Shown here: positions 1 to 64,000 of the stretch, one piece after another | Position numbering within the stretch: the first letter of the stretch is position 1 | Layout: the number at the start of each line of letters is the position of its first letter | Assembly: GCA_023512435.1 (NCBI GenBank) | Contig: JAILZP010000005.1 | Location: 1 to 64,000 of the forward strand | Length of the DNA: 64,000 nucleotides | Direction of reading: 5' to 3' | DNA from: Peptococcaceae bacterium | GTDB taxonomy: Bacteria; Bacillota; Desulfotomaculia; Desulfotomaculales; Desulfocucumaceae | Notes under the pieces: generated by a model | Database searches by the model: none | Seen by the model: the letters and a program-made list of their open reading frames with translations, nothing else | What the model was told of the DNA's origin: nothing | Translations under genes and position numbers: made by a program

Positions 1-90
1 GCCCCGATGCGAACACTCTTCAACTAACCCACCCCTTTAATTCATGCTGAAGACCGGCTTTTATCTTAAGCTTGACCCAAAAAGTCATTT

Positions 91-113
91 CATTCTGGAT
101 TCTGGATTCTGAC
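91..113. repeat. Heptamer tandem repeat, TTCTGGA family
   Basis: About three degenerate copies of the 7-mer TTCTGGA, followed by GACAAAA. The same repeat with the same GACAAAA tail recurs at 16742-16771, and related copies are found at 5889, 25641, 37230 and 41754. It lies just beyond the stop codon of the enoyl-CoA hydratase gene. The rest of bases 1-139 shows nothing I can name. Confidence 0.8.
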
Positions 114-139
114 AAAAGATACCGTCAGTATAAGCCTAA

Positions 140-925
140 TCACTTCCCCTTCCACTCCGGCGCCCTTTTCTCGATGAAGGCCATGGCCCCCTCCCTCAGG
201 TCCTCGCTCATAAAATCTATCACCCGCAGGGTGTTCAGGAAGGTGAAAGCCTTTCCTATTTCCATGTCCATGGAGGTGTTGAAGGCGTTGAGCCCCAGCC
301 TCAGCACCAGGGGACTCCTCCCGGCCACTTCCGAGGCCAGCCTGAGAACTCCCGGGTACAGTTCCTTTGCCGGCAGCACCATGTTCACCAGGCCCATCTC
401 CAGGGCCTCCCCGGCGTCCAGGGATCGCCCGGTCAGGGCCATCTCCAGCGCCCGGCGGGGCCCCACGGCCCTGATCAACAGCGGCAGGATCACAAAGGGA
501 AAAATTCCAACCTTTATTTCCGGCGTTCCAAACCTGGCCTTATCGCTGGCCACCGCCAGGTGGCACATGGCCGCCAGCCCGCAGCCCCCGCCCATGGCAT
601 GCCCGTTTACCGCCGCGATGAGGGGCTTGGTCATTTTGATCCCCATCCTGAACAGTTCGGTGGAGGCCTCTCCTTCCCGGTGCAGCACCGGCGCGGTCTT
701 TGAAGCCGTGGCGGCGAAGTCCCCCAGGTCGGCCCCGGCGCAGAACGCTTCCCCCATCCCGGTCAGCACCACCGCCCCCACGCCCGGGTCGGCCTCGGCC
801 TCACCCAGGGCCGCAATCAGTTCCGAGGCCATCCTCTCACTGAGGGCGTTTCTTTTCCCCGGCCGGTTCATGTACACCACCCGTACCCGGCCCTCCTGAC
901 CGAAGGTCACCTGCTGATATTCCAT
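140..925 (-). CDS. Enoyl-CoA hydratase/isomerase family protein
   Basis: 261 residues, the usual length for the crotonase family, which hydrates or isomerises acyl-CoA thioesters in the cytoplasm. The N-terminus reads VRVVYMNRPGKRNALS. Residues around 60-75 (GMGEAFCAGADL) form the first oxyanion-hole strand, and AAVNGHAMGGGCGLA the second. The start at 925 is chosen because GGGGGGAG sits just upstream on the minus strand; an earlier in-frame ATG at 967 lacks such a site. The gene is divergent from a TetR regulator 265 bp away, which suggests control of acyl-CoA metabolism by that regulator. The substrate cannot be read from sequence. Confidence 0.9.
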   Translation of the reverse strand: MEYQQVTFGQEGRVRVVYMNRPGKRNALSERMASELIAALGEAEADPGVGAVVLTGMGEAFCAGADLGDFAATASKTAPVLHREGEASTELFRMGIKMTKPLIAAVNGHAMGGGCGLAAMCHLAVASDKARFGTPEIKVGIFPFVILPLLIRAVGPRRALEMALTGRSLDAGEALEMGLVNMVLPAKELYPGVLRLASEVAGRSPLVLRLGLNAFNTSMDMEIGKAFTFLNTLRVIDFMSEDLREGAMAFIEKRAPEWKGK

Positions 926-969
926 ACTCTCCCCCCTTCCCGGCAGGTTCATTAGTTGTTTCGCCAAAC

Positions 970-992
970 ATATGTATAAAAAATATACATGT
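970..992. promoter_or_regulatory. Inverted repeat in divergent promoter region, possible operator
   Basis: Arms 970-978 and 984-992 match at 8 of 9 positions around a 5-bp A-rich centre, between the enoyl-CoA hydratase and the tetR gene. A TetR-family dimer would bind such a site, but this is inference. Further along, CGGTTAAA occurs twice in direct orientation (near 1098 and 1119). Confidence 0.35.
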
Positions 993-1013
993 ATTTATAA
1001 TTTGACTCATGGG

Positions 1014-1042
1014 TTGAACTTTGACTATATGTATTGTAAGAT
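1014..1042 (+). promoter_or_regulatory. Candidate sigma-A promoter for tetR
   Basis: TTGAAC, a 17-bp spacer, then TAAGAT. This is a reasonable match to the vegetative consensus, about 150 bp upstream of the tetR start. Confidence 0.45.
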
Positions 1043-1190
1043 CATTTTCGTAGAAATGAAATACCCCCGGACGCCACCGGTCAAAACATTTTGCCGTGCG
1101 GTTAAAAAAGGAAACCGAACGGTTAAATCCAGCCGCCTCCGACAGGATCTTTTCGAGTTGCGGCAAATATAACAGTAAAGGAGGAGGATC

Positions 1191-1841
1191 ATGAGCTTCA
1201 GAGAAGAAAGAGCGGCCGAGAGAAGGCTCAACATAGTCAAAGCGGCGGCCAAGCTGTTCAGCGAAAAGGGATACCACGACGCCACCATCGAGGAAATCGC
1301 CCGGGAATTAAAATACACCAAGGGGAGTATATATTATTACATCAACAGCAAGCAGGACCTTCTCTTCCAGTGCCACGACCTGGCCATGAACCTGCTGCTG
1401 GAAAACCTCCAAAAAATAAAGGATTCCGGTCTCCCGCCGGACCTCATGCTGAAGGAGGTAATCAAGGGGCACATCGAAACCCTGATGAGCGAATTCAACC
1501 TGATCACGGTCACCCTGGGCAGCGACTACGAACTGGAGGAAAAATACTCGGAAATCATCATCGGGAAAAGGGACAGGTATGAAAACATAATTGCCGGCAT
1601 CATCAGGGACGGAATAAAAAGGGGCGTATTCCGGGAGGTTCCGGTTAAGGTGGTGATCAACCTGATCATGGGGGCGGCGAACTGGATCGGACGGTGGTAT
1701 TCGGAGGACGGGCCGATGACAATGCAAGAAATAAGCCAATTTTATGCGGATTACCTGGTGGAGCCCCTGCTTTCTCAAAATCCGGACCATTTTGGAACTA
1801 AACGGGCTTTTACAACCTGTCCGGAAGATGCTAAAATTTAA
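1191..1841 (+). CDS. TetR/AcrR family transcriptional regulator
   Basis: 216 residues. Residues about 10-55 form the TetR DNA-binding domain (KAAAKLFSEKGYHDATIEEIA, then YTKGSIYYYI for the recognition helix). The remainder is the variable ligand-binding and dimerisation domain. AAAGGAGGAGG precedes the ATG. It is divergent from an enoyl-CoA hydratase, so a role in acyl-CoA or fatty acid control is plausible but unproven. The final codons contain the -35 and -10 elements of the promoter for the structured RNA immediately downstream. Confidence 0.9.
   Translation: MSFREERAAERRLNIVKAAAKLFSEKGYHDATIEEIARELKYTKGSIYYYINSKQDLLFQCHDLAMNLLLENLQKIKDSGLPPDLMLKEVIKGHIETLMSEFNLITVTLGSDYELEEKYSEIIIGKRDRYENIIAGIIRDGIKRGVFREVPVKVVINLIMGAANWIGRWYSEDGPMTMQEISQFYADYLVEPLLSQNPDHFGTKRAFTTCPEDAKI
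1809..1837 (+). promoter_or_regulatory. Sigma-A-like promoter for the large structured RNA
   Basis: TTTACA at 1809-1814, a 17-bp spacer, then TAAAAT at 1832-1837, inside the last codons of tetR. Transcription would begin near 1844-1846, directly before the structured region. Confidence 0.65.
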
Positions 1842-1844
1842 GTT

Positions 1845-2458
1845 CCAAATAGTTAAATAATCAGTGATGCAGTATCCTAGTCGGGCGTCCCTTTACGAAG
1901 GCGGGGCTAAAAATCCGCCAAGGGCACATCGATGAAGTTCCTGGTGCTGGCTTTCGACGCCATCGGGGGCTGGTGCTGGGAGTTAAGGATGCAGGGCTAA
2001 ATACAAAGGCATGTATGACGTCCCTGCTTCCGTGGAGACCCGGCTTGCAGGCCGAAAAGAAGCTTACAACCGGGGTGTGAACCTGCATGTGGTAGACGCT
2101 GCGTGCAGTGTAGCCCGCCTTGAAGTGGCTGCGGGGAATGAAGCGTCCTTCCGGCTTCCGGAGACAAGCCGCTTCTGAAACCGCAGGCTGCAAAAGAGGC
2201 TAGTAAAGGGATTTACCGTCAAGGAAAACTTCTAGGCTGTCCATCAATAGGATGGGGCAGTCCGGGGATTGCAGTGCGGACTCAGTGGCAATCCGGTCCC
2301 GGGCCCGCGCCCGGAGGGGTTTTAAAGGGAAACCGCCCGCGCGGCAACGGCGGGTAACCTGCTGGGAAAACCTACCGGACCTAAGCCGCAACATTTACCC
2401 GGACCTGCTATCACTGGGCCACTCTTAAGCAACCCTGCAAAGGGTTGCTTAGTTTTTT
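1845..2458 (+). ncRNA. Predicted large structured noncoding RNA, about 610 nt
   Basis: No convincing gene lies here, and the stretch ends in a strong terminator. I see many nested helices. 1872-1878 pairs with 1986-1992 (one G-U). 1889-1893 pairs with 1920-1924, enclosing 1900-1904 with 1915-1919. 2083-2089 pairs with 2102-2108. 2129-2134 pairs with 2181-2186, enclosing 2140-2145 with 2170-2175. 2241-2245 pairs with 2251-2255. 2266-2272 pairs perfectly with 2288-2294. 2333-2337 pairs with 2349-2353. A matching promoter (1809-1837) and terminator (2427-2458) bound it. The size and ornate fold recall OLE RNA, known from anaerobic Firmicutes, but no OLE-associated membrane protein gene is in the window and I cannot recall the OLE consensus well enough to match it. 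No group II intron domain V, tmRNA tag or RNase P core was recognised. Confidence 0.7.
2427..2458 (+). terminator. Rho-independent terminator of the structured RNA
   Basis: Perfect 9-bp stem (2427-2435 with 2442-2450), a 6-nt loop, then AG and seven T residues. It separates the RNA from the HTH gene downstream. Confidence 0.92.
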
Positions 2459-2564
2459 TGAGCGCCGGCTTTTACCGCCGGCGGAAACCGGAAATAACTT
2501 GTAATATCGGGTGGCAGCTGGTAAAATAACCATGAGCACAATCTTGTGCACAAAGGAGAGGCTT

Positions 2565-3152
2565 ATGAACGTAATCAGAATCGGAGACAAGGTGCTGAAT
2601 CCGGACAGGATTCACAGGACGGTGGACCAGATCCTCGACCTGCGCCAGGCCGGGCTGTCCCAGCAAGAAGTGGCCGACCGCCTGGGGGTGGACCGGACCC
2701 TGATTTCACGCCTGGAGAGCCTGGGAGAAATCCGCAAAGGATCCCAGGTGGCCCTGGTGGGGTTCCCGGTGGCCAACGCCGGCGAACTGAACCGGGTGGC
2801 CCGGGAAGGGGGGGTGGATTTCATCCTGCTCATGAACGAGAAGGAACGCCTCCGCTTCGTGGAGGAAAAGAGCGGGGCCGAGCTGGTCAACCATTTCATG
2901 TCCCTGATTTCCCAGCTCAAGAACTATGACTCGGTGATCTTCATCGGATCGGACATGCGCATCAGGATGGCCGAGGCCATCCTGGGATCCCGGGTGATCA
3001 GCTGGGAAATAGGCATCTCCCCCATCACCGAAGACCGCTGGGTGAACCCGGAACAGCTCCGGCAGCTGATCCGGGAGCTTAAGATCAGCGGCCGGACCTC
3101 CGCCGGAGAATCGAACCCCCGGCCGGGAGCGGGCCCGGCAAAAACAGGCTAG
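2565..3152 (+). CDS. XRE-like helix-turn-helix transcriptional regulator
   Basis: 195 residues. Residues about 10-50 contain a clear helix-turn-helix (LSQQEVADRLGVDRTLISRLE). The rest (about 60-175) is a separate alpha/beta domain with hydrophobic strands such as VALVGFPVA, FILLMN and SVIFIGSDMRI, which I do not recognise and which may bind a ligand. The start at 2565 follows AAAGGAG. The ATG at 2511 has no such site. It is followed 71 bp later by the aminotransferase fusion gene, so it may control it; that is inference. Confidence 0.75.
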   Translation: MNVIRIGDKVLNPDRIHRTVDQILDLRQAGLSQQEVADRLGVDRTLISRLESLGEIRKGSQVALVGFPVANAGELNRVAREGGVDFILLMNEKERLRFVEEKSGAELVNHFMSLISQLKNYDSVIFIGSDMRIRMAEAILGSRVISWEIGISPITEDRWVNPEQLRQLIRELKISGRTSAGESNPRPGAGPAKTG

Positions 3153-3223
3153 GGCTATAATCCCGGTATCGGCTGCCAATAATAAAACGGAATTGCCGAA
3201 CATTAAACAAGGAGTTTTTCCTG

Positions 3224-5866
3224 ATGCACAACTTTACCGAGTATGTCAACCCCCACCTGGGCAAGCTCCTGGAACTGGTCCGCATGGACAAGGTTTTCAC
3301 CCGCGGGGAAGGACACTATCTGTACGACGCCGGGGGCAACCGCTACCTGGATTTCATCGCGGCGTACGGCGCCCTGCCCTTCGGCTTCAATCCCCCGGAG
3401 ATCTGGGAGGCCCTGGAGGAAGTCCGCGCCGGCGCCCTGCCCAGCTTCATCCAGCCTTCGGCCCTGGAGGCCGCCGGTGAACTGGCCCGGCGGCTGGTTG
3501 AACTGGCGCCGGGCAGCCTCAGGTACGTGACCTTCACCAACAGCGGTGCCGAGGCCGTGGAGGCGGCCATCAAGATGGCCCGGGCGGCCACCGGCAGGAT
3601 GGGCATCCTGAGCGCCGCCAACAGCTTCCACGGCAAAACCCTCGGGGCGCTGTCGGCCACCGGCCGGGAATACTACCAGGCGCCCTTCGGCGCCCCGGTG
3701 CCGGGCTTCAAGTCCATTCCTTACGGCGACCTGGCTTCCCTGGAGGAGGAACTGGAGGCCAACGGGCCGGATTACGCCGCCTTCATAGTGGAGCCCATCC
3801 AGGGTGAAGGCGGCATCGTGGTGCCTCCCCCCGGCTACCTGCCGGGAGCGATGGAATTATGCCGCCGGCACGGGGTTCTGTTTATAGTGGACGAAATCCA
3901 GACCGGCCTGGGCCGCACCGGCAAACTATTCGCCTGCGAGGAGGAGGGCCTGGCACCCGACCTGCTGCTGCTGGCCAAGGCCCTGGGAGGGGGACTGTTC
4001 CCCATCGGGGCCTGCCTGAGCACCGCCGAAGCTTACACCAGGGAATTCGGGGACCGCCACTCGTCCACATTCGCCGCCAACACCCTGGGCTGCCGGGTGG
4101 GATTAAAGGTGCTGGACATCCTTACCAGGGACGGCCGGGCCCTTATCCGCCAGGTGCGCGACAACGGCGAATTCCTGCGCCGGGAACTGGCCGGGCTGCA
4201 GCGGCGCTTCCCAAGGGTGCTTAAATCGGTGCGGGGCCGGGGCTACATGCTGGGCCTGGAATTTGGAATGTCCCGGGAGGATTTTCCGGACTGCTTTTTA
4301 AGTGTCCTTTCGGAACAGGAGAGCCTGACCCCGCTGATCTCAAGCTGCCTTTTGAACATTGAGGGGCTGAGGGTGGCGCCCACCCTCAACGGCAACAGGG
4401 TGATCCGCCTTGAGCCGCCGCTCACCGTAAACCGGGAGGAATGCAGGGCGGCGCTGGGAGCCCTGGAAAATGTCCTGGCCCTGCTGGATGCCGGCAACAC
4501 CGCCGCCATCCTGCAGCCGGTACTGGACCTCGACCGGCGGCCCGCCCACCGTCCCCGGTCCGGGGCCGCAAACCACCCGTGGAACCTTCACCGGCCATCG
4601 GGGGATCGCCGGGAAGGGCGCTTTGCCTTCCTGATTCACCCCCTGGACCTGGACAATTACTACCAGTTCGACTCCAGCCTCACCGGCCTGCCCGCCGAAA
4701 AACTTCAGCAGTTGGCGGACATGGCCGCCGAGATCCTTGATCCCTTCGTCATCGGGCGTACCGTGGTGGAATCCAGGGCCGGTTACCGGGCCTACGGGGA
4801 GTTTATCACCGTACCCTACACCGCCCGGGAGATGCTTGAAATGGCCCCGGAGAAGATTCTGGAGGCGCTGGAAAAGGCCCTCGGGCTGGCGCTGGAAAGA
4901 GGAGCCCGCCTGGTGGGGCTGGGCGCCTACACCTCGGTGGTATCCCGCAGCGGCACCATGCTCCAGGGGCGGTTCCTGCCCCTGACCACCGGCAACAGCT
5001 ACACCGTGGTGGCAGGCATTGAGGCCGTCAAGCTTGCCGCCCGGAGGCTCTCCGCCGACCTGGGCCGGTCCGCGGCGGCGGTGGTGGGGGCCACCGGGTC
5101 CATCGGGAGAGCCCTGGCCATTCTCCTGGCCGAGGAGGTGCAAAGGATAATCCTGGTGGGCAGCGCCCGCCACCCCCAGGCCAGTTCCCGCCGCCTGCGC
5201 CGGGTGGGGGCCGACATCTGCCGGCACCTGGCCGGGCGGATCAAGTCCGGCTGGGTGCCGCCGCAATCAAGCCTCGGCCGGTTTTTAACCGGCATGAACC
5301 TGCCGGACCCGGATGCCCCACAGGACAACTGGCAGGCAGTGTCCGATGAACTGGAAAAAAGAGGGCTCCTGGCGGTGACCACCGACCCAGGCCAGGCCCT
5401 TCCCCAGGCCCAGGTGGTGATAACGGCCACCAGCAGCGTGGAGGATCTGATCAGCCCCGGCCTGGTGGCGCACGGTGCCATCATCTGCGACATCTCCAGG
5501 CCGCCCAATGTCCGCCCTGCCCTGCGGAAGCTGCGGCCGGACGTGCTGGTCATCGACGGCGGGATAGTGGCGGTGCCCGGGCGGCCCTCCCTGGGATGGA
5601 ACTTCGGCTTTGAGCCGGGGCTGGCCTACGCCTGCATGGCCGAGACCATGATGCTGGCCCTGGAGCACCACTATACCGACATGAGCCTGGGCTCCCACCT
5701 GTCCCTGGAGAACATGATCTACCTGCGGCAGCTGGCCGAAAAACACGGGTTTGAACTGGCCCAGCTGCGCAGCTTTGACCGTCCCCTGAGCCAGGAGGAA
5801 TGGGACCAAGTGGTGGAGGCCCGGTCCGGGAAGGCCTCCCCCCTCAGGCGCACGTCCGGAAGTTAA
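3224..5866 (+). CDS. Class III aminotransferase fused to acyl-ACP-reductase-like dehydrogenase domain
   Basis: 880 residues. Residues 1 to about 425 are a class III (ornithine/4-aminobutyrate type) PLP aminotransferase. It has FIVDEIQTGLGRTG, and the PLP lysine is Lys252 in LLAKALGGGLFP. After a Pro/Arg-rich linker (about 425-465), residues 470-870 resemble the cyanobacterial long-chain acyl-ACP reductase family (COG5322). They carry GLGAYTSVVS, TTGNSYTV, a Rossmann motif VVGATGSIGRA and a YACMAETMM segment. There Cys804 aligns with the catalytic cysteine of acyl-ACP reductase. AAGGAG precedes the ATG. The two activities could pass an aldehyde or an amino/keto product between sites. The substrate is unknown. 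Confidence 0.85.
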   Translation: MHNFTEYVNPHLGKLLELVRMDKVFTRGEGHYLYDAGGNRYLDFIAAYGALPFGFNPPEIWEALEEVRAGALPSFIQPSALEAAGELARRLVELAPGSLRYVTFTNSGAEAVEAAIKMARAATGRMGILSAANSFHGKTLGALSATGREYYQAPFGAPVPGFKSIPYGDLASLEEELEANGPDYAAFIVEPIQGEGGIVVPPPGYLPGAMELCRRHGVLFIVDEIQTGLGRTGKLFACEEEGLAPDLLLLAKALGGGLFPIGACLSTAEAYTREFGDRHSSTFAANTLGCRVGLKVLDILTRDGRALIRQVRDNGEFLRRELAGLQRRFPRVLKSVRGRGYMLGLEFGMSREDFPDCFLSVLSEQESLTPLISSCLLNIEGLRVAPTLNGNRVIRLEPPLTVNREECRAALGALENVLALLDAGNTAAILQPVLDLDRRPAHRPRSGAANHPWNLHRPSGDRREGRFAFLIHPLDLDNYYQFDSSLTGLPAEKLQQLADMAAEILDPFVIGRTVVESRAGYRAYGEFITVPYTAREMLEMAPEKILEALEKALGLALERGARLVGLGAYTSVVSRSGTMLQGRFLPLTTGNSYTVVAGIEAVKLAARRLSADLGRSAAAVVGATGSIGRALAILLAEEVQRIILVGSARHPQASSRRLRRVGADICRHLAGRIKSGWVPPQSSLGRFLTGMNLPDPDAPQDNWQAVSDELEKRGLLAVTTDPGQALPQAQVVITATSSVEDLISPGLVAHGAIICDISRPPNVRPALRKLRPDVLVIDGGIVAVPGRPSLGWNFGFEPGLAYACMAETMMLALEHHYTDMSLGSHLSLENMIYLRQLAEKHGFELAQLRSFDRPLSQEEWDQVVEARSGKASPLRRTSGS

Positions 5867-5888
5867 AAAAGCCGCCGTAAATGGCGGT

Positions 5889-5908
5889 GGAATCCAGAAT
5901 CCAGAATG
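5889..5908. repeat. Heptamer tandem repeat, TTCTGGA family (reverse orientation)
   Basis: GGAATCCAGAATCCAGAATG, the complement of the TTCTGGA family. It lies just after the aminotransferase fusion gene. Confidence 0.75.
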
Positions 5909-5965
5909 ATTTATGCATTCCCTTTGGAGAAGGGCCGGTCCGGAAAGACTTTTGACCGGCACAGC

Positions 5966-6000
5966 GACAAAAAACCCGGAGCCTTTCCGGTTCCGGGTTT
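5966..6000 (-). terminator. Terminator of rplU-rpmA
   Basis: A 9-bp stem (5972-5980 with 5992-6000) is followed on the minus strand by a run of T residues. It lies 12 bp past the rpmA stop and also sits between convergent genes. Confidence 0.85.
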
Positions 6001-6011
6001 ATGATATTTGA

Positions 6012-6278
6012 TTACATTACTTCCACCCTGGGCACCACGCTGACTTCCTTCTTGTCGTCGCCCCTGGTTTTGAATTCAACCACCCCGTCTATCTTGGCAA
6101 ACAGGGTGTCGTCCCCGCCCCTGCCGACATTCCGGCCCGGGTGAATCCTGGTCCCCCGCTGGCGCACGATGATCGACCCGGCGGTGACAAACTGTCCGTC
6201 GGAACTCTTTATACCCAGCATTTTCGGCCTTGAATCCCGGCCGTTCCTGGAACTTCCCACACCTTTCTTATGTGCCAT
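6012..6278 (-). CDS. rpmA: 50S ribosomal protein L27
   Basis: 88 residues, full length, starting [16 protein letters not shown], a signature of L27, whose N-terminal tail reaches towards the ribosomal peptidyl-transferase centre. GGAGGTG precedes the ATG at 6278. Many Firmicutes make L27 with a short leader ending in a QxFA motif that the protease Prp removes. Neither that leader nor a prp gene is present between rplU and rpmA here. Confidence 0.97.
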
Positions 6279-6300
6279 GCTTAATTCACCTCCGTACCGG

Positions 6301-6322
6301 CTTCCAGCTTCCAGCAGCCAGT
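6301..6322. repeat. Heptamer tandem repeat, TTCCAGC family
   Basis: Three degenerate 7-bp units (TTCCAGC, TTCCAGC, AGCCAGT) between rplU and rpmA. Confidence 0.6.
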
Positions 6323-6373
6323 TGACGCTACAGGCCCTGTCAGCTTCCATGGCCTGATTACCTGTGCTGACAG

Positions 6374-6691
6374 CTAGTCGCCAATCGCTATTTTCTCCAC
6401 CGTCACCTCGGAATACGGCTGGCGGTGGCCGGTCTTGCGCCGGTAATTCTTTTTGGCCTTGTACTTGAAGACGATGATTTTTTTGCCCCGGCCGTGGCGG
6501 ACCACTTTCAGGGTCACCCTGGCCCCTTCCACCGTGGGCGTTCCGACTTGCAGGCGGCCGTCCTTCTCAACCGCCAGCACCTTGTCCACTTCCACGGTCT
6601 CGCCGGGTTCCCGGTGAAGCAGTTCGACAAAAAGGGTGTCCCCCTCCCGCACCTTGTACTGCTTCCCGCCGGTCTCAATTAACGCGTACAT
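6374..6691 (-). CDS. rplU: 50S ribosomal protein L21
   Basis: 105 residues, the normal length. It starts [18 protein letters not shown] and ends with the typical basic region [29 protein letters not shown] precedes the ATG at 6691. It is the first gene of the rplU-rpmA unit, with a strong promoter about 120 bp upstream. The roughly 100-nt leader may be a structured autoregulatory L21 leader; I could not confirm a consensus. Confidence 0.97.
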
Positions 6692-6810
6692 GATAAACCT
6701 CCCCTGCATTCAGGACTCGCCGGGACCAGGTACGTCAGGGCCGTTGCCCGCAGACGGTTTAAAACCCTTCCCGAGCGGTGGTTTGGCTGAACTGGAGCCT
6801 ACAATAAAAT

Positions 6811-6838
6811 ATATTAACACATCACGCAAATTTGTCAA
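6811..6838 (-). promoter_or_regulatory. Sigma-A promoter of rplU-rpmA
   Basis: On the minus strand a perfect TTGACA, a 16-bp spacer, then TAATAT. It lies 120 bp upstream of the rplU start. Confidence 0.8.
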
Positions 6839-6879
6839 GGAAAGCCTTTGAAAAGCGCGGGCCGGCAGACGCCGGCCCG

Positions 6880-6899
6880 GGAATCCCGAATCCGAAATA
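6880..6899. repeat. Heptamer repeat, GAATCCC family (short)
   Basis: Two to three degenerate copies (GGAATCC, CGAATCC, GAAATAT) directly beyond the symporter stop codon. The array is short, so the call is weaker than the others. Confidence 0.45.
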
Positions 6900-6901
6900 T
6901 G

Positions 6902-8488
6902 TTATTTTGCGGCCCCGGCCGGCTTTGCCGCCCTTACGTCCGCCGCCGGCCCGGTGGCCAGGCTCACCGCCACCATCACCACCGTGGAAACGGGAAGGGC
7001 AATCACGATGGGGTCCACCACCACCCAGGGAAAGCCCGCCAGGGAAGGCTTGCCGAAAATGTACTGGCAGAGGCCCAGCAGGGAAGATTCCTTCCCGTGG
7101 GTGAACAGCAGCATGAAAAGGCTGACCGAGAGCCCCGTAATCATGCTGGCTATCACGCCGGCCCTGCTGGCGCCCTTCCAGTATAGGGCCGCGGTGTAGG
7201 CTGGCAGGAACGTGGCCGCGCAGATGCCGAAGAATATGGCGGTGGCGGTGGCAATGATGCTCACCGGCAGTTTTAGCGAAATCCAGAGGGTGACCAGCAG
7301 CGCCACAATTATGCAGGAACGGTTCAGCCTCAGCGAACTGTTCTTGACCAGGTCATACCCCAGAGACGACCCGATGGCATGGAACTGCCCGCTCAGGGTG
7401 GACATGGCCGCCGCCATCAGCGTGATCATGAACAGGTAGGAAAACCACTGGGGCATGGCATTATTGATATACATGGGTATAATCAGGTCGACGTTGGGCA
7501 CGCTTCCCGCCACCGCCGGGTTCACCGTGGCGGCGAGGGATATCTTGCCCGTTTCCTGCATGAAGTAGACGTTGGAGAGGGCGCCCACCACGAAGGCCAC
7601 CCCGGTCATCATGATGATGAACACGCCGCCCACCACCACCGCCCGGTTTATCTCCCGGGGGCCGCTTACCGTCAGGTAGCGGGTCACCAGCTGGGGCTGG
7701 GCCAGCACGCCGACCCCCACGCCCAGCACCAGGGTGGAAACGACTATCCACCAGATCTCGGACCCCAGGGCGGGCATGGCGGTCCAGCCCAGGTGGCCCT
7801 TGGCCGCAAGGCTGGCCGGGACCTTGGAAGCCAGGCCGGTCAGGGCCTGGTGCGCGGCCGTCACGCCTCCCAGCTTGCCGTAGGTGAACAGGAGCAGCAG
7901 CCCCATGCCGGCAAACATTATTGAACCCTGGAAGGCATCGGTGTAGAGGATGCCCTTCAGCCCGCCGGTCATCACGTAGGCCGCCACTATTACCGCGAAT
8001 ACCAGCAGGGCGGCGGTGTAGTCGATTCCCAGTGTTTCCTGGATGAACCTGGCCGCCCCGATCATCACCGCGGCGGCGTAGAGAGGCATGGCCAACATGA
8101 TCACGGCCCCGGCAAAGCGCTGGATAAACACGGAATCGTATCTCTTGCCCAGCAGGTCCGGGAAGGTTTTGGCGGAAAGCTCCCTGCCCACCACTGTTGT
8201 TTTCTTGCCGTACAGCACGAAGGCCAGGAATATGCCGACAAATATGTTGCAGAAGGTCAGCCACAAAAGCGACATCCCGTAAACGCCCGCCGCGCCTCCG
8301 AAACCCACGATGGCCGAGGTGCTGATAAATGTGGAACCGTAAGCCATGGCCATCAGGAAGGGATGGGCATTGCCCCCGGCGATGAGGTAGTCGCCGGTGG
8401 TCCTGGTCCGCCTGTAGGCCAGGTAACCAAGCCCTATGGTGACGGCCAGGTATAATCCCATAATAGTGAGTAGAATTGCTTTATTCAT
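6902..8488 (-). CDS. Sodium:solute symporter family transporter
   Basis: 528 residues with about 13 hydrophobic helices, the standard size and fold of the SSF family (Na+-driven uptake of organic solutes at the inner membrane). The N-terminus has YRRTRTTGDYLIAGG and the conserved STSAIVGFGGAAG segment after helix 2. It is the third gene of an operon with a 35-residue accessory peptide and a 123-residue unknown protein, behind a T-box leader. T-box control points to an amino acid or a linked compound as substrate, but this is inference. Acetate or other monocarboxylate transport is the other possibility by family. Confidence 0.9.
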   Translation of the reverse strand: MNKAILLTIMGLYLAVTIGLGYLAYRRTRTTGDYLIAGGNAHPFLMAMAYGSTFISTSAIVGFGGAAGVYGMSLLWLTFCNIFVGIFLAFVLYGKKTTVVGRELSAKTFPDLLGKRYDSVFIQRFAGAVIMLAMPLYAAAVMIGAARFIQETLGIDYTAALLVFAVIVAAYVMTGGLKGILYTDAFQGSIMFAGMGLLLLFTYGKLGGVTAAHQALTGLASKVPASLAAKGHLGWTAMPALGSEIWWIVVSTLVLGVGVGVLAQPQLVTRYLTVSGPREINRAVVVGGVFIIMMTGVAFVVGALSNVYFMQETGKISLAATVNPAVAGSVPNVDLIIPMYINNAMPQWFSYLFMITLMAAAMSTLSGQFHAIGSSLGYDLVKNSSLRLNRSCIIVALLVTLWISLKLPVSIIATATAIFFGICAATFLPAYTAALYWKGASRAGVIASMITGLSVSLFMLLFTHGKESSLLGLCQYIFGKPSLAGFPWVVVDPIVIALPVSTVVMVAVSLATGPAADVRAAKPAGAAK

Positions 8489-8510
8489 GAAACCGTTCCC
8501 CCGTTCTTCA

Positions 8511-8882
8511 TTAATCTATAACAACCCGGTTTGGAGCAGATGGATTGACCGATATCTGCCGGTAGGTTCCCCGCGCGCCGGCCCTCACCCAGGCCCGGAC
8601 CTGGGAGAAGGTCAGACAAACGGTCTCCTGCCGGCCGCGGACACCGCCTTCCATGGCGTTCAGCCAGAAAAAATCAATGCAGATCAAGTCAAGGGACCTG
8701 ATCACCCGGAGGTCGGCAAAGCTGTTGCCGTCACGTTCCACGGCCCGGCCACCGTCCCCGTCCAGCTGTCTCCACGCCTTCAAGGACAGGTAGAAGTCCC
8801 GCCGGGAGGCGGCACCCGGGCCCGCCGTCCTGATTACCAGGTGACTCCCGGATTGATGGATTTTGACCATGGTCCCGCTCAT
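8511..8882 (-). CDS. Hypothetical protein in symporter operon
   Basis: 123 residues starting MSGTMVKIHQSGSHLVIRT. There are no membrane segments and no domain I recognise; it alternates short strands and helices and contains DLICIDFFWLNAM. The ATG at 8882 follows AAAGGAGGG, and the ATG at 8936 has no such site. It lies between the 35-residue accessory protein (46 bp upstream) and the symporter (22 bp downstream), so it is probably co-transcribed with them. Confidence 0.7.
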   Translation of the reverse strand: MSGTMVKIHQSGSHLVIRTAGPGAASRRDFYLSLKAWRQLDGDGGRAVERDGNSFADLRVIRSLDLICIDFFWLNAMEGGVRGRQETVCLTFSQVRAWVRAGARGTYRQISVNPSAPNRVVID

Positions 8883-8928
8883 CAAAATCCCTCCTTTTAA
8901 ACGCACAGTGGCTGAGGCACCGGTAAAA

Positions 8929-9036
8929 TCAAGCATCCCGGTTCCAGTTGATCAGGCCGTAGACCACACAAAGTGCGCTTGCCCCGATGCAGAGCAGATA
9001 AACCAGCCATATCTGCGGGTCGGGAATCCCAAGCAT
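8929..9036 (-). CDS. 35-residue symporter accessory membrane peptide
   Basis: Encodes MLGIPDPQIWLVYLLC followed by a hydrophobic stretch and ending INWNRDA: one membrane helix with a short charged tail. AAGGAGGTG is perfectly placed before the ATG. Tiny proteins of this form are found directly upstream of SSF symporters in anaerobes and are annotated as symporter small accessory proteins. The position, first gene after the T-box terminator, fits that. Confidence rests on the ribosome site, context and family resemblance. Confidence 0.8.
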   Translation of the reverse strand: MLGIPDPQIWLVYLLCIGASALCVVYGLINWNRDA

Positions 9037-9071
9037 ATTCTCACCTCCTTATAAGTATGGGGTCATGAAAG

Positions 9072-9101
9072 CAAAAAAAAGCCGCCCCCGCAAAGGGACG
9101 G
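9072..9101 (-). terminator. T-box terminator 2 (proximal to the operon)
   Basis: A GC-rich hairpin (9082-9088 with 9095-9101) followed on the minus strand by eight T residues, 36 bp before the first gene. It competes with the second T-box core at 9111-9125. Confidence 0.85.
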
Positions 9102-9192
9102 AATTTTTTTCCGCGGTACCACCCTGATTGGTTTCAACGAAACCCACTCCACGGGGCACAGGCTGCGCTTCTCCCGCCGGCAAGGCCTGCCC

Positions 9193-9230
9193 AAAAATAA
9201 AAGCCGCTAATCCCATAGGGACGAACGGCT
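9193..9230 (-). terminator. T-box terminator 1 (distal)
   Basis: Arms 9202-9206 and 9226-9230 with an inner GGGA/TCCC helix (9211-9214 with 9218-9221), then TTTATTTTT on the minus strand. It overlaps the conserved side of the first T-box core. Confidence 0.75.
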
Positions 9231-9497
9231 CGCGGTACCACCCTACTTGGCTTTTCAGGCCCGGCTCTTTCCAAGGTACGGGAGCTTTGCTCCTTATACC
9301 CCTTCCCTGTAACGGGGGAAACCCGTTTCGGCCTACTTGCCGCTTTATACAAAGGGGTTCAGCCTCAAAGTTCGGGGGAGAACTTCAGACGGTCCTGCCC
9401 TGAAAGCGCTTCCAGTCGCCGGCGCCTTCTCCCTGGAGGGTGGTCTTCCGACCTACTTTTCCCCGTCATCACTTTTACAAGTATTCCGTTACTGGTT

Positions 9498-9527
9498 ATA
9501 TTAGCCTGCCGGGTTCCTTTTTGTCAA
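9498..9527 (-). promoter_or_regulatory. Sigma-A promoter of the T-box/symporter operon
   Basis: On the minus strand TTGACA, an 18-bp spacer, then TAATAT. It places the transcript start near 9491, right before the T-box leader. Confidence 0.75.
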
Positions 9528-9679
9528 CTGTTAATTTTAATAATTGCAAGATTAATCCCAAAGAATTACCGGGCCTGCTCCAATTTTTTCCCTGGACTTA
9601 ATGCATTACTATATATAATATTATTATAAAAATAATTAACCATCAAAAATAATAAATATGTAAATGGAAAATCAACCAA

Positions 9680-11266
9680 ATGAAAAGCAACAGCGAAAAC
9701 AACAACGGGTCTTTTTGGCTTCCCCTGTTTGTGGTTGTGCTTGGAGCTTTCGCCGCTATCCTGAACAACAGCTCGGTCAATGTGGCCCTCCCGAAGATGA
9801 TGGCCATATTCGGAGTGCCGGCGGACGAGATTCAGTGGGTGCTGACGGCGTACATGCTGTCCTCGGGTGTTGTTATACCGGTTACAGGCTACCTTGGGGA
9901 CACCTACGGCACTAAAAGGGCGTACCTGGCCTCCCTTTCCGTTTTCACGGCCGGATCCGTGCTGTGCGGTCTTGCCTGGAACAACAACTCCATGATCGCG
10001 GCCAGGATCGTCCAGGGCATCGGCGGCGGGGCAATCATGCCGCTAAGCATGGTCATCGTGTACAAAATCGTGCCCAGGAACATGATCGGGACGGCCCTCG
10101 GGTTTTGGGGCATGGCGGCGGTCACCGCCCCGGCCATCGGCCCCACCCTGGGGGGCTATATTGTTGAACACCTTGACTGGCGGTTTTTATTCACGGTAAA
10201 TATCCCGGTCGGGATACTGGGAATTTTGCTGGGAAGCATGATTTTAAACGATACCGAAGTGAAAAGAGGACAAAAATTTGACATTTGGGGGTTCGTCACC
10301 TCGGCCCTGGGGTGCTTCACCCTTCTATTGGCGCTGAGCCAGGGCCAAAAGGAGGGGTGGGATTCTTATTACATAGTGACGTTGCTGACGGCATCCTTTT
10401 TCCTGCTGGCGCTGTTCGTACTTATTGAGCTGAACATACCCGAACCCATGCTTGATTTGAGGATCTTCAAAAACTTCATCTTTTCGGTCAGCGTTTTCGG
10501 AGGCAGCCTGATCACCATCGGCCTTTTCGGCGGTGTATTTTTAATCCCGCTCTTTACCCAAAATCTAATGGGCAGGTCGGCCATGGAAACGGGCCTCATG
10601 CTTATGCCCGCCGCGCTGGTGACAGCGGTCATGATGCCCATCAGCGGGGCGCTGTTCGACCGTATCGGCGCCCGCTTGATTACGCTGGCAGGCCTTGCCG
10701 TCCTGGCCTTGGGAACCTGGGAATTCAGGAACCTGAGCTGCGATTCCACCACCGCCTACATCACCGTGGTGGCGGCAGTCCGGTCACTGGGCATGGGGCT
10801 GGCCATGATGCCCATGACCACCGCCGGAATGGTTACCATCCCGCAGCAGAATGTCAGCAGGGCTTCGGCGTTAAACAACGTTTGCCGGCAGGTGGCCGCG
10901 TCATTCGGCGTTGCCATTCTCACCGCCGTGATGCAGAGCAGACAGGCCCTCCATTTTGCCCACCTGAGGGAGTCGGTCTCGGCAGGATCGCCCCTGGCCC
11001 CGCTGATGGTAAAACAGCTTGGGGGGATGCTGGCCGCAGCGGCCGCCACCGGGCCGGGTTCCGGACAGGAAACCGCCCTGGCGCTGATCAACGGGATAGC
11101 CGCAAAGCAGTCACTTATTATGGCCATTGACGACACCTTTGTCGTGGCTGCCATATTCGTGGCTGCGGCCATTCCCGCCTCCCTCCTCCTGGGCAGGGGA
11201 AAAAGGAAGGATCAGTCACCGCCGGCCATGAAGCAATCCCGGGGAGGTAATTTAACGGACCCTTAA
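9680..11266 (+). CDS. MFS transporter, DHA2 (EmrB/QacA) drug exporter family
   Basis: 528 residues with about 14 membrane helices. It has the N-terminal helix with NNSSVNVALPKMM, QWVLTAYMLSSGVVIPVTGYLGD (motif A region) and RIVQGIGGGAIMPLSM (motif C-like), all typical of proton-driven 14-helix multidrug exporters. The start is uncertain, because the AT-rich region upstream (9541-9680) has no clear ribosome site. It stands between a T-box symporter operon on the other strand and a DUF169 gene 78 bp downstream. The substrate is unknown. Confidence 0.88.
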   Translation: MKSNSENNNGSFWLPLFVVVLGAFAAILNNSSVNVALPKMMAIFGVPADEIQWVLTAYMLSSGVVIPVTGYLGDTYGTKRAYLASLSVFTAGSVLCGLAWNNNSMIAARIVQGIGGGAIMPLSMVIVYKIVPRNMIGTALGFWGMAAVTAPAIGPTLGGYIVEHLDWRFLFTVNIPVGILGILLGSMILNDTEVKRGQKFDIWGFVTSALGCFTLLLALSQGQKEGWDSYYIVTLLTASFFLLALFVLIELNIPEPMLDLRIFKNFIFSVSVFGGSLITIGLFGGVFLIPLFTQNLMGRSAMETGLMLMPAALVTAVMMPISGALFDRIGARLITLAGLAVLALGTWEFRNLSCDSTTAYITVVAAVRSLGMGLAMMPMTTAGMVTIPQQNVSRASALNNVCRQVAASFGVAILTAVMQSRQALHFAHLRESVSAGSPLAPLMVKQLGGMLAAAAATGPGSGQETALALINGIAAKQSLIMAIDDTFVVAAIFVAAAIPASLLLGRGKRKDQSPPAMKQSRGGNLTDP

Positions 11267-11344
11267 ATGTTCATACTCGAAAAAAACCGGGTTTAAGCGC
11301 GGAAACTTCCGGACAATTCAAGCAAAATCCAAGGAGGGGTTTTT

Positions 11345-12124
11345 GTGGAGAGCAAAATTGCAAAGGCCATCGGGATGCGATATTCGCCCGTGGCGGTGGT
11401 CCTGACCAACGACAAGCCCCAGGACGCCCTGCAGTTTAAAGAAGGCCGGTGGGGCTGCGTGGTTTCCATGCTCAACGCCGCGGCCAAGGGGAGAACCGCA
11501 GTCTTTGACCGGAAGACCTTCGGCTGCCTGGGCGGGGGCGTCGGGCTCGGCTTCGGCAACCAGTACGTCAATTTCCCGGCCGGAATAGAGTTTTTCTTAT
11601 CAACCGGCAACAAGGAATTCTCCGCCACCGAAACGGGCCGGAACATTGTGAGAAACATGCCCGCCATTGAACACGGGGAGGGCTATGTCAAAACCCCCGA
11701 TCTGGCCAGAAAGTTCATCGACTCCCTGCCGATGACGGACGTTCCCGCAGAGTACGTGGTCTTCAAACCCCTGGACAAACTGCGGGAGGGTGAAACGCCC
11801 AGGGTGGTGGTTTTCCTGGTGGGCCCGGACCAGCTTTCGGCCCTGGTGGTCCTGGCCAACTACGCCCGGGAGACCAACGAAAACGTGGCGGCCCCCTTCT
11901 GCGCGGGCTGCCACAGCATCGGCATATTCCCGTACAGGGAGGGCGAATCCGGAAATCCCAGGGCGATTATAGGCCTCACCGACGTTTCGGCCAGGAAGCA
12001 CGTGGAGAAGGACATCCTGTCGTTTTCGGTGCCCTACGGGATGTTCCTGGAAATGGAGTCCAACGTGGAGGGGAGCTTCCTGGAAAAGGAAGAGTGGCGC
12101 AGGGTGCTGGAAAGGAACCGGTGA
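11345..12124 (+). CDS. DUF169 family protein
   Basis: 259 residues beginning with a GTG codon 6 bp after AAGGAGGGG. The N-terminus (IAKAIGMRYSPVAVVLTNDKP) and the Cys/Gly-rich WGCVVSMLNAAAKG and FGCLGGGVGLGFG match the DUF169 family of anaerobes and methanogens, whose function is unknown. A later segment has FCAGCHSIGIFPY. Conserved cysteines hint at a metal or redox role, which is inference. It may share a transcript with the MFS gene. Confidence 0.85.
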   Translation: MESKIAKAIGMRYSPVAVVLTNDKPQDALQFKEGRWGCVVSMLNAAAKGRTAVFDRKTFGCLGGGVGLGFGNQYVNFPAGIEFFLSTGNKEFSATETGRNIVRNMPAIEHGEGYVKTPDLARKFIDSLPMTDVPAEYVVFKPLDKLREGETPRVVVFLVGPDQLSALVVLANYARETNENVAAPFCAGCHSIGIFPYREGESGNPRAIIGLTDVSARKHVEKDILSFSVPYGMFLEMESNVEGSFLEKEEWRRVLERNR

Positions 12125-12239
12125 ACCGAACCACGCCGGGGGTGAAACAGGAGCGGCGGCCCGGACTTGTGAGACCCGTCGCCCTCCCTCAACCCCCGGG
12201 CCGCCGGAAACGATCTGTTCCCTCGGCCGGGCCCCGGCG

Positions 12240-13925
12240 CTATTTCACAATCCGGGCCTTGGCGTAAGTGCGGTAAACCCTGGACACTTCCACCGGGACG
12301 GTTTCCCCCACCAGGGATCCGGCGCCCTCGATGTCCAGGATGAAGCCGTCGACCCTGGCTATGCCGTCGTTTACGTTGGTGATGTGGGGCTCCTCGATCT
12401 TTACCTCCAGCACCTGCCCCTGCTGGACCGGCAGGGTGTTGGCCCGGATGTCGTCCTGGTTGTGGAGGGGCTTCACGTTCACCGACTCGATGTGCTGGCC
12501 CTGGGAACCCCTGATATAAAGGGTTTTGCCGGTTCGCTGCTCCAGTTCCCTCAGGTTGGCCCCGCCGCTGCCGATGAGCCTGGCGGCCACCAGGGGGTTG
12601 GCCTCCACCAGGATGGTGTCGGCCGCTGTCTGGCGGGCTAGCTGGCTGATGTAGTTCTTAAAGTGAATGCCCACGGTCTCCTCGGACAACACCTTGCCCC
12701 TCCCCTCGCAGTATGGGCAGGGCCTCTGCATAACCTCGCTGAGGCTGGGCCGCACCTTCTTGCGGGTCATTTCCACCAGGCCCAGCTGGGTGATGCCCAG
12801 GATGTTGGTCTTGGTCTTGTCCTTCCTGATTTCCTCTTCCAGCACCTGGAGGACCTGCTGCCGGTGATCCTCCTTCTGCATGTCGATGAAGTCCACGATG
12901 ATGATCCCGCCTAAGTTCCTCAGCCTCAGCTGGCGGGCGATTTCCACGGCCGCGTCCAGGTTGGTGCGCAGCACCGTATCCTCAAGGTTGGTGGTGCCCA
13001 CGAATTTTCCGGTGTTCACGTCCACGGCGGTCAGGGCCTCAGCCTGGTCGATGACTATATACCCCCCGCACTTGAGCCAGACCTTGCGCTTCAGCGCCTT
13101 TTCCAGCTCCTGATCGATACCGTAGTCCCCGAAGATATTGTCCCTCTCGTCGAGGAAAATCCTGAATTTCAGCCTGGGCCCGGTGATGTCCAGGAGATCC
13201 ATTATCTTTTCGTACTCGGGGCGGGAATCTATGGTCAGACGGTCAACGTCCTCGGTGAAGACGTCCCTCATGATCCTCTGGATTAGCTCCAGGTCCCGGT
13301 GCAGCAGGTTGGGCACCTGGCCGTGGGACGCCCGGTGCTGGATCTTGCGCCAGATCTTGGTGAGGATGTTTATGTCCTGGCGCAGTTCTTCCTCGTCCAC
13401 CCCTTCGGCCGCCGTCCTGACAATAACCCCCATTTTTTCGGGCTTTACCCTGGAAGCCAGCTCCTTGAGCCGTTCCCGTTCCCTGTCGTTCTCTATCCGC
13501 CGGGAAATGCCAATGTAGTCCACGGTGGGCATGATCACCAGGTAGCGGCCGGGCAGGGTCAGGTGGGTGGTCACCCGGGGGCCCTTGGTGCCGATGGGCT
13601 CCTTGACGATCTGGACGATGACCTCCTGCCCCTGTTTTAGCACATCGCAGATGTTCGTCCCCAACACCGACCCCTGGCCGTGGCCGTCCGGGGACCTGGC
13701 CGGCAGGGCATCCTCCACGTAAAGAAAAGCGTTCTTGTCCAGGCCTATGTCCACGAAGGCGGCCTGCATCCCCGGCAGGACATTCTCCACCCTGCCCTTG
13801 TAGATGTTTCCCACCAGCCTCTGGGTGACCGACCTTTCAATGTACAGTTCAACCGGAACCCTGTCCTCCAGGACGGCAACCCTGGTCTCCTCGTCACTGA
13901 CGTTAATCACTATTTCTTTCAGCAT
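12240..13925 (-). CDS. rng: Ribonuclease G/E family endoribonuclease
   Basis: 561 residues. An N-terminal S1 domain (VGNIYKGRVENVLPGMQAAFVDIG) is followed by the catalytic region with ALTAVDVNTGKF and GGIIIVDFIDM, holding the metal-binding aspartates, and by the zinc-link CPYCEGRG of the family. There is no E. coli RNase E-like C-terminal scaffold, so RNase G is the better name. It processes rRNA and mRNA in the cytoplasm. The start at 13925 fits GAAGG at a distance of 9 bp. It ends the radical-SAM/DUF2344 run, which in many clostridia continues directly into rplU; here the transport island intervenes. Confidence 0.93.
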   Translation of the reverse strand: MLKEIVINVSDEETRVAVLEDRVPVELYIERSVTQRLVGNIYKGRVENVLPGMQAAFVDIGLDKNAFLYVEDALPARSPDGHGQGSVLGTNICDVLKQGQEVIVQIVKEPIGTKGPRVTTHLTLPGRYLVIMPTVDYIGISRRIENDRERERLKELASRVKPEKMGVIVRTAAEGVDEEELRQDINILTKIWRKIQHRASHGQVPNLLHRDLELIQRIMRDVFTEDVDRLTIDSRPEYEKIMDLLDITGPRLKFRIFLDERDNIFGDYGIDQELEKALKRKVWLKCGGYIVIDQAEALTAVDVNTGKFVGTTNLEDTVLRTNLDAAVEIARQLRLRNLGGIIIVDFIDMQKEDHRQQVLQVLEEEIRKDKTKTNILGITQLGLVEMTRKKVRPSLSEVMQRPCPYCEGRGKVLSEETVGIHFKNYISQLARQTAADTILVEANPLVAARLIGSGGANLRELEQRTGKTLYIRGSQGQHIESVNVKPLHNQDDIRANTLPVQQGQVLEVKIEEPHITNVNDGIARVDGFILDIEGAGSLVGETVPVEVSRVYRTYAKARIVK

Positions 13926-13983
13926 AGGAACCATCCTTCAACCTGCATAAATTGCACCATAAGACCGGGCAGGCATCAATATT

Positions 13984-14697
13984 TTAACATTTTTCCACCC
14001 GGCCTGAACAGCAGCCGAAAAGCTCTTTTCCTCCCCGCCCCCGGCTGCCCGTCCTGGTTATCTCCGGCCGGCAGTTCCCGCCAAAAATGCCGCACCGCTC
14101 CCCGAGGGCCTGGATTACCTCTCCGGGGCGGACATTGAGGCTGCTGCCGGCCATCAGTTCCATTTCCACCACCATCCGGCCGTCCTCTTCCCTGGCCGAC
14201 AGGGACAGTATACCGGGGCGGATGTCGAACGGCACCGGCGGCCCGTCCTTTTTGCGGCGGGCAACGGGCACCTCCGGCAGACCCATTACGCGTTCAAGGC
14301 ACTGCCGCACCGTCTCCAAATCCGGCGCGTCCCCCCGGTCAAACCGGACAAGGTAGGTGGAACGTTCCACCTCGGACATCAGGGCGGGAGCCCGTTCCTC
14401 CAGCCGGCACGACCCGGTAGCCTTCAGGCCCGGGGGCATGGCGGAGTTGATGGAACGGATAATTTCGGCCGGGGAAATGTCCCGGTCCAGATCCATATCC
14501 ACGTACTCTTCCAGGCCGGCAACCCCCACCGGCAGCGGAAAGCCGAAGGCCAGCCTGGAATGGGGATTGAAGCCCCTGCTCAGGGTGACCGGGAGCCCCG
14601 CCCTGCGCAGGACCCGCTCGAAGGTTCTGGCCAGGTCCAGATGGGACATGAACCTGGCGGCGCCCTCCTTAGAGTATCTGATCCGGTACCTGGGCAC
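13984..14697 (-). CDS. TIGR03936 family radical SAM-associated protein (DUF2344)
   Basis: 237 residues. RYRIRYSKEGAARFMSHLDL and LSRGFNPHSRLAFGFPLPVG mark the TIGR03936/DUF2344 family, which always lies next to or is fused with a B12-type radical SAM protein and has no settled function. A GTG at 14697 with GGAGGTG 6 bp upstream is the likely start; a GTG at 14706 is possible. It overlaps the end of the radical SAM gene by about 29 bp, showing tight translational coupling. Confidence 0.88.
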   Translation of the reverse strand: MPRYRIRYSKEGAARFMSHLDLARTFERVLRRAGLPVTLSRGFNPHSRLAFGFPLPVGVAGLEEYVDMDLDRDISPAEIIRSINSAMPPGLKATGSCRLEERAPALMSEVERSTYLVRFDRGDAPDLETVRQCLERVMGLPEVPVARRKKDGPPVPFDIRPGILSLSAREEDGRMVVEMELMAGSSLNVRPGEVIQALGERCGIFGGNCRPEITRTGSRGRGGKELFGCCSGRVEKC

Positions 14698-16570
14698 GGC
14701 CGTCACCTCCGCCGGCGATAATCTCGGGCTTCGCTCCCATGCCGTTGCAGACCCCGCAGGCCGGACATTTGCCCCCCCGGCAGTCCGGCGTGGGAAGGGC
14801 CGACATGGCCCGTCTGTGCTCCCTGACCAGGAAGGCCTTGCTCAGCCCCGCGTCTATGTGGTCCCAGGGCAAAACATCTTCATGGCTGTACCGGCGGTGG
14901 GCATACCACCCCGGGTCTGTGCCGGTTTCCTCAAAGGCTTTTTGCCAGGTCTTGAAGTCAAAGCACTCGGACCACCCGTCAAAGCGGCTGCCGAGCCGCC
15001 AGGCCCTCTCCAGGGCGGCTGAAAGCCTCCGGTCGCCCCTGGACAGAACCCCCTCCAGGAAGCTCACCTCGGGATCGTGCCATTTGAAGGAGACCCTCTT
15101 ATCTTTTAAAAGTCCCTTCAGGTACTTCTGCTTGTCCCTTATTTCCTCCAGCGTGTTCATCGGTTCCCACTGGAAGGGGGTGTGGGACTTGGGCACGAAG
15201 GAGGAGACGCTCACCGTCACCCTCAAACGGCCCCTGCCTACGCCGGCCTCTTCCCCCTTTTTCAGCACCAGGCGGGCCAGTCCGGCTATTCCGTCCAGGT
15301 CCTCACGGGTTTCGGCGGGCAGCCCGATCATGAAGTAGAGCTTCACTGCCTGCCAGCCGGCGCCGAAGGCGGCCGAAACCGCCTCAACCAGGTCTTTCTC
15401 GGTCACTCCCTTGTTGATCACGTCCCGCAGGCGCTGGGTTCCCGCCTCGGGGGCGAAGGTCAGGCTGGACCGGCGCACCCTCTGCACTTCCCTGGCCAGG
15501 TCCACCGAAAAGGCGTCGGCTCTCAGCGACGGGAGAGACACGCCCACCCCCATGCCCTCCACCCTGTCCAGCAGGCCTTTCACCAGGGGTTTTAAGCCCG
15601 TGTAATCGGCGGAACTGAGGGACACCAGGGATATCTCGTCGTAACCGGTGTTTTTTACCAACCGGAAGGCCTGATCGATAAGGGTTTCCGGGGATTTTTC
15701 CCGCACCGGGCGGTAGATGGAACCAGCCTGGCAGAACCTGCAGCCCCTGGTGCACCCCCTCATCACCTCCAGCATGATCCGGTCGTGCACCACCCCCATG
15801 TTCGGGACGATGGGGTTGACCGGGAAGTCCGACCGGTCAAAGCCCGTAATCAGCCTCTTGGTAATTCGTTCGGGGATCCCCTCCGCCACGGGCTTTACCG
15901 ATTGGACCGTCCCGTCATCGTTGTACCGCACCCGGTAAAAGGCAGGCACGTACACCCCGCCGATCCCGGCCAGTTTCCTCAGCAGCCGTTCCCGGTCCCG
16001 GCCCCGGCCGGCTCTGTATGCGTCGATGATGTCATTAATAAGCTCTTCCCCTTCGCCGATGGCGAAAGCGTCGATAAAGTCGGCCAGGGGTTCCGGGTTG
16101 AAGGCGCAGGGGCCTCCGGCTATGACCAGAGGGTGCCCCGGGCTGCGGGCTGAAGACCGCAGGGGTATGCCGGCCAGGTCCAGCATGTTGAGAATGTTGG
16201 TAAAGCTCATTTCATACTGCAGTGTAAAGGCCAGGATGTCAAAATCGGACACAGGCCTCCTGGACTCCAGGGTTAAGAGGGGAAGTCCGTGATCCCGCAT
16301 CAGCCCCTCCATGTCCTTCCAGGGCGCAAAGACCCTTTCCATGAGGGCGTCGGGCCGCCGGTTGACGGTGTGATAGAGGATTTGGAGCCCCAGGTGGGAC
16401 ATGCCCACCTCGTAGACATCGGGAAAGGCAAAGGCTACTTTAACCCCCGTTTCATCCCAGTCCTTGCGGATTGAGTTCCACTCGCCCCCGGCGTACCGGG
16501 CGGGTTTTTGGACGCGGTCCAGGAGTCTTTCCAGTTCTTCACCGTAGTTGCGCTGTCTCAAAGAGGACAA
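14669..16570 (-). CDS. B12-binding-type radical SAM protein (TIGR03960 family)
   Basis: About 633 residues. The N-terminal third (VAFAFPDVYEVGMSHLGLQI) resembles the cobalamin-binding fold. The radical SAM cluster motif is CTRGCRFC, near residue 285 from this start. The C-terminus has Cys pairs (CPACGVCNG) that may bind another iron-sulfur cluster. The start is probably TTG at 16570, preceded by GGGGAGGGG; no better ATG is supported. The reaction is unknown. It is coupled to DUF2344 and rng, as in other clostridia, which suggests RNA or ribosome modification, but this is inference. Confidence 0.87.
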   Translation of the reverse strand: MSSLRQRNYGEELERLLDRVQKPARYAGGEWNSIRKDWDETGVKVAFAFPDVYEVGMSHLGLQILYHTVNRRPDALMERVFAPWKDMEGLMRDHGLPLLTLESRRPVSDFDILAFTLQYEMSFTNILNMLDLAGIPLRSSARSPGHPLVIAGGPCAFNPEPLADFIDAFAIGEGEELINDIIDAYRAGRGRDRERLLRKLAGIGGVYVPAFYRVRYNDDGTVQSVKPVAEGIPERITKRLITGFDRSDFPVNPIVPNMGVVHDRIMLEVMRGCTRGCRFCQAGSIYRPVREKSPETLIDQAFRLVKNTGYDEISLVSLSSADYTGLKPLVKGLLDRVEGMGVGVSLPSLRADAFSVDLAREVQRVRRSSLTFAPEAGTQRLRDVINKGVTEKDLVEAVSAAFGAGWQAVKLYFMIGLPAETREDLDGIAGLARLVLKKGEEAGVGRGRLRVTVSVSSFVPKSHTPFQWEPMNTLEEIRDKQKYLKGLLKDKRVSFKWHDPEVSFLEGVLSRGDRRLSAALERAWRLGSRFDGWSECFDFKTWQKAFEETGTDPGWYAHRRYSHEDVLPWDHIDAGLSKAFLVREHRRAMSALPTPDCRGGKCPACGVCNGMGAKPEIIAGGGDGRAQVPDQIL

Positions 16571-16705
16571 AACACCCCTCCCCGGCCGGTCCCGCCGGCA
16601 TGCGGGACTGCGGCAGGAAAACACTTGCCCGTTTTTATATTTCTTCTACACATCCCGGAATTTACCTGCGATAAGTTTTAAAACCCCCAACTCCCGCCCG
16701 CTTGA

Positions 16706-16775
16706 CGCAGGCATGAAAACACCCGGATTCCGGGCTTTTCTCATTCTGGATTCCGGATTCTGGATTCCGACAAAA
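16706..16775 (+). repeat. Long dispersed repeat unit containing TTCTGGA heptamers, copy A
   Basis: The conserved block GCATGAAAACACC, then a short variable part, TTTTCTCATTCTGGATTC, extra heptamers (16742-16771) and a CGACA end. A second copy lies at 25635-25706 in the opposite orientation and differs mainly in heptamer number. It fills the gap between the radical SAM and NYN genes. Confidence 0.8.
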
Positions 16776-16808
16776 TAAGGCCTTCAGAATGAGTATTTTC
16801 AAGGTATA

Positions 16809-17558
16809 CTAACCGTAGTTCTCCATGTTCTTTTGTCCGGCCACTTTGATGACGTTCACAGGCACATCATTTCTCATTACCCTCACCTGTTCCAGGTATC
16901 CTTCATTGATCAGCCCGTTCATGGCCACGATTATTTTCCTGAGACAGCAGCTCCTGTATTCCCCGGGTATTTTCATTTTTTCAAGATAGGCCTGGGCGGT
17001 CCTGATAAAGGTCAGGTACCTGTAGCGTTCCTCCTGGGCAAGAATGAACCGCTTTAAATCCTCGGGGTCCACTGCGCAACGGAACCCGGTAATTTCCACC
17101 ACGTTGTCCCTTCCCGCCGCCATCTGCAGCTCGCGGCTGATGGACCCCTTCACGCCCACCACAATCACCCGCTTGCCGTCCCTGATCTTCATCCTGGCCA
17201 CGATATTGGAGAAGTGGCCGTCCCCGGTGGCAAGGACGATGTTTTCCACATCCCTGTTTTCCTCTTTAAAAACAAACAGGTCCTCCACTATTTTAAAATC
17301 GGTGTACGATTTCTCCCTCCCCCCCACCATCTCGACCCTGGTGTGCACCACCTCGAAACTGGCCGCCCGCAGTTTGGGCACCTCGTTTTTTATGTACGGG
17401 TTTTTTTCAAAGTCTCCGTAAGCCCTGGCGGTGATTATCTGGCCGTACTGGCGGGCTATCCTGATGAATTCCATGGGGTCGGGCTGGGCCTGAAACTTGT
17501 TGTGCATGCTGTAGAAAAGGTTTTCGTAATCAACAAAAATGGCCACCTTCGTTTCCAA
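16809..17558 (-). CDS. NYN domain (LabA/DUF88-type) putative ribonuclease
   Basis: 249 residues. VAIFVDYENLFYSM holds the first catalytic aspartate of the PIN-like NYN fold. SYTDFKIVEDLF and NIVLATGDGHFSNIVARM carry the other conserved acidic residues. The C-terminal third (LTFIRTAQAYLEKMKIPGEY to the end) looks like a small winged-helix/OST-HTH-like RNA-binding part. The start is likely TTG at 17558 with GGGGGTG upstream. It lies between spoIVFB and the radical SAM gene. The target RNA is unknown. Confidence 0.82.
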   Translation of the reverse strand: METKVAIFVDYENLFYSMHNKFQAQPDPMEFIRIARQYGQIITARAYGDFEKNPYIKNEVPKLRAASFEVVHTRVEMVGGREKSYTDFKIVEDLFVFKEENRDVENIVLATGDGHFSNIVARMKIRDGKRVIVVGVKGSISRELQMAAGRDNVVEITGFRCAVDPEDLKRFILAQEERYRYLTFIRTAQAYLEKMKIPGEYRSCCLRKIIVAMNGLINEGYLEQVRVMRNDVPVNVIKVAGQKNMENYG

Positions 17559-17654
17559 ACCGTCACCCCCTTTAAGGCCGCCGTCAAAAATTCTCCGGCC
17601 TTCCATATTAAGAGTATTACCTCATTAACATGAATCCATGCCAGGGTTGTTCAG

Positions 17655-18542
17655 TTACCTGACCAGCCCTTCAAGGCGGCCCACCGGGTGATCGAGGCCG
17701 AAATTGAACAGCCCCTCCACAATCTTCTCTTCGGTCAGGACTCCTCTGAATTCAAGGGTATCTGAAAAAACCGCCACAAAGTGGAATCTCTGCGGCATAA
17801 AGTGCCGGACCACCTCCCCCAAGGGGGTGTCCTCCCGGGCCGCCAGCATAACCGCGGGGATTACCCCTTCCTGCAAGAGGTCGTCTTTTTTCTGCATCAT
17901 GTGGCGCATGAAAAGGTAAGGCGCGGCTGCCCGCTCCCTGGTCGCGGCGTAAAAAAGAAAAAGCCCGGTAATCAGGATATCCAGGCCCGACCAGCCAAAG
18001 GCCAGGCCCGCCGCCCCGGCCAGAATGACCAGTACGGCCAATGCCTGTCCCAGGCCGGCTGCCCGGTAAGTGGCGTTTTTAAGACCTATTTTACCGGCCA
18101 GGTAAGCCCTGTACACCCGCCCCCCGTCCAGGGGCAAAGCCGGAAGGGTGTTGAAGGCCGCTATGACCATGTTGCACTGCAGGAAAAAAGGGCCCAGGGT
18201 ATCATCCCAGAGTCCGTAATTTTTACAGGCCGTGCCGGCCAGGAAAAGGGCCAGGTTGCCCGCCGGACCCGCGGCGGCGATGAAAATCTCTTTCCGGGGA
18301 TGCACGGGCATCTCCCCGCTCATCCTGGTAACCCCGCCGAAAGGCAGCAGTTCCACGTCGGCCACCGTCACCCCCAGTCTTCTGGCCGCCAGGGCATGGG
18401 CAAATTCGTGGACCAGCACCACTCCGAAGGCTATCAAACCCTTGTCCAGTATCCCGGCCACAAAAAACAGGCCCAGAAGGGCCAGGAAAAACGGATTCAG
18501 GTAGATGTTTATTCCAAAGAACCTGCCTATTTTCAAAGGCAA
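17655..18542 (-). CDS. spoIVFB: SpoIVFB-like site-2 (M50) intramembrane zinc metalloprotease
   Basis: 295 residues with about six membrane segments. LVHEFAHALAARRLG contains the zinc-binding HExxH, and NTLPALPLDGGRVY gives the third ligand aspartate. The C-terminal roughly 90 residues form a CBS-like domain, as in SpoIVFB. In sporulation this protease cuts pro-sigma-K in the mother cell. It begins with TTG after AGGGGGG and lies 9 bp after the spoIVFA-like gene. Confidence 0.9.
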   Translation of the reverse strand: MPLKIGRFFGINIYLNPFFLALLGLFFVAGILDKGLIAFGVVLVHEFAHALAARRLGVTVADVELLPFGGVTRMSGEMPVHPRKEIFIAAAGPAGNLALFLAGTACKNYGLWDDTLGPFFLQCNMVIAAFNTLPALPLDGGRVYRAYLAGKIGLKNATYRAAGLGQALAVLVILAGAAGLAFGWSGLDILITGLFLFYAATRERAAAPYLFMRHMMQKKDDLLQEGVIPAVMLAAREDTPLGEVVRHFMPQRFHFVAVFSDTLEFRGVLTEEKIVEGLFNFGLDHPVGRLEGLVR

Positions 18543-18551
18543 CCAGCCCCC

Positions 18552-19367
18552 CTATCTCACCGGCGGGAACTCTAGCCTGCTCAGGGGATCCACCAGGCTG
18601 CCGTTCTCCCTCAGTTCGAAGTGCAGGCCTCCCTCTTTGAAATCGCCGGACCCGGCCACCTCGGCGATGACTTCCCCGGCCCTGACCTCCTGTCCCTCTT
18701 TGACCCTGATCTTGTTGATACAGGCATACAGGGTGAACACTCCTTCCCCGTGGTTGATCTGGATGTACTGGCCGTACTGGGGACTGGAGGCTATCTTCTC
18801 CACCCTCCCGGACAATACAGCCTTCACCGGCGTCCCGGGGCCGGCCGCTATATCAATGCCGTGGTGAAACCTTTCCATACCGTCCATGGAGTCATTGCTC
18901 CACCCGTAGGGCCGGACCACCTTCCCCGACACCGGGATCAGCATTTCCCCGGGAAGGCCGGACTTGCCCATGGCTTCCTTCATCCCCTCCTGGGGCATGC
19001 CGCTGTCCAGATGGCTGTCCACCCCGGCCATCTGGAGCCCGAACTTGACCGCCTTCTCCAGGGCCGGCCGGACGTTCCAGTCGGTGGTAAGAACGTAACG
19101 CAGCCCCCCCCTGATGTCCTCCCCCACCGGGTGGTTAATCCCTCTGACCGCCAGAAGAACGGCCAGGATTGACAGCACGGCCGCCACCCGGTAAAATGTC
19201 CGCCTGCCCGCCCCCCCCTCCCGTCCCGGAACGTCCCCCCAGCCGTAGCTGCCCTTCCGCCTGTTGGGCCGGTAATAGTCAATCCAGTTGTAATCCTGGT
19301 CGTATTTTTTATTTTGATAAAATTCCCGCAGCGTCTGTGATTTTTTGTTCTTTCCGCCCCGGAACAA
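18552..19367 (-). CDS. spoIVFA: SpoIVFA-like M23 peptidase-domain membrane protein
   Basis: 271 residues: a basic N-terminus, one membrane segment near residues 55-75 (VAAVLSILAVLLAV), then an M23/LytM domain. HHGIDIAAG supplies the first zinc ligands, but the HxH motif reads GGLHFELR, so the first histidine is replaced by glycine. That suggests an inactive scaffold, as expected for SpoIVFA, which holds SpoIVFB inactive until signalled. The TTG start follows AGGGGGG. It sits directly upstream of spoIVFB. Confidence 0.85.
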   Translation of the reverse strand: MFRGGKNKKSQTLREFYQNKKYDQDYNWIDYYRPNRRKGSYGWGDVPGREGGAGRRTFYRVAAVLSILAVLLAVRGINHPVGEDIRGGLRYVLTTDWNVRPALEKAVKFGLQMAGVDSHLDSGMPQEGMKEAMGKSGLPGEMLIPVSGKVVRPYGWSNDSMDGMERFHHGIDIAAGPGTPVKAVLSGRVEKIASSPQYGQYIQINHGEGVFTLYACINKIRVKEGQEVRAGEVIAEVAGSGDFKEGGLHFELRENGSLVDPLSRLEFPPVR

Positions 19368-19448
19368 GGAAATCCCCCCTTAAATCACTGGTAAAGTTAT
19401 TGAATATATATTTATTGGAATGGTCAAATATGACACTGATGTTAATAA

Positions 19449-19471
19449 TTGGGGGTTGGGGGATTGGGGCC
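19449..19471. repeat. G-rich heptamer-like repeat
   Basis: Degenerate ATTGGGG/GTTGGGG/GATTGGGG units in the gap between spoIVFA and the ABM gene. Three units only. Confidence 0.5.
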
Positions 19472-19479
19472 TCTCATGG

Positions 19480-19508
19480 TTGACTTGAGGAAGATATGGC
19501 TTTAAAGT
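19480..19508 (+). promoter_or_regulatory. Candidate promoter for the ABM-domain gene
   Basis: TTGACT, a 17-bp spacer, then TAAAGT, 45 bp before the ATG at 19553. Confidence 0.55.
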
Positions 19509-19552
19509 ATTTTTTAGCGGTTATAAAAATATTTTAGAAAGGATTGGTTATA

Positions 19553-19843
19553 ATGATCAGCCTGGTGGCAAAGCTCAAGGCCCGGCCCGGGAAGGAAAAC
19601 CTGCTGGCCGAGGAGTGCGTCCGGCTGGCGCATGCGGTGAGGGAAAATGAAAAGGACTGTCTTGCGTACATACCTCACGTATCGGTAAAGGACCCCGCGG
19701 AGATAGTCTTTTTCGAGCAGTATGCCAGCCAGGAGGCCCTGGACAACCACCGCCGGACCCCGCACTACAGGGCCGCTTCTGAAAAGTTCAAGGAGCTGCT
19801 GGCCTCTCCCTCGGAAGTGACCATACTGAAGGAATTGAAATAA
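19553..19843 (+). CDS. Antibiotic biosynthesis monooxygenase (ABM) domain protein
   Basis: 96 residues forming one ABM/dimeric ferredoxin-like barrel: KLKARPGKENLLAEEC, then EIVFFEQYASQEALDNHRRTPHY. This is the typical length and pattern of YgiN-like quinol or small-molecule monooxygenases. AGAAAGGA precedes the ATG. It is an isolated pair with a small basic membrane protein on the plus strand, between two minus-strand blocks. Confidence 0.88.
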   Translation: MISLVAKLKARPGKENLLAEECVRLAHAVRENEKDCLAYIPHVSVKDPAEIVFFEQYASQEALDNHRRTPHYRAASEKFKELLASPSEVTILKELK

Positions 19844-19851
19844 GCCCGGAG

Positions 19852-20061
19852 ATGAAAAGCGGCGGGAAGCGTTCCAGGGTTTACCGGTTCGACCCGGACA
19901 GAAAGAAGAAGCTTAAATCGGTTGATTACGTGTCCCCGGAAAAAAAGCAGCTGCTGAGGGACAGGAAGCAGGCCGGGAAGGACAGGAGAAACTTTTTCAT
20001 CGGCGCGGGCCTGTTCCTGCTGGTTGTGCTGGCGCTTGCCTTTTACAGGCTCAGGGTCTGA
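19852..20061 (+). CDS. Small basic single-pass membrane protein, unknown
   Basis: 69 residues: about 45 highly basic residues (KKKLKSVDYVSPEKKQLLRD) followed by one membrane helix (FIGAGLFLLVVLALAFY). It lies 8 bp after the ABM gene. I know no family for it. The end is 9 bp from the convergent rodA stop. Confidence 0.6.
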   Translation: MKSGGKRSRVYRFDPDRKKKLKSVDYVSPEKKQLLRDRKQAGKDRRNFFIGAGLFLLVVLALAFYRLRV

Positions 20062-20070
20062 TCCGGCCCT

Positions 20071-21447
20071 TTAGAAAATCAGCTTCTGCCTTCTCACGTA
20101 CACGTTTAACAGCAGCCCCAGGGCGGCCAGGTTCATGATCATGTTGCTCCCACCATAGCTGAAAAGGGCCAGGGGAATGCCGGTCACCGGCATCACGCCG
20201 GCGGTCATGCCGATGTTTACTATAATGTGGAAGGCAAACATGGAAACAATGCCCGCCGCCAACAGCATTCCGTAGGTGTCCCTGGCCATGACCACGATCC
20301 TGACTCCACGGTAGAGAAGAATGTAAAACAGGAACAGAAGAGCCGTTACGCCTACAAATCCAAATTCCTCGCCCACCACCGAAAAGATAAAGTCGGTGTG
20401 CCGAATGGGCAGGAAGGTGTAGTGGCTCTGGGTTCCCTTGAGCAGCCCTTTTCCGGTCAGCCCTCCGGACCCGATGGCAATCCGGGACTGCCACACGTGG
20501 TAACCGGCCCCCAGGAGGTCGCTTTCGGGATTCATAAATATGGTCAGCCTGGTCATCTGGTATTCCTGCAGGGTGAACTTATGGAAGGCCTCATGGCGGC
20601 TCCGGACCCGCTGGTGTTCTTTTTTCAGCAGGTCGAGGTACTCGTTGAGGTCTCCGGCGTTCAGGGAATATCCCTTTTTCTCAATCTCCCTGCGCAGTTC
20701 CCCGTTGTTGATCAGGGAGATGTCGTTTCCACCGGCCGCCTTGCTCACCTGGGCTATTTTCTCCATCATCCGCACATCTGAATTATGCAGGTAGCCGTGA
20801 ATTTCATATACCGAAAAAGACATCACCAGCCCCAGGGCGATTATACCCGCCAGGATGGCCGGCCTGGCCCCGGCCGCGAACAGCATGCCGAACATCATGG
20901 CGATAAAAACAAGGGATGTCCCCAGGTCCGGCTGCTTTAAAATGAGCAGCACGGGAATCCCGACGTAAACAAAACACGGGATCAGTTCCCGGAGGCTGTT
21001 TAACCTGCCCTGGCGCTTGGCCAGGAAGTCGGCGAAGGTGATGATTATAATCAGCTTGGAAAATTCCGAGGGCTGAAAAGAAAAGGGGCCGATATAAATC
21101 CACCTCTGGGCCCCCAGGGCCGAAGTCCCCAAAAATATCACCGCCGTCAGCATGGCCAGGTTGATCAGGTAGAGGTGCCTGGAGTATTTGGCCAGGTCCT
21201 CGTAGTCGATGTAAATAAGAACTGCCGCAACAATCAGGCCCAGGAAAATCCAGGCCACCTGCCTGACCACAAAATAGTAGTCCATGTGCAGGAGCCGTAA
21301 AAAAAAGTTCATCCCCTGTATTTGTTCAATGGAAGAATCGGTAAACTCCAGGGTGGCGCTGCCGATTGTAATTAAGCTGAAAAGAAGAAGCAGCGCAGTT
21401 GTCCCCAACAGTGGATAATCCAGGTTTTTAATCACACGCCTGTACAA
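20071..21447 (-). CDS. rodA: Rod shape-determining protein RodA (SEDS family)
   Basis: 458 residues with about ten membrane helices. It has GAQRWIYIGPFSFQPSEFSKL, KQPDLGTSLVF and the C-terminal GIPLALFSYGGSNMIMNLAALG typical of SEDS peptidoglycan polymerases, which pair with PBP2 (encoded upstream). It is longer than usual (about 380), owing to a charged insertion of about 65-75 residues near the long outer loop before YQMTRLTIFMNPE. The TTG start at 21447 follows GGAAGGGG. A separate promoter lies upstream. Confidence 0.93.
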   Translation of the reverse strand: MYRRVIKNLDYPLLGTTALLLLFSLITIGSATLEFTDSSIEQIQGMNFFLRLLHMDYYFVVRQVAWIFLGLIVAAVLIYIDYEDLAKYSRHLYLINLAMLTAVIFLGTSALGAQRWIYIGPFSFQPSEFSKLIIIITFADFLAKRQGRLNSLRELIPCFVYVGIPVLLILKQPDLGTSLVFIAMMFGMLFAAGARPAILAGIIALGLVMSFSVYEIHGYLHNSDVRMMEKIAQVSKAAGGNDISLINNGELRREIEKKGYSLNAGDLNEYLDLLKKEHQRVRSRHEAFHKFTLQEYQMTRLTIFMNPESDLLGAGYHVWQSRIAIGSGGLTGKGLLKGTQSHYTFLPIRHTDFIFSVVGEEFGFVGVTALLFLFYILLYRGVRIVVMARDTYGMLLAAGIVSMFAFHIIVNIGMTAGVMPVTGIPLALFSYGGSNMIMNLAALGLLLNVYVRRQKLIF

Positions 21448-21507
21448 GTGGCAGCCCCTTCCATCCGGAGGTTGAAGGCCGGAATGTTGCAGTAATCTCA
21501 ATAATAA

Positions 21508-21536
21508 ATTATATATCTTATAGCCGGCTTTATCGA
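21508..21536 (-). promoter_or_regulatory. Candidate promoter for rodA
   Basis: On the minus strand TCGATA, a 17-bp spacer, then a perfect TATAAT. It lies between the minE terminator and the rodA start. Confidence 0.5.
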
Positions 21537-21593
21537 TATGTTAATTATGGCAGGGATATTAAGCAAAAGATACACAACTATGGCTGTACCGAC

Positions 21594-21617
21594 AAAAAAA
21601 CAGGCGGGTTCCCCCTG
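21594..21617 (-). terminator. Terminator after minE
   Basis: A hairpin with GGG/CCC and CAGG/CCTG helices and one bulge, then seven T residues on the minus strand. It ends the min operon before rodA. Confidence 0.8.
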
Positions 21618-21652
21618 CCCATTTTACATTATCTCCGGTATTTTTTAAACCA

Positions 21653-21928
21653 TCAAATGACATCCGCATGCCTTTTCATGCTTTTAATCGGTATATTGGC
21701 GATTAAGGCCACCTGGTTTTCGCTGTTTTCCAGGTTTACCTCCAGGGCGTCTTCATCAATCACCATGTAATTTGAGATGACCTTGATCAGGTCCTCCTTG
21801 AGGGTCTGCAAAAGCTGCGGCGAAACGCTGGCCCGGTCGTGCACCAGGACCAGCCTGAGCCTTTCCTTGGCTATATTTTTACTGGCGCCGCTGTCCCTGT
21901 TGAATATCCGGGTAATGAAATCGAGCAC
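21653..21928 (-). CDS. minE: Cell division topological specificity factor MinE
   Basis: 91 residues, the normal length. The N-terminal amphipathic segment MLDFITRIF is followed by the MinD-binding helix KNIAKERLRLVLVHDRAS and a dimeric beta-domain. MinE drives release of MinD from the membrane and so sets mid-cell division. It starts with GTG after GGGGTG, 19 bp after minD. A MinE-type Min system in a Firmicute is typical of clostridia. Confidence 0.95.
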   Translation of the reverse strand: MLDFITRIFNRDSGASKNIAKERLRLVLVHDRASVSPQLLQTLKEDLIKVISNYMVIDEDALEVNLENSENQVALIANIPIKSMKRHADVI

Positions 21929-21947
21929 TGATTTTCACCCCTTAGCC

Positions 21948-22739
21948 TTATTTAAGACCGATAAACCGGCGAATCTTACTGAACAGCCCGCCTTCCTCCA
22001 GGTTAAGAAGGGGAACCTGCTCGCCGGTTATGCGGCGCACTATGTTCCTGAAGGCCATGCCGGAACGGGACCGGTCATCCTGAATGACCGCCTCGCCGCG
22101 GTTGGTGGTGATGATCACCATTTCATCCTCCGGAACCACTCCCAGCAGGTCGATGGCAAGAATGTCAATAATGTCGTCGATATTCATCATGTCCCCGGCC
22201 GCCACCATCTTTTGCCGGACACGGTTGATGATCAGCTTGGGTTCCCTCAGCTCGGCGGCTTCCAGCAGCCCTATGATCCGGTCGGCGTCCCTCACGGCGG
22301 AAACTTCCGGAGTGGTCACCACGATGGCTTTGTCGGCGCCGGCGATGGCGTTCCTGAATCCCTGCTCTATGCCCGCGGGACAGTCGATAATAACATAGTC
22401 AAACTCCTGGCTCAGGTCCCCGCACAGGACCTTCATCTGGTCCGGGGAAACGGCCGTTTTGTCCTTGGTCTGGGCGGCCGGCAGAAGAAACAGCCCCTCG
22501 TAACGCTTGTCCTTGATCAAAGCCTGGCGCAAGCGGCAGTGCCCGCCGGTAACATCCGTAATATCGTAGACTATCCTGTTTTCCAGGCCTAAAACCACAT
22601 CCAGGTTGCGCAGGCCGATGTCGGCATCCACCAGGGCAACCTTGTATCCCAATTGGGCAAGCCCGGTTCCCAAATTGGCGGTGGTGGTGGTTTTGCCCAC
22701 TCCGCCTTTCCCTGAGGTAACAACGATTACTTCGCCCAT
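21948..22739 (-). CDS. minD: Septum site-determining ATPase MinD
   Basis: 263 residues. A deviant Walker A (SGKGGVGKTTTTANLG), VDADIGLRNLD and DYVIIDCPAGIE identify MinD. The C-terminal LFSKIRRFIGLK is the amphipathic membrane-binding helix. The start at 22739 has GGGAGG upstream. It lies between minC and minE in one operon. Confidence 0.96.
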   Translation of the reverse strand: MGEVIVVTSGKGGVGKTTTTANLGTGLAQLGYKVALVDADIGLRNLDVVLGLENRIVYDITDVTGGHCRLRQALIKDKRYEGLFLLPAAQTKDKTAVSPDQMKVLCGDLSQEFDYVIIDCPAGIEQGFRNAIAGADKAIVVTTPEVSAVRDADRIIGLLEAAELREPKLIINRVRQKMVAAGDMMNIDDIIDILAIDLLGVVPEDEMVIITTNRGEAVIQDDRSRSGMAFRNIVRRITGEQVPLLNLEEGGLFSKIRRFIGLK

Positions 22740-22771
22740 AAAATGTCCTCCCTTGATGAGATCAGTCCTTA

Positions 22772-23164
22772 TCATGTTCTGGCAGGATAGTTTTCAATGG
22801 TCACCACGCCGTTTTTTATCCTGGCTATCTCCGGTGCGGAGCTGTCAGCCACTTCTCCATCCGGAGGTCGGGTGATGTGATTCGCTATCCTCAGCTGGGT
22901 GGGCTGCAGGCGGAACGCCATGACCGTGGCCGACTCGTCTCCTTCGGCCCCGGCGTGGACCATCCCCCTCATCTGTCCCATGACTATGACGTTGCCCGTG
23001 GCCACCACTTCGGCGCCCGGATTGACATCGCCCATAACCACGACATTCCCGTTGTAGTAAAATTTTTGCCCCGACCTGAGCGTCCGCCTGATCAGGATGG
23101 TATTTTCATCACCCTCGATCTCGTCAAGCATTTGCCTGCCGGTGTTCCTTCTCCGGTCGTCCAA
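22772..23164 (-). CDS. minC: Short MinC, C-terminal domain only
   Basis: 130 residues, against about 220 for usual MinC. The beta-helix C-terminal domain is complete: LRSGQKFYYNGNVVVMGDVNPGAEVVATGNVIVMGQMRGMVHAG. The N-terminal FtsZ-inhibiting domain is missing. The TTG start has GAGGTGAGG upstream. The 190 bp before it hold no coding remnant I can see, so this looks like a genuinely short gene rather than a frameshift. The C-domain binds MinD and the FtsZ tail. Confidence 0.88.
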   Translation of the reverse strand: MDDRRRNTGRQMLDEIEGDENTILIRRTLRSGQKFYYNGNVVVMGDVNPGAEVVATGNVIVMGQMRGMVHAGAEGDESATVMAFRLQPTQLRIANHITRPPDGEVADSSAPEIARIKNGVVTIENYPART

Positions 23165-23355
23165 CCTGCCTCACCTCGTTAACTGGCTGTTAATGAATTC
23201 TACAGGCAATAACCAAATCCTGCTAAAGAAAACCTTAAATGTCCGTTGATTTCCGCCGGGCATTGAATAAATAAAGCCACAGAGCTCACCGGGGCAGCTG
23301 ATTTTATTTACACCGCGTCCCCCGTGTTTTCTGCGGCTGATCAAAATATACCGGT

Positions 23356-25590
23356 TTACGTTCCCGGGCCGGGCCCCCCGGTGTTTCCACCGGTGGGCGG
23401 CTGAACAGGCAGCCGGCCGGGCGGGACGCCCCCGCCGCTTCCCGGAGAAGCCGGGGGTGTAATACCCCCCTGCCCGCCTCCGGTATTTGCATCCGTACCG
23501 CTGGTATTCCGGCCCGTACCGCCCTGTCCCGGCGTGGGTGTGCCGCCCTGCCCCGGGGTGCCGCCGGTCCCGCCGCTATTCTGCGGCTGGGTGCGATTCT
23601 GGACCGCCCCCTCCTGCCCTGCGGGCGGACTGGCGCCGCCGCCCTGCCGCACCTGGGGCTGGACCGCGCCCGGCTGGCCCTGCCCCGCGGGAGACGCCGC
23701 CTGGCCGGCACCCGGCGCCTGTTCCTTCCTGATCTCCCCGGCGTCCTCCTTTTTGGCCTGAAAATAGGCATCCAGGATCTTCCTGGCCACGGGACCTCCC
23801 AGGGAGCTTCCCTTGTACCCGTACTCTATGATTACCGAAACCGCCACCTCGGGCTTTTCATAAGGGGCGTAGGCGACATAAAGGGCGTGGGAATTCTGGG
23901 CCTTGTCCCCCACCTCGGCCGTCCCTGTCTTGGCGGCCACGCGGTACGGGGCGCCCCAGAAGGCCGCGGATCCGGTGCCATCCCCCGTGGCCACCTGGCG
24001 CATCCCTTCCCTGACAATGTCGAGGGTTTCCCTGGACACGTTGACTTTCCTGACAACCTCCGGCTTGAAGCTCTTCAGATCGGCGCCGTCGGGACTGACC
24101 ACCTTTTTCACCAGGTGAGGGCGGTAAATTGTGCCCCCGTTGGCAATGGCAGCCACATAGTTGGCCAGTTGAACGGCGGTGAACTTGTTCTCCTGCTGGC
24201 CTATGGCCATATCCATGCTGTCGTACTCACGCCACTCGGACTCCCAGTCGTTTCCGGCCCAGATTTTTTTCTTTAGTTCCCTGGACGCCACCGTGCCCTT
24301 CTCTTCTCCCGGCAGGTCAATCCCGGTAAGCTGGCCCAGGCCGTATTCCGCGGCGTATTTGCCGATCAATTCCGGGCCGGCCATACTGCCGAAATGGTAG
24401 AAGTAGGTGTCGCAGGAGTTCTTGATGGCCCCGACGGCGTCCACAACCCCGTGTCCGCCCGGCTTCCAGTCCTTCTTGTACTTGTAGTAGCCGGGATCCT
24501 GTATGGTGGTCTTGGGATCCACCACCTTGCCCTCCAGCAGGGCGGTCAGGGTGGCCATTTTAAAGGTTGAACCCGGGGTGTAGGGTGTTTGTATGGCGTG
24601 GTTGCGCAGGGCGCCGGCTTTCAGCAGCTCATTGTACTTCCGGGCCTGCAGCGGCTGCGAAAAAATATTCAGGTCGTACGACGGGATGGAGACCATGGCC
24701 AGCACCTCGCCCGTGTTCACGTCAATCACCACGGCGGCCCCGGTGATGGGCGTACCCGGCGGGACCTTGGCAATGCCGTTCCTGGTCTGTTCCACCGCCC
24801 AGGCAACCGCGTCCTGGGCGGCCCTCTGAACCCGGTGGTCAATGGTGGTTACCAGGCTGTTGCCCGGTACCGGCGACTTGAAGCCCAGGTCCCTGACCGG
24901 GTGCCCGTGGGCGTCCACCTCCACCTGCCTGGCCCCGTTCCTGCCGCGCAGGTAGCTCTCGTAAGTGTACTCCAGCCCCGTCTGCCCGAAGGAATCTCCC
25001 ATCTGATAACCTTCATCCCGGTGAGAATTCAGCTGTTCGGCGGTTATCTCCCGGACATATCCCAGCACCTCGCCCAGGAGATCTCCAAAGGGGTAGTACC
25101 GGACCGGTTCCACGTCGATAATCACCCCGGGGAGTTCCATGCGCCGCTCTTCAATTTTGTTTACGGTCTCCTGGGATACGTTCACCGCCACCCGCACCGG
25201 TTCGTACAGGCGCTGGTGGCCTTTGATCTTTTCCTCGATGTCCTGCCGGATCTGCTGGGCCGCCAACCCCTTCAGGCTGACATCTCCTTCCAGCAGACCG
25301 GCCAGGAGATCGACGGTCCGCCCCGAATCCTCCAGCCCCAGGTAAACCAGGGAAACCGTGTAAACAGGCTTGTTTACCACCAGGCGCACGCCGTTCCGGT
25401 CGATAATCTCACCCCTGGGAGCCTGAACCGTGATCAGGCGCTGGTGGTTTTGGGTGGCCAGGGTGCGGTAACGGCCGGCCTCCACGATCTGCATGAAACC
25501 CAGCCTGGTGAGAAGCAGTAAAAAGACAGCGGCCAGCACGCAGGTGAATATCTTCATCTTTTTTTCAACGGCTTTTTTATCCAACTCCAT
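23356..25590 (-). CDS. mrdA: Penicillin-binding protein 2 with long Pro/Gly/Gln-rich tail
   Basis: 744 residues. It has one N-terminal membrane helix (VLAAVFLLLLTRLGFMQ), a dimerisation domain (QAPRGEIIDRNGVRLVVNKP) and a transpeptidase domain with TPGSTFKMAT (active serine), NSCDTYFYHFG and AAKTGTAEV. It cross-links wall peptidoglycan with RodA during elongation. The last roughly 125 residues are low-complexity (GQGGTPTPGQGG type), not usual for PBP2. The ATG at 25590 follows AGGAAGGAC. It lies between mreD and minC. Confidence 0.93.
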   Translation of the reverse strand: MELDKKAVEKKMKIFTCVLAAVFLLLLTRLGFMQIVEAGRYRTLATQNHQRLITVQAPRGEIIDRNGVRLVVNKPVYTVSLVYLGLEDSGRTVDLLAGLLEGDVSLKGLAAQQIRQDIEEKIKGHQRLYEPVRVAVNVSQETVNKIEERRMELPGVIIDVEPVRYYPFGDLLGEVLGYVREITAEQLNSHRDEGYQMGDSFGQTGLEYTYESYLRGRNGARQVEVDAHGHPVRDLGFKSPVPGNSLVTTIDHRVQRAAQDAVAWAVEQTRNGIAKVPPGTPITGAAVVIDVNTGEVLAMVSIPSYDLNIFSQPLQARKYNELLKAGALRNHAIQTPYTPGSTFKMATLTALLEGKVVDPKTTIQDPGYYKYKKDWKPGGHGVVDAVGAIKNSCDTYFYHFGSMAGPELIGKYAAEYGLGQLTGIDLPGEEKGTVASRELKKKIWAGNDWESEWREYDSMDMAIGQQENKFTAVQLANYVAAIANGGTIYRPHLVKKVVSPDGADLKSFKPEVVRKVNVSRETLDIVREGMRQVATGDGTGSAAFWGAPYRVAAKTGTAEVGDKAQNSHALYVAYAPYEKPEVAVSVIIEYGYKGSSLGGPVARKILDAYFQAKKEDAGEIRKEQAPGAGQAASPAGQGQPGAVQPQVRQGGGASPPAGQEGAVQNRTQPQNSGGTGGTPGQGGTPTPGQGGTGRNTSGTDANTGGGQGGITPPASPGSGGGVPPGRLPVQPPTGGNTGGPGPGT

Positions 25591-25634
25591 GTCCTTCCTA
25601 CGAGCGGGGATTGGCGGCTTTCCCGCCTTGAAGT

Positions 25635-25706
25635 ACTGTCGGAATCCAGAATCCAGAAGCCAGAATCCAGAATGAGAAAACCCAGAATGAGGTGTTTTCA
25701 TGCGTC
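25635..25706 (-). repeat. Long dispersed repeat unit containing TTCTGGA heptamers, copy B
   Basis: Reverse-orientation copy of the unit at 16706-16775. It carries the same GCATGAAAACACC head, TTTTCTCATTCTGGATTC body and CGACA end, with one more heptamer (array 25641-25675). It lies just upstream of the PBP2 start. Confidence 0.8.
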
Positions 25707-25763
25707 GCAGGTGGCCAGTTGCGGCCATGAACACTACCTTGAAAATACCTCAATTCCAATTTT

Positions 25764-25797
25764 TATTCTGAATTCTGAGTTCTGAGTCCTGAATTCC
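25764..25797. repeat. Heptamer tandem repeat, TTCTGAG family
   Basis: About four degenerate 7-bp units (ATTCTGA, ATTCTGA, GTTCTGA, GTCCTGA) between mreD and PBP2. The same family recurs at 60554-60586. Confidence 0.75.
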
Positions 25798-25819
25798 CAC
25801 AGTCGATAGTGACAGTCAT

Positions 25820-26320
25820 TCAGATCTTATCAGTGTACAGCAGTCCCTTGTTGTTGGACCGTAAAAACCTGCGGTAGAACAGCAGGGCCAACAGGGCGGT
25901 GTAGGCGGCCGTTGGCATGATAACGTTAAAGAAGGCCACCCCGGGGGCAATATAAACCTCCATCATGGAAAGGAGGATGTAATTTATCAGCTGGGCCGTA
26001 AATGAAGAAACCCAGACCAGGAAGGCAACGATCAGGGAACTTTCCTTGTAAAGCCTGGATTCGGTCAGACCTGCCAGGTAGCCCGCGGCCATCATGGAAA
26101 GAGCGTTCATCCCTATATAGCTGCCCACCGCCAGGTCCTCGAAAAGGCCGCCTAAAAACCCGATCAGGGCGCCTTCCCTGGATCCTCTTAAAAATGCATC
26201 GAAAGTAACAATGATCAGCACAAGGTCAGGTTTAACACCCCAGATGGAAATAAAATTAAGCAGGGTTACCTGGATCAACAGGGCTATGATGATCATCAAA
26301 ACCAGAATGTAAAATCTCAC
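25820..26320 (-). CDS. mreD: Rod shape-determining protein MreD
   Basis: 166 residues with about five membrane helices (LVLMIIIALLIQVTLLNFI at the start). The length and the position directly after mreC identify MreD, an elongasome membrane protein. It starts with GTG and overlaps the mreC stop by 4 bp, showing coupling. Confidence 0.9.
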   Translation of the reverse strand: MRFYILVLMIIIALLIQVTLLNFISIWGVKPDLVLIIVTFDAFLRGSREGALIGFLGGLFEDLAVGSYIGMNALSMMAAGYLAGLTESRLYKESSLIVAFLVWVSSFTAQLINYILLSMMEVYIAPGVAFFNVIMPTAAYTALLALLFYRRFLRSNNKGLLYTDKI

Positions 26321-27273
26321 CGTCCAGCCACTCCATACCGCTCATTGGCCCTGATTGCTCCCGGTGATCGCCCTCTCAGGTCGGTTTTACCCTCCCCCCA
26401 GGGATAAGGCAGTTGGGCTGTCTTGGCCTCCCCCTGGGGTGAACGGGTCCCGGTAATAACCATGACTTCCTCCAGCCGGTTGAAATCCACAAAAGGGAGA
26501 ATCATCGCGCTCATGAACAAACCCGAGGGCTCCCGGTCGGCCTCCATAACCTGCCCTACGGGAATGCCTTTCGGGTACAAGCTTCCAAAGCCGGAGGTGA
26601 CCACCACCTGCCCCTTGTTTACCTGGGTTCCGATGGGAACATGCACCATCCTTACCCTGCCCGGGGAACTGGCCACCCCCTCCACCATGCCCGGGGCCCT
26701 GTTTTCCTGGATCAGCGCGGCCACTCCGCTGCGGGGATCGGTGATCAGGAGCACCTCGGCGGTATGTGATGATACCGATGTAATCCTGCCTATCAGGCCC
26801 TGGTCGTTCACAACCACCATGTTGGGCTTGAGGCCGTCGCCGGCACCCTTGTTTATGGTGATTATACCGAACCAGTTGCCCGGCTCCCGGCCGATAACGG
26901 AGGCCGCGGCAAGGTCGTATCCCATTACCGGGGCTACAACGGTCTTAAAATCCAGGAGCTTTTTTAACCTCTCGTTCTCGGACTGAAGCTCCCCGTACTG
27001 CCTCAGACGTCCCTCCAGTTCGGTGATTCTCTTTCTCATCAACTGGTTTTCGTCAGCCATGTTGACAAGTGCAAAAGGAAAGGACACCAGCCCTCTTAAG
27101 CGGTGCCCCAGGTTCATAACCAGACCCTGAACAGGGGCGAACAGGTCTTTGAGCGCGGTTTCCATCGGGGAAACGCCGATCCGGCCAAACCTGGTGTAGT
27201 TCATCAATGTAAGCATGAAAATAACCAGTACACCCAAAAGGACGATCTTTCTGGTGTTGTTTCTGCCAATCAC
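26317..27273 (-). CDS. mreC: Rod shape-determining protein MreC
   Basis: 318 residues: an N-terminal membrane helix (IVLLGVLVIFMLTLMNY), a coiled coil near residues 70-105 (MRKRITELEGRLRQYGELQ) and two beta-barrel domains with VTSGFGSLYPKGIPVG. MreC links MreB filaments to the wall synthesis enzymes. The GTG start follows GGGGTG. It lies between mreB and mreD. Confidence 0.94.
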   Translation of the reverse strand: MIGRNNTRKIVLLGVLVIFMLTLMNYTRFGRIGVSPMETALKDLFAPVQGLVMNLGHRLRGLVSFPFALVNMADENQLMRKRITELEGRLRQYGELQSENERLKKLLDFKTVVAPVMGYDLAAASVIGREPGNWFGIITINKGAGDGLKPNMVVVNDQGLIGRITSVSSHTAEVLLITDPRSGVAALIQENRAPGMVEGVASSPGRVRMVHVPIGTQVNKGQVVVTSGFGSLYPKGIPVGQVMEADREPSGLFMSAMILPFVDFNRLEEVMVITGTRSPQGEAKTAQLPYPWGEGKTDLRGRSPGAIRANERYGVAGR

Positions 27274-27394
27274 AACATCACCCCGGGCAGGCCGCGGTTC
27301 CGTCCGGCCTTAAGCCTGCCATGTTTGACCTTAACCTGGACCGCTTATAAATATTTTATATCCGGATGTTCATCAAATCACCAGGAAATTGTTT

Positions 27395-29194
<1,800 letters not shown>

Positions 29195-29281
29195 ATTAAC
29201 AACCTTTTACCTTTACCCGAATATGATATACGCACCGGCCACCCGGAAATGAGGTTGGAAAAATTAACCTTCGGCCTCTAG

Positions 29282-29309
29282 CTCCCAGCTGCTAGTCGCT
29301 AGCAGCTCG
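29282..29309. repeat. Heptamer tandem repeat, AGCTGCT family
   Basis: About four degenerate units of AGCTGCT between radC and maf. Longer arrays of the same family are at 41603 and 49228. Confidence 0.7.
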
Positions 29310-29312
29310 ACC

Positions 29313-29915
29313 CTATTTGCATGCCCCTGAGTTAATACTTAACACGTCCACCCCGAATTCCTTCAGCACCCGGGCCAGCCTGGCCAGCGGCAGTCCGACC
29401 ACGTTGGAATAACAACCCTCGATGCGGGATACAAAAACCGCCCCCAGGCCCTGGACTGCATACCCGCCGGCCTTGTCCATGGGCTCCCCGGTATCGACGT
29501 ACATTTCAAGCTCATCCTTAGCGGCGGGCCTGAAAAAAACCCTGGTGCGCTCGTGAGACACGTGAACTGCCCCGGTTTCAACGTCGATAACGGCCAAGCC
29601 GGAGTATACGCTGTGATCGTCTCCCTGCAGACAGGCCAGCATCTCCAGGGCTTCCTTCCTGCTTCCCGGTTTTCCGAGAACCCGGTCCCGCCAGACCACA
29701 ACCGTATCCGATCCTATTACCAGCCCCCGGTCCAGCTCCACGGCCACTTTCCGGGCCTTTTTCTCGGCAAGCACTTCCACCATCCTGCCGGGAGGCAGAG
29801 GTCCGGCAATGTTTTCGTCAACGCTTCTGACCACCACAGTGAAGGGCAGACCCAGCTGTTCCAGCAGCTCCCTCCGCCTGGGGGAAGCCGAGGCCAGGTA
29901 TATTGGCGGCAACAA
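29313..29915 (-). CDS. maf: Maf family nucleotide pyrophosphatase
   Basis: 200 residues. YLASASPRRRELLEQLG is the family signature, followed by LVIGSDTVVVWRDRVLGKP and the conserved DKAGGYAVQGLGAVFVSRIEG. Maf proteins hydrolyse non-canonical or excess nucleoside triphosphates to monophosphates. It starts with TTG after GGGGG. Confidence 0.95.
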   Translation of the reverse strand: MLPPIYLASASPRRRELLEQLGLPFTVVVRSVDENIAGPLPPGRMVEVLAEKKARKVAVELDRGLVIGSDTVVVWRDRVLGKPGSRKEALEMLACLQGDDHSVYSGLAVIDVETGAVHVSHERTRVFFRPAAKDELEMYVDTGEPMDKAGGYAVQGLGAVFVSRIEGCYSNVVGLPLARLARVLKEFGVDVLSINSGACK

Positions 29916-29931
29916 ATCAACCCCCTATTAT

Positions 29932-29960
29932 AGGAGACAGAATACAGGAGGCAGGAGTAT
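29932..29960. repeat. Heptamer tandem repeat, AGGAGAC family
   Basis: Units AGGAGAC, AGAATAC, AGGAGGC and AGGAGTA between DUF4321 and maf. A reverse-complement-like partner array TCTCCTG lies at 30022-30050, so the two could pair in RNA. Confidence 0.65.
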
Positions 29961-30021
29961 AAAAACATATGGTTTATTGCTGGTCAAAAATGAAATTACC
30001 CTCACCCGACCTTGCCCGTTC

Positions 30022-30050
30022 GCTCCTGTCTCCTGTCCACTGTCTCCTGC
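30022..30050. repeat. Heptamer tandem repeat, TCTCCTG family
   Basis: Units TCTCCTG, TCCACTG and TCTCCTG in the same intergenic gap as, and roughly complementary to, the array at 29932-29960. Confidence 0.65.
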
Positions 30051-30055
30051 ATTCT

Positions 30056-30310
30056 CTACAATTTCCTGTACACCCAGTACCCGATAATCAGGCCCAGGGC
30101 CGTAAGAACCCCCAGCCCCATTCTAAAGCCCAGGGTCAGGGTCATGAAACGCAGGTCCAGGGTGACAGGATCAAAACCTATTCTGGCCGCTGACTTCAAA
30201 AAAGGAACATGCGGCCCCAGCGCGTCGGTTGCAGCGCTTCCCGCCAACCCCCCGATCAGGAGCAGGGCGGCCAGGATCCAAAAATTTTTGGCGCTTTTGT
30301 AAGAAGGCAT
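30056..30310 (-). CDS. DUF4321 domain small membrane protein
   Basis: 84 residues with two membrane helices (FWILAALLLIGGLAGSA and GLGVLTALGLIIGYWVY). The conserved middle region (LKSAARIGFDPVTLDLRFMTLTLG) matches DUF4321, a clostridial family of unknown role usually found beside maf/radC. The ATG at 30310 is favoured by upstream GGTGATGTG. Confidence 0.8.
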   Translation of the reverse strand: MPSYKSAKNFWILAALLLIGGLAGSAATDALGPHVPFLKSAARIGFDPVTLDLRFMTLTLGFRMGLGVLTALGLIIGYWVYRKL

Positions 30311-30471
30311 CACATCACCCATCCGGGAAAAGTATTTTTTGGAACCAAGCCTTTAATTATCCTATTTAGTTTACCATTTACAAATCCTTTATGACAAGAT
30401 TTCCGACGAAAAGGCAATTTTTGCCTGTCAGCGGTGAAACCCGGCTTAACCCCGCAAAAAAGGCCCCGCGT

Positions 30472-31323
30472 TCACCGGGCCGTGGCAAAAGTGATTTTTT
30501 CCCCGTCGGTGGTGAAAACTATCGTTCCCTTCTCGTCCGTCCTCAATATACGTGCACCGGTTTTTTTCAGTTTATCAAGGGTAACCCCGTGCGGGTATTG
30601 ATACTCGTTGTCCGCCGCCAGGCTGATAACCGCGTATCTGGGGGCAACCGCCTTCAGGAAGGGGGTGGAGGTTGACGTCCTGCTGCCGTGGTGGCCGACC
30701 TTGAGAACATCGGCCTTGAGACCGGCGGCGCCGGCGGCCAGCATTTCCGCTTCCGACTGCTCCTCGGCGTCACCGGCTAAAAGAAAGCTTACCCGCCCGT
30801 ACGTGATTTTAATCACCGCCGAGTAGTTGTTCAGGGACTCGTATTGAGTCCCGCGGGGAGCCACAATATCCACCGAGATGCTGCCGGATTTCAGTATGCT
30901 GACCCCGGCCCTGGCCGTGGTTATGGTAAGCCCCCTGTCTTTCACGGTCTCCAGAACGTCCCGGAACGTCCTGGTATTGGTGGTGACCCTGGGCATAAAA
31001 ACCTCACCGGCCGGGAATGTTTTTAATACCACATCAAGGGACCCGATATGATCTTCGTGGGGATGGGTGCCCACCACAAAGTCAAGCTTTTTTACCCCGG
31101 CCTTTTTCAGGTAGCCGACTATAACTCCGGCGCTGTCGTTCTTACCGGCATCCACCAGCATGTTTCGCCCGTCCGGGAACTGGACCAGGATGCAGTCTCC
31201 CTGCCCGACGTCCAGGAAGTGAACCTTCAGGTTGCCCTCCCCTTCCGGCAGGATTTCCGGCCTGTCCCCGGCGCAGCCGGCCAGAAGAGCTGCAGCAAAA
31301 ATGAAGGCAAGCAGTTTCTTCAT
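30472..31323 (-). CDS. Secreted/lipoprotein ComEC-type metallo-beta-lactamase-fold hydrolase
   Basis: 283 residues. A signal peptide with a lipobox (FAAALLAGC) indicates anchoring to the outer face of the membrane. KVHFLDVGQGDCILVQ, VGTHPHEDHIG and DVLKVGHHGSRTST are the metal-binding motifs of ComEC/Rec2-like hydrolases. Proposed substrates are nucleic acids or phosphodiesters, but none can be assigned. It is followed by a conserved partner, DUF3006, encoded just upstream. Confidence 0.88.
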   Translation of the reverse strand: MKKLLAFIFAAALLAGCAGDRPEILPEGEGNLKVHFLDVGQGDCILVQFPDGRNMLVDAGKNDSAGVIVGYLKKAGVKKLDFVVGTHPHEDHIGSLDVVLKTFPAGEVFMPRVTTNTRTFRDVLETVKDRGLTITTARAGVSILKSGSISVDIVAPRGTQYESLNNYSAVIKITYGRVSFLLAGDAEEQSEAEMLAAGAAGLKADVLKVGHHGSRTSTSTPFLKAVAPRYAVISLAADNEYQYPHGVTLDKLKKTGARILRTDEKGTIVFTTDGEKITFATAR

Positions 31324-31331
31324 CCCGGACC

Positions 31332-31532
31332 TCAGTCCTTGAACAATTCATCGGCCAGGGCCCTGACTTCCCTCTTCAGGCCGGCGGTGGCCCCGGCGTC
31401 AACGGTTACGCTTATGACCACAACGTCTCCCTCCGCGGCCTCCGGCGGGACCAAAACCCGGGGCAGGTTAAAAGTTTTCCCGTCATGCTCAATCACAGCC
31501 CAGTCGTTTTCAAAGCGGTCCACAATGAACAC
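31332..31532 (-). CDS. DUF3006 domain protein
   Basis: 66 residues, starting GTG after GAGGAGGTG. FIVDRFENDWAVIEHDGKTFNLPR is characteristic of DUF3006, a small family nearly always encoded next to a ComEC-type metallohydrolase, as here (8 bp gap). The function is unknown. A longer in-frame ORF upstream is not supported. Confidence 0.85.
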   Translation of the reverse strand: MFIVDRFENDWAVIEHDGKTFNLPRVLVPPEAAEGDVVVISVTVDAGATAGLKREVRALADELFKD

Positions 31533-31674
31533 GGGCGCACCTCCTCGGTTATCACGAACCTTTCGTTTATTGATTATATCACGAAGAACCTTTTTCAAAC
31601 AGCCGGAGCCCTGTCCCCCGCCGGGAGGCAGGAAGCAGGGCTCCCGCACGCTCGCTTTTCTTCCACCCTTATTC

Positions 31675-33090
31675 TTACAGCCTGGGACCCGCTGCGGCCC
31701 GCCCGGCCTCCTTCGCTCCCCCTTCCAGGCGCTTGGTCAGCGGCGCCAGGGCCAGGAAGATGATGACAGCGGCGGCCAGCGTGCCCAGGAGGGACACTGC
31801 GCCGGGGAAGTAGAGCCAGAAGAGGAGGTAGGCCATGGACACCACGATGGACATGATCATGAGGGGAAAGGCCACCTTCATAAAACCTATGAAGCTGATG
31901 TGAGTACCCCTCTTTTCCGCCATCCCGATAACCACCACATTGGCCGAAGCGCCGATGACGGTGCCGTTGCCGCCCAGGCAGGCGCCCAGGGACAGGGACC
32001 ACCATAGGAAGTTGAGGTTTTCGATTCCCCCCAGCCTGCCCATGTCCTGAATCAGCGGGATCATGGTGGCCACGAAGGGGATGTTGTCCACGAAGGCCGA
32101 AGCGATGGCGGAGATCCACAGGATCAGGATCCCGGTGGAAACCACCTCCCCGCCGGTAATCTTAAGCGAGAACCTGGCCACCGCTTCAATCACCCCCACG
32201 TGCTCCAGCGCCCCGACAATAATGAACAGCCCGACGAAGAAGAATATTACCGGCCACTCCACCGCGTGCAGGGCGTGCTCCGGGTCCTCCCTGGTAATCA
32301 GGAGCAGGAGGCTGGCGCCGCTCAGGGCGATCACCGAGGACTCCAGGTGGACGAACTGGTGCAGGACAAAGCCGGATATGGTCAGAAAAAGAATGATCAG
32401 GCATTTCCTGAGCAGCGCCGGGTCCTTTATCTCGTCGTTTTCATTTAAGTCCATGATGCTTTTCTGCAAAGCGGGGTCGGCCACCAGCTGTTTCCTGTAA
32501 ATAATCCTGAGCAGGAATACGGTCAGGATGTATACGACCGCGATGACCGGCGTCAGGTTGATCACGAAGTCCATGAACCCCAGCTTGGTGGCGCTGCCGA
32601 TCATGATGTTGGGCGGGTCCCCGATGAGGGTGGCCGTGCCCCCTATGTTCGAGGTCAAAATCTCGACGATGAGAAAGGGCAGGGGGCTGATCCTCAGTTT
32701 TTGGGCGATGGCAAAGGTCACCGGAACAATCAGGAGAACCGTGGTAACGTTGTCCAGAAACGCCGAAAGCACCGCCGTCACCAGGCCCAGGGCGGCCATT
32801 ATCTTCAGGGGGTGCCCGCCCGACCTTTTGGCGGCCTTGATGGCCAGGTACTCGAAGACGCCGGTCTGCCTTGTCACCCCCACGATGATCATCATTCCCA
32901 CCAGCAGGCCGATGGTGTTGAAGTCTATGGCCTCGACGGCCTGCTCCGGGGTCATGATCTTGAAAAGGGCGATCAGGGCGGCCCCAACCAGGGCCACCAC
33001 CGCCCGGTGGACTTTTTCGGAGACGATCACCGCGTAAGAAATCAAAAACACCGCGGTGGCAAAAATTACCTGATGCTGTTCAGACAACAA
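31675..33090 (-). CDS. ArsB/NhaD-type (IT superfamily) ion transporter
   Basis: About 471 residues with 11-12 membrane helices in two related halves. The conserved ILTSNIGGTATLIGDPPNIMIG and GACLGGNGTVIGASANVV loops mark the ArsB/NhaD/SLC13 group. Members export arsenite, exchange Na+/H+ or carry dicarboxylates; no arsenic genes are nearby, so I do not assign arsenite. TTG start(s) near 33087-33090 follow AAGGAGG. Confidence 0.85.
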   Translation of the reverse strand: MLSEQHQVIFATAVFLISYAVIVSEKVHRAVVALVGAALIALFKIMTPEQAVEAIDFNTIGLLVGMMIIVGVTRQTGVFEYLAIKAAKRSGGHPLKIMAALGLVTAVLSAFLDNVTTVLLIVPVTFAIAQKLRISPLPFLIVEILTSNIGGTATLIGDPPNIMIGSATKLGFMDFVINLTPVIAVVYILTVFLLRIIYRKQLVADPALQKSIMDLNENDEIKDPALLRKCLIILFLTISGFVLHQFVHLESSVIALSGASLLLLITREDPEHALHAVEWPVIFFFVGLFIIVGALEHVGVIEAVARFSLKITGGEVVSTGILILWISAIASAFVDNIPFVATMIPLIQDMGRLGGIENLNFLWWSLSLGACLGGNGTVIGASANVVVIGMAEKRGTHISFIGFMKVAFPLMIMSIVVSMAYLLFWLYFPGAVSLLGTLAAAVIIFLALAPLTKRLEGGAKEAGRAAAGPRL

Positions 33091-33239
33091 TCCGCCCCTC
33101 CTTGCCAATTATTTCAAGTATGGAAAACTTTCCGGGCACTTTAATCTCCTCCCACCCCCGCTCATTTTTACAAAATATAAGGTCGACGACCTCACCACCG
33201 GGACCCTGTTAAAATTTTTCTGTTTCCCGTTTTTTCAAC

Positions 33240-33274
33240 AAAAAAGGGGCAAGGTCACAGCGACCACCCACCCC
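33240..33274 (-). terminator. Terminator of candidate small RNA
   Basis: On the minus strand an outer GGGG/CCCC helix (33271-33274 with 33246-33249) and inner GGTC/GACC helix, followed by six T residues. It ends a roughly 100-nt region between spoVD and the transporter. Confidence 0.65.
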
Positions 33275-33341
33275 GGTAAGTCAAGGTCCTTGAAACCCCT
33301 TGTCCCGCAAAGGGCCAACACGATAGTGCTTTATTTTACTA
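33240..33341 (-). ncRNA. Candidate small RNA, about 100 nt
   Basis: The 338-bp gap between the transporter and spoVD genes holds a promoter (33348-33376) and a terminator (33240-33274) on the minus strand, about 100 nt apart, with no ORF and no ribosome site. It includes the palindrome CAAGGTCCTTG. It could also be the worn end of an insertion sequence. No known RNA family was recognised. Confidence 0.45.
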
Positions 33342-33347
33342 ACCCTT

Positions 33348-33376
33348 ATTATAACCGATTATTACCTTCACATCAA
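33348..33376 (-). promoter_or_regulatory. Promoter of candidate small RNA
   Basis: TTGATG, a 17-bp spacer, then a perfect TATAAT on the minus strand. Confidence 0.6.
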
Positions 33377-33446
33377 TATTGTAGGGACAAAAACACCCCG
33401 GAGCCGCCGGAAAGCGGCACCGTCCGCAGGGAGCCGGCTCTCCTTG

Positions 33447-35642
33447 TCAGGGCGGGGCGAAATCAACCGTCACCAGGGTTCCCCTGGGGGCCCTGGCTCC
33501 CGGGGGAGGATTTTGGCCCACCGCCAGGCCGCTCCCCGCCGCGCTGAAACCAAGGCCCAGATCATGCAAGATGAATCCCGCCCTCCGGATGGTCAGCCCC
33601 CGCAGGTCGGGCACCAGGACATCGGCCGGCGGGCTTGCTTTATTTACCGGGGAGGCCTTTATACTTACCGCCGCCCCTCCCTTCAGGTAGCTGCCCCCGG
33701 CGGGGCTCTGTGCCGTCACCAGCCCCTCCTTTCCGGACGCCTCGGGGCGGAATCCGGTTTCCTCCAGGAATTTCCCGGCCTCCTTCACCGGAAAGCCGAT
33801 TACGTTGGGCACCCTGATCAGCCCGCCCGCAGAGGGCTTGGAGGGCTTCTCGTTGCCGGTGTTTTGAAAGGCCTTGGGCTTGGGCTGGGCGGGATTTTCA
33901 GGGACATTGAGGTAGTGCAGGATGTCCCGGCCCAGGGTCTGGAACACCGGGGCGGCCACGTCTCCACCGTGGTAGAGCGGCCCCTTCGGGTCCTCCACCA
34001 CCACCAGCACGGCGATCCTGGGGTCTTCCGCCGGCGCGAAGCCGGCAAACGACGAGACGTACCTGCCCTGATCGTACCCCTTTTGGCCGGGAACCTCGGC
34101 GGTCCCGGTCTTCGCGGCCACCGCGTAGCCTTCCACGTAGCCCTTCTTGGCGGTGCCTTCCATAACCACCTTCTGAAGAAGCCTGTTCATCTGGCCGGCG
34201 GTGCTTTTGGAGACCACCTGCCTGACCACCCTGGTTTCGATATTTTTTACCTCTTTGCTTTCCGGGTCTTCCACCGCCCGGACCAGGTGCGGCCTGACCA
34301 GGCGGCCGCCGTTGGCCAGGGCCGAGACCGCGGCAACCAGCTGGATGGGTGTCACCGCGATAGACTGCCCTATGGCCATGGTGGCCGTGTCAAGTTCGCT
34401 GGCCCGGTTCTCGGGAATCACCAGGCCTGCTTCCTCCCCCGGCAGGTCCACCCCGGTGGGCTGCCCGAACCCGAAGCCTCTGATGTACTTGTAAAGCAGT
34501 GCCTTGCCGGATTTCAGCCCAACCTGGACAAAGACCGGGTTGCACGAGTTCTGAATCCCCTCGGCGAAGGATTCGTCCTTGTGGCCCGCCAGATCCCAGC
34601 ATCTGATTTTTTTGCCGGAAACGGTTATATAACCCGGGTCGTAAAACCGGTCCCCCTCCGTCACCACACCTTCCTCCAGAGCCATGGCCGCCACGAACAT
34701 TTTCAGGGTGGAACCGGGTTCATAGTTTAGATGGATGGCCGGGTTAAAGTCCCAGACCTGCTGGGGATAAGAAGTGTACCTGGCCGGGTCGTAAGTGGGC
34801 CTGGCACCCATGGCCAGGATCTCCCCGTTGGCCGGATCCATCACGATAATCGTTGCCCTTGAGGGCTTGTACTTGTCCTGGATCTTGTCCAGTTCCCGCT
34901 CCACGTAGTACTGGACCGTGTGGTCTATGGTCAGGATGAGATTCTTGCCCGGGACGGGGGGGATGTACAGGGACCTGGCCTGGGGAAGCTCGCGTCCCCC
35001 GGCGTCTATTTCCGTAAGCAGGCGGCCCGGAGTTCCGGACAGTTCGCTGTCATAACTTTTTTCCAGCCCGCCCCTGGCCGACGGGTCCATGCCCACGAAG
35101 CCCAGCACGTGGCTGGCCATGGTGCCCTGGGGGTAGGACCGCCTGGTCCCGTCTACAAAACTTATTCCCCTGACCTTGTACTCCTTGAGGATATCTTCCA
35201 GCCTGCGGCAGGTTTCATAATCCACCCGGTGCTTAATCCAGGCGAAGGGCTGCCGGGAGTCAATTATCTTGAGAAGATCCGCCTCGTTCAATTCCAGGAC
35301 GGCGGCCATCTGCCCGACCACCTTGTCCTTCACGGCCTTTACCTTTTCCTCCCTGTTCCCGCCCTCTTCAACCTTCACCTGGACGGAAAAAATGTCCGGA
35401 TTGGCATAAACCGACTTAACCGGGTAATTGCCCACCAGCTCTACGCGGTTGCGGTCGTAAATGATGCCCCTCCTGGGCTCCAGGACCTCCTCCTTGGCCC
35501 TGACGTCCGCGGCTTTCCTTTCCAGCTCTTTCCCCTGCACCAGTTGAAGCCAGGACAGACGGAAGAGAAGAAGGACAAAGACCCCCGTGACCAGCAAAAA
35601 TGTAATCACCAGCCTGTTTTTGGAGAACCGGTTCGCGGTCAC
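33447..35642 (-). CDS. spoVD: SpoVD/PBP2B-type penicillin-binding protein with two PASTA domains
   Basis: About 731 residues: a membrane helix at the start (VITFLLVTGVFVLLLF), a dimerisation domain, a transpeptidase with NYEPGSTLKMFV, GIQNSCNPVFVQ and AAKTGTAEV, then two C-terminal PASTA repeats (VPNVIGFPVKEAGKFLEETG and VPDLRGLTIRRAGFILHDLG). SpoVD makes spore cortex; the same architecture serves division as PBP2B. It is away from a dcw/ftsW cluster. The start at GTG 35642 is preferred. Confidence 0.92.
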   Translation of the reverse strand: MTANRFSKNRLVITFLLVTGVFVLLLFRLSWLQLVQGKELERKAADVRAKEEVLEPRRGIIYDRNRVELVGNYPVKSVYANPDIFSVQVKVEEGGNREEKVKAVKDKVVGQMAAVLELNEADLLKIIDSRQPFAWIKHRVDYETCRRLEDILKEYKVRGISFVDGTRRSYPQGTMASHVLGFVGMDPSARGGLEKSYDSELSGTPGRLLTEIDAGGRELPQARSLYIPPVPGKNLILTIDHTVQYYVERELDKIQDKYKPSRATIIVMDPANGEILAMGARPTYDPARYTSYPQQVWDFNPAIHLNYEPGSTLKMFVAAMALEEGVVTEGDRFYDPGYITVSGKKIRCWDLAGHKDESFAEGIQNSCNPVFVQVGLKSGKALLYKYIRGFGFGQPTGVDLPGEEAGLVIPENRASELDTATMAIGQSIAVTPIQLVAAVSALANGGRLVRPHLVRAVEDPESKEVKNIETRVVRQVVSKSTAGQMNRLLQKVVMEGTAKKGYVEGYAVAAKTGTAEVPGQKGYDQGRYVSSFAGFAPAEDPRIAVLVVVEDPKGPLYHGGDVAAPVFQTLGRDILHYLNVPENPAQPKPKAFQNTGNEKPSKPSAGGLIRVPNVIGFPVKEAGKFLEETGFRPEASGKEGLVTAQSPAGGSYLKGGAAVSIKASPVNKASPPADVLVPDLRGLTIRRAGFILHDLGLGFSAAGSGLAVGQNPPPGARAPRGTLVTVDFAPP

Positions 35643-35673
35643 CCGGCCACCCCCCGACAAGAAGTCTCCGGCG

Positions 35674-36339
35674 TCACGCTTCTTTTTTCTCCACGTACCG
35701 GTTGGCCCAGTACGGCATCTCGAGGTCTCCGGGCAGGTGGCTGCGGTCGTTCAGCAGGGCGACTATGCCGTTTTCCCAGCCGGAAAAATCCAGTATGTTC
35801 AGAGCCGCGTTATCCTGGCGGATTTTCCAGTACTTGTTCAGGTCCATGTTCAATACCGTTCCCACCAGGCAACGCACCGGCCCGCCGTGACATACCACGG
35901 CCACCTTTTCTCCCCTGTGTTTTTCCACTATCTCCCTGACCGCCGGGATCACCCTGGCCACCAGGTCGGACAGGCTTTCGCCGCCGGGAACGTTCATTCC
36001 CAGGGGGTTGGCCCACCACTGCCTGATGGTTTCACCGTATTTTTCCCTGATTTCCTTGAAAGTGAGGCCTTCCCAGAGGCCGAAGTTCATTTCCCTCAAG
36101 GCCGGCAGGGTGATAACCTCCAGGCCCCTGGGCTCTGCTATCCGGCGGGCGGTTTCCACCGCCCGGCCGAGGTCGCTGCTGTACACCGCTGAAATTTTAT
36201 GGGCGGACAGGCGCACGGCCAGGGCCCTGGCCTGTTCCATGCCCTTTTCCGAAAGAGGGACATCCACGTGGCCCTGGAATCTCATCTCAGTATTCCAGAG
36301 GGTTTCCCCGTGCCTGATTAAAAATACCCGGCAGCTCAA
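35674..36339 (-). CDS. cobC: Histidine phosphatase, probably alpha-ribazole phosphatase
   Basis: 221 residues. FLIRHGETLWN holds the phosphohistidine RHG motif, and the second histidine is in VAVVCHGGPVRCL. The family includes phosphoglycerate mutases and the cobalamin enzyme CobC. The position 90 bp after cobS in a cobalamin run supports dephosphorylation of alpha-ribazole phosphate or adenosylcobalamin phosphate. A TTG start after GAGGTG is likely. Confidence 0.8.
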   Translation of the reverse strand: MSCRVFLIRHGETLWNTEMRFQGHVDVPLSEKGMEQARALAVRLSAHKISAVYSSDLGRAVETARRIAEPRGLEVITLPALREMNFGLWEGLTFKEIREKYGETIRQWWANPLGMNVPGGESLSDLVARVIPAVREIVEKHRGEKVAVVCHGGPVRCLVGTVLNMDLNKYWKIRQDNAALNILDFSGWENGIVALLNDRSHLPGDLEMPYWANRYVEKKEA

Positions 36340-36358
36340 TACCTGCACCTCGCTAAAA

Positions 36359-36391
36359 CCGGAATCGGGAACCGGAAATTGGAAACGCTAA
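36359..36391. repeat. Heptamer tandem repeat, GGAATCG family
   Basis: About four degenerate units (GGAATCG, GGAACCG, GAAATTG, GAAACGC) in the gap between cobS and cobC. Confidence 0.55.
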
Positions 36392-36427
36392 TCAGTTTAT
36401 TTGATGATCGTCCCTCTTTTTCCTTCT

Positions 36428-37186
36428 TCAAAAAAGAAAGAGGAAAGGGGCACGTTCCCGGAGGGGCAGGTACAGGGCCAGGACAAAAACCTCCAGCGCC
36501 TCGTTCAGCGCCCCGTAGGTGTCCCCGGTGAGCCCCCCCAGCATTTTATTGAAATAGGCGCAGAGAAGGTGAGCTAAAACAGCGGTGGCAAAGAAAATGA
36601 TCACCCCGCCCGCGCCGCCCGACCCGGCGGCCGCAACCAGGGCCGTGAGGGAAGCCAACGCCAGCTCGAAACTTCCCGTATGCCTTGAAAAAAGCTTGCC
36701 CAATCCCTCCTCCCTGGCGTAAGGGAACCTGGCCAGGGCGTAAGTCATGGCCCACCGGCCGAAAACAGCCATCATGATCAGGGCCGGAAAGCCGCCGGTC
36801 CCGGCAAGCCCCGTCAGGAGCGCATATTTTAACAGCAGCAGGCAAAACACGGCCAGGGCGCCGAAGGCCCCCACCCGGCTGTCCCTCATTATTTCCAGCT
36901 TTCTTTCCCTGGGCCTGCCGCTGAACACCCCGTCCACGGTGTCCATGAAGCCGTCCAGGTGAATGCCGCCGGTAAGCGCCGCCAGCCCCGCCACGACAAC
37001 GGCCGCCCTGGCGGCGGGAGGAAAAAGGACCCCGGCCAGCCAGTCCAGAGCAATCAGGATCCCCCCGAGAATCAATCCCGCCAGGGGAAAAAACATCCCG
37101 GACCGGCCCAGCCGCCTCTCATCGAAGGGGACCTGCGGCAGGGGAAGGCGGGTCAGGTGCTGCAGGGCGAAAACAAGGCTGTGCAA
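36428..37186 (-). CDS. cobS: Adenosylcobinamide-GDP ribazoletransferase
   Basis: 252 residues with about six membrane helices. FALQHLTRLPLP at the start and LTGGIHLDGFMDTVDGVFSG (acidic active-site motif) are diagnostic for CobS, which joins adenosylcobinamide-GDP to alpha-ribazole phosphate in the membrane. It starts with TTG after GGGGG. It is separated from cbiA by a 480-bp repeat-rich gap. Confidence 0.93.
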   Translation of the reverse strand: MHSLVFALQHLTRLPLPQVPFDERRLGRSGMFFPLAGLILGGILIALDWLAGVLFPPAARAAVVVAGLAALTGGIHLDGFMDTVDGVFSGRPRERKLEIMRDSRVGAFGALAVFCLLLLKYALLTGLAGTGGFPALIMMAVFGRWAMTYALARFPYAREEGLGKLFSRHTGSFELALASLTALVAAAGSGGAGGVIIFFATAVLAHLLCAYFNKMLGGLTGDTYGALNEALEVFVLALYLPLRERAPFLFLF

Positions 37187-37229
37187 ATGAAATACCCCCG
37201 AAATAATTGATTCTGAAGAGCTTATTCCG

Positions 37230-37265
37230 TCGGAATCCAGAAGACAGAAGCCGGAATCCAGAATT
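37230..37265. repeat. Heptamer tandem repeat, TTCTGGA family (reverse)
   Basis: Degenerate copies of GGAATCCAGAAG type preceded by CCGTC, upstream of cobS, next to the direct-repeat element at 37312. Confidence 0.7.
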
Positions 37266-37311
37266 AAAACCGGCAGTACTTCGACTGACGGACGACGACC
37301 AGTTTAACGCA

Positions 37312-37636
37312 CCCCCGGCCCCGAATTTTCATTGTTCATTGTACTTTTTGGGGTATTAGGGCCTACTCTGAAAAACAATATGCCGGAGTTTACGCAGGGG
37401 GTGGATTTCAAAGCCGAGCGGATATTCCGGAGGCTGATATCCGGCTCTTGGCGACGGAGCGTACGGGATGCCGGGCGGGCTGCAGGATGCAGCCGCAGCC
37501 GAGTAGTGCATGGACGCACGTACGCAGGCGGTCGGCAGACCGTAAGCGACGAGCATAGAGCCGGTTCAGCCGGAGGACCGGGTAGCGAGGCTTTAATCCG
37601 CCCCCGGCCCCGAATTTTCATTGATCATTGTACTTT
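37312..37636. repeat. GC-rich intergenic element bounded by 36-bp direct repeats
   Basis: The 36-bp ends at 37312-37347 and 37601-37636 differ at one base (CCCCCGGCCCCGAATTTTCA and onward). The roughly 250-bp middle is GC-rich with palindromes such as GGCTGCAGGATGCAGCC and CGGTCGGCAGACCG. ORFs of 104-105 codons cross it, but their composition and lack of ribosome sites argue against coding. A diverged copy of the right end is at 60503-60558. Together with the heptamers it fills the gap between cbiA and cobS. Confidence 0.65.
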
Positions 37637-37670
37637 GGCGGCATGAGGGTCTGAGATCTGGATTAAGGTT

Positions 37671-39059
37671 TTACTTATTGTCAATTCGCTTTTTCCGGAA
37701 CTGCCTGCAGGCCCGGATGAAGCGGCGGGCCTCCTCCGGGCAGCCGGCGAAGTGAATATGCAGGTACGAGGCCAGCAGGCCCCCGGAGGCGTAGCCGTCA
37801 AGCCGGGGTTCCTCCCCTTCCCGCTCCAGGCTGTATGCGTGATCCGCGCCGTCAAGTCCCTGAAGCACCGAGTAGTGGAACTCGTGCCCCCTGATCCGCC
37901 GGCCGGCGGGGGCCAGAATACTGTCCTTAAGCGCCAGGGCGGTGACGTAGCCCAGGCCGGCCCTCTTCCCGAGCATCACGGTCTTTCCGGGAATGATCCC
38001 GGCCATGGGGTACTCCCGGCCGTCGAAGCCTGCAATGCTCCGGGACAGGAACATCATTCCCCCGCACTCGGCATATACGGGCATCCCCCGCCCGAACTCA
38101 CTCCTGACCCCCCCGATGAACTCCAGGTTTTCCGCGATAACCTCCGCAAACATCTCCGGAAAACCGCCGCCGATGTATAATCCGTCCAAACCGGGAGGCA
38201 GTCCGCCCTCCAGGGCGGAGCAGGGTACAAGCCGGGCGCCCAGGGCGGCCAGCAGGTCCAGCCCGTCCCGGTAATAAAAATTGAAAGCCTGATCCAGGAC
38301 CAGCCCGATGTTCACCTGCGGTTCGGAGGCCTCCTCCGGAAACACCCGGACAGGCGGCGGGGGAAGGCCGGGGGCCGTCCGGGCCAGCCTTATAATGTCT
38401 TCCAGGTTCAGGGCTTCCGTGATTTTATGGGCCATTATGTCCAGGAGGCCGGCAAGCCCGTCCTTTTCAGGGGTGGGCAGCAGCCCGAGGTGCCTTTCGG
38501 GCAGCTCCATTTCCGGGTTGAAGGCCACCCGGCCCAGAACCGGCACCCCGGCGGCCGACTGGATGGCTTCCTTCAATAAAAGGAAATGTCTTTCGGACCC
38601 CACCCGGTTGAGGATCACTCCGCATAAATTCAGTGCCGGGTCGAAGCTTTTATACCCCAGCACCACGGCGGCGGCGCTGCGGGCCATGGACCGGGCGTCC
38701 AGCACCAGGATCACCGGGGCATCCAGAAGCCGGGCCACATGGGCCGTGGACCCTTCTTCGCCCGATCCCCTGCCGTCATAAAGTCCCATCACTCCCTCGA
38801 CCACCGAGATATCGGCCCCGGAGGCCGACCGCAGGAACATCTCCCGCACCCCGTGATCGCCCAGGAACCACGCGTCCAGGTTACGGCTGTGGCGGCCTGT
38901 GGCCGCCGTGTGGTAGCCCGGATCGATGTAGTCCGGCCCCACCTTGAATGGCTGCACCTTGATCCCGGACCGGGCCAGGGCCCGCATCAGGGCGGCGGCC
39001 ACCGTCGTCTTGCCGGATCCGCTGTGCGTTCCGGCGATAACCACTCTGGGCAGTTTCAC
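37671..39059 (-). CDS. cbiA: Cobyrinate a,c-diamide synthase
   Basis: 462 residues. An N-terminal P-loop (VVIAGTHSGSGKTTVAAALM) is followed by a class I glutamine amidotransferase domain with the nucleophile in VYAECGGMMFLS and the histidine in GHEFHYS. It amidates cobyrinate a and c side chains with ATP and glutamine. The GTG start overlaps the cbiB stop by 4 bp. Confidence 0.95.
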   Translation of the reverse strand: MKLPRVVIAGTHSGSGKTTVAAALMRALARSGIKVQPFKVGPDYIDPGYHTAATGRHSRNLDAWFLGDHGVREMFLRSASGADISVVEGVMGLYDGRGSGEEGSTAHVARLLDAPVILVLDARSMARSAAAVVLGYKSFDPALNLCGVILNRVGSERHFLLLKEAIQSAAGVPVLGRVAFNPEMELPERHLGLLPTPEKDGLAGLLDIMAHKITEALNLEDIIRLARTAPGLPPPPVRVFPEEASEPQVNIGLVLDQAFNFYYRDGLDLLAALGARLVPCSALEGGLPPGLDGLYIGGGFPEMFAEVIAENLEFIGGVRSEFGRGMPVYAECGGMMFLSRSIAGFDGREYPMAGIIPGKTVMLGKRAGLGYVTALALKDSILAPAGRRIRGHEFHYSVLQGLDGADHAYSLEREGEEPRLDGYASGGLLASYLHIHFAGCPEEARRFIRACRQFRKKRIDNK

Positions 39060-40033
39060 AACTCACACCCCCCGGTCCCGAAAAGCATACCCGCAAGCAA
39101 ATGCACGGCCGCCCCGGCCGCCAGCGCCAGGAATGAACTCATGTACATCAGGTCCACCGCCTGCCGGATGTGATCGGGAGCCAGCGGGCAAACATCGTCT
39201 CCCAGGTAGTTGCGGAAGGATTCCCTTCCCCCGTACACATTCAGCCCCCCCAGGCGGACACCCAGGGCACCGGCCACCGCGGCCTCCGGGATACCGCTGT
39301 TGGGACTGGGGTGCCGGCGGGCGTCCCTGACCATCGCCCTCAGCGCCCCCCGGGCCCGCCGCCCGGTGATCCAGGCGGCCGCCGCCAGCATCAGCCCGCC
39401 GATCCTGGCCGGCAGGAAATTGGCCGCGTCGTCAAGCCTGGCTGAAAACCGGCCGAAGTACAGGTACCTTTCGTTCCTGTACCCCACCATGGAATCCAGC
39501 GTGTTGACGGCCTTATAGGCCATGGCCAGCGGCGCCCCGCCGGCAAAGGCGTAAAAGAGGGGCGCTATAACCCCGTCCACTGTGTTTTCCGCCACAGATT
39601 CCACGGTTGCCCTGGTTACCTCCCGGGCGTTCATGGACCCGGTTTCCCGCCCCACAATCCTGCCCACCATCCGCCTGGCCAGGTCAAGATGGTTGGAGGC
39701 CAGGGGCCTCAACACCTCCCCGGCGGCCTGGGCCAGGCCCCTGGCCGCCAGGGTGGTGGATATGATCCATATTTCGGCCGCCGCGGCCAGCCAGGGGTGA
39801 ACCAGCCGCAGGAAGTAGATCAGCCCGGCGGTGGCCGCATAGGCAGACGCCACCACGATGAGGGCCGTCACGGCGCCGCCCGCCATTCCCCGGGCCTTTC
39901 CCGGGGCATAAAAAACCCTTTCCAGCCCGGAAATCATTTTCCCCATCATGACCACCGGGTGGGGAAGGCGGGGAGGGTCGCCCACCACCATGTCCACCAG
40001 GAAAGCCAGTGCCACCAAGGCCGGTCCGCTCAA
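39056..40033 (-). CDS. cbiB: Adenosylcobinamide-phosphate synthase
   Basis: 325 residues, several membrane helices. VDMVVGDPPRLPHPVVMMGKMI and VESVAENTVDGVIAPLFYAF are signatures of CbiB/CobD, which attaches the aminopropanol arm to cobyric acid. It starts with TTG and overlaps cobQ upstream by 4 bp. Confidence 0.95.
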   Translation of the reverse strand: MSGPALVALAFLVDMVVGDPPRLPHPVVMMGKMISGLERVFYAPGKARGMAGGAVTALIVVASAYAATAGLIYFLRLVHPWLAAAAEIWIISTTLAARGLAQAAGEVLRPLASNHLDLARRMVGRIVGRETGSMNAREVTRATVESVAENTVDGVIAPLFYAFAGGAPLAMAYKAVNTLDSMVGYRNERYLYFGRFSARLDDAANFLPARIGGLMLAAAAWITGRRARGALRAMVRDARRHPSPNSGIPEAAVAGALGVRLGGLNVYGGRESFRNYLGDDVCPLAPDHIRQAVDLMYMSSFLALAAGAAVHLLAGMLFGTGGCEL

Positions 40034-41583
40034 GGCCGGCGCCCTCCCGCCGGCAGCCCCAGCAGGCCGTAAATTTTTTCCATGTCCAGGCTTCCCCGGA
40101 CCGTCTCGGCCAGCCTGTCGTAATCCCTCTGCCTCTGCTCCCAGGCCGACAGGGAGGCCGGTTCCTCCAGGGGAGGCAGCCCCTTCATCACCCTCAGCGA
40201 ATTTATAACCTTCCTGCGAAAGCCGGCATGGTCGAAAATTCCGTGTATGTACGTCCCCCAGACCTTGCCGTCCGGGGCGGCGGCGCCGTCCAGGGTGTTG
40301 CCTGGCTCGCCGAAGCGGTGGGTGATTTCAAAAACGGGGGCCGCCCCGCTCCCCGGGTCGGTCCTGCCCATGTGGATCTCATAGCCCGTAATCTCGGTTC
40401 CCCTGGTCCCCTCCAGCACCGGCCCGGGACCGCAGGCAACGGCCCTTACCTGGGTGGTCACCTTCTCCCTGGCGAAGGTGGTGACCACATCCAGCAGCCC
40501 CAACCCGTCAATGGACGGAATGCTTGACTCGGCACGCAGGGGATCGCGCAGTTCCCTGCCCAGCATCTGGAACCCGCCGCATATTCCAATTACCGCCGCC
40601 CCGGCCTCCCTGCGCTTGATGATTTCCCCGGCTATGCCGGTGCGCTTGAGGTAGGCCAGGTCCTCGATGGTGTTCTTGCTGCCAGGTAAAATGACCAGGT
40701 CCGGGCTGCCCAGGGGAGTGCCCCTGCCCACGTACCTCAGGTTGACGTCGGGTTCGTCCTCCAGGGGATCAAAATCGGTAAAATTTGAAATATGGGGCAG
40801 GTGGATGACCGCGATCTCCACGTCCCGGGCACGGGCCTCCCCGGACCTTTTCAGGGTTTCCTCGTGCACGGTGTCCTCCTCCTGGATTCTGAACCCCTGG
40901 AAGTAGGGCACCACCCCGACTACCGGCTTCCCGGTTCGATCCTCCAGGAAGTCAATGGCCGGCCGGAACAGGGAAAGGTCCCCGCGAAACTTGTTGATGA
41001 TTATCCCGGCCACCCGTTCCCGGTCTTCCGGCTGAAGCAGTTCCAGCGTGCCCACGACGGCCGCCAGGGCGCCCCCCTTGTCTATGTCGCAGGCCAGCAG
41101 CACGGGCGCCCCCGCCTCCCTGGCCACCCGCATGTTCACAATCTCGGTGGCCTGCAGGTTGACCTCGGCCGGGCTGCCCGCCCCTTCGATGACCACGATG
41201 TCATTATCTTCTTTAAGCCTCCGCAGGGCCCCGCATATGGTTTGCCAGGCCCGGCCGGCAAAATCCCTGTGGTATTCCCAGGCTGAAAAATTCCCCACCG
41301 GCCTGCCCAGCACAATCACCTGGGAGGAGGCCTGTCCGGTGGGTTTCAATAAAACGGGGTTCATGTCCACCTCGGGGTAGCGGCCGGCCGCCTCGGCCTG
41401 CACCACCTGGGCCCGCCCCATCTCGCCGCCGTCCCTGGTGACAAAAGAATTCAGCGCCATGTTCTGTGACTTAAAGGGCGCCACGCGGTACCCGTCCCGG
41501 TAAAAAATCCGGCAGAGGGCCGCCACCAGCACGCTTTTTCCCACGTGGGAGGCGGTTCCCTGGATCATTATTGTCCTCGCCAC
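40030..41583 (-). CDS. cobQ: Cobyric acid synthase
   Basis: 517 residues. IMIQGTASHVGKSVLVAALC (P-loop region), APFKSQNMALNSFVT and the amidotransferase nucleophile in VIGICGGFQMLG identify CobQ/CbiP, which amidates four remaining side chains. GTG at 41583 with GGAGG 10 bp upstream is the preferred start; ATG 6 bp earlier is possible. A repeat-rich gap of 170 bp separates it from cobU. Confidence 0.95.
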   Translation of the reverse strand: MARTIMIQGTASHVGKSVLVAALCRIFYRDGYRVAPFKSQNMALNSFVTRDGGEMGRAQVVQAEAAGRYPEVDMNPVLLKPTGQASSQVIVLGRPVGNFSAWEYHRDFAGRAWQTICGALRRLKEDNDIVVIEGAGSPAEVNLQATEIVNMRVAREAGAPVLLACDIDKGGALAAVVGTLELLQPEDRERVAGIIINKFRGDLSLFRPAIDFLEDRTGKPVVGVVPYFQGFRIQEEDTVHEETLKRSGEARARDVEIAVIHLPHISNFTDFDPLEDEPDVNLRYVGRGTPLGSPDLVILPGSKNTIEDLAYLKRTGIAGEIIKRREAGAAVIGICGGFQMLGRELRDPLRAESSIPSIDGLGLLDVVTTFAREKVTTQVRAVACGPGPVLEGTRGTEITGYEIHMGRTDPGSGAAPVFEITHRFGEPGNTLDGAAAPDGKVWGTYIHGIFDHAGFRRKVINSLRVMKGLPPLEEPASLSAWEQRQRDYDRLAETVRGSLDMEKIYGLLGLPAGGRRP

Positions 41584-41602
41584 AAACATTACCTCCGGTA
41601 AT

Positions 41603-41646
41603 TAGCTGTTAGCTGCTAGCTGCTAGCTACTAGTTGCTAGCTGTTA
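41603..41646. repeat. Heptamer tandem repeat, AGCTGCT family
   Basis: Six near-exact units in a row: AGCTGTT, AGCTGCT, AGCTGCT, AGCTACT, AGTTGCT, AGCTGTT. It is the clearest array of the family, directly upstream of cobQ. Confidence 0.85.
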
Positions 41647-41649
41647 TTA

Positions 41650-41700
41650 TTGGTTATTGGTTATCGGTTATCGGTTGTTGGTTGTTGGTTGTTGGTTACC
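41650..41700. repeat. Heptamer tandem repeat, GGTTATC family
   Basis: Seven units: GGTTATT, GGTTATC, GGTTATC, GGTTGTT (three times), GGTTACC. It directly follows the AGCTGCT array, so two heptamer families abut. Confidence 0.88.
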
Positions 41701-41752
41701 GGTATGGCTATCAGCTGCTGCAAAAGATGAAAGAATGGCAGGAATGCCTTCA

Positions 41753-42361
41753 CTATTCTGGATTCTGGATTCCGGATTCTGGATTCCCCATGCATGCTGC
41801 CGCCAAAGATTTAATCTCCACCGCCAGGCCGGCCACCACCAGGTAAACTTCGTCCGCCGCCGAGGCCAGGTACCTGTTGGCTCGCCCCGAAATATCGCGG
41901 AAAACCCGTCCGATGGGGTAAGGCGGGACCAGCCCAAGGCCCACCTCGTTGGAGACCGCCAGCACGCTGGCCCTGGAGTTGACCGCCGCCTCAGACAGTT
42001 CGGCCACCCTGGAAAGGATGTAGTCTTCCTTTTCCCGGCTCGAAGCTCCGGGGCGGGGCAACCGGTCATCCAGGAGAAGGTTGGACATCCAGACGGTCAG
42101 ACAGTCAATCAATATCACTCCCGGCTGCTGCCCGATCTCCGCCACCTTACGGGGCACGTCCACCGTCTCTTCCACCGTGACCCACCCGGCCGGCCTTCTT
42201 TCCCTGTGGGCGGCCACCCGGCGGGACATCTCGCCGTCCCCGGGGGACAGGGTGGCTATGTAAGTGACCGGCCCTTCCATCCCGGCCGCCGTCCGCTCGG
42301 CGAATTCACTTTTGCCGCTCCGGGCCCCGCCCAGAATCAGCACAAACTTGCCGTTCTCCAT
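41753..42361 (-). CDS. cobU: Bifunctional adenosylcobinamide kinase/guanylyltransferase
   Basis: 202 residues. LILGGARSGKSEFAERTA is the P-loop and VILIDCLTVWMSNLL the conserved core. It phosphorylates adenosylcobinamide and adds GMP. It is the first gene after the cobalamin riboswitch. Its last residues (GNPESGIQNPE) and stop codon are made by the heptamer repeat at 41754-41789. Confidence 0.94.
   Translation of the reverse strand: MENGKFVLILGGARSGKSEFAERTAAGMEGPVTYIATLSPGDGEMSRRVAAHRERRPAGWVTVEETVDVPRKVAEIGQQPGVILIDCLTVWMSNLLLDDRLPRPGASSREKEDYILSRVAELSEAAVNSRASVLAVSNEVGLGLVPPYPIGRVFRDISGRANRYLASAADEVYLVVAGLAVEIKSLAAACMGNPESGIQNPE
41754..41789. repeat. Heptamer tandem repeat, TTCTGGA family, inside cobU 3' end
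   Basis: Five units of ATTCTGG/ATTCCGG type. In the minus frame they encode the final eleven or so residues and the stop of CobU. Confidence 0.85.
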
Positions 42362-42427
42362 GGCAAATCTCCCTGAAACAAACGCTGAAATACAAATCCC
42401 CGGCCCTCGACCGGGGAAGAATCCCTA

Positions 42428-42460
42428 GCAAAAGCCCTCTTTGCTCGCGAAGAGGCTTTC
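42428..42460 (-). terminator. Hairpin of cobalamin riboswitch expression platform
   Basis: AGCCTCTT (42450-42457) pairs with AAGAGGGCT (42433-42441) with one bulge, followed by TTTT on the minus strand. It is a likely riboswitch-controlled terminator. Confidence 0.6.
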
Positions 42461-42462
42461 AT

Positions 42463-42612
42463 CCCTCCGGACAAGGTTTCCTGGCTCCCGGGTCACGGCC
42501 TTCCCCTCGCCTTCCCCCGGAGGGTGGCATAATGAAGGGGGCTCACCGGTTACAGTGGCGGAGACCGCTCAGGCATCGCACCTGATTCCCTATCTCCCGG
42601 CGGTTTTAATTC
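42463..42612 (-). promoter_or_regulatory. Cobalamin riboswitch
   Basis: On the minus strand GGGAATCAGGTGCGATGCCT, then the B12 box CCGCCACTGTAACCGG, ATGCCACCC, GAAGGCGAGGGGAAGG and GAGCCAGGAAACC occur in the canonical order of the adenosylcobalamin aptamer. It lies directly upstream of cobU and should shut off the cobalamin genes when the cofactor is plentiful. Confidence 0.95.
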
Positions 42613-42666
42613 TCGCGATGTGTTTTATGTATAACCTTCCACGCAGGGATAAAATTTCCTGCCTGT

Positions 42667-43095
42667 TTACCCCAATCCCCGATCCCCTCTTACAATGTCT
42701 CTCACCCGGGCAATCAGCTCTTCTATCAGGTGGGGAAGGGGCTCGGATTTTACTCCCACGATTTCCACCCCGCTGCGGGCAAGCGGGATAAGCACTTTTT
42801 TCGCCGGGCTGGAACTCACCGCCGCCGCCATCCCCGGCGTCATCTCTCCCAGCATGGCGTTTGGAAACATAATGCTGACCGGCCCCAGAATTAAATCAAC
42901 CCTGGGCGAGTTGAATACGACGGCGTTTTCCCCGGTGGCCCCCTCGTTGGCCCCGGCCTTCAACATCACCGAGGTGGCCAGCGCATTGGTGCCGAGGGCC
43001 AGTATTTCAACATCCTCCGGGAACTCCCGCCTCAGCTTTTCCACTATGTGCTTTCCTATTCCCCCGCCCTGGCCGTCAATAACAGCAATCCTCAC
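42667..43095 (-). CDS. DUF3842 family protein
   Basis: 142 residues. RIAVIDGQGGGIGKHIVEKL at the start is a Rossmann-like loop, and GAVVF/NSPRVDLILGPVSIMF-type strands follow. This matches DUF3842, a clostridial family with no known role. It ends 55 bp before the riboswitch and is read in the same direction as the cobalamin genes. TATAAT lies on the minus strand about 20-30 bp before the start. Confidence 0.82.
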   Translation of the reverse strand: MRIAVIDGQGGGIGKHIVEKLRREFPEDVEILALGTNALATSVMLKAGANEGATGENAVVFNSPRVDLILGPVSIMFPNAMLGEMTPGMAAAVSSSPAKKVLIPLARSGVEIVGVKSEPLPHLIEELIARVRDIVRGDRGLG

Positions 43096-43254
43096 AATTA
43101 ACCGCCCCGGTTATATATTATACCATAAAAAAGCCAAAAAGCCTCTAAGTTAAAGTGTATTGAGAAAGCCGGCAGAGGATTCCCTTCCGGCAATGTCGAA
43201 AATTGGTATATATTTCCATTATCCCCAGCTGTGAATATCTTTGTGGATAAGTAG

Positions 43255-43629
43255 TTAATTTGCGGAATTGCGAGGGTGTTGCGCCTGCAGTTTCGACTCC
43301 AGCTCCACTATCTGCCGGTTTTTGCACAGCAGCCAGCGGGCGTACCGGTAATTGGCATGAAGAAGTTTTTTGTTCTCCCTTTCCAGGCGGTTCTGAAAAT
43401 TTGTCTTCTCCTTTTCCAGCTTCTCGATCAGGTTCATTAACACCCTGCGGCTCAACCTCAGCTGCTCCACCTTTTCCTCCAGTTCTCTGACCCTTCTCCG
43501 CAAGTAGATTACGTCATTTTCGCAGTTCACCCGGTCCTCACCCCTGCCTGAGTCTGGTTGGGCAATGGACCCGTCCTCCCGGACGGGTCTTTGCTCATAG
43601 TATATGCCCCCGGGGGTGAAATTAGACAT
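43255..43629 (-). CDS. Coiled-coil hypothetical protein
   Basis: 124 residues. Residues about 40-90 are heptad-rich (YLRRRVRELEEKVEQLRLSR and on), predicting a coiled coil, and the rest is polar. There are no membrane segments and no known family. Its start lies 16 bp from the end of the aminotransferase gene, so it may be the last gene of that operon. Confidence 0.6.
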   Translation of the reverse strand: MSNFTPGGIYYEQRPVREDGSIAQPDSGRGEDRVNCENDVIYLRRRVRELEEKVEQLRLSRRVLMNLIEKLEKEKTNFQNRLERENKKLLHANYRYARWLLCKNRQIVELESKLQAQHPRNSAN

Positions 43630-43644
43630 TCGGCTCCCTTTCGC

Positions 43645-44835
43645 TCAGGTGGCAAGGCTCCCGGCCGCCGGGCCGAATTTGTACGCTCCGGCTATGCGTT
43701 TTACGGCCTCTGCCAGGACCTCCTCCTCCTGCACCAGGGCAATGCGGACATAACCCTCTCCCCTGGAACCGAAGGCTATTCCGGGAATGACCAGCACCCC
43801 GGCCCGATCCAGGAGATCCAGCGCGAACCGGGTGGACGAACTGTAACCAGGCGGCAGGGGAGCCCATACAAACATGGAGGCCCGGGGCTTCGGCATGTGC
43901 CAGCCGATGGAGGCCAGGCCTTCCACCAGCACGTCCCTGCGCCTCTGGTAGGCCCTGGCGTTTTCCTCCACGCAGGCCTGATCCCCTTCCAGGGCCGCCA
44001 GGCCGGCCTCCTGCACCACGTAAAACACCCCGTAATCCACGTTGGACTTCAGCCGCTGAAGGTTTGCGATGACCTCCCGGTTGCCCACGGCGAAACCGAT
44101 CCGGCAGCCGGCCATGTTGTAGGTTTTGGACAGCGAGAAAAACTCGATGCCCACCTCCCTGGCCCCCCCGGCCTCCAGGAAGCTCACCGGTTTAAAGCCG
44201 TCATAACAAAGCTCGGAATAGGCCACATCGTGGCATACCAGTATGTCGTACTTTTTCGCGAAGGCCGCCACTTCCTCGAAGAATTCCCTGCCGGCCACAG
44301 CCGCCACCGGATTATTCGGATAGTTAATCCACATCATCTTGGCCTTCCGGGCCACCTCTTCCGGAATTGAGGAGACCACCGGAAGGAAGCCGTTTTCTTC
44401 CAGCAGGGGCATGGGGTAAATGATTCCGCCGGCCATGGTTATGCTGAAAGAGTAAATGGGGTACCCTGGGTCCGGCACCAGGGCAATATCCCCCGGGTCC
44501 ACGTAGGCCAGGGAAATATGGGCCAGTCCGTCCTGGGACCCCATCAGGACCAGTATCTCGCTCTCGGGGTCCAGGGCCACGCCGAACCTGCGCCGGTACC
44601 ATCCGGCCGCCGCCCTGTACAAATCCGGCCTGCCCAACAGGGGGTAGCGGTAATTCTCCAGCCGGTCCACCGCCCTGTGCATGGCCTCTATCACGTGTGG
44701 GGCCGGTGGGCGGTCGGGAGTCCCCACCCCCAGGTTGATCACCGTGGTCCCCCTGGCTTCCACCAGTTTTTTAAGGTTCTCCATTTCGTTGAAAATACCC
44801 GCTTCCTGTCCTTTCATCCGGTTGGCCAGCCGCAT
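43645..44835 (-). CDS. Class I/II PLP aminotransferase, LL-diaminopimelate aminotransferase-like
   Basis: 396 residues. VINLGVGTPDRPPAPHV, NYPNNPVAAVA (PLP-binding Asn) and FFSLSKTYNMAGCRIGFAVG (PLP lysine) fit the aspartate aminotransferase fold, and the overall pattern resembles DapL-like enzymes of clostridia. The exact amino donor is uncertain. The ATG at 44835 follows GGAGGG. The start lies inside the 3' end of the PHP gene (22-bp overlap), so translation is coupled. Confidence 0.85.
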   Translation of the reverse strand: MRLANRMKGQEAGIFNEMENLKKLVEARGTTVINLGVGTPDRPPAPHVIEAMHRAVDRLENYRYPLLGRPDLYRAAAGWYRRRFGVALDPESEILVLMGSQDGLAHISLAYVDPGDIALVPDPGYPIYSFSITMAGGIIYPMPLLEENGFLPVVSSIPEEVARKAKMMWINYPNNPVAAVAGREFFEEVAAFAKKYDILVCHDVAYSELCYDGFKPVSFLEAGGAREVGIEFFSLSKTYNMAGCRIGFAVGNREVIANLQRLKSNVDYGVFYVVQEAGLAALEGDQACVEENARAYQRRRDVLVEGLASIGWHMPKPRASMFVWAPLPPGYSSSTRFALDLLDRAGVLVIPGIAFGSRGEGYVRIALVQEEEVLAEAVKRIAGAYKFGPAAGSLAT

Positions 44836-45704
44836 GGATCTCCCTCCCCAATTCCCGATTCCTGATTGATTCCCGCTTTTACCCTGTTTTCCCGGGCCAG
44901 GTCCCTGATCCGGTCCGCCACCCGGCGGGATACCGTGCATTCCCCCAGGCGGTTGTGTTTCTTGTCTTCCTTTCCGTGGTAATCCGACCCTCCGGTGGCC
45001 ACCAGCCCGTAATGTTCACAAAGCCTGAGGTAGTGTTCTCTGACTTCGGGGGCGTGGCAGGGGTGATAAACCTCTATTCCCTGAAGTCCTTCGGGTATAA
45101 GGGCCTGGATGAGGCCGTCGTCCGGCGAAAGGCCGGGGTGCGCCAGCACGGCCACCCCGCCGGCAAGCCTGATGATGTGAACGGCCTGGACCGGGGTGCA
45201 TTTAAGCCTGGGCTCAAAGCCGGGCTTTCCCTCTCCTATGTAACGGTCGAAGGCCTCTTCCACCGATCCCACGATCCCTTTTTCCACCATAGCCCTGGCG
45301 ATGTGGGGCCTGCCCACCGATCCCCGTCCCGCAATTTCCATCACTCTCCGCATACTGATGGGAAAACCCAGCTTATTCAGCCGGTGCACCATCCTGGTTA
45401 CCCTTTCCGTCCTGGTATCGCGGAAAAAAGCCAGTTCGGACCGCAGGCGGCCGCTGCCGGTATCGATCATATAACCCAGGATGTGGATTTCCTGTCCACG
45501 GTGCTCAGTACCCAGTTCTATGGCCGGCATAACCTCGACATTTCGCCTGCGCCCTTCTTCCACCGCCGGCTGAATGCCGTCCAGGGTATCGTGGTCGGCT
45601 ATGGCCAGCAGCCCAAGCCCGATGGAAGCCGCCCGGGCAACCACCTCCTCCGGGCTGTCAGTCCCGTCGGAAGCAGTGGTGTGAACATGCAAATCTGCCC
45701 GCAT
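44814..45704 (-). CDS. PHP domain phosphoesterase (RNase AM/YciV-like)
   Basis: 296 residues. DLHVHTTASDGTDSPEE at the start, AIADHDTLDGI, PAIELGTEHRGQEIHILGY and VATGGSDYHGK are the metal-binding motifs of the PHP fold. Close relatives remove phosphate from 3',5'-nucleoside bisphosphates or trim RNA. The ATG at 45704 is preferred over an upstream GTG. The C-terminus (NQESGIGEGD) comes from a heptamer repeat. Confidence 0.88.
   Translation of the reverse strand: MRADLHVHTTASDGTDSPEEVVARAASIGLGLLAIADHDTLDGIQPAVEEGRRRNVEVMPAIELGTEHRGQEIHILGYMIDTGSGRLRSELAFFRDTRTERVTRMVHRLNKLGFPISMRRVMEIAGRGSVGRPHIARAMVEKGIVGSVEEAFDRYIGEGKPGFEPRLKCTPVQAVHIIRLAGGVAVLAHPGLSPDDGLIQALIPEGLQGIEVYHPCHAPEVREHYLRLCEHYGLVATGGSDYHGKEDKKHNRLGECTVSRRVADRIRDLARENRVKAGINQESGIGEGDPCGWPTG
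44850..44876. repeat. Heptamer repeat, ATTCCCG family, inside the PHP gene 3' end
   Basis: Units ATTCCCG, ATTCCTG, ATTGATTCCCG. It encodes part of the C-terminus of the PHP protein, immediately before the aminotransferase start. Confidence 0.65.
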
Positions 45705-45993
45705 GCCGAAAAACACCTTCCCAACCAGGGGGAAAACCCCTTCCCAAACTCCATTTCGACGGCCGGGACCTTATTCCTTTATATTTTAACCAGGTCTGCC
45801 ACGGAGCTGTAAAGAGAAAAAGGTATAAAAAAAATTCCCGGACGTAAAAATAACCAGTACAGTATTAATTTGTTTTTTTCAAATTTTGCAGGAGTTGGCG
45901 GTGCGGCAACGTAAACTATATTTAAAACCAATATTTGCCTTTGCTGAACAAACAGATTTAATAAACGCAAAAAAACTGCACAGGAGGAGAAAC

Positions 45994-47373
45994 ATGCGGG
46001 TAAACCCTAATATTTTCCGGGAATACGACGTGCGGGGCGTGGCCGGCCGCGACCTCACCGATGAAACGGTCTCCCTTCTGGGAAAGGCGTTCGGAACCAT
46101 GGTCAGGCGAAAAGGGCTTAGAGACGTCCTGGTGGGCATGGACAACCGGACCAGTTCCCCCAGGCTGAAAAAAGCCCTGACCGAAGGGCTGATTTCCACC
46201 GGGTGCAGGGTTGTGGACATAGGAACGGTGGTCACCCCCATTCTCTACTTCTCCAGGGTTCATTACAACACCGGGGCGGCCGTGATGATTACCGGAAGCC
46301 ATAATCCCCCGGAGGACAACGGCTTCAAAATCGCCCTGGGGGCGGGAACCATCTACGGCGAGGCGATCCAGGACCTCCGCCGGATCATTGAGGCCGAAGA
46401 CTTTGAGACGGGGAGGGGCGAAGAGGACAGGGCGGATCCGGTTCCGGACTATATGGCCATGATCAGGGAAAAAATAAAGCCGGGACCCAGGAAACTTAAA
46501 GTGGCCGTGGACTGCGGAAACGGGACGGCTTCCTACTTTGCCGCCGGCCTGATTTCCTCCCTGGGCTGCGAGGTGCTGGATCTGTACTGCGAACCGGACC
46601 CCTCCTTCCCCAACCACCACCCGGACCCGGTGAAGAGGAAAAACCTCACCGACATAATCAAACTGGTACAGGACCGGGGGGCCGACCTGGGCGTGGCCTT
46701 CGACGGAGACGCCGACCGCATAGGAGTGGTGGACGACAGGGGGACGGTGATCTGGGGCGACCAGCTGATGGCTATTTTCTGGCGTGAAATACTCCAGAAG
46801 TACCCGGGCGCCCCGGCCATAATCGAGGTGAAATGCTCCCAGGCCCTGGTGGACGAAGTCGTCAGACTGGGCGGCAAGCCGGTGTTTTACAGGACCGGCC
46901 ACTCCCTGATCAAGGCCAAAATGAAAGAACTGAACGCACCCTTTACCGGCGAGATGTCCGGCCACATGTTTTTCGCCGATGAGTACTACGGGTACGACGA
47001 CGCCTTTTACGCCGCCGGCCGGCTGATAAGGCTGCTTTCAAACGCCGGCAGGCCCCTCTCGGACATGGTGGCCGAACTGCCCCGCTATTACTCGACGGCG
47101 GAAACCAGGGTACCGTGCCCCGACGAGGCAAAATTCGATGTGGTGGAAAGGCTGCAGGATTATTTCCGGAAAAAACACGAGGTAATAGACGTGGACGGTG
47201 TGAGGGTGCTTTTCGGCGACGGTTGGGGCCTGGTCAGGGCATCCAACACCCAGCCGGTCCTGGTGGCCCGCTGCGAGGCCAAAACCCCCGACAGGCTGGA
47301 GGAGATTGCCGCCACCATGAAGGAAGCCCTGGGGATGCACCCCGAGGTGGCCCCCTTCGAATGGGAGTATTGA
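45994..47373 (+). CDS. Phosphomannomutase/phosphoglucomutase
   Basis: 459 residues. IFREYDVRGVAGRDLTDE, the active serine in MITGSHNPPEDNGFK, the metal loop VAFDGDADRIGVVD and a C-terminal phosphate loop (RASNTQPVLVARCEA) give a complete phosphohexomutase. It interconverts hexose 6- and 1-phosphates for wall and surface sugars. AGGAGGAG precedes the ATG at 45994. It stands alone, with its own terminator. Confidence 0.93.
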   Translation: MRVNPNIFREYDVRGVAGRDLTDETVSLLGKAFGTMVRRKGLRDVLVGMDNRTSSPRLKKALTEGLISTGCRVVDIGTVVTPILYFSRVHYNTGAAVMITGSHNPPEDNGFKIALGAGTIYGEAIQDLRRIIEAEDFETGRGEEDRADPVPDYMAMIREKIKPGPRKLKVAVDCGNGTASYFAAGLISSLGCEVLDLYCEPDPSFPNHHPDPVKRKNLTDIIKLVQDRGADLGVAFDGDADRIGVVDDRGTVIWGDQLMAIFWREILQKYPGAPAIIEVKCSQALVDEVVRLGGKPVFYRTGHSLIKAKMKELNAPFTGEMSGHMFFADEYYGYDDAFYAAGRLIRLLSNAGRPLSDMVAELPRYYSTAETRVPCPDEAKFDVVERLQDYFRKKHEVIDVDGVRVLFGDGWGLVRASNTQPVLVARCEAKTPDRLEEIAATMKEALGMHPEVAPFEWEY

Positions 47374-47409
47374 TAATTAGCTTTCACTTGTATTGTTTAA
47401 AAGCAACGG

Positions 47410-47434
47410 AGAGCCTACCGGCTCTTCTGTTTTT
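47410..47434 (+). terminator. Terminator of the phosphohexomutase gene
   Basis: A perfect 6-bp stem (47410-47415 with 47420-47425), 4-nt loop, then TCTGTTTTT. Confidence 0.75.
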
Positions 47435-47458
47435 GGCACACAAGAAGAAACAACCGGA

Positions 47459-47836
47459 TTAAAAAAAGGCCTTTATAGCATGCCCCGCCAGGTAAGCCAG
47501 GGTCAGCCCGCAAAGGCCGTATCCCGCCAGCTTGTCGGCCGGGGTGTCCGCCCGGTCCATTCTTTCCGTCCAGACCCGGATAAATTCCGCCTGCCGACCG
47601 CAGGCGGCCCGCCCCTTAACTCTCCCGGATCGTCCGGCCGCGGCCTTCCTTTTATCCGGATGGCCGTATTCCCGCAATAAATTCAGATCAATTCCGCCTG
47701 TCAGCTGGGCTGTGGTCACGGCAACGCATCCCCAATCTTTACAATTATTTATACCGTACATATGTTCCCGGAACTTATGTTTGATTATAATGCAATTTTT
47801 GACCACCGTCAATATATTTTCGGCAAGAATTTGCAT
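47459..47836 (-). CDS. Hypothetical protein, weakly supported
   Basis: Up to 125 codons open. The true start may be the ATG or GTG about 25-40 codons in. The middle has HPDKRKAAAGRSGRVKGR (basic) and the end LAGYGLCGLTLAYLAGHAI (possible membrane helix). There is no clear ribosome site and no family. It may be a small real gene or chance. Confidence 0.35.
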   Translation of the reverse strand: MQILAENILTVVKNCIIIKHKFREHMYGINNCKDWGCVAVTTAQLTGGIDLNLLREYGHPDKRKAAAGRSGRVKGRAACGRQAEFIRVWTERMDRADTPADKLAGYGLCGLTLAYLAGHAIKAFF

Positions 47837-47932
47837 AATTGAATTGCCGGTTGAAATAAGTTAAAATCGGATAAAAATGACTGTTTTTTAGTTCCCGTGC
47901 GCAGGCCGCAACCTTTTCCTGGAGGGAAGCAG

Positions 47933-48664
47933 ATGTACCCGCAAACCCATGTCTATTTTGCCCAAAGGGTCCTGGGAAGAATGAATGACGCCGTAGTCCT
48001 GGGCAGCATTTTCCCGGATATGGCCATCGGCGCCGGGGTGCACAGGGACTTGTCCCACGGGAGCGGCCTGGAAATACTTGAATTTCTGAAGGAGAGGGAC
48101 CGGCTGCGGGACTTCGCCCTGGCCAACATCACCCACGGGGTGAACCCCGACGGCCTTGACTATTACGGTGATGAAATAAACCCGCCCTTCGAGCGGGGAT
48201 ACTGTTTTGAAAAGGGGCGCAGCCTGGTGGAGGCCACCGTCAGGGCCTGCAACATCCCCCCAGAAATGGGCTGGTGGAAATCCCACAACATAGTTGAGAT
48301 GGGTATTGAAATGCGGATCAGCGCGGCCGGGGATTACGGGCGGTACCTGCACGCGGCCTTCGGCAACCGCGTTCTGGTGGAGGAGATTTCCGAAAGCCTG
48401 GGCGCCTTTTTCGGGCGCGGCCCCCTTCCTTTCATTCAGCGGATCTCGAACTTTCCTTCCTACATCGACCTGAGCGTCACCACGGCCGAAAGCCTGGCGG
48501 CCAAATACGACCACCAGATGTACTACAAGCACCGCATCCGGGTCAATGTGGCCGAGGTGGCCAAATTAATCAGGACTGCCGCCGAGATGGTGGAGGATGA
48601 CATGGAGGAGTTCTTCAGATCGGTGACCGAGAAGGTGAAAAAGCATATTTCTTCTTTCTTATGA
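47933..48664 (+). CDS. Zinc-dependent phospholipase C-like protein
   Basis: 243 residues. MYPQTHVYFAQ, LGSIFPDMAIG, DLSHGSG and ALANITHGVNPDGLDYYGD give histidines and aspartates in the order of the zinc-dependent phospholipase C fold (PF00882). It has no signal peptide, so it probably acts in the cytoplasm and the substrate is unknown. GGAGGG precedes the ATG at 47933. It overlaps the next gene by 4 bp. Confidence 0.78.
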   Translation: MYPQTHVYFAQRVLGRMNDAVVLGSIFPDMAIGAGVHRDLSHGSGLEILEFLKERDRLRDFALANITHGVNPDGLDYYGDEINPPFERGYCFEKGRSLVEATVRACNIPPEMGWWKSHNIVEMGIEMRISAAGDYGRYLHAAFGNRVLVEEISESLGAFFGRGPLPFIQRISNFPSYIDLSVTTAESLAAKYDHQMYYKHRIRVNVAEVAKLIRTAAEMVEDDMEEFFRSVTEKVKKHISSFL

Positions 48665-49221
48665 TTACGATGATTGAAACTCCCGATTATAATTATCTCT
48701 ATGCCTTAACCCGCGCGGCGACTCCCCTGGACGGCGACTGCGGGCTGCTTTGCGGCAGTGTCTGCTGCCGGCCCGACCGGAAAAACAGCCTGGGAGTCTA
48801 CCTTTTTCCCGGCGAGGAGGCCCTTTTCAACGGAGACGGCGACTGGTACACAAGGGAATACCACGATCCCGCGGAGCACGGCTTCCCCGGCAACTGGTCC
48901 GACCCGGTCCATTTCATCAAGTGCCACGCTCCCTGCCCCAGGGAGGCCCGGCCCCTTGCCTGCCGCTTTTTTCCCCTGGCGCCGCACCTTCTGACGGACG
49001 GGACCCTCCTCCTCATCCACGAAACCGCCCGCCTGCCCTACAGGTGTCCCCTGATTGAGAAAAAGGTTCCCCTGCGCGGGGATTTCACCAACACCGTCGC
49101 CCTGGCCTGGCAAATACTGCTGAAAGACCCCCGGATCCGGAGGCTGGTGGAGGAGGACTCCCGGGAGAGGGAAAAAATGTTGCGGGGCATTCCCCGGATA
49201 CTCTGGAGTTCAGCAATTTAG
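48661..49221 (+). CDS. Cysteine-cluster (YkgJ-like) protein
   Basis: 186 residues. Cysteines cluster in DGDCGLLCGSVCCRP and KCHAPCPREARPLACRFFP, the pattern of the zinc/iron-chelating YkgJ family. The ATGA overlap with the phospholipase-like gene shows they are translated together, suggesting a common process. The function is unknown. Confidence 0.75.
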   Translation: MITMIETPDYNYLYALTRAATPLDGDCGLLCGSVCCRPDRKNSLGVYLFPGEEALFNGDGDWYTREYHDPAEHGFPGNWSDPVHFIKCHAPCPREARPLACRFFPLAPHLLTDGTLLLIHETARLPYRCPLIEKKVPLRGDFTNTVALAWQILLKDPRIRRLVEEDSREREKMLRGIPRILWSSAI

Positions 49222-49227
49222 CCGCTA

Positions 49228-49277
49228 TTATAGCTTCCAGCGTTAGCCGCTAGCAGCTAGTTGCTAGTAGCTAGTCG
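49228..49277. repeat. Heptamer tandem repeat, AGCTAGT/AGCCGCT family
   Basis: About seven degenerate units (TTAGCCGC, TAGCAGC, TAGTTGC, TAGTAGC, TAGTCGC) between the Cys-cluster gene and cca. The array touches the cca stop codon. Confidence 0.8.
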
Positions 49278-50592
49278 CTTCCTGATCCCCAGTTCCCGTC
49301 TTCCGCCGGCGGACCAGGTCCAACAGCCGGTTTTTTTCGTTCATCCCGGGGTCCTCCAGAACGGCCTCCAGCAAGCCGTTCAGGATGGCGCCCATTTCCC
49401 TGCCGGGCCTGATCCCCAGGGCCTTGAGATCATGGCCGTTGACAGCCAGGTCCTTCAGCCGGAGGGGTTCCTTCTTCTCCAGGATATCCTCCGCCGTCCT
49501 TTTCAGCCCCTCCACCACGGCCTCACCGCCGGGTGTTCCGGAGGCCCTGGCTTCAGCCCGCCAAAGCCCGGTCAGGTCGTTGAAATGCTCCGGGCCGAGG
49601 CGTCCCATCACCCTTTTTATTTCCTTTCTCTCCCGGACAATACCCGCCCGGCAGTATGCCACCAGGGCCGCCACGGACTTGATCGTCCTGCGGTCGTATT
49701 TCAACCGTTCCAGTATTTCGGCGGCGGGGCAGCCCGGGCCGCCGATGTCATGAAGAAGGGCGGCCAGCCTGACATTGAGCCTGGCCGGCGTGTACCTCAA
49801 AACATCCAGGGTATGCCCGATCACATCCCCCCTGCCGGCCTCCCTGCCCACCTGGACCCAGTCCGCCAGTTCCGGCAGGATGAAGTCCATAAGCCCCAGG
49901 TCGCAAATCATGGCCACCCCCCGGTGGGGCAGACCGCTTACCAGGATGGCGTTCAGTTCCTCCCGGACCCTCTCCGCCGACACCCTGGCCATCAGCCGCC
50001 GGTTCACCCTAATGGATTCCAGGGTCCTTTCCTCCACGGCGAAACCGGTCTGGCAGGAAAACCTGATCGCCCTCATCATACGCAGGGCGTCCTCCCGGAA
50101 CCTTTTTTTCGGGTCGCCCACGGCCCGGATGATGCCTGCCGCAATGTCCTCCAGGCCGCCGAAAAAATCATAAACGGTTCCGTCCCGGCCGGCGGCCAGG
50201 GAATTAATGGTAAAGTCCCTCCTGGACAGGTCTTCTTTCAGGCTCCGGGTAAATTCCACGCTGTCCGGCCGGCGGTGGTCCGAGTACCTCCCCTCCCTGC
50301 GCAGGGTGGTGACCTCAATGCCCATCCCGTTGTTAAAGACAGTGACCGTCCCGTGCTTCTCCCCGGTGGGCGCAACCTTCGGGAACAGTTGGCGAACCTG
50401 GGCGGGGGTGGCGCTGGTGGCGATGTCATAATCCTTGGGACCTCTCCCCATAATCATGTCCCTGACCACGCCGCCCACCAGGTAGGCCCTGAAACCGTTC
50501 CGCTCCAGCCTGTCAAGGACCTCCGCGACCTGGCGCGGCAAACGGTCCGGGTCTATTCCCTCCCGCAAAACGGATATGCCGCCGCTAATCAT
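49264..50592 (-). CDS. cca: CCA tRNA nucleotidyltransferase with HD domain
   Basis: 442 residues. AYLVGGVVRDMIMGRGPKDYDIATS holds the nucleotidyltransferase GGxVRD and DxD motifs. RRDFTINSLAA, EDALRMMRAIRFSCQTGF and ALLHDIG follow, the last an HD-type phosphohydrolase motif. It adds or repairs the tRNA CCA end. The ATG overlaps the upstream hypothetical gene by 4 bp. A 467-codon open frame on the other strand is its shadow. Confidence 0.93.
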   Translation of the reverse strand: MISGGISVLREGIDPDRLPRQVAEVLDRLERNGFRAYLVGGVVRDMIMGRGPKDYDIATSATPAQVRQLFPKVAPTGEKHGTVTVFNNGMGIEVTTLRREGRYSDHRRPDSVEFTRSLKEDLSRRDFTINSLAAGRDGTVYDFFGGLEDIAAGIIRAVGDPKKRFREDALRMMRAIRFSCQTGFAVEERTLESIRVNRRLMARVSAERVREELNAILVSGLPHRGVAMICDLGLMDFILPELADWVQVGREAGRGDVIGHTLDVLRYTPARLNVRLAALLHDIGGPGCPAAEILERLKYDRRTIKSVAALVAYCRAGIVRERKEIKRVMGRLGPEHFNDLTGLWRAEARASGTPGGEAVVEGLKRTAEDILEKKEPLRLKDLAVNGHDLKALGIRPGREMGAILNGLLEAVLEDPGMNEKNRLLDLVRRRKTGTGDQEATSY

Positions 50593-50999
50593 AAGCTAGC
50601 CCCGCCAACCACTTCTCTTTTTATCTTCTCGACCTCCGGGGCGACAGCCTCCAGCCACCGGTAAATGGATTCCCGGGACAGGTCCGGGGGGCCTTTCAAC
50701 ACCCCGGAGTCCAGGCCGTCGTACAGCGCCTCGTAAAGCTCATCCCCGGCCCGTTCATCGTAAAATACTTCCTGCAGCATGTAGGCCAGCCAGCCGGTGC
50801 GCCCGTTTAAAAGGGTTGTTCCGTCAAGCAGCCTGGCCGCCTCTTTTTCCCCGAGGCCGAAAAAATACACGCTCTCCCCGTCAAAGGACACCAGGTTGGG
50901 GTGGCCCGCCACGTCAACGCCCGGCTTCCTGAAACCCGCCCCAAAAACGGGCACCCGCAAGGCATTAATAAAATCGGCCGCCGCCCTTTTCCATCCCAT
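50589..50999 (-). CDS. Conserved-looking hypothetical protein upstream of cca
   Basis: 136 residues, soluble, acidic C-terminal half (YDGLDSGVLKGPPDLSRESI). No domain recognised. The 4-bp ATGA overlap with cca implies co-translation. Confidence 0.65.
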   Translation of the reverse strand: MGWKRAAADFINALRVPVFGAGFRKPGVDVAGHPNLVSFDGESVYFFGLGEKEAARLLDGTTLLNGRTGWLAYMLQEVFYDERAGDELYEALYDGLDSGVLKGPPDLSRESIYRWLEAVAPEVEKIKREVVGGASL

Positions 51000-51111
51000 C
51001 TGCCGTCCCTGCCCTCAACTCGTCCGGTGCCGGATTTCACGTTCCTGTTGTAAATTTCCTTCCCAGCCGTTAAAATCCTTCATCCAAGGCGGCAAAATAG
51101 TCCCGTAAAAG

Positions 51112-51142
51112 GAAAAACCCGGCCCGCAAAGGCCGGGCCGGG
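51112..51142 (-). terminator. Terminator of the CBS-domain gene
   Basis: A perfect 8-bp stem (51118-51125 with 51135-51142) followed on the minus strand by TTTTTCC, 24 bp after the CBS stop. Confidence 0.88.
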
Positions 51143-51165
51143 AAAGTATATGTATAAGACGGCTT

Positions 51166-51666
51166 TCAGGCAAGCTGGGTTTCAAACAGCATTTTTATAA
51201 ACGGCAGGAGGTCCACCGGCCTGATGATTCCGACCACTTTCAGGTCTTTGTCCAGCACCGGCACGATGGTGACGCGGCGCTTCATGATCACTTCCATCGC
51301 CCTGGACGGGGGGTCGCTTTCCATCACGTAAACTTCCACCACCGGGCGGACAAACCTGGTCACCGGAGTGTCCTTGATCAGCTTCAGCCCCTCCCAGAAA
51401 AAGAGGTCCGGGCGGTTGAAGGAAATGCCCAGCCAGCCCCCCGCCCTGGGGGCCAGGGTGCCCAGAGCCTCGAACACCGCGCGCAGGGTCAGGATGCCGG
51501 TAATTTTACCGCCGTCGTCCAGGACCAGCACCCAGCGGTAACCCTTTTCCCTGGCCGAGGCGTGCATCAGGTTTACGGCTTCCTCCAGGGTGGCGTTTTT
51601 GTGAATGGTCGAGTAGTCGGTGAGGGGTATCATAAAGCCGGCCACCGTATCAACCTTATTCTGCAT
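51166..51666 (-). CDS. CBS domain-pair protein
   Basis: 166 residues forming a tandem CBS (Bateman) module: VAGFMIPLTDYSTIHKNATLEEAVNLM, then VLDDGGKITGILTL, and RVTIVPVLDKDLKVVGIIRPVDLL. Such modules sense adenine nucleotides. No partner domain is present. GGAGGTG precedes the ATG. It is a single-gene unit with its own terminator. Confidence 0.88.
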   Translation of the reverse strand: MQNKVDTVAGFMIPLTDYSTIHKNATLEEAVNLMHASAREKGYRWVLVLDDGGKITGILTLRAVFEALGTLAPRAGGWLGISFNRPDLFFWEGLKLIKDTPVTRFVRPVVEVYVMESDPPSRAMEVIMKRRVTIVPVLDKDLKVVGIIRPVDLLPFIKMLFETQLA

Positions 51667-51862
51667 AAAGGCACCTCCACCGGTTTAATATTATAATTTT
51701 ATTTTTTTTAATATATATTATGACTGCGTGTTTATGGCAACAACTGCGCCTCTTAAAGGCGAATTTCAACTATGAGAAGTTCGTTACCATAGTCGATTTT
51801 TTCACAATACTTAAAACCGGGCTGAAAAACCTAGGGGAAGGCTTGACACCCTCCCCTTTTAA

Positions 51863-53395
51863 TTAAATGGTTTCCGTGATTTCCTTTCTCAGTCCCTTGT
51901 ATTTGCCCAGCCACTGCTTCCTTTCCTGCCTGAGCTGTTCCACCCGCCGCCGGTATTCCTCCTTCGGGTAATACCTTTCGGGCCTGTACGGGGTCAGGTC
52001 GAGGCCGGGTATCTCCCTCGGCACGAAGTACCCCCAGTCAGGGTCGGTTTCCCAGCTTATGGTCTCCCTGGCGATTTCCCTCAAAATGCCCGTGGAAATA
52101 TCGATGGTAATCTTTTTGCCCTCCGACCCGTTGCCGGCTCCCACCGACCCGGTGTTCAGCAGGTAGCACTCCATATCCGGGTTGTTCTTCAATATCTCCA
52201 GCAGCCTGTTGCCCTCCTCGGCCTCCGGCCCGATGATAAAGGGATTGGTCCCCACCTCCCGCTTGGACTGCCCGGCCCTGGCGGGGTCCCCCGCCGAGGT
52301 TTCGATGGACTCTCCGAGCATGAAGAAGGCGGCCCCCTGCTCGGGGGTGAGCCTGGCCACGGGCGGCACGATATCATTGCGGCGGGTGATAAAAATTATC
52401 TTGTGGGCCTTTTCCAGGTCTACTTCCCGGCCGGTGTTCTCCACCATGCCCCGCACGATTACACCCCTGCCGTTGGAAGTAAGGTCTCTGTTGTCAAAGA
52501 GAACCTCGCCTTCGTCTGTAATCATCACGTTCTCAAAAATGGCCGAAGGCGAGGTGGCCGCGCGGTACAGCACGGCCTGGCTTTCGTCCAGCCCCTCGGT
52601 CTTGATGTAAAATCCGTTCTCGGTGCCGTAACAGTACCCGTCCGGCCTCATCATGACCACGTCGTCCTGCCTGATGAACACTTCCTCCGGTTTTTTCAGG
52701 CCGTGGTTGTGCATGGTCAGGGTGGTCTTGCCGGTGCCGCTCAGCCCGAAAAGTATGAAGCCCACGTCTTTTATCTCCCCGGACCCGTTCCGGACCCTGA
52801 GCACCTTGCTGCCGGCGTGGAGGCCGAGGCCCCCGTCCTTCTTGCAAAGGTACATGGCCATTCTCAGGAAGGACTTCTTGGCCTCGCCGAAATAGTCCGT
52901 GCCCAGGATAAAGGTGATCCGTTCCTCAGGGTGGCAGAAAATTATTTTTTCCCTCCATTCGGGAACATAAATGCTGATCAGGTCGGGCTCCCCGTCGGGG
53001 TCCGGGGTGTCAAAGAGCATGATCTGCCATTTCAGGGGGATGCGGGCGTACTTTTTAGTGATGTACAGCCTGCAGTGCAGCCTGAAATCACTGTGCAGCC
53101 CCATCTGCCGGTCTATCCGGATCACTTCGGCATCCTTCAAATATTCGTATACCTCGGAAGCAATGGCCCGGGCCTTTTCCGGGGATATCCCGGCCTGGTC
53201 CACCCCCAGGGGCGCTCCGTCCTCAACTATGTATGTAAACTTGGCGCTCCTGTTCCTGACCCTGGATACGTACCCCGGGCTGCCGTATACTGTTGTCCTC
53301 TCCTCGGATCTTGCCAGTTCCCTCAAAAGACTGTGCGGCGGGTTAACCAGCACCCCCCTGGCCTCCAGCGGTTCCCTTCCCCTCAACCTTCCCAT
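51863..53395 (-). CDS. pckA: ATP-dependent phosphoenolpyruvate carboxykinase
   Basis: 510 residues. FILFGLSGTGKTTLTMHNH is the kinase P-loop, IRQDDVVMM follows, and KIIFITRRNDIVPPVARLTPEQGAAFFMLG is highly conserved in ATP-type PEPCK. It interconverts oxaloacetate and PEP. The ATG at 53395 has AAAGGGTG upstream; a TTG 18 bp earlier is less likely. Confidence 0.95.
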   Translation of the reverse strand: MGRLRGREPLEARGVLVNPPHSLLRELARSEERTTVYGSPGYVSRVRNRSAKFTYIVEDGAPLGVDQAGISPEKARAIASEVYEYLKDAEVIRIDRQMGLHSDFRLHCRLYITKKYARIPLKWQIMLFDTPDPDGEPDLISIYVPEWREKIIFCHPEERITFILGTDYFGEAKKSFLRMAMYLCKKDGGLGLHAGSKVLRVRNGSGEIKDVGFILFGLSGTGKTTLTMHNHGLKKPEEVFIRQDDVVMMRPDGYCYGTENGFYIKTEGLDESQAVLYRAATSPSAIFENVMITDEGEVLFDNRDLTSNGRGVIVRGMVENTGREVDLEKAHKIIFITRRNDIVPPVARLTPEQGAAFFMLGESIETSAGDPARAGQSKREVGTNPFIIGPEAEEGNRLLEILKNNPDMECYLLNTGSVGAGNGSEGKKITIDISTGILREIARETISWETDPDWGYFVPREIPGLDLTPYRPERYYPKEEYRRRVEQLRQERKQWLGKYKGLRKEITETI

Positions 53396-53558
53396 ATGTG
53401 TCACCCTTTTCAAGAAATAGTGAAGAAACCATTTATCTATTTAATCAATGTATTCTACATAAATATGGCGTTACCCTCTTAATAAGTATACATAATACAA
53501 TATTTTTTTGAATATCTGACCTTATAAATGCCGGGGGGCCGGCCGGCGGGAAGCCTGC

Positions 53559-53587
53559 TTGACACCGCCCGAAAAGGAATATATATT
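53559..53587 (+). promoter_or_regulatory. Sigma-A promoter of tyrS
   Basis: A perfect TTGACA, 17-bp spacer, then TATATT, 51 bp before the tyrS start. No T-box is visible in the short leader. Confidence 0.75.
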
Positions 53588-53637
53588 TATGTTGTGCCTT
53601 TCCAACCTGGAAAAAACAGTCTTCAGAGGGGATCAGA

Positions 53638-54915
53638 ATGCACTTGTTGGACGACCTGGAATACAGGGGCTTAATCAACGACCTGTCGGACCCCGAAGGT
53701 CTCAGGCAGCTTTTATCCAATGAACCGGTTGTTTTATACTGCGGCTTCGACCCCACGGCGGACAGCCTGCATATAGGGAACCTCCTTCCCCTGATGGGGC
53801 TGATGCGTTTTCAGCGGGCCGGGCACAGGCCCATCGCCCTGGCCGGAGGCGGCACCGGACTGATCGGGGACCCCAGCGGCAAGTCGGCGGAGCGCACCCT
53901 GAATCCCAGGGAATTGGTGGAATCGTGGCTGGAAAACATTAAGGGCCAGCTTGCCCGCTTCCTCGACTTCGACTCGAAAACCAGCCCGGCCATGCTGTTG
54001 AACAACTACGACTGGATCTCGCAGCTCAACGTAATAGAATACTTAAGGGACATCGGCAAGCATTTCTCGGTCAACGCCATGCTGGCCAAGGATTCTGTGA
54101 AATCGAGGATCGAAAACAGGGACGCGGGCATTTCCTACACCGAGTTCAGCTACATGATCCTGCAGTCTTACGACTACTATTACCTGGCCAAGAACTACAA
54201 CTGCAGGCTGCAGATCGGGGGCAGCGACCAGTGGGGCAACATAACCGCCGGGATTGACTACATCCGGCGCACCCTGCAGATGACCGCCTACGCCCTGACC
54301 TTCCCCCTGATCACCACCTCCGAGGGGAAAAAGTTCGGCAAAACCGAAACCGGGACGATCTGGCTCGACGCGAAGAAAACGTCGCCTTATCAGTTTTACC
54401 AGTTCTGGATAAATGTCAGCGACCAGGACGTGATCAGGTTTATCAAGTACTTCACCTTCCTGGACCGGGAGACCGTCTCCGGTCTGGAAGAAGCCGCGGC
54501 CAAACACCCGGAGAAAAGGGAGGCCCAGCATAGGCTGGCCTACGAGGTCACCGCCCTGGTGCACGGCGAAAGCGAAGCCATTACGGCCCGGAAAATAGCC
54601 GGGGCGCTTTTCAAGGGTGAACTGGCCTCCCTGACCGAAAGCCAGCTTAAGGAAGCCCTATCCGGCGTGCCCGCCACCCGCGTGAGGGGAGACAAAAAAG
54701 ACGGCATGACCCTGCTGGACCTGGTGGTGGAGACCGGCTTGAGCCCCTCCAGGTCCCGGGGCAGGAACGACATCGAAAGCGGCGCCATATACGTCAACGA
54801 CGCCAGGCGGACCGACCCCGGCCTGAAAATATCGGCCGCCGGCAATTTCTTCAATAAATACATCGTGGTGAGAAAAGGGAAGAAAAATTACCATCTGGTC
54901 ATCCTGGAACCGTAG
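53638..54915 (+). CDS. tyrS: Tyrosyl-tRNA synthetase
   Basis: 425 residues. CGFDPTADSLHIGNLLPLMGL holds the class I HIGN motif and TTSEGKKFGKTETGT the KFGKT motif. A C-terminal S4 domain (GLSPSRSRGRNDIESGAIYV) binds tRNA. GAGGGGATCAG precedes the ATG. In many Firmicutes tyrS is T-box controlled; here a simple promoter is seen instead. Confidence 0.97.
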   Translation: MHLLDDLEYRGLINDLSDPEGLRQLLSNEPVVLYCGFDPTADSLHIGNLLPLMGLMRFQRAGHRPIALAGGGTGLIGDPSGKSAERTLNPRELVESWLENIKGQLARFLDFDSKTSPAMLLNNYDWISQLNVIEYLRDIGKHFSVNAMLAKDSVKSRIENRDAGISYTEFSYMILQSYDYYYLAKNYNCRLQIGGSDQWGNITAGIDYIRRTLQMTAYALTFPLITTSEGKKFGKTETGTIWLDAKKTSPYQFYQFWINVSDQDVIRFIKYFTFLDRETVSGLEEAAAKHPEKREAQHRLAYEVTALVHGESEAITARKIAGALFKGELASLTESQLKEALSGVPATRVRGDKKDGMTLLDLVVETGLSPSRSRGRNDIESGAIYVNDARRTDPGLKISAAGNFFNKYIVVRKGKKNYHLVILEP

Positions 54916-54943
54916 AAGGAAAAAAAGAGGTTAAATCAAGGGG

Positions 54944-54972
54944 GAACCGGCGAAAAGCCGGTTCTTTTTTTT
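54944..54972 (+). terminator. Terminator of tyrS
   Basis: A perfect 8-bp stem (54944-54951 with 54957-54964), loop GAAAA, then eight T residues. Confidence 0.93.
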
Positions 54973-54984
54973 AGCCTCAGGCTA

Positions 54985-55000
54985 TTGACCAGATGGTCAA
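54985..55000. promoter_or_regulatory. TetR operator palindrome O1
   Basis: TTGACCAGATGGTCAA, a perfect 16-bp palindrome with identical arms to O2 35 bp away. Its first six bases form the -35 element of the operon promoter. Confidence 0.85.
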
Positions 55001-55014
55001 AAATGTGTCATAAT
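54985..55014 (+). promoter_or_regulatory. Promoter of the tetR-ABC operon
   Basis: TTGACC, an 18-bp spacer, then CATAAT. The -35 lies inside O1 and the start site would fall in O2, so regulator binding would block it. Confidence 0.6.
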
Positions 55015-55019
55015 AATCA

Positions 55020-55035
55020 TTGACCATCTGGTCAA
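55020..55035. promoter_or_regulatory. TetR operator palindrome O2
   Basis: TTGACCATCTGGTCAA, same arms as O1, different two-base centre. It overlaps the expected transcription start, 22 bp before the regulator gene. Confidence 0.85.
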
Positions 55036-55057
55036 AAAAGGATCGGAGGGATGATGC

Positions 55058-55717
55058 ATGGACCGGCCGCCCGGACCTTTACCGAAAGAAAAAATGAAGG
55101 CCGTTCTGGAAGCATCCGTAAGGGAGTTCGCCGAACACGGCTACGCAAAGGCTTCCACCAACAGGATCACCAAAGGGGCCGGGATATCGAAAGGTCTCCT
55201 GTTTCACTATTTCGGAAACAAAAAGAACCTGTACCTCTATACCCTGGACGCTTGTGTGGAAAACTACCTGCAGTATTTGTCGGTCCACCTGAAAGATCTC
55301 TCCCCGGACCTGCTGGAGAGGATGCTGGAAATAAGCGGGATAAAAATAAAAATGTTTATGGAGACCCCCCTGATGTACCGGTTGGTCGCCTCGGCCTTCA
55401 CCGATCCCCCCTGGGAACTGAAAGAAGAAATCTGTGCGAGGCAAAATAGGATCTATTCGAAACAAGTCCCTCTTATTCTAAAAGATATTGATAAATCCAT
55501 GTTTCGCGAAGACATAAATCATGAAAAGGCGATCCAGCTGGTCCTGGCCGCCATGGAGGCCCTCAGCCGGAGACACACCGCAGCCTTCCGGGAAAGGGCG
55601 GACGGCGGCCTGGCGGAACTGCCCAAAATAATTGACGACCTCAAAGAGTACGTCGATATCCTGAAATATGGAATTTATACGGGCCGGAAGAGAAAGGAGC
55701 TGTCTTTGCCGGAATGA
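55058..55717 (+). CDS. TetR/AcrR family regulator of ABC exporter
   Basis: 219 residues. The N-terminal DNA-binding domain reads ASVREFAEHGYAKASTNRI and AGISKGLLFHYFGNKKNLY. GGAGGG precedes the ATG. It overlaps the ATPase gene by 4 bp and is preceded by two identical palindromes on the promoter, so autoregulation and ligand-induced expression of the exporter is the natural reading. Confidence 0.9.
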   Translation: MDRPPGPLPKEKMKAVLEASVREFAEHGYAKASTNRITKGAGISKGLLFHYFGNKKNLYLYTLDACVENYLQYLSVHLKDLSPDLLERMLEISGIKIKMFMETPLMYRLVASAFTDPPWELKEEICARQNRIYSKQVPLILKDIDKSMFREDINHEKAIQLVLAAMEALSRRHTAAFRERADGGLAELPKIIDDLKEYVDILKYGIYTGRKRKELSLPE

Positions 55718-56568
55718 TCGAGGTAAGCAATCTGACATTCACATATCCGGGCAGCGGCAAGCCCGCCGTGAAGGACATCGGTTTTTCGGCGGAAGCGGGG
55801 AGCATATTCGGCTTCCTGGGACCCAGCGGCGCCGGCAAGAGCACAGCCCAGAAAATTATGACCGGCCTCTTGAAAGGCTACCTGGGGAAGGTCAGGGTAC
55901 TGGGCAGGGACTTGAAATCCTGGGGGAGGGACTACTATGAGCGCATCGGAGTGTCCTTCGAACTCCCCGTTCACTACAAGAAACTGAGCGCTTTGGAAAA
56001 CCTCGAATTCTTCCGGTCCCTGTACTCGGTGGAAACCGAGAATCCGAAGAAACTGCTTGAAATGGTGGGCTTGCTGGAAGATGCCGGCACCAAGGCAGCC
56101 CGGCTTTCCAAGGGGATGCAGATGCGGCTCAACTTCGCCAGGGCGCTTGTCAACAAGCCGGACCTGCTGTTCCTGGACGAGCCGACGTCGGGAATGGACC
56201 CGGTCAATGCCCGTAAGATCAAGGACATCATCCTCCGGAAAAAACAGGCCGGATGCACCGTCTTCCTGACCACCCACAATATGTCCGTGGCCGGTGAGCT
56301 TTGCGACCGGGTGGCCTTTATAGTGGACGGGGAAATAACCTTGATAGATTCGCCCAGAAATCTCAAGATTAGATGGGGTGAAAGGCGGGTACGGGTTGAA
56401 TACCGGTCCGGGGACGGTGTCGCCCGGAGGGAGTTCCCTCTGGATGGCCTGGGGGACAACCGGGAGTTCATGGACCTGCTGCGCGGAGGGCAAATAGAGA
56501 CAATCCACACCAAAGAGGCCACCATGGAGGATATCTTCATAAAAGTAACGGGGAGGAGTTTGACATGA
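55714..56568 (+). CDS. ABC transporter ATP-binding protein
   Basis: 284 residues. Walker A FLGPSGAGKSTAQKI, signature LSKGMQMRLNFARAL, Walker B LLFLDEPTSGMDP and a switch histidine (FLTTHNMS) are complete. It belongs to the drug/lipid-type ABC-2 exporter group. It overlaps both neighbours by 4 bp, with two permease genes following. The set resembles exporters annotated for fluoroquinolones, but the substrate is unproven. Confidence 0.92.
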   Translation: MIEVSNLTFTYPGSGKPAVKDIGFSAEAGSIFGFLGPSGAGKSTAQKIMTGLLKGYLGKVRVLGRDLKSWGRDYYERIGVSFELPVHYKKLSALENLEFFRSLYSVETENPKKLLEMVGLLEDAGTKAARLSKGMQMRLNFARALVNKPDLLFLDEPTSGMDPVNARKIKDIILRKKQAGCTVFLTTHNMSVAGELCDRVAFIVDGEITLIDSPRNLKIRWGERRVRVEYRSGDGVARREFPLDGLGDNREFMDLLRGGQIETIHTKEATMEDIFIKVTGRSLT

Positions 56569-57269
56569 CCCGGCTCATGTCTGTGATCCGGCATGATTTC
56601 CGCCTGCAGAAACGTTACGGCCTGTATTACGCCGGGGCCTTCGTTGCGGCGGTCTGGATCCTGCTTATCCGCCAGATGCCCCCGGGGATCCTGGACATCG
56701 CGGTGCCCCTGGTGGTTTTCACCGACCTGGGCATTGTGGGATTTTATTTCATCGCCGGGATGATCCTTTTTGAAAAGGGGGAAAACACCCTGTCGGCCGT
56801 GGTTGTCACTCCCCTGCGCTTTGCGGAATATCTGGCCTCAAAACTGGTCACGCTGACGGTCCTGGCCCTCGTCGTTACGCTGGCCGTGGTCGTAGTAAGC
56901 TATGGGCCCGGATTTGACATGTTCAGGCTGATTCCGGGAGTGGTCCTCGCTTCGCTGACAGCTCTGCTGGTGAGCTTTATCGCGGTTTCCCCCTTCGAGT
57001 CCATCAGCTCCTACATCCTCCCGTCACAGCTTTATCTGCTGGTTATGAACCTGCCCCTGCTGCATTACTTCGGCTACTGGAAGAGCCCGCTTTTCTACCT
57101 GATTCCGACGCATGCGTCCCTCCTGCTGATCCGGAGCGCCTTTTCACCGGTGGAAACCTGGGAGTTGATCTACTCCGTCATTTACCAGGTCATTTGGGTG
57201 GGCATTCTCTCATGGCTGGCCCGCCGGGCCTTTGACCGCCACATTGTGGCTGAAAGGAGGGGTGGTTGA
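56565..57269 (+). CDS. ABC-2 type transporter permease, subunit 1
   Basis: 234 residues with six membrane helices (for example YAGAFVAAVWILLI and FFIAGMILFEKGENTL regions). VVVTPLRFAEYLASKLVTL is typical of ABC-2 permeases. It follows the ATPase with a 4-bp overlap. Confidence 0.85.
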   Translation: MTRLMSVIRHDFRLQKRYGLYYAGAFVAAVWILLIRQMPPGILDIAVPLVVFTDLGIVGFYFIAGMILFEKGENTLSAVVVTPLRFAEYLASKLVTLTVLALVVTLAVVVVSYGPGFDMFRLIPGVVLASLTALLVSFIAVSPFESISSYILPSQLYLLVMNLPLLHYFGYWKSPLFYLIPTHASLLLIRSAFSPVETWELIYSVIYQVIWVGILSWLARRAFDRHIVAERRGG

Positions 57270-57270
57270 G

Positions 57271-58002
57271 GTGCGCGTGTTCCGTGCCTACGGGATGAAC
57301 GACCTGCGCATGGTGAGCCGGGATTCCCTGCTTCTCTACATGGTTCTCCTGCCGTGGCTGCTGGTGCTGCTGCTGCGTCTGATTACGCCGGACATCACCG
57401 CCCGGCTGGCATCCGGCTACGATTTCCGGCTGGAACCCTACTACCCGCTGATCCTCAGCTTTTTCATCGTTCTGCAGATGCCGATGGTGTTCGGGGTTGT
57501 CTTCGGCCTCCTGATGCTGGACGATCGGGATGACGGCATTCTTACGGCCCTGCAGGCAACGCCGGCCTCCGCGCTAAGCTATCTTTACTACCGGATTTCT
57601 GCGGCCATAATCCTCAGTGTTGTCTTTATCCTGGTTTCCCTGCCGCTGACCGGCCTGACGCCCCCGTCCCTTCTGCCCCGGGTTGCGCCGGTGGCACCGG
57701 TGTCCGGTCTCCTGTCAATGGTCCTGGCCGTTTTTCTGGCCGCGTTCTCCGGCAATAAAGTCGAGGGACTGGCCCTGATGAAGGGGTTCGGCATTCTCAT
57801 GCTTGGCCCGCTGGCAGGCTACTTTATCCCTTCCGGGTGGCAGCCGGTTCTGGGCGTCCTCCCAAGTTTCTGGCCTGCGAAGGCCTTTTGGGCCGCCTGG
57901 GCGGGTGAGGCAACCTGGCCGTACGTCACTGCGGGAATCGTATACAACATTCTGCTGCTGTACTGGCTGCTGCGCCGCTTCCAGGCGAAACTGCACCGGT
58001 AG
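57271..58002 (+). CDS. ABC-2 type transporter permease, subunit 2
   Basis: 243 residues from GTG at 57271, one base after the previous stop and preceded by AAAGGAGG. Six membrane helices; LMLDDRDDGILTALQATPASALSYLYYRI is the ABC-2 loop typical of this group. An upstream start at 57232 would overlap the first permease by 38 bp and is less likely. Confidence 0.82.
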   Translation: MRVFRAYGMNDLRMVSRDSLLLYMVLLPWLLVLLLRLITPDITARLASGYDFRLEPYYPLILSFFIVLQMPMVFGVVFGLLMLDDRDDGILTALQATPASALSYLYYRISAAIILSVVFILVSLPLTGLTPPSLLPRVAPVAPVSGLLSMVLAVFLAAFSGNKVEGLALMKGFGILMLGPLAGYFIPSGWQPVLGVLPSFWPAKAFWAAWAGEATWPYVTAGIVYNILLLYWLLRRFQAKLHR

Positions 58003-58075
58003 CGGCCGGCCCGGGCGGCCGGGGCCGGACCTTTCAGGGCAACCCTGCATCCGTCCGTCCCCGGCGCTACGTTGT

Positions 58076-58744
58076 TCATCCGCCCAGGGTGACGTCCTGG
58101 GTCTCATACCACTCAAGGGCCCGGTAAAAGTGATCCGGCTTGAAATCGGGCCACATTTCGTCCACCACGTAAATATCCGAGTAAATGGCCTGCAGCGGGA
58201 GAAAGCCGCTGAGCCTTCTCCTGCCGCCCCAGCGCACAATCAGGTCCACCCTGGAAACATCGGAGGAGGCCACCCTTTTCAGCAGGTTAGGGCCTCGACC
58301 GCCGCCGGCGGGCAGAGATCCCAGCAGGTGTTTTAAATCCCACTTCCACCCGTAGTTGACCAGAAAGTTGATCCGGATCCGTCCTTCCCCGAAGGTTTTC
58401 CGTCTGGTAAACTCCATCAGCTCGGGGGGAAAGAACCGGGAGGTGTGGTCGCCCACCACCAGCAGGGACGCGTCCCGGTTGGAAAGCATCCGCACGGCGT
58501 CGACACAGGCCTTTTGAAAAGCCTTTCTCTGTTCCGCCGGCCTCTTTGTGTTGTCCTGGGTAAAGCCGTAAAAGGTCAGCTCCGGGATGCCCAGTTCCAG
58601 GCAGATCTCGTACAGCATCAGGCCCGGGTCCAGGCCCCTGTGGTACCCGTCCTGTTTCCGCAGGCCGTTTTCCACCGCCCATCTCCTGTTCCCGTCCGGT
58701 ATGATCCCCACGTGTTTCGGCAGTCTTTTGAACTTCCGCCGCAT
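58076..58744 (-). CDS. Atypical cis-prenyltransferase (UppS family)
   Basis: 222 residues. KHVGIIPDGNRRWAVENG corresponds to the IMDGNGRWA motif of undecaprenyl diphosphate synthase. The C-terminal motif normally reading RxSGE..LSNF is RWGGRRRLSGFLPLQAIYSD here. The catalytic Asp, Asn and Arg of the first motif are kept, so it may be active with a different chain length. No cell-wall genes are adjacent. A standard UppS is probably elsewhere in the genome. Confidence 0.82.
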   Translation of the reverse strand: MRRKFKRLPKHVGIIPDGNRRWAVENGLRKQDGYHRGLDPGLMLYEICLELGIPELTFYGFTQDNTKRPAEQRKAFQKACVDAVRMLSNRDASLLVVGDHTSRFFPPELMEFTRRKTFGEGRIRINFLVNYGWKWDLKHLLGSLPAGGGRGPNLLKRVASSDVSRVDLIVRWGGRRRLSGFLPLQAIYSDIYVVDEMWPDFKPDHFYRALEWYETQDVTLGG

Positions 58745-58840
58745 AACGCCTCCCGTTGTATTTCCCTGAAAAAACTGCGCTCTATTTTAGGATGCCCATT
58801 TTTCAGTCTTTATACAGCTGAAGGCCCACGAATTAAGGTT

Positions 58841-59779
58841 TTAACGGCAGGCCCGGCCCACTCCGGAAGGTTTCCCGGCAAAATAGTTCGTTCCCCACAC
58901 ACCAAGCAGGACAAGGAAGCAGCCCGCCAGTTGCCGGGGTCCCAGCCTCTCGCCGTAGAAAAAAACGCCGGCCGCAAGCGACACCAGGGGTATGAGATTT
59001 AAAAAAACCGCGGTCCGGGAAGCGGTCATGCGGGATAAGGCGTAATTGAGCAGAAAGAAAGCCGCCACCGAGGACAATAGGCCCAGGTATAGAAGCCCGC
59101 CAATCACCGGAGGCAACTGCAGGGAAACGGCGTAACCATCCAACCGGCCGGCCAGAAAACTTTGGGTCAGTCCAATGGCGTTGAAAACCAGGGCGCCCAG
59201 CCACATCATGACGAAGGTAATCTCCGCCGGGGCGAAGCTGGCCGCCGCCCGGCGGGAGAAAATACTGTAAAACGCGCCGGCCATTACGGCGCCGAAGAGC
59301 ATCAGAACTCCCAGCAGGTGATCGAACCGGCCGCCGGCATCCGCCGTGGTTTTGCCCAGGGCCATGATTGCCACGCCTGCCACCGCCGCGCACACGCAGA
59401 CTCCTTGGGCCGGAGTTATTTTCTCTCCCAGCATGAACACAGAAAGAACGGTTGCCGCCAGCGGGACAAGGGCGATGACCACACCGGACTCCGAAGCCGA
59501 GGTCAGCTTGACCCCGTATGTTTCAAAAACAAAGTACAGCACCGGCTGCCACACCGCAACTTTGAGCAGGGCCGGCAGGCTGGACGGTTGCAGGTTCAGC
59601 CTGATCAGCCTGAACGCCGCCAGGAGGGTCATGGCCAGTGCGGCCAGGGCAAAGCGCAGCCCCAGCAACTGAAAGGGATCCAGGTAAATCAGGATATCTT
59701 TGGTAAAGACAAAAGAAAAACCGAAAATCACCGCCACAAATAAGGCGGCGGCCACGGGAAAGGCATTTCTTACAGGCAT
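58841..59779 (-). CDS. EamA/DMT superfamily transporter
   Basis: 312 residues, ten membrane helices in two EamA repeats. FVFTKDILIYLDPFQLLGLRFALAALAM and LGLLSSVAAFFLLNYALSRM are typical of the RhaT/EamA metabolite exporters. The substrate is unknown. The ribosome site is weak. Confidence 0.87.
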   Translation of the reverse strand: MPVRNAFPVAAALFVAVIFGFSFVFTKDILIYLDPFQLLGLRFALAALAMTLLAAFRLIRLNLQPSSLPALLKVAVWQPVLYFVFETYGVKLTSASESGVVIALVPLAATVLSVFMLGEKITPAQGVCVCAAVAGVAIMALGKTTADAGGRFDHLLGVLMLFGAVMAGAFYSIFSRRAAASFAPAEITFVMMWLGALVFNAIGLTQSFLAGRLDGYAVSLQLPPVIGGLLYLGLLSSVAAFFLLNYALSRMTASRTAVFLNLIPLVSLAAGVFFYGERLGPRQLAGCFLVLLGVWGTNYFAGKPSGVGRACR

Positions 59780-59885
59780 GGTTCAGCATCCTTATTGAAT
59801 TTCTACGGCAAAACCCGGCTACAAAGGCTTGGCCGGGGTTCCCCCGGCCATTCGGAACATGTACTGGGAAAAACAGGTTAAGTTC

Positions 59886-60332
59886 TTATTTTTCAATCTC
59901 GAACCCGGCTGGTGAAAATTTCACCCCGTTTTTAATGCTGTCGCCCACCGGGCACCTGCTTTCAAGGATCTCCACCAGTTTCTCCACGTTTTCCCTGGGT
60001 GAGTCGGTTTTAAAGTACATTTTGTAGCGGATCTCCAGAAAGCCCGGCCTTACCGCACCCTTGCCCATAAAGCCGGCGGGGTCCAGGTCGCCTTCCAGGT
60101 CCACCCGGAAGCCCTTCAGGTCTACCCCGGCTTCCCTGGCAAAAAAGGCCGCCACGATGCCCTGGCAGGACCCGAGGGCGCAAAGCAGCATCTCCACCGG
60201 GTTCATGGCCTTGTCCGTGCCGCCCAGGGCCGCGGGCTCGTCCGCCAGGATCTTGAATCCCCGGACCTCGCTTTCCACAACCATCCCTTCGGGCATTTTT
60301 CTCGACGTGGCCTTGAAAGTCATTACCGGCAT
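59886..60332 (-). CDS. OsmC family peroxiredoxin-like protein
   Basis: 148 residues. MLLCALGSCQGIVAAFFAREAG holds the first reactive cysteine and VEILESRCPVGDSIKNG the second, which defines OsmC/YhfA-type thiol peroxidases that reduce organic hydroperoxides. AAGGAG precedes the ATG. Confidence 0.9.
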   Translation of the reverse strand: MPVMTFKATSRKMPEGMVVESEVRGFKILADEPAALGGTDKAMNPVEMLLCALGSCQGIVAAFFAREAGVDLKGFRVDLEGDLDPAGFMGKGAVRPGFLEIRYKMYFKTDSPRENVEKLVEILESRCPVGDSIKNGVKFSPAGFEIEK

Positions 60333-60502
60333 AACATCACTCCTTGCAGGATATTTAATTTATCATTTGTCATTCCCGATCCAGGCATACCGGGTAATTC
60401 AACGAAGAACAGGAGATATGTCATCTTGGCAAGAATCCTGTCACGGACAGGGAGAGAAAAAGTGAAAGCTCTGCTTTATGGGTAAATCCCATCAGTGCCG
60501 CA

Positions 60503-60558
60503 CTCCCGGCCGTATTTTCATTGTCCGTGGTGCCGCTTTTAGCGGCATGGGGGTCTGA
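60503..60558. repeat. Diverged copy of the 37601 end repeat
   Basis: CTCCCGGCCGTATTTTCATT and AGCGGCATGGGGGTCTGAG match the segment at 37601-37655. In both places the segment leads into TTCTGAG- or TCTGGA-type heptamers. Confidence 0.6.
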
Positions 60559-60586
60559 GTTCTGAGTTCTGTGTTCTGAGTTCTGC
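60554..60586. repeat. Heptamer tandem repeat, TTCTGAG family
   Basis: Four clear units: GTTCTGA, GTTCTGT, GTTCTGA, GTTCTGC, downstream of the mutS2 stop. Confidence 0.8.
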
Positions 60587-60601
60587 CGCCGGCACGGCGG
60601 C

Positions 60602-60624
60602 GCCGCCCCTGGGGCGGCTTTTTT
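60602..60624 (+). terminator. Plus-strand terminator abutting the mutS2 3' end
   Basis: A perfect 8-bp GC stem around a single T (60602-60609 with 60611-60618), then six T residues on the plus strand. All neighbouring genes run on the minus strand, so the transcript it ends is not obvious. Confidence 0.65.
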
Positions 60625-62980
60625 ACTGCAGTTCCACCACGGTGCAGCCCAGGCCGCCCTCACCCGCCTCGCCCAGGCGGAAGGACTTCACCCGGCGGTG
60701 GGACTTCAGCCGTCCCTGAACGGCGGCCCTCAGCGCCCCGGTGCCTTTCCCGTGAACGATGTAAACCCGGGGCAGCCCGGCCAGGCTGGCGTCGTCCAGG
60801 TACTTTTCCACCTCGGCCAGGGCCTCATCGGCCGTCATTCCCCTCAGGTCCAGGCGGGTCGATATCTCCCTGGCCTTGGCCGCCATGATGCCTGCCACAT
60901 GGGTCTCCCCCCCGGCAGGTTCGGACTGCGGTACCTGCCGCAGGTCCGACAGCGGCACGGCCACCCTGACCATCCCCACCTGGACCTGGACCTGGCCGTC
61001 CCCGGCAGTTCCCACCACGTATCCCTTCTGGTTGAAGCGGGGGATAAACACCTCCTGGCCGGGGCGCACCTCCCGGGGGACCTCCCCCGGGGCGGGTTCC
61101 GGGCGGCGGGACTTCGGCCGGGTCCTGGTTTCCATGGCGGCCAGCCGCTCCCTGGCCTCCCGGATGCCGTGCTCCCTGTCCCTGGCGGACTCGCTGGCGA
61201 GCTTCTCCCGCAGTTCCCTGATCATTTCCTCGGCTTCCCGGCGGGCGCCGCGCACCAGGGCCCCGGCCTCCTCCCTGGCCCTGGCCAGAACTGACTCGCG
61301 CTTTTCAGCCAGATCGATCTCAAGTTTCCGGTGACGCTCTTCCAGCCGCCGGGCCTCCTCCAGCAGCCGGGCGGCCTCTTCGCGGTCCCGCCGGGCCTCC
61401 TGCCCGACCCTCTCCAGATCATCCAACAGGCCGGCGGCCTTGACCTGGTCGGCGGACATGAACTGCCTGGACCTCTCCACCAGGGAGGGATCCAATCCAA
61501 GCCTGGCGGCTATTTCAAAGGCGTTGCTGCGTCCGGGCCGGCCGATGAGAAGCCGGTAGGCGGGCCTTAAGGTAACCGCGTCGAATTCCACGCTGGCGTT
61601 CTCCACCCTGGGAGTGGAGTAGGCAAAGTTTTTCAACTCGCTGTAGTGGGTGGTGGCAACAGTTTTGGCGCCGGCGAAGTGCAGCCTTTCCAGGATGGCC
61701 TGGGCCAGGGCCGAACCTTCAGCGGGATCGGTCCCCGCGCCCAGTTCGTCCAGCAGCACCAGGCTGTCTTCCCCGGCTCTCTCCAATATATCCACAATGT
61801 TTTTCATGTGGGATGAGAAGGTGCTCAGGGACTGCTCAATGCTCTGCTCATCCCCGATGTCCGCAAACACCCGGCTGAAAACACCGAGAACCGTCCCCTC
61901 GCCGGCGGGCACGTGCAGCCCTGACTGGGCCATCAGCACAAGCAGGCCTATTGTTTTGAGGGCCACCGTTTTGCCCCCCGTGTTGGGGCCGGTGATGATC
62001 AGGGTGTCGAACCGGTGCCCCAGGTGTACCGAAATGGGCACCACCCCGCCCTCCAGCAGGGGGTGGCGTCCGTTTTTTATGTCCAGGTGGGCGCCCTCCC
62101 TGACCACCGGCTCCCAGGCGTCAAGGCTCAAGCTGTACCGGGCCCGGGCCATGATCAAATCAAGCCTTCCCAGGGCCTCCAGGGAAACCAGCAGGTCCCC
62201 GGAAACCCCGCCCACCGCCGCCGAGAGTTCGGACAGTATCCTGATTATCTCCTGCTTTTCGGCGGCCTGGAGGCGGCGCACCTCGTTGTTGGCCTCCACC
62301 ACCGCCATGGGCTCGATGAAAAGGGTGGCCCCGCTGGCCGACTGGTCGTGGACGATGCCCGGAACCTGGGACCGGTACTCCTGCTTGACCGGTATGACGT
62401 AGCGGTTTTCCCTGATGGTCACGATGGGGTCCTGGAGATACTTCTGGTAGGCTGCCGAGCGGATGATGTCCTCCAGCCTGGCCTTGACCCGGGCCTGGGC
62501 GCCGGCCAGTTGCCGCCTGATCTGGCCCAGGGCCGGCGAGGCGCTGTCGGCCACCTCCCCGCCGGGCAAAATGGATGAAGTGATGCGCTGATCCAGGTCG
62601 CCGAAATTCCCCAGGCCCTCCGATATCCCGGCCAGGAGAGGGTAGCGGCCGGTCCTTTCAAGAAAAAATTTTTTAACCCTTCTCACGGCGGAAAGGGTAC
62701 GCCCCACAGCAAGCAGGTCCTCCGGCTCCAGAACGACTCCCCGCCGGGCCCGGCGCGCCTGTTCCCGAACGTCATACCAGCCGCCCATCTCGGCGGCCGG
62801 GTCAAGGCGCATCAGTTCCCGGCCCTCGGTGGTTTCGGACTGCCGCCTTCTAATCAGTTCGATGTCGTCGGACGGCCGCAGCTGAAGGGCCAGTTCCCGG
62901 CCCAGGGGGGATCCGGCCAGCCCGGCCAGCCGGTCCAGTATCTTGTGGTATTCCAGCCTTTTAAGGGTTTTTTCGTCCAT
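60623..62980 (-). CDS. mutS2: Endonuclease MutS2 (ribosome rescue/recombination suppressor)
   Basis: 785 residues. ITGPNTGGKTVALKTIGLL (Walker A), SLVLLDELGAGTDPAEGSALA (Walker B), a long coiled coil around residues 500-620 rich in Glu/Arg, and a C-terminal Smr domain with LDLRGMTADEALAEVEKYLD and VYIVHGKGTGALRAAV. In Bacillus it splits collided ribosomes. GGAGGAGG precedes the ATG. Confidence 0.95.
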   Translation of the reverse strand: MDEKTLKRLEYHKILDRLAGLAGSPLGRELALQLRPSDDIELIRRRQSETTEGRELMRLDPAAEMGGWYDVREQARRARRGVVLEPEDLLAVGRTLSAVRRVKKFFLERTGRYPLLAGISEGLGNFGDLDQRITSSILPGGEVADSASPALGQIRRQLAGAQARVKARLEDIIRSAAYQKYLQDPIVTIRENRYVIPVKQEYRSQVPGIVHDQSASGATLFIEPMAVVEANNEVRRLQAAEKQEIIRILSELSAAVGGVSGDLLVSLEALGRLDLIMARARYSLSLDAWEPVVREGAHLDIKNGRHPLLEGGVVPISVHLGHRFDTLIITGPNTGGKTVALKTIGLLVLMAQSGLHVPAGEGTVLGVFSRVFADIGDEQSIEQSLSTFSSHMKNIVDILERAGEDSLVLLDELGAGTDPAEGSALAQAILERLHFAGAKTVATTHYSELKNFAYSTPRVENASVEFDAVTLRPAYRLLIGRPGRSNAFEIAARLGLDPSLVERSRQFMSADQVKAAGLLDDLERVGQEARRDREEAARLLEEARRLEERHRKLEIDLAEKRESVLARAREEAGALVRGARREAEEMIRELREKLASESARDREHGIREARERLAAMETRTRPKSRRPEPAPGEVPREVRPGQEVFIPRFNQKGYVVGTAGDGQVQVQVGMVRVAVPLSDLRQVPQSEPAGGETHVAGIMAAKAREISTRLDLRGMTADEALAEVEKYLDDASLAGLPRVYIVHGKGTGALRAAVQGRLKSHRRVKSFRLGEAGEGGLGCTVVELQ

Positions 62981-63157
62981 GGGCCTCCTCCGCCACCGTT
63001 TCCGGTCAGCTGTATGCCGTATGCATAAAGCGACTTTTAAAAAGTAAGTTCATCACAGTATAATAACATAAATATTGACCCGTACGGACCTGAAAATAGC
63101 GGTATTTTTTTGCAACTGAAAAAAACTTCGGGATAAACCGGCCGATATAAGCCTGAC

Positions 63158-63186
63158 GCTTATAGCCTATAGCTTATCGCCTGCAG
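63158..63186. repeat. Heptamer tandem repeat, GCTTATA family
   Basis: Four units: GCTTATA, GCCTATA, GCTTATC, GCCTGCA, just beyond the U32 gene stop. The rest of the 62981-63196 gap is AT-rich, and no gene is seen in it. Confidence 0.75.
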
Positions 63187-63196
63187 CCCCAGCTGA

Positions 63197-64000
63197 TCAC
63201 ACTCCCCTGTAGAAATGCCCCTTGGTCAACCCCGCGGGGCTTAAGGCCAGCAGCCTTTCCCTGGCCTCCTCCGGGTCCGGCCGGCCTGATTCGCCGTCCG
63301 AAAGCCCGTCCAGGGCCTTTCTGTATATCTCCACCGTCCGGGTAACATACTCCGGCGTCTCCCGGCGGGCCTCTATGCGCACGCAGTCCACCCCCGCCAG
63401 GGCCAGTTCCGGAATGTCGTCCACCAGGCAGAGGTCCCTGGAGTTAAACACGTGCATCCGGCAGTGCCAGTCCGTTTCCACCGGGAAAAGTGCCCCGGTC
63501 CGGTCCCTCAGCCGGTAGCCGCCTTTCCGGCACACCGCCCGGCAGGCCCCCCCCGCCGGGTCTTCACCCAGGACCGCCCCGGGCAGGCAATGTTCAGACA
63601 CCATCAACTCCAGGGCCCCCTGCACCAGCACCTCCACCGGGTGCTTCCCGGCCAGTTCCCTCACCTGTTCCATGGTAAGCTCCGGTGAAAGGGTCACCCT
63701 GGCCGCCCCCAGACCGGCAAGGTACTCCACGGTATGCCGGTTAAAGGCGTTCAACCCGAAGTCGGCCACCGCCGGGAGGCCGGGTATCCTTTCAGCCAGG
63801 ACCGCCAGCAGGCCCAGGTTTCCGGCCAGCACTCCCCCCGCCGGGATCCCCTGAAAAAGTTCGATCAGTTCTTCAATTTCAAAGTCCCCGGTGATCCTGG
63901 GGGTGGCCAGGACCAGCACGGCCCGGTTTCCCGCGCAGATCCCGGCGGCCTGCACCAGGCTTTCCCTGTCCACCGGGGGTTTTGACCGGAACTGGCCGGG
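63197..64000 (-). CDS. Peptidase U32-related (DUF3656-type) protein, N-terminus beyond window
   Basis: The frame is open to the window edge, so at least 267 C-terminal residues are present. PVEVLVQGALELMVSEHC and later CRAVCRKGGYRLRDRTG and FNSRDLCLVDDIPELALAGVDCVRIE carry the cysteine pattern of the U32/RlhA family, whose members use a cysteine-bound iron-sulfur cluster, some in 23S rRNA hydroxylation or prenyl-quinone synthesis. Its position upstream of mutS2 is typical of clostridia. Confidence 0.83.
   Translation of the reverse strand, partial: PGQFRSKPPVDRESLVQAAGICAGNRAVLVLATPRITGDFEIEELIELFQGIPAGGVLAGNLGLLAVLAERIPGLPAVADFGLNAFNRHTVEYLAGLGAARVTLSPELTMEQVRELAGKHPVEVLVQGALELMVSEHCLPGAVLGEDPAGGACRAVCRKGGYRLRDRTGALFPVETDWHCRMHVFNSRDLCLVDDIPELALAGVDCVRIEARRETPEYVTRTVEIYRKALDGLSDGESGRPDPEEARERLLALSPAGLTKGHFYRGV

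Follow-up and report, generated by a model that had tools for sequence, protein, structure and literature searches.

A full-length OLE RNA encoded apart from oapA in a Peptococcaceae genome belongs to a diverged, unlinked lineage

Few bacterial RNAs that lack a known biochemical function are as large as OLE; ROOL and GOLLD are likewise large structured bacterial RNAs of unknown biochemical role. OLE forms a membrane ribonucleoprotein (RNP) with OapA, OapB, OapC and bS21, Halalkalibacterium halodurans requires the RNP when exposed to cold, ethanol, Mg or carbon stress, and OLE and OapA almost always occur together (PMC11332333; PMC12054373). In the open-access papers, ole is described as lying most often beside oapA, and variants are defined by P7-P9 and P13; as described, variants 1 and 2 (TANB77 and RF39 clades; PMC11332333) have P7, P8 and P9 shortened or missing and lack the P13 tip. 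In OLE dimers seen by cryo-EM, the chains are joined by the P4 A-rich loop, by P5.1-P6.1 loop contacts and by a palindromic P9 loop (PMC12286853; PMC12265935). For Clostridium acetobutylicum OLE, the P4 A-rich loop is dimer bridge B1 and the P9 GGCC loop is bridge B3, and a GAUC palindrome was reported as a natural P9 loop substitute (PMC12286853). OapB binds the P12.2/P13 region in H. halodurans (as cited in PMC12265935). The open-access papers found do not describe a genome with two OLEs, nor this unlinked lineage, and novelty is claimed relative to that literature.

The stretch of DNA analyzed (the window) comprises 64,000 nt from a Peptococcaceae bacterium. Positions 1848-2430 (+) matched OLE RNA at full length (Rfam RF01071, 441.9 bits against a gathering cut-off of 50 bits, E 1.8e-126, model positions 1-616/616), and the span of the mature RNA was set by the model at the same coordinates. 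A sequence-only reading had proposed a free-standing structured RNA of about 610 nt at 1845-2458, with no gene between its promoter and terminator, and had offered two interpretations, an OLE-type RNA away from its customary neighbors or a different class of large RNA. The first was borne out by the Rfam match and by the lack of ispA-ole-oapA-dxs linkage described below. ORFs in the interval were short, most of them overlapped one another on the two strands, and none looked like a gene. Across the window, the only other Rfam matches were a T-box leader (9091-9478, minus strand) and a cobalamin riboswitch (42452-42616, minus strand), both above gathering score. Rfam returned no match in the window to ROOL or GOLLD, nor to group II introns or any further mobile RNA family, the origin against which the sequence-only reading had cautioned; a search of a plasmid collection also gave no match. 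One OLE copy was present in the source assembly (80 contigs, 88% complete), on contig C80. The OLE class is already known; what is unusual is the placement of the ole gene in the window. As a separate observation, heptamer repeats (GAATCCA/GAATCCG)n were dispersed through the window in both orientations (14 matches vs. 0.04 expected; 92-109, 5890-5907, 16743-16767, 25642-25673, 37233-37264 and 41755-41786), and were also seen in the spacer upstream of oapA at two further loci (L056, L060).

The matches of an OLE search and of an OapA-profile search were compared by coordinate over 86 genomes of the class, with ispA, ole, oapA and dxs named from position and published order. The usual order was ispA-ole-oapA-dxs. 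Every ordinary OLE with a determinable oapA lay within 400 bp of it (73/73), and one further ordinary OLE sat at a contig end; outside the class, oapA was found in the same short locus in 13/13 OLE loci. Five genomes were without OLE, and all five were also without OapA (G031, G040, G044, G048 and G078); as dxs was intact in G044, an assembly gap is an unlikely cause of the double absence in that genome. The exceptions to linkage were the family of the window (f1) and one genome of family f10 (G016). In the window's genome, a single OapA (E 4.9e-80) was encoded at C19:65455-66030, between ispA and dxs and on a different contig from ole, with an ispA-oapA spacer of about 150 bp. No OLE remnant was detected at E 0.1 in the old ispA-oapA site of four genomes, with no trace in that of the window's genome. 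The same split was found in G001, G002, G005, G007 and G016. Co-occurrence of OapA in the genome, a mark of OLE membership, is therefore present, and the position immediately upstream of oapA, which is frequent and not required, is absent.

On C80, ole is flanked by a tetR-type gene on one side and by an HTH gene on the other; the HTH gene precedes a gene for an 880-aa aminotransferase-containing protein, and rpmA and rplU are nearby on the opposite strand. Unlinked ole lies near rplU/rpmA within the family and elsewhere in G016. The 880-aa protein (window 3224-5866) has an N-terminal class-III aminotransferase, its C-terminal part is weakly like shikimate dehydrogenase, and its gene is retained next to unlinked OLE in several relatives. 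A 42-base signature of unlinked OLE, searched in a collection of 84,980 species, matched only this group and close MAGs; family members recovered in this way included Desulfocucumis palustris NAW-5, MAGs BRH_c4a, BRH_c4b and BICA1-7, and a Desulfovirgula-labelled MAG. A small MAG contig (SKS3.bin19) had the same OLE-HTH order, with an OLE 87% identical.

The sigma-A-like promoter that had been placed in the last tetR codons was found there (1809-1837, +), with TTTACA at 1809, a 17-nt spacer and a TG-preceded TAAAAT ending at 1837 (10/12 consensus bases). Promoter-like sites numbered 5 in the region vs. 1.7 expected, so the site taken alone says little. In 8/8 genomes of the family, a TTTACA-17/18-TANNAT element nevertheless ended 6-11 bp upstream of where the OLE model begins, despite upstream genes that differ among them; the candidate promoter of G016, in the other family, departs from this pattern. 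The strong terminator read at 2427-2458 was likewise present as a 12-pair stem (2425-2452) followed by T7, at about 2425-2459 (+), and was the strongest in the region. A stem of the GCAACCC...GGGTTGC type is kept 3' of OLE in the eight family genomes. The conserved promoter and terminator support ole as a putative free-standing transcription unit, probably transcribed singly.

In a maximum-likelihood tree of 60 OLEs, the nine unlinked OLEs (those of eight f1 genomes, D. palustris included, and of G016) were monophyletic (UFBoot 100, stem 0.46), and the position of this clade in the tree was weakly supported (34). All members of the window's family carry one OLE, unlinked, except G003 (MAG BRH_c4b; stated 100% complete, 1% contamination), which has two. 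The ordinary G003 copy (517.8 bits) is at C13 beside oapA, the unlinked copy (407.2 bits) is at C26 beside rpmA, the two are 67.5% identical, and OapA is present once; co-residence of two OLEs rests on this one MAG. A foreign contig was considered, and composition argues against it, as tetranucleotide likeness between the C13 and C26 regions was 0.80, above the likeness of either to any other region compared. In the OLE tree, the ordinary G003 copy fell outside the unlinked clade; forcing the two together was 9.8 log units worse (AU p 0.10). As the joined tree was not rejected, the data are compatible with an ole that was duplicated or relocated within the group, and the OLE tree would also allow transfer from an unsampled lineage. 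OapA proteins of G003, of G016 and of the unlinked members of the family formed one clade (support 98), so inheritance of oapA is vertical in the group.

The reading we consider probable is that this ole is functional and belongs to a diverged lineage of paralogues, which replaced the ordinary copy in most descendants and works with OapA provided in trans. Simple relocation would have a single ole leave oapA and change fast since it was no longer co-inherited, with the ordinary OLE of G003 regained by later transfer; it would account for the single unlinked OLE of the other family members, for an ispA-oapA spacer that is empty where the site is assembled, and for the different neighborhood in G016, but we regard it as improbable, because the G003 OapA groups with those of the family and G016, the like composition of C13 and C26 speaks against recent replacement of the C13 stretch, and ole alone would have to be regained precisely at the old site. 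Horizontal transfer, with an unlinked OLE from an unsampled lineage displacing the resident ordinary one, also appears unlikely: although the long stem, the weakly supported position and the separation of the unlinked clade from the ordinary G003 copy in the best tree are in keeping with it, the 42-base signature is confined to this group and close MAGs, and a sister relation to the ordinary G003 copy was not rejected.

Constraint on the unlinked RNA was assessed at 230 near-invariant alignment positions (≥96% conserved in 51 ordinary OLEs). The unlinked clade kept 217/230, and the remaining 13 were changed in at least 7 of the nine unlinked OLEs, as shared derived changes. Among pair cells of the nine, 96.6% held standard pairs. 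Double-sided changes were found at 38/168 pairs vs. 14.7 in shuffles (0/500 shuffles reached 38; slid versions gave 5-15), counts that are inflated by relatedness and for which the structure came from the same alignment. Compensatory changes in homologues, which the sequence-only reading had proposed as a check, are thus present, and the size of their excess makes decay implausible; the idea of a decayed copy was dropped on this ground and on that of the conserved promoter.

Compared with ordinary OLE (RF01071; H. halodurans, C. acetobutylicum), the window OLE shares the 616-position model, the A-rich P4 loop, the P4a hairpin, J4a/5, P12-P13 and the 3' domain, and its identity to the ordinary OLEs in the comparison does not exceed 71%; it differs in not lying beside oapA, in having its own promoter and terminator, in a shortened L5.1, a changed P6 and a missing P9 apical GGCC loop. 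The P4 hairpin GGCGGGGCUAAAAAUCCGCC (1900-1919, +), with its conserved A-rich loop, is kept in 9/9 unlinked OLEs. The long P4a/P5.1 hairpin (1938-1981, +) has a GCCA(U) loop, 2 nt shorter than the ordinary GCCCAG, and across the clade this change reads GCCCAG to GCCA plus U or A. Further shared changes are the shortening of P6 and its 3' internal strand (the P6 internal loop is near the proposed bS21 site), CGA to CUA in J5/6, a purine added 3' of CCUUGA in most members, and loss of the GGUGAC loop of the P12 stem. In the P9 region (2129-2186, +), the palindromic GGCC apical loop is missing and a hairpin of other sequence stands instead. Most unlinked OLEs are without the palindromic P9 kissing loop, and the loss is not uniform, since the sister genome G001 retains a 7-nt loop with GAUC; nor is a short P9 by itself unique to the lineage, as several OLEs outside the class have one too. 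The P12.2/P13 region (GGGAAACCGCC...GGCAACGG; 2308-2360, +), corresponding to the OapB-binding region of H. halodurans, is intact by sequence. Judged by sequence, the predicted dimer contacts of the P4 A-rich loop and the GCC and GGC of P5.1/P6.1 are kept, and the GGCC P9 loop is absent. The shortened P9 of most unlinked OLEs is shared with OLE variant 1 (PMC11332333), but unlike variants 1 and 2 as described, unlinked OLEs have P7 and P8 and a P13 OapB-binding region that is intact by sequence, so that P9 alone is shortened, in most members, and they do not belong to either variant.

The nested helices quoted in the sequence-only reading were confirmed as perfect complements in all five cases (2129-2134/2181-2186, 2140-2145/2170-2175, 1889-1893/1920-1924, 1900-1904/1915-1919 and 2266-2272/2288-2294), and the last of these has no counterpart among the Rfam consensus helices. 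That pair (GGAUUGC/GCAAUCC) lies in a highly conserved stretch, part of which is paired otherwise in the consensus, and may be an alternative pairing. The unlinked OLEs of G003 and G006 (L035 6893-7488, L038 8066-8652) contain an extra insertion of ~40 nt after P6, which in G003 holds a GGGCUAAAAUACCC hairpin resembling the A-rich P4 hairpin of OLE.

Wherever the dxs locus of an unlinked genome was complete, an intact OapA was found. G004 and G006 gave no OapA match; a contig end truncates dxs in G004, G006 has no dxs, and OLE without OapA in these two was set aside as a matter of assembly gaps around dxs. No CNNM protein (Mg exporter MpfA) was found in unlinked genomes, and replacement by MpfA was discarded for want of contrast, since most of the class is also without CNNM. 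The protein bS21 was present in 18/18 genomes tested, with or without OLE, and is uninformative. Matches to the L7Ae family of OapC (PF01248) occurred in all tested genomes, a search that does not separate OapC from its paralogue, and a KOW search for OapB in the window's own genome gave two matches over cut-off, of L24 and NusG lengths. Functional divergence with proteins other than OapA, or a decaying copy, is a very doubtful account of the 13 changed near-invariant positions, the shortened L5.1 and P6 internal loops, the P9 kissing loop lost in most members and the missing OapA of G004 and G006, given the compensatory changes and conserved promoter, the uninformative dxs regions of those two genomes, and the intact OapA wherever the dxs locus is complete.

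Under the preferred reading of a diverged paralogous lineage with OapA in trans, ole would have been duplicated or relocated before the window's family split from a second family of the order, and the unlinked gene, now distant from oapA, would have gained a promoter and a terminator of its own. Of the lineages sampled, MAG BRH_c4b alone would have kept both genes, the others having later lost the ordinary copy between ispA and oapA. For the RNA, the most likely fold is the OLE dimer core, with the A-rich P4 loops and the GCC/GGC of the P5.1 and P6.1 loops kept and, in most members, the P9 arch missing. The RNA would then join OapA encoded by the oapA left between ispA and dxs, and the resulting membrane OLE RNP may act, in the same cellular role, in stress and metal/energy adaptation. 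Speaking against the same role, the altered L5.1, P6 and P9 could reflect a function that has changed. Assembly of the same RNP in trans is the most likely mechanism we infer, because OapA is kept in every unlinked genome whose dxs locus is complete.

More tentatively, OLE RNAs may duplicate and specialize, giving a second class that is regulated separately, has a modified dimer interface, coexists with ordinary OLE in at least one organism and shares one OapA; if so, a single cell may contain two kinds of OLE RNP, or mixed dimers. MAG BRH_c4b provides, in one assembly, a naturally occurring example of a bacterium with two OLE RNAs. A lineage with ole off oapA is a natural experiment that can show which parts of the RNA are needed when OapA is the same, and it offers a test of assembly in trans and of the proposed dimer bridges.
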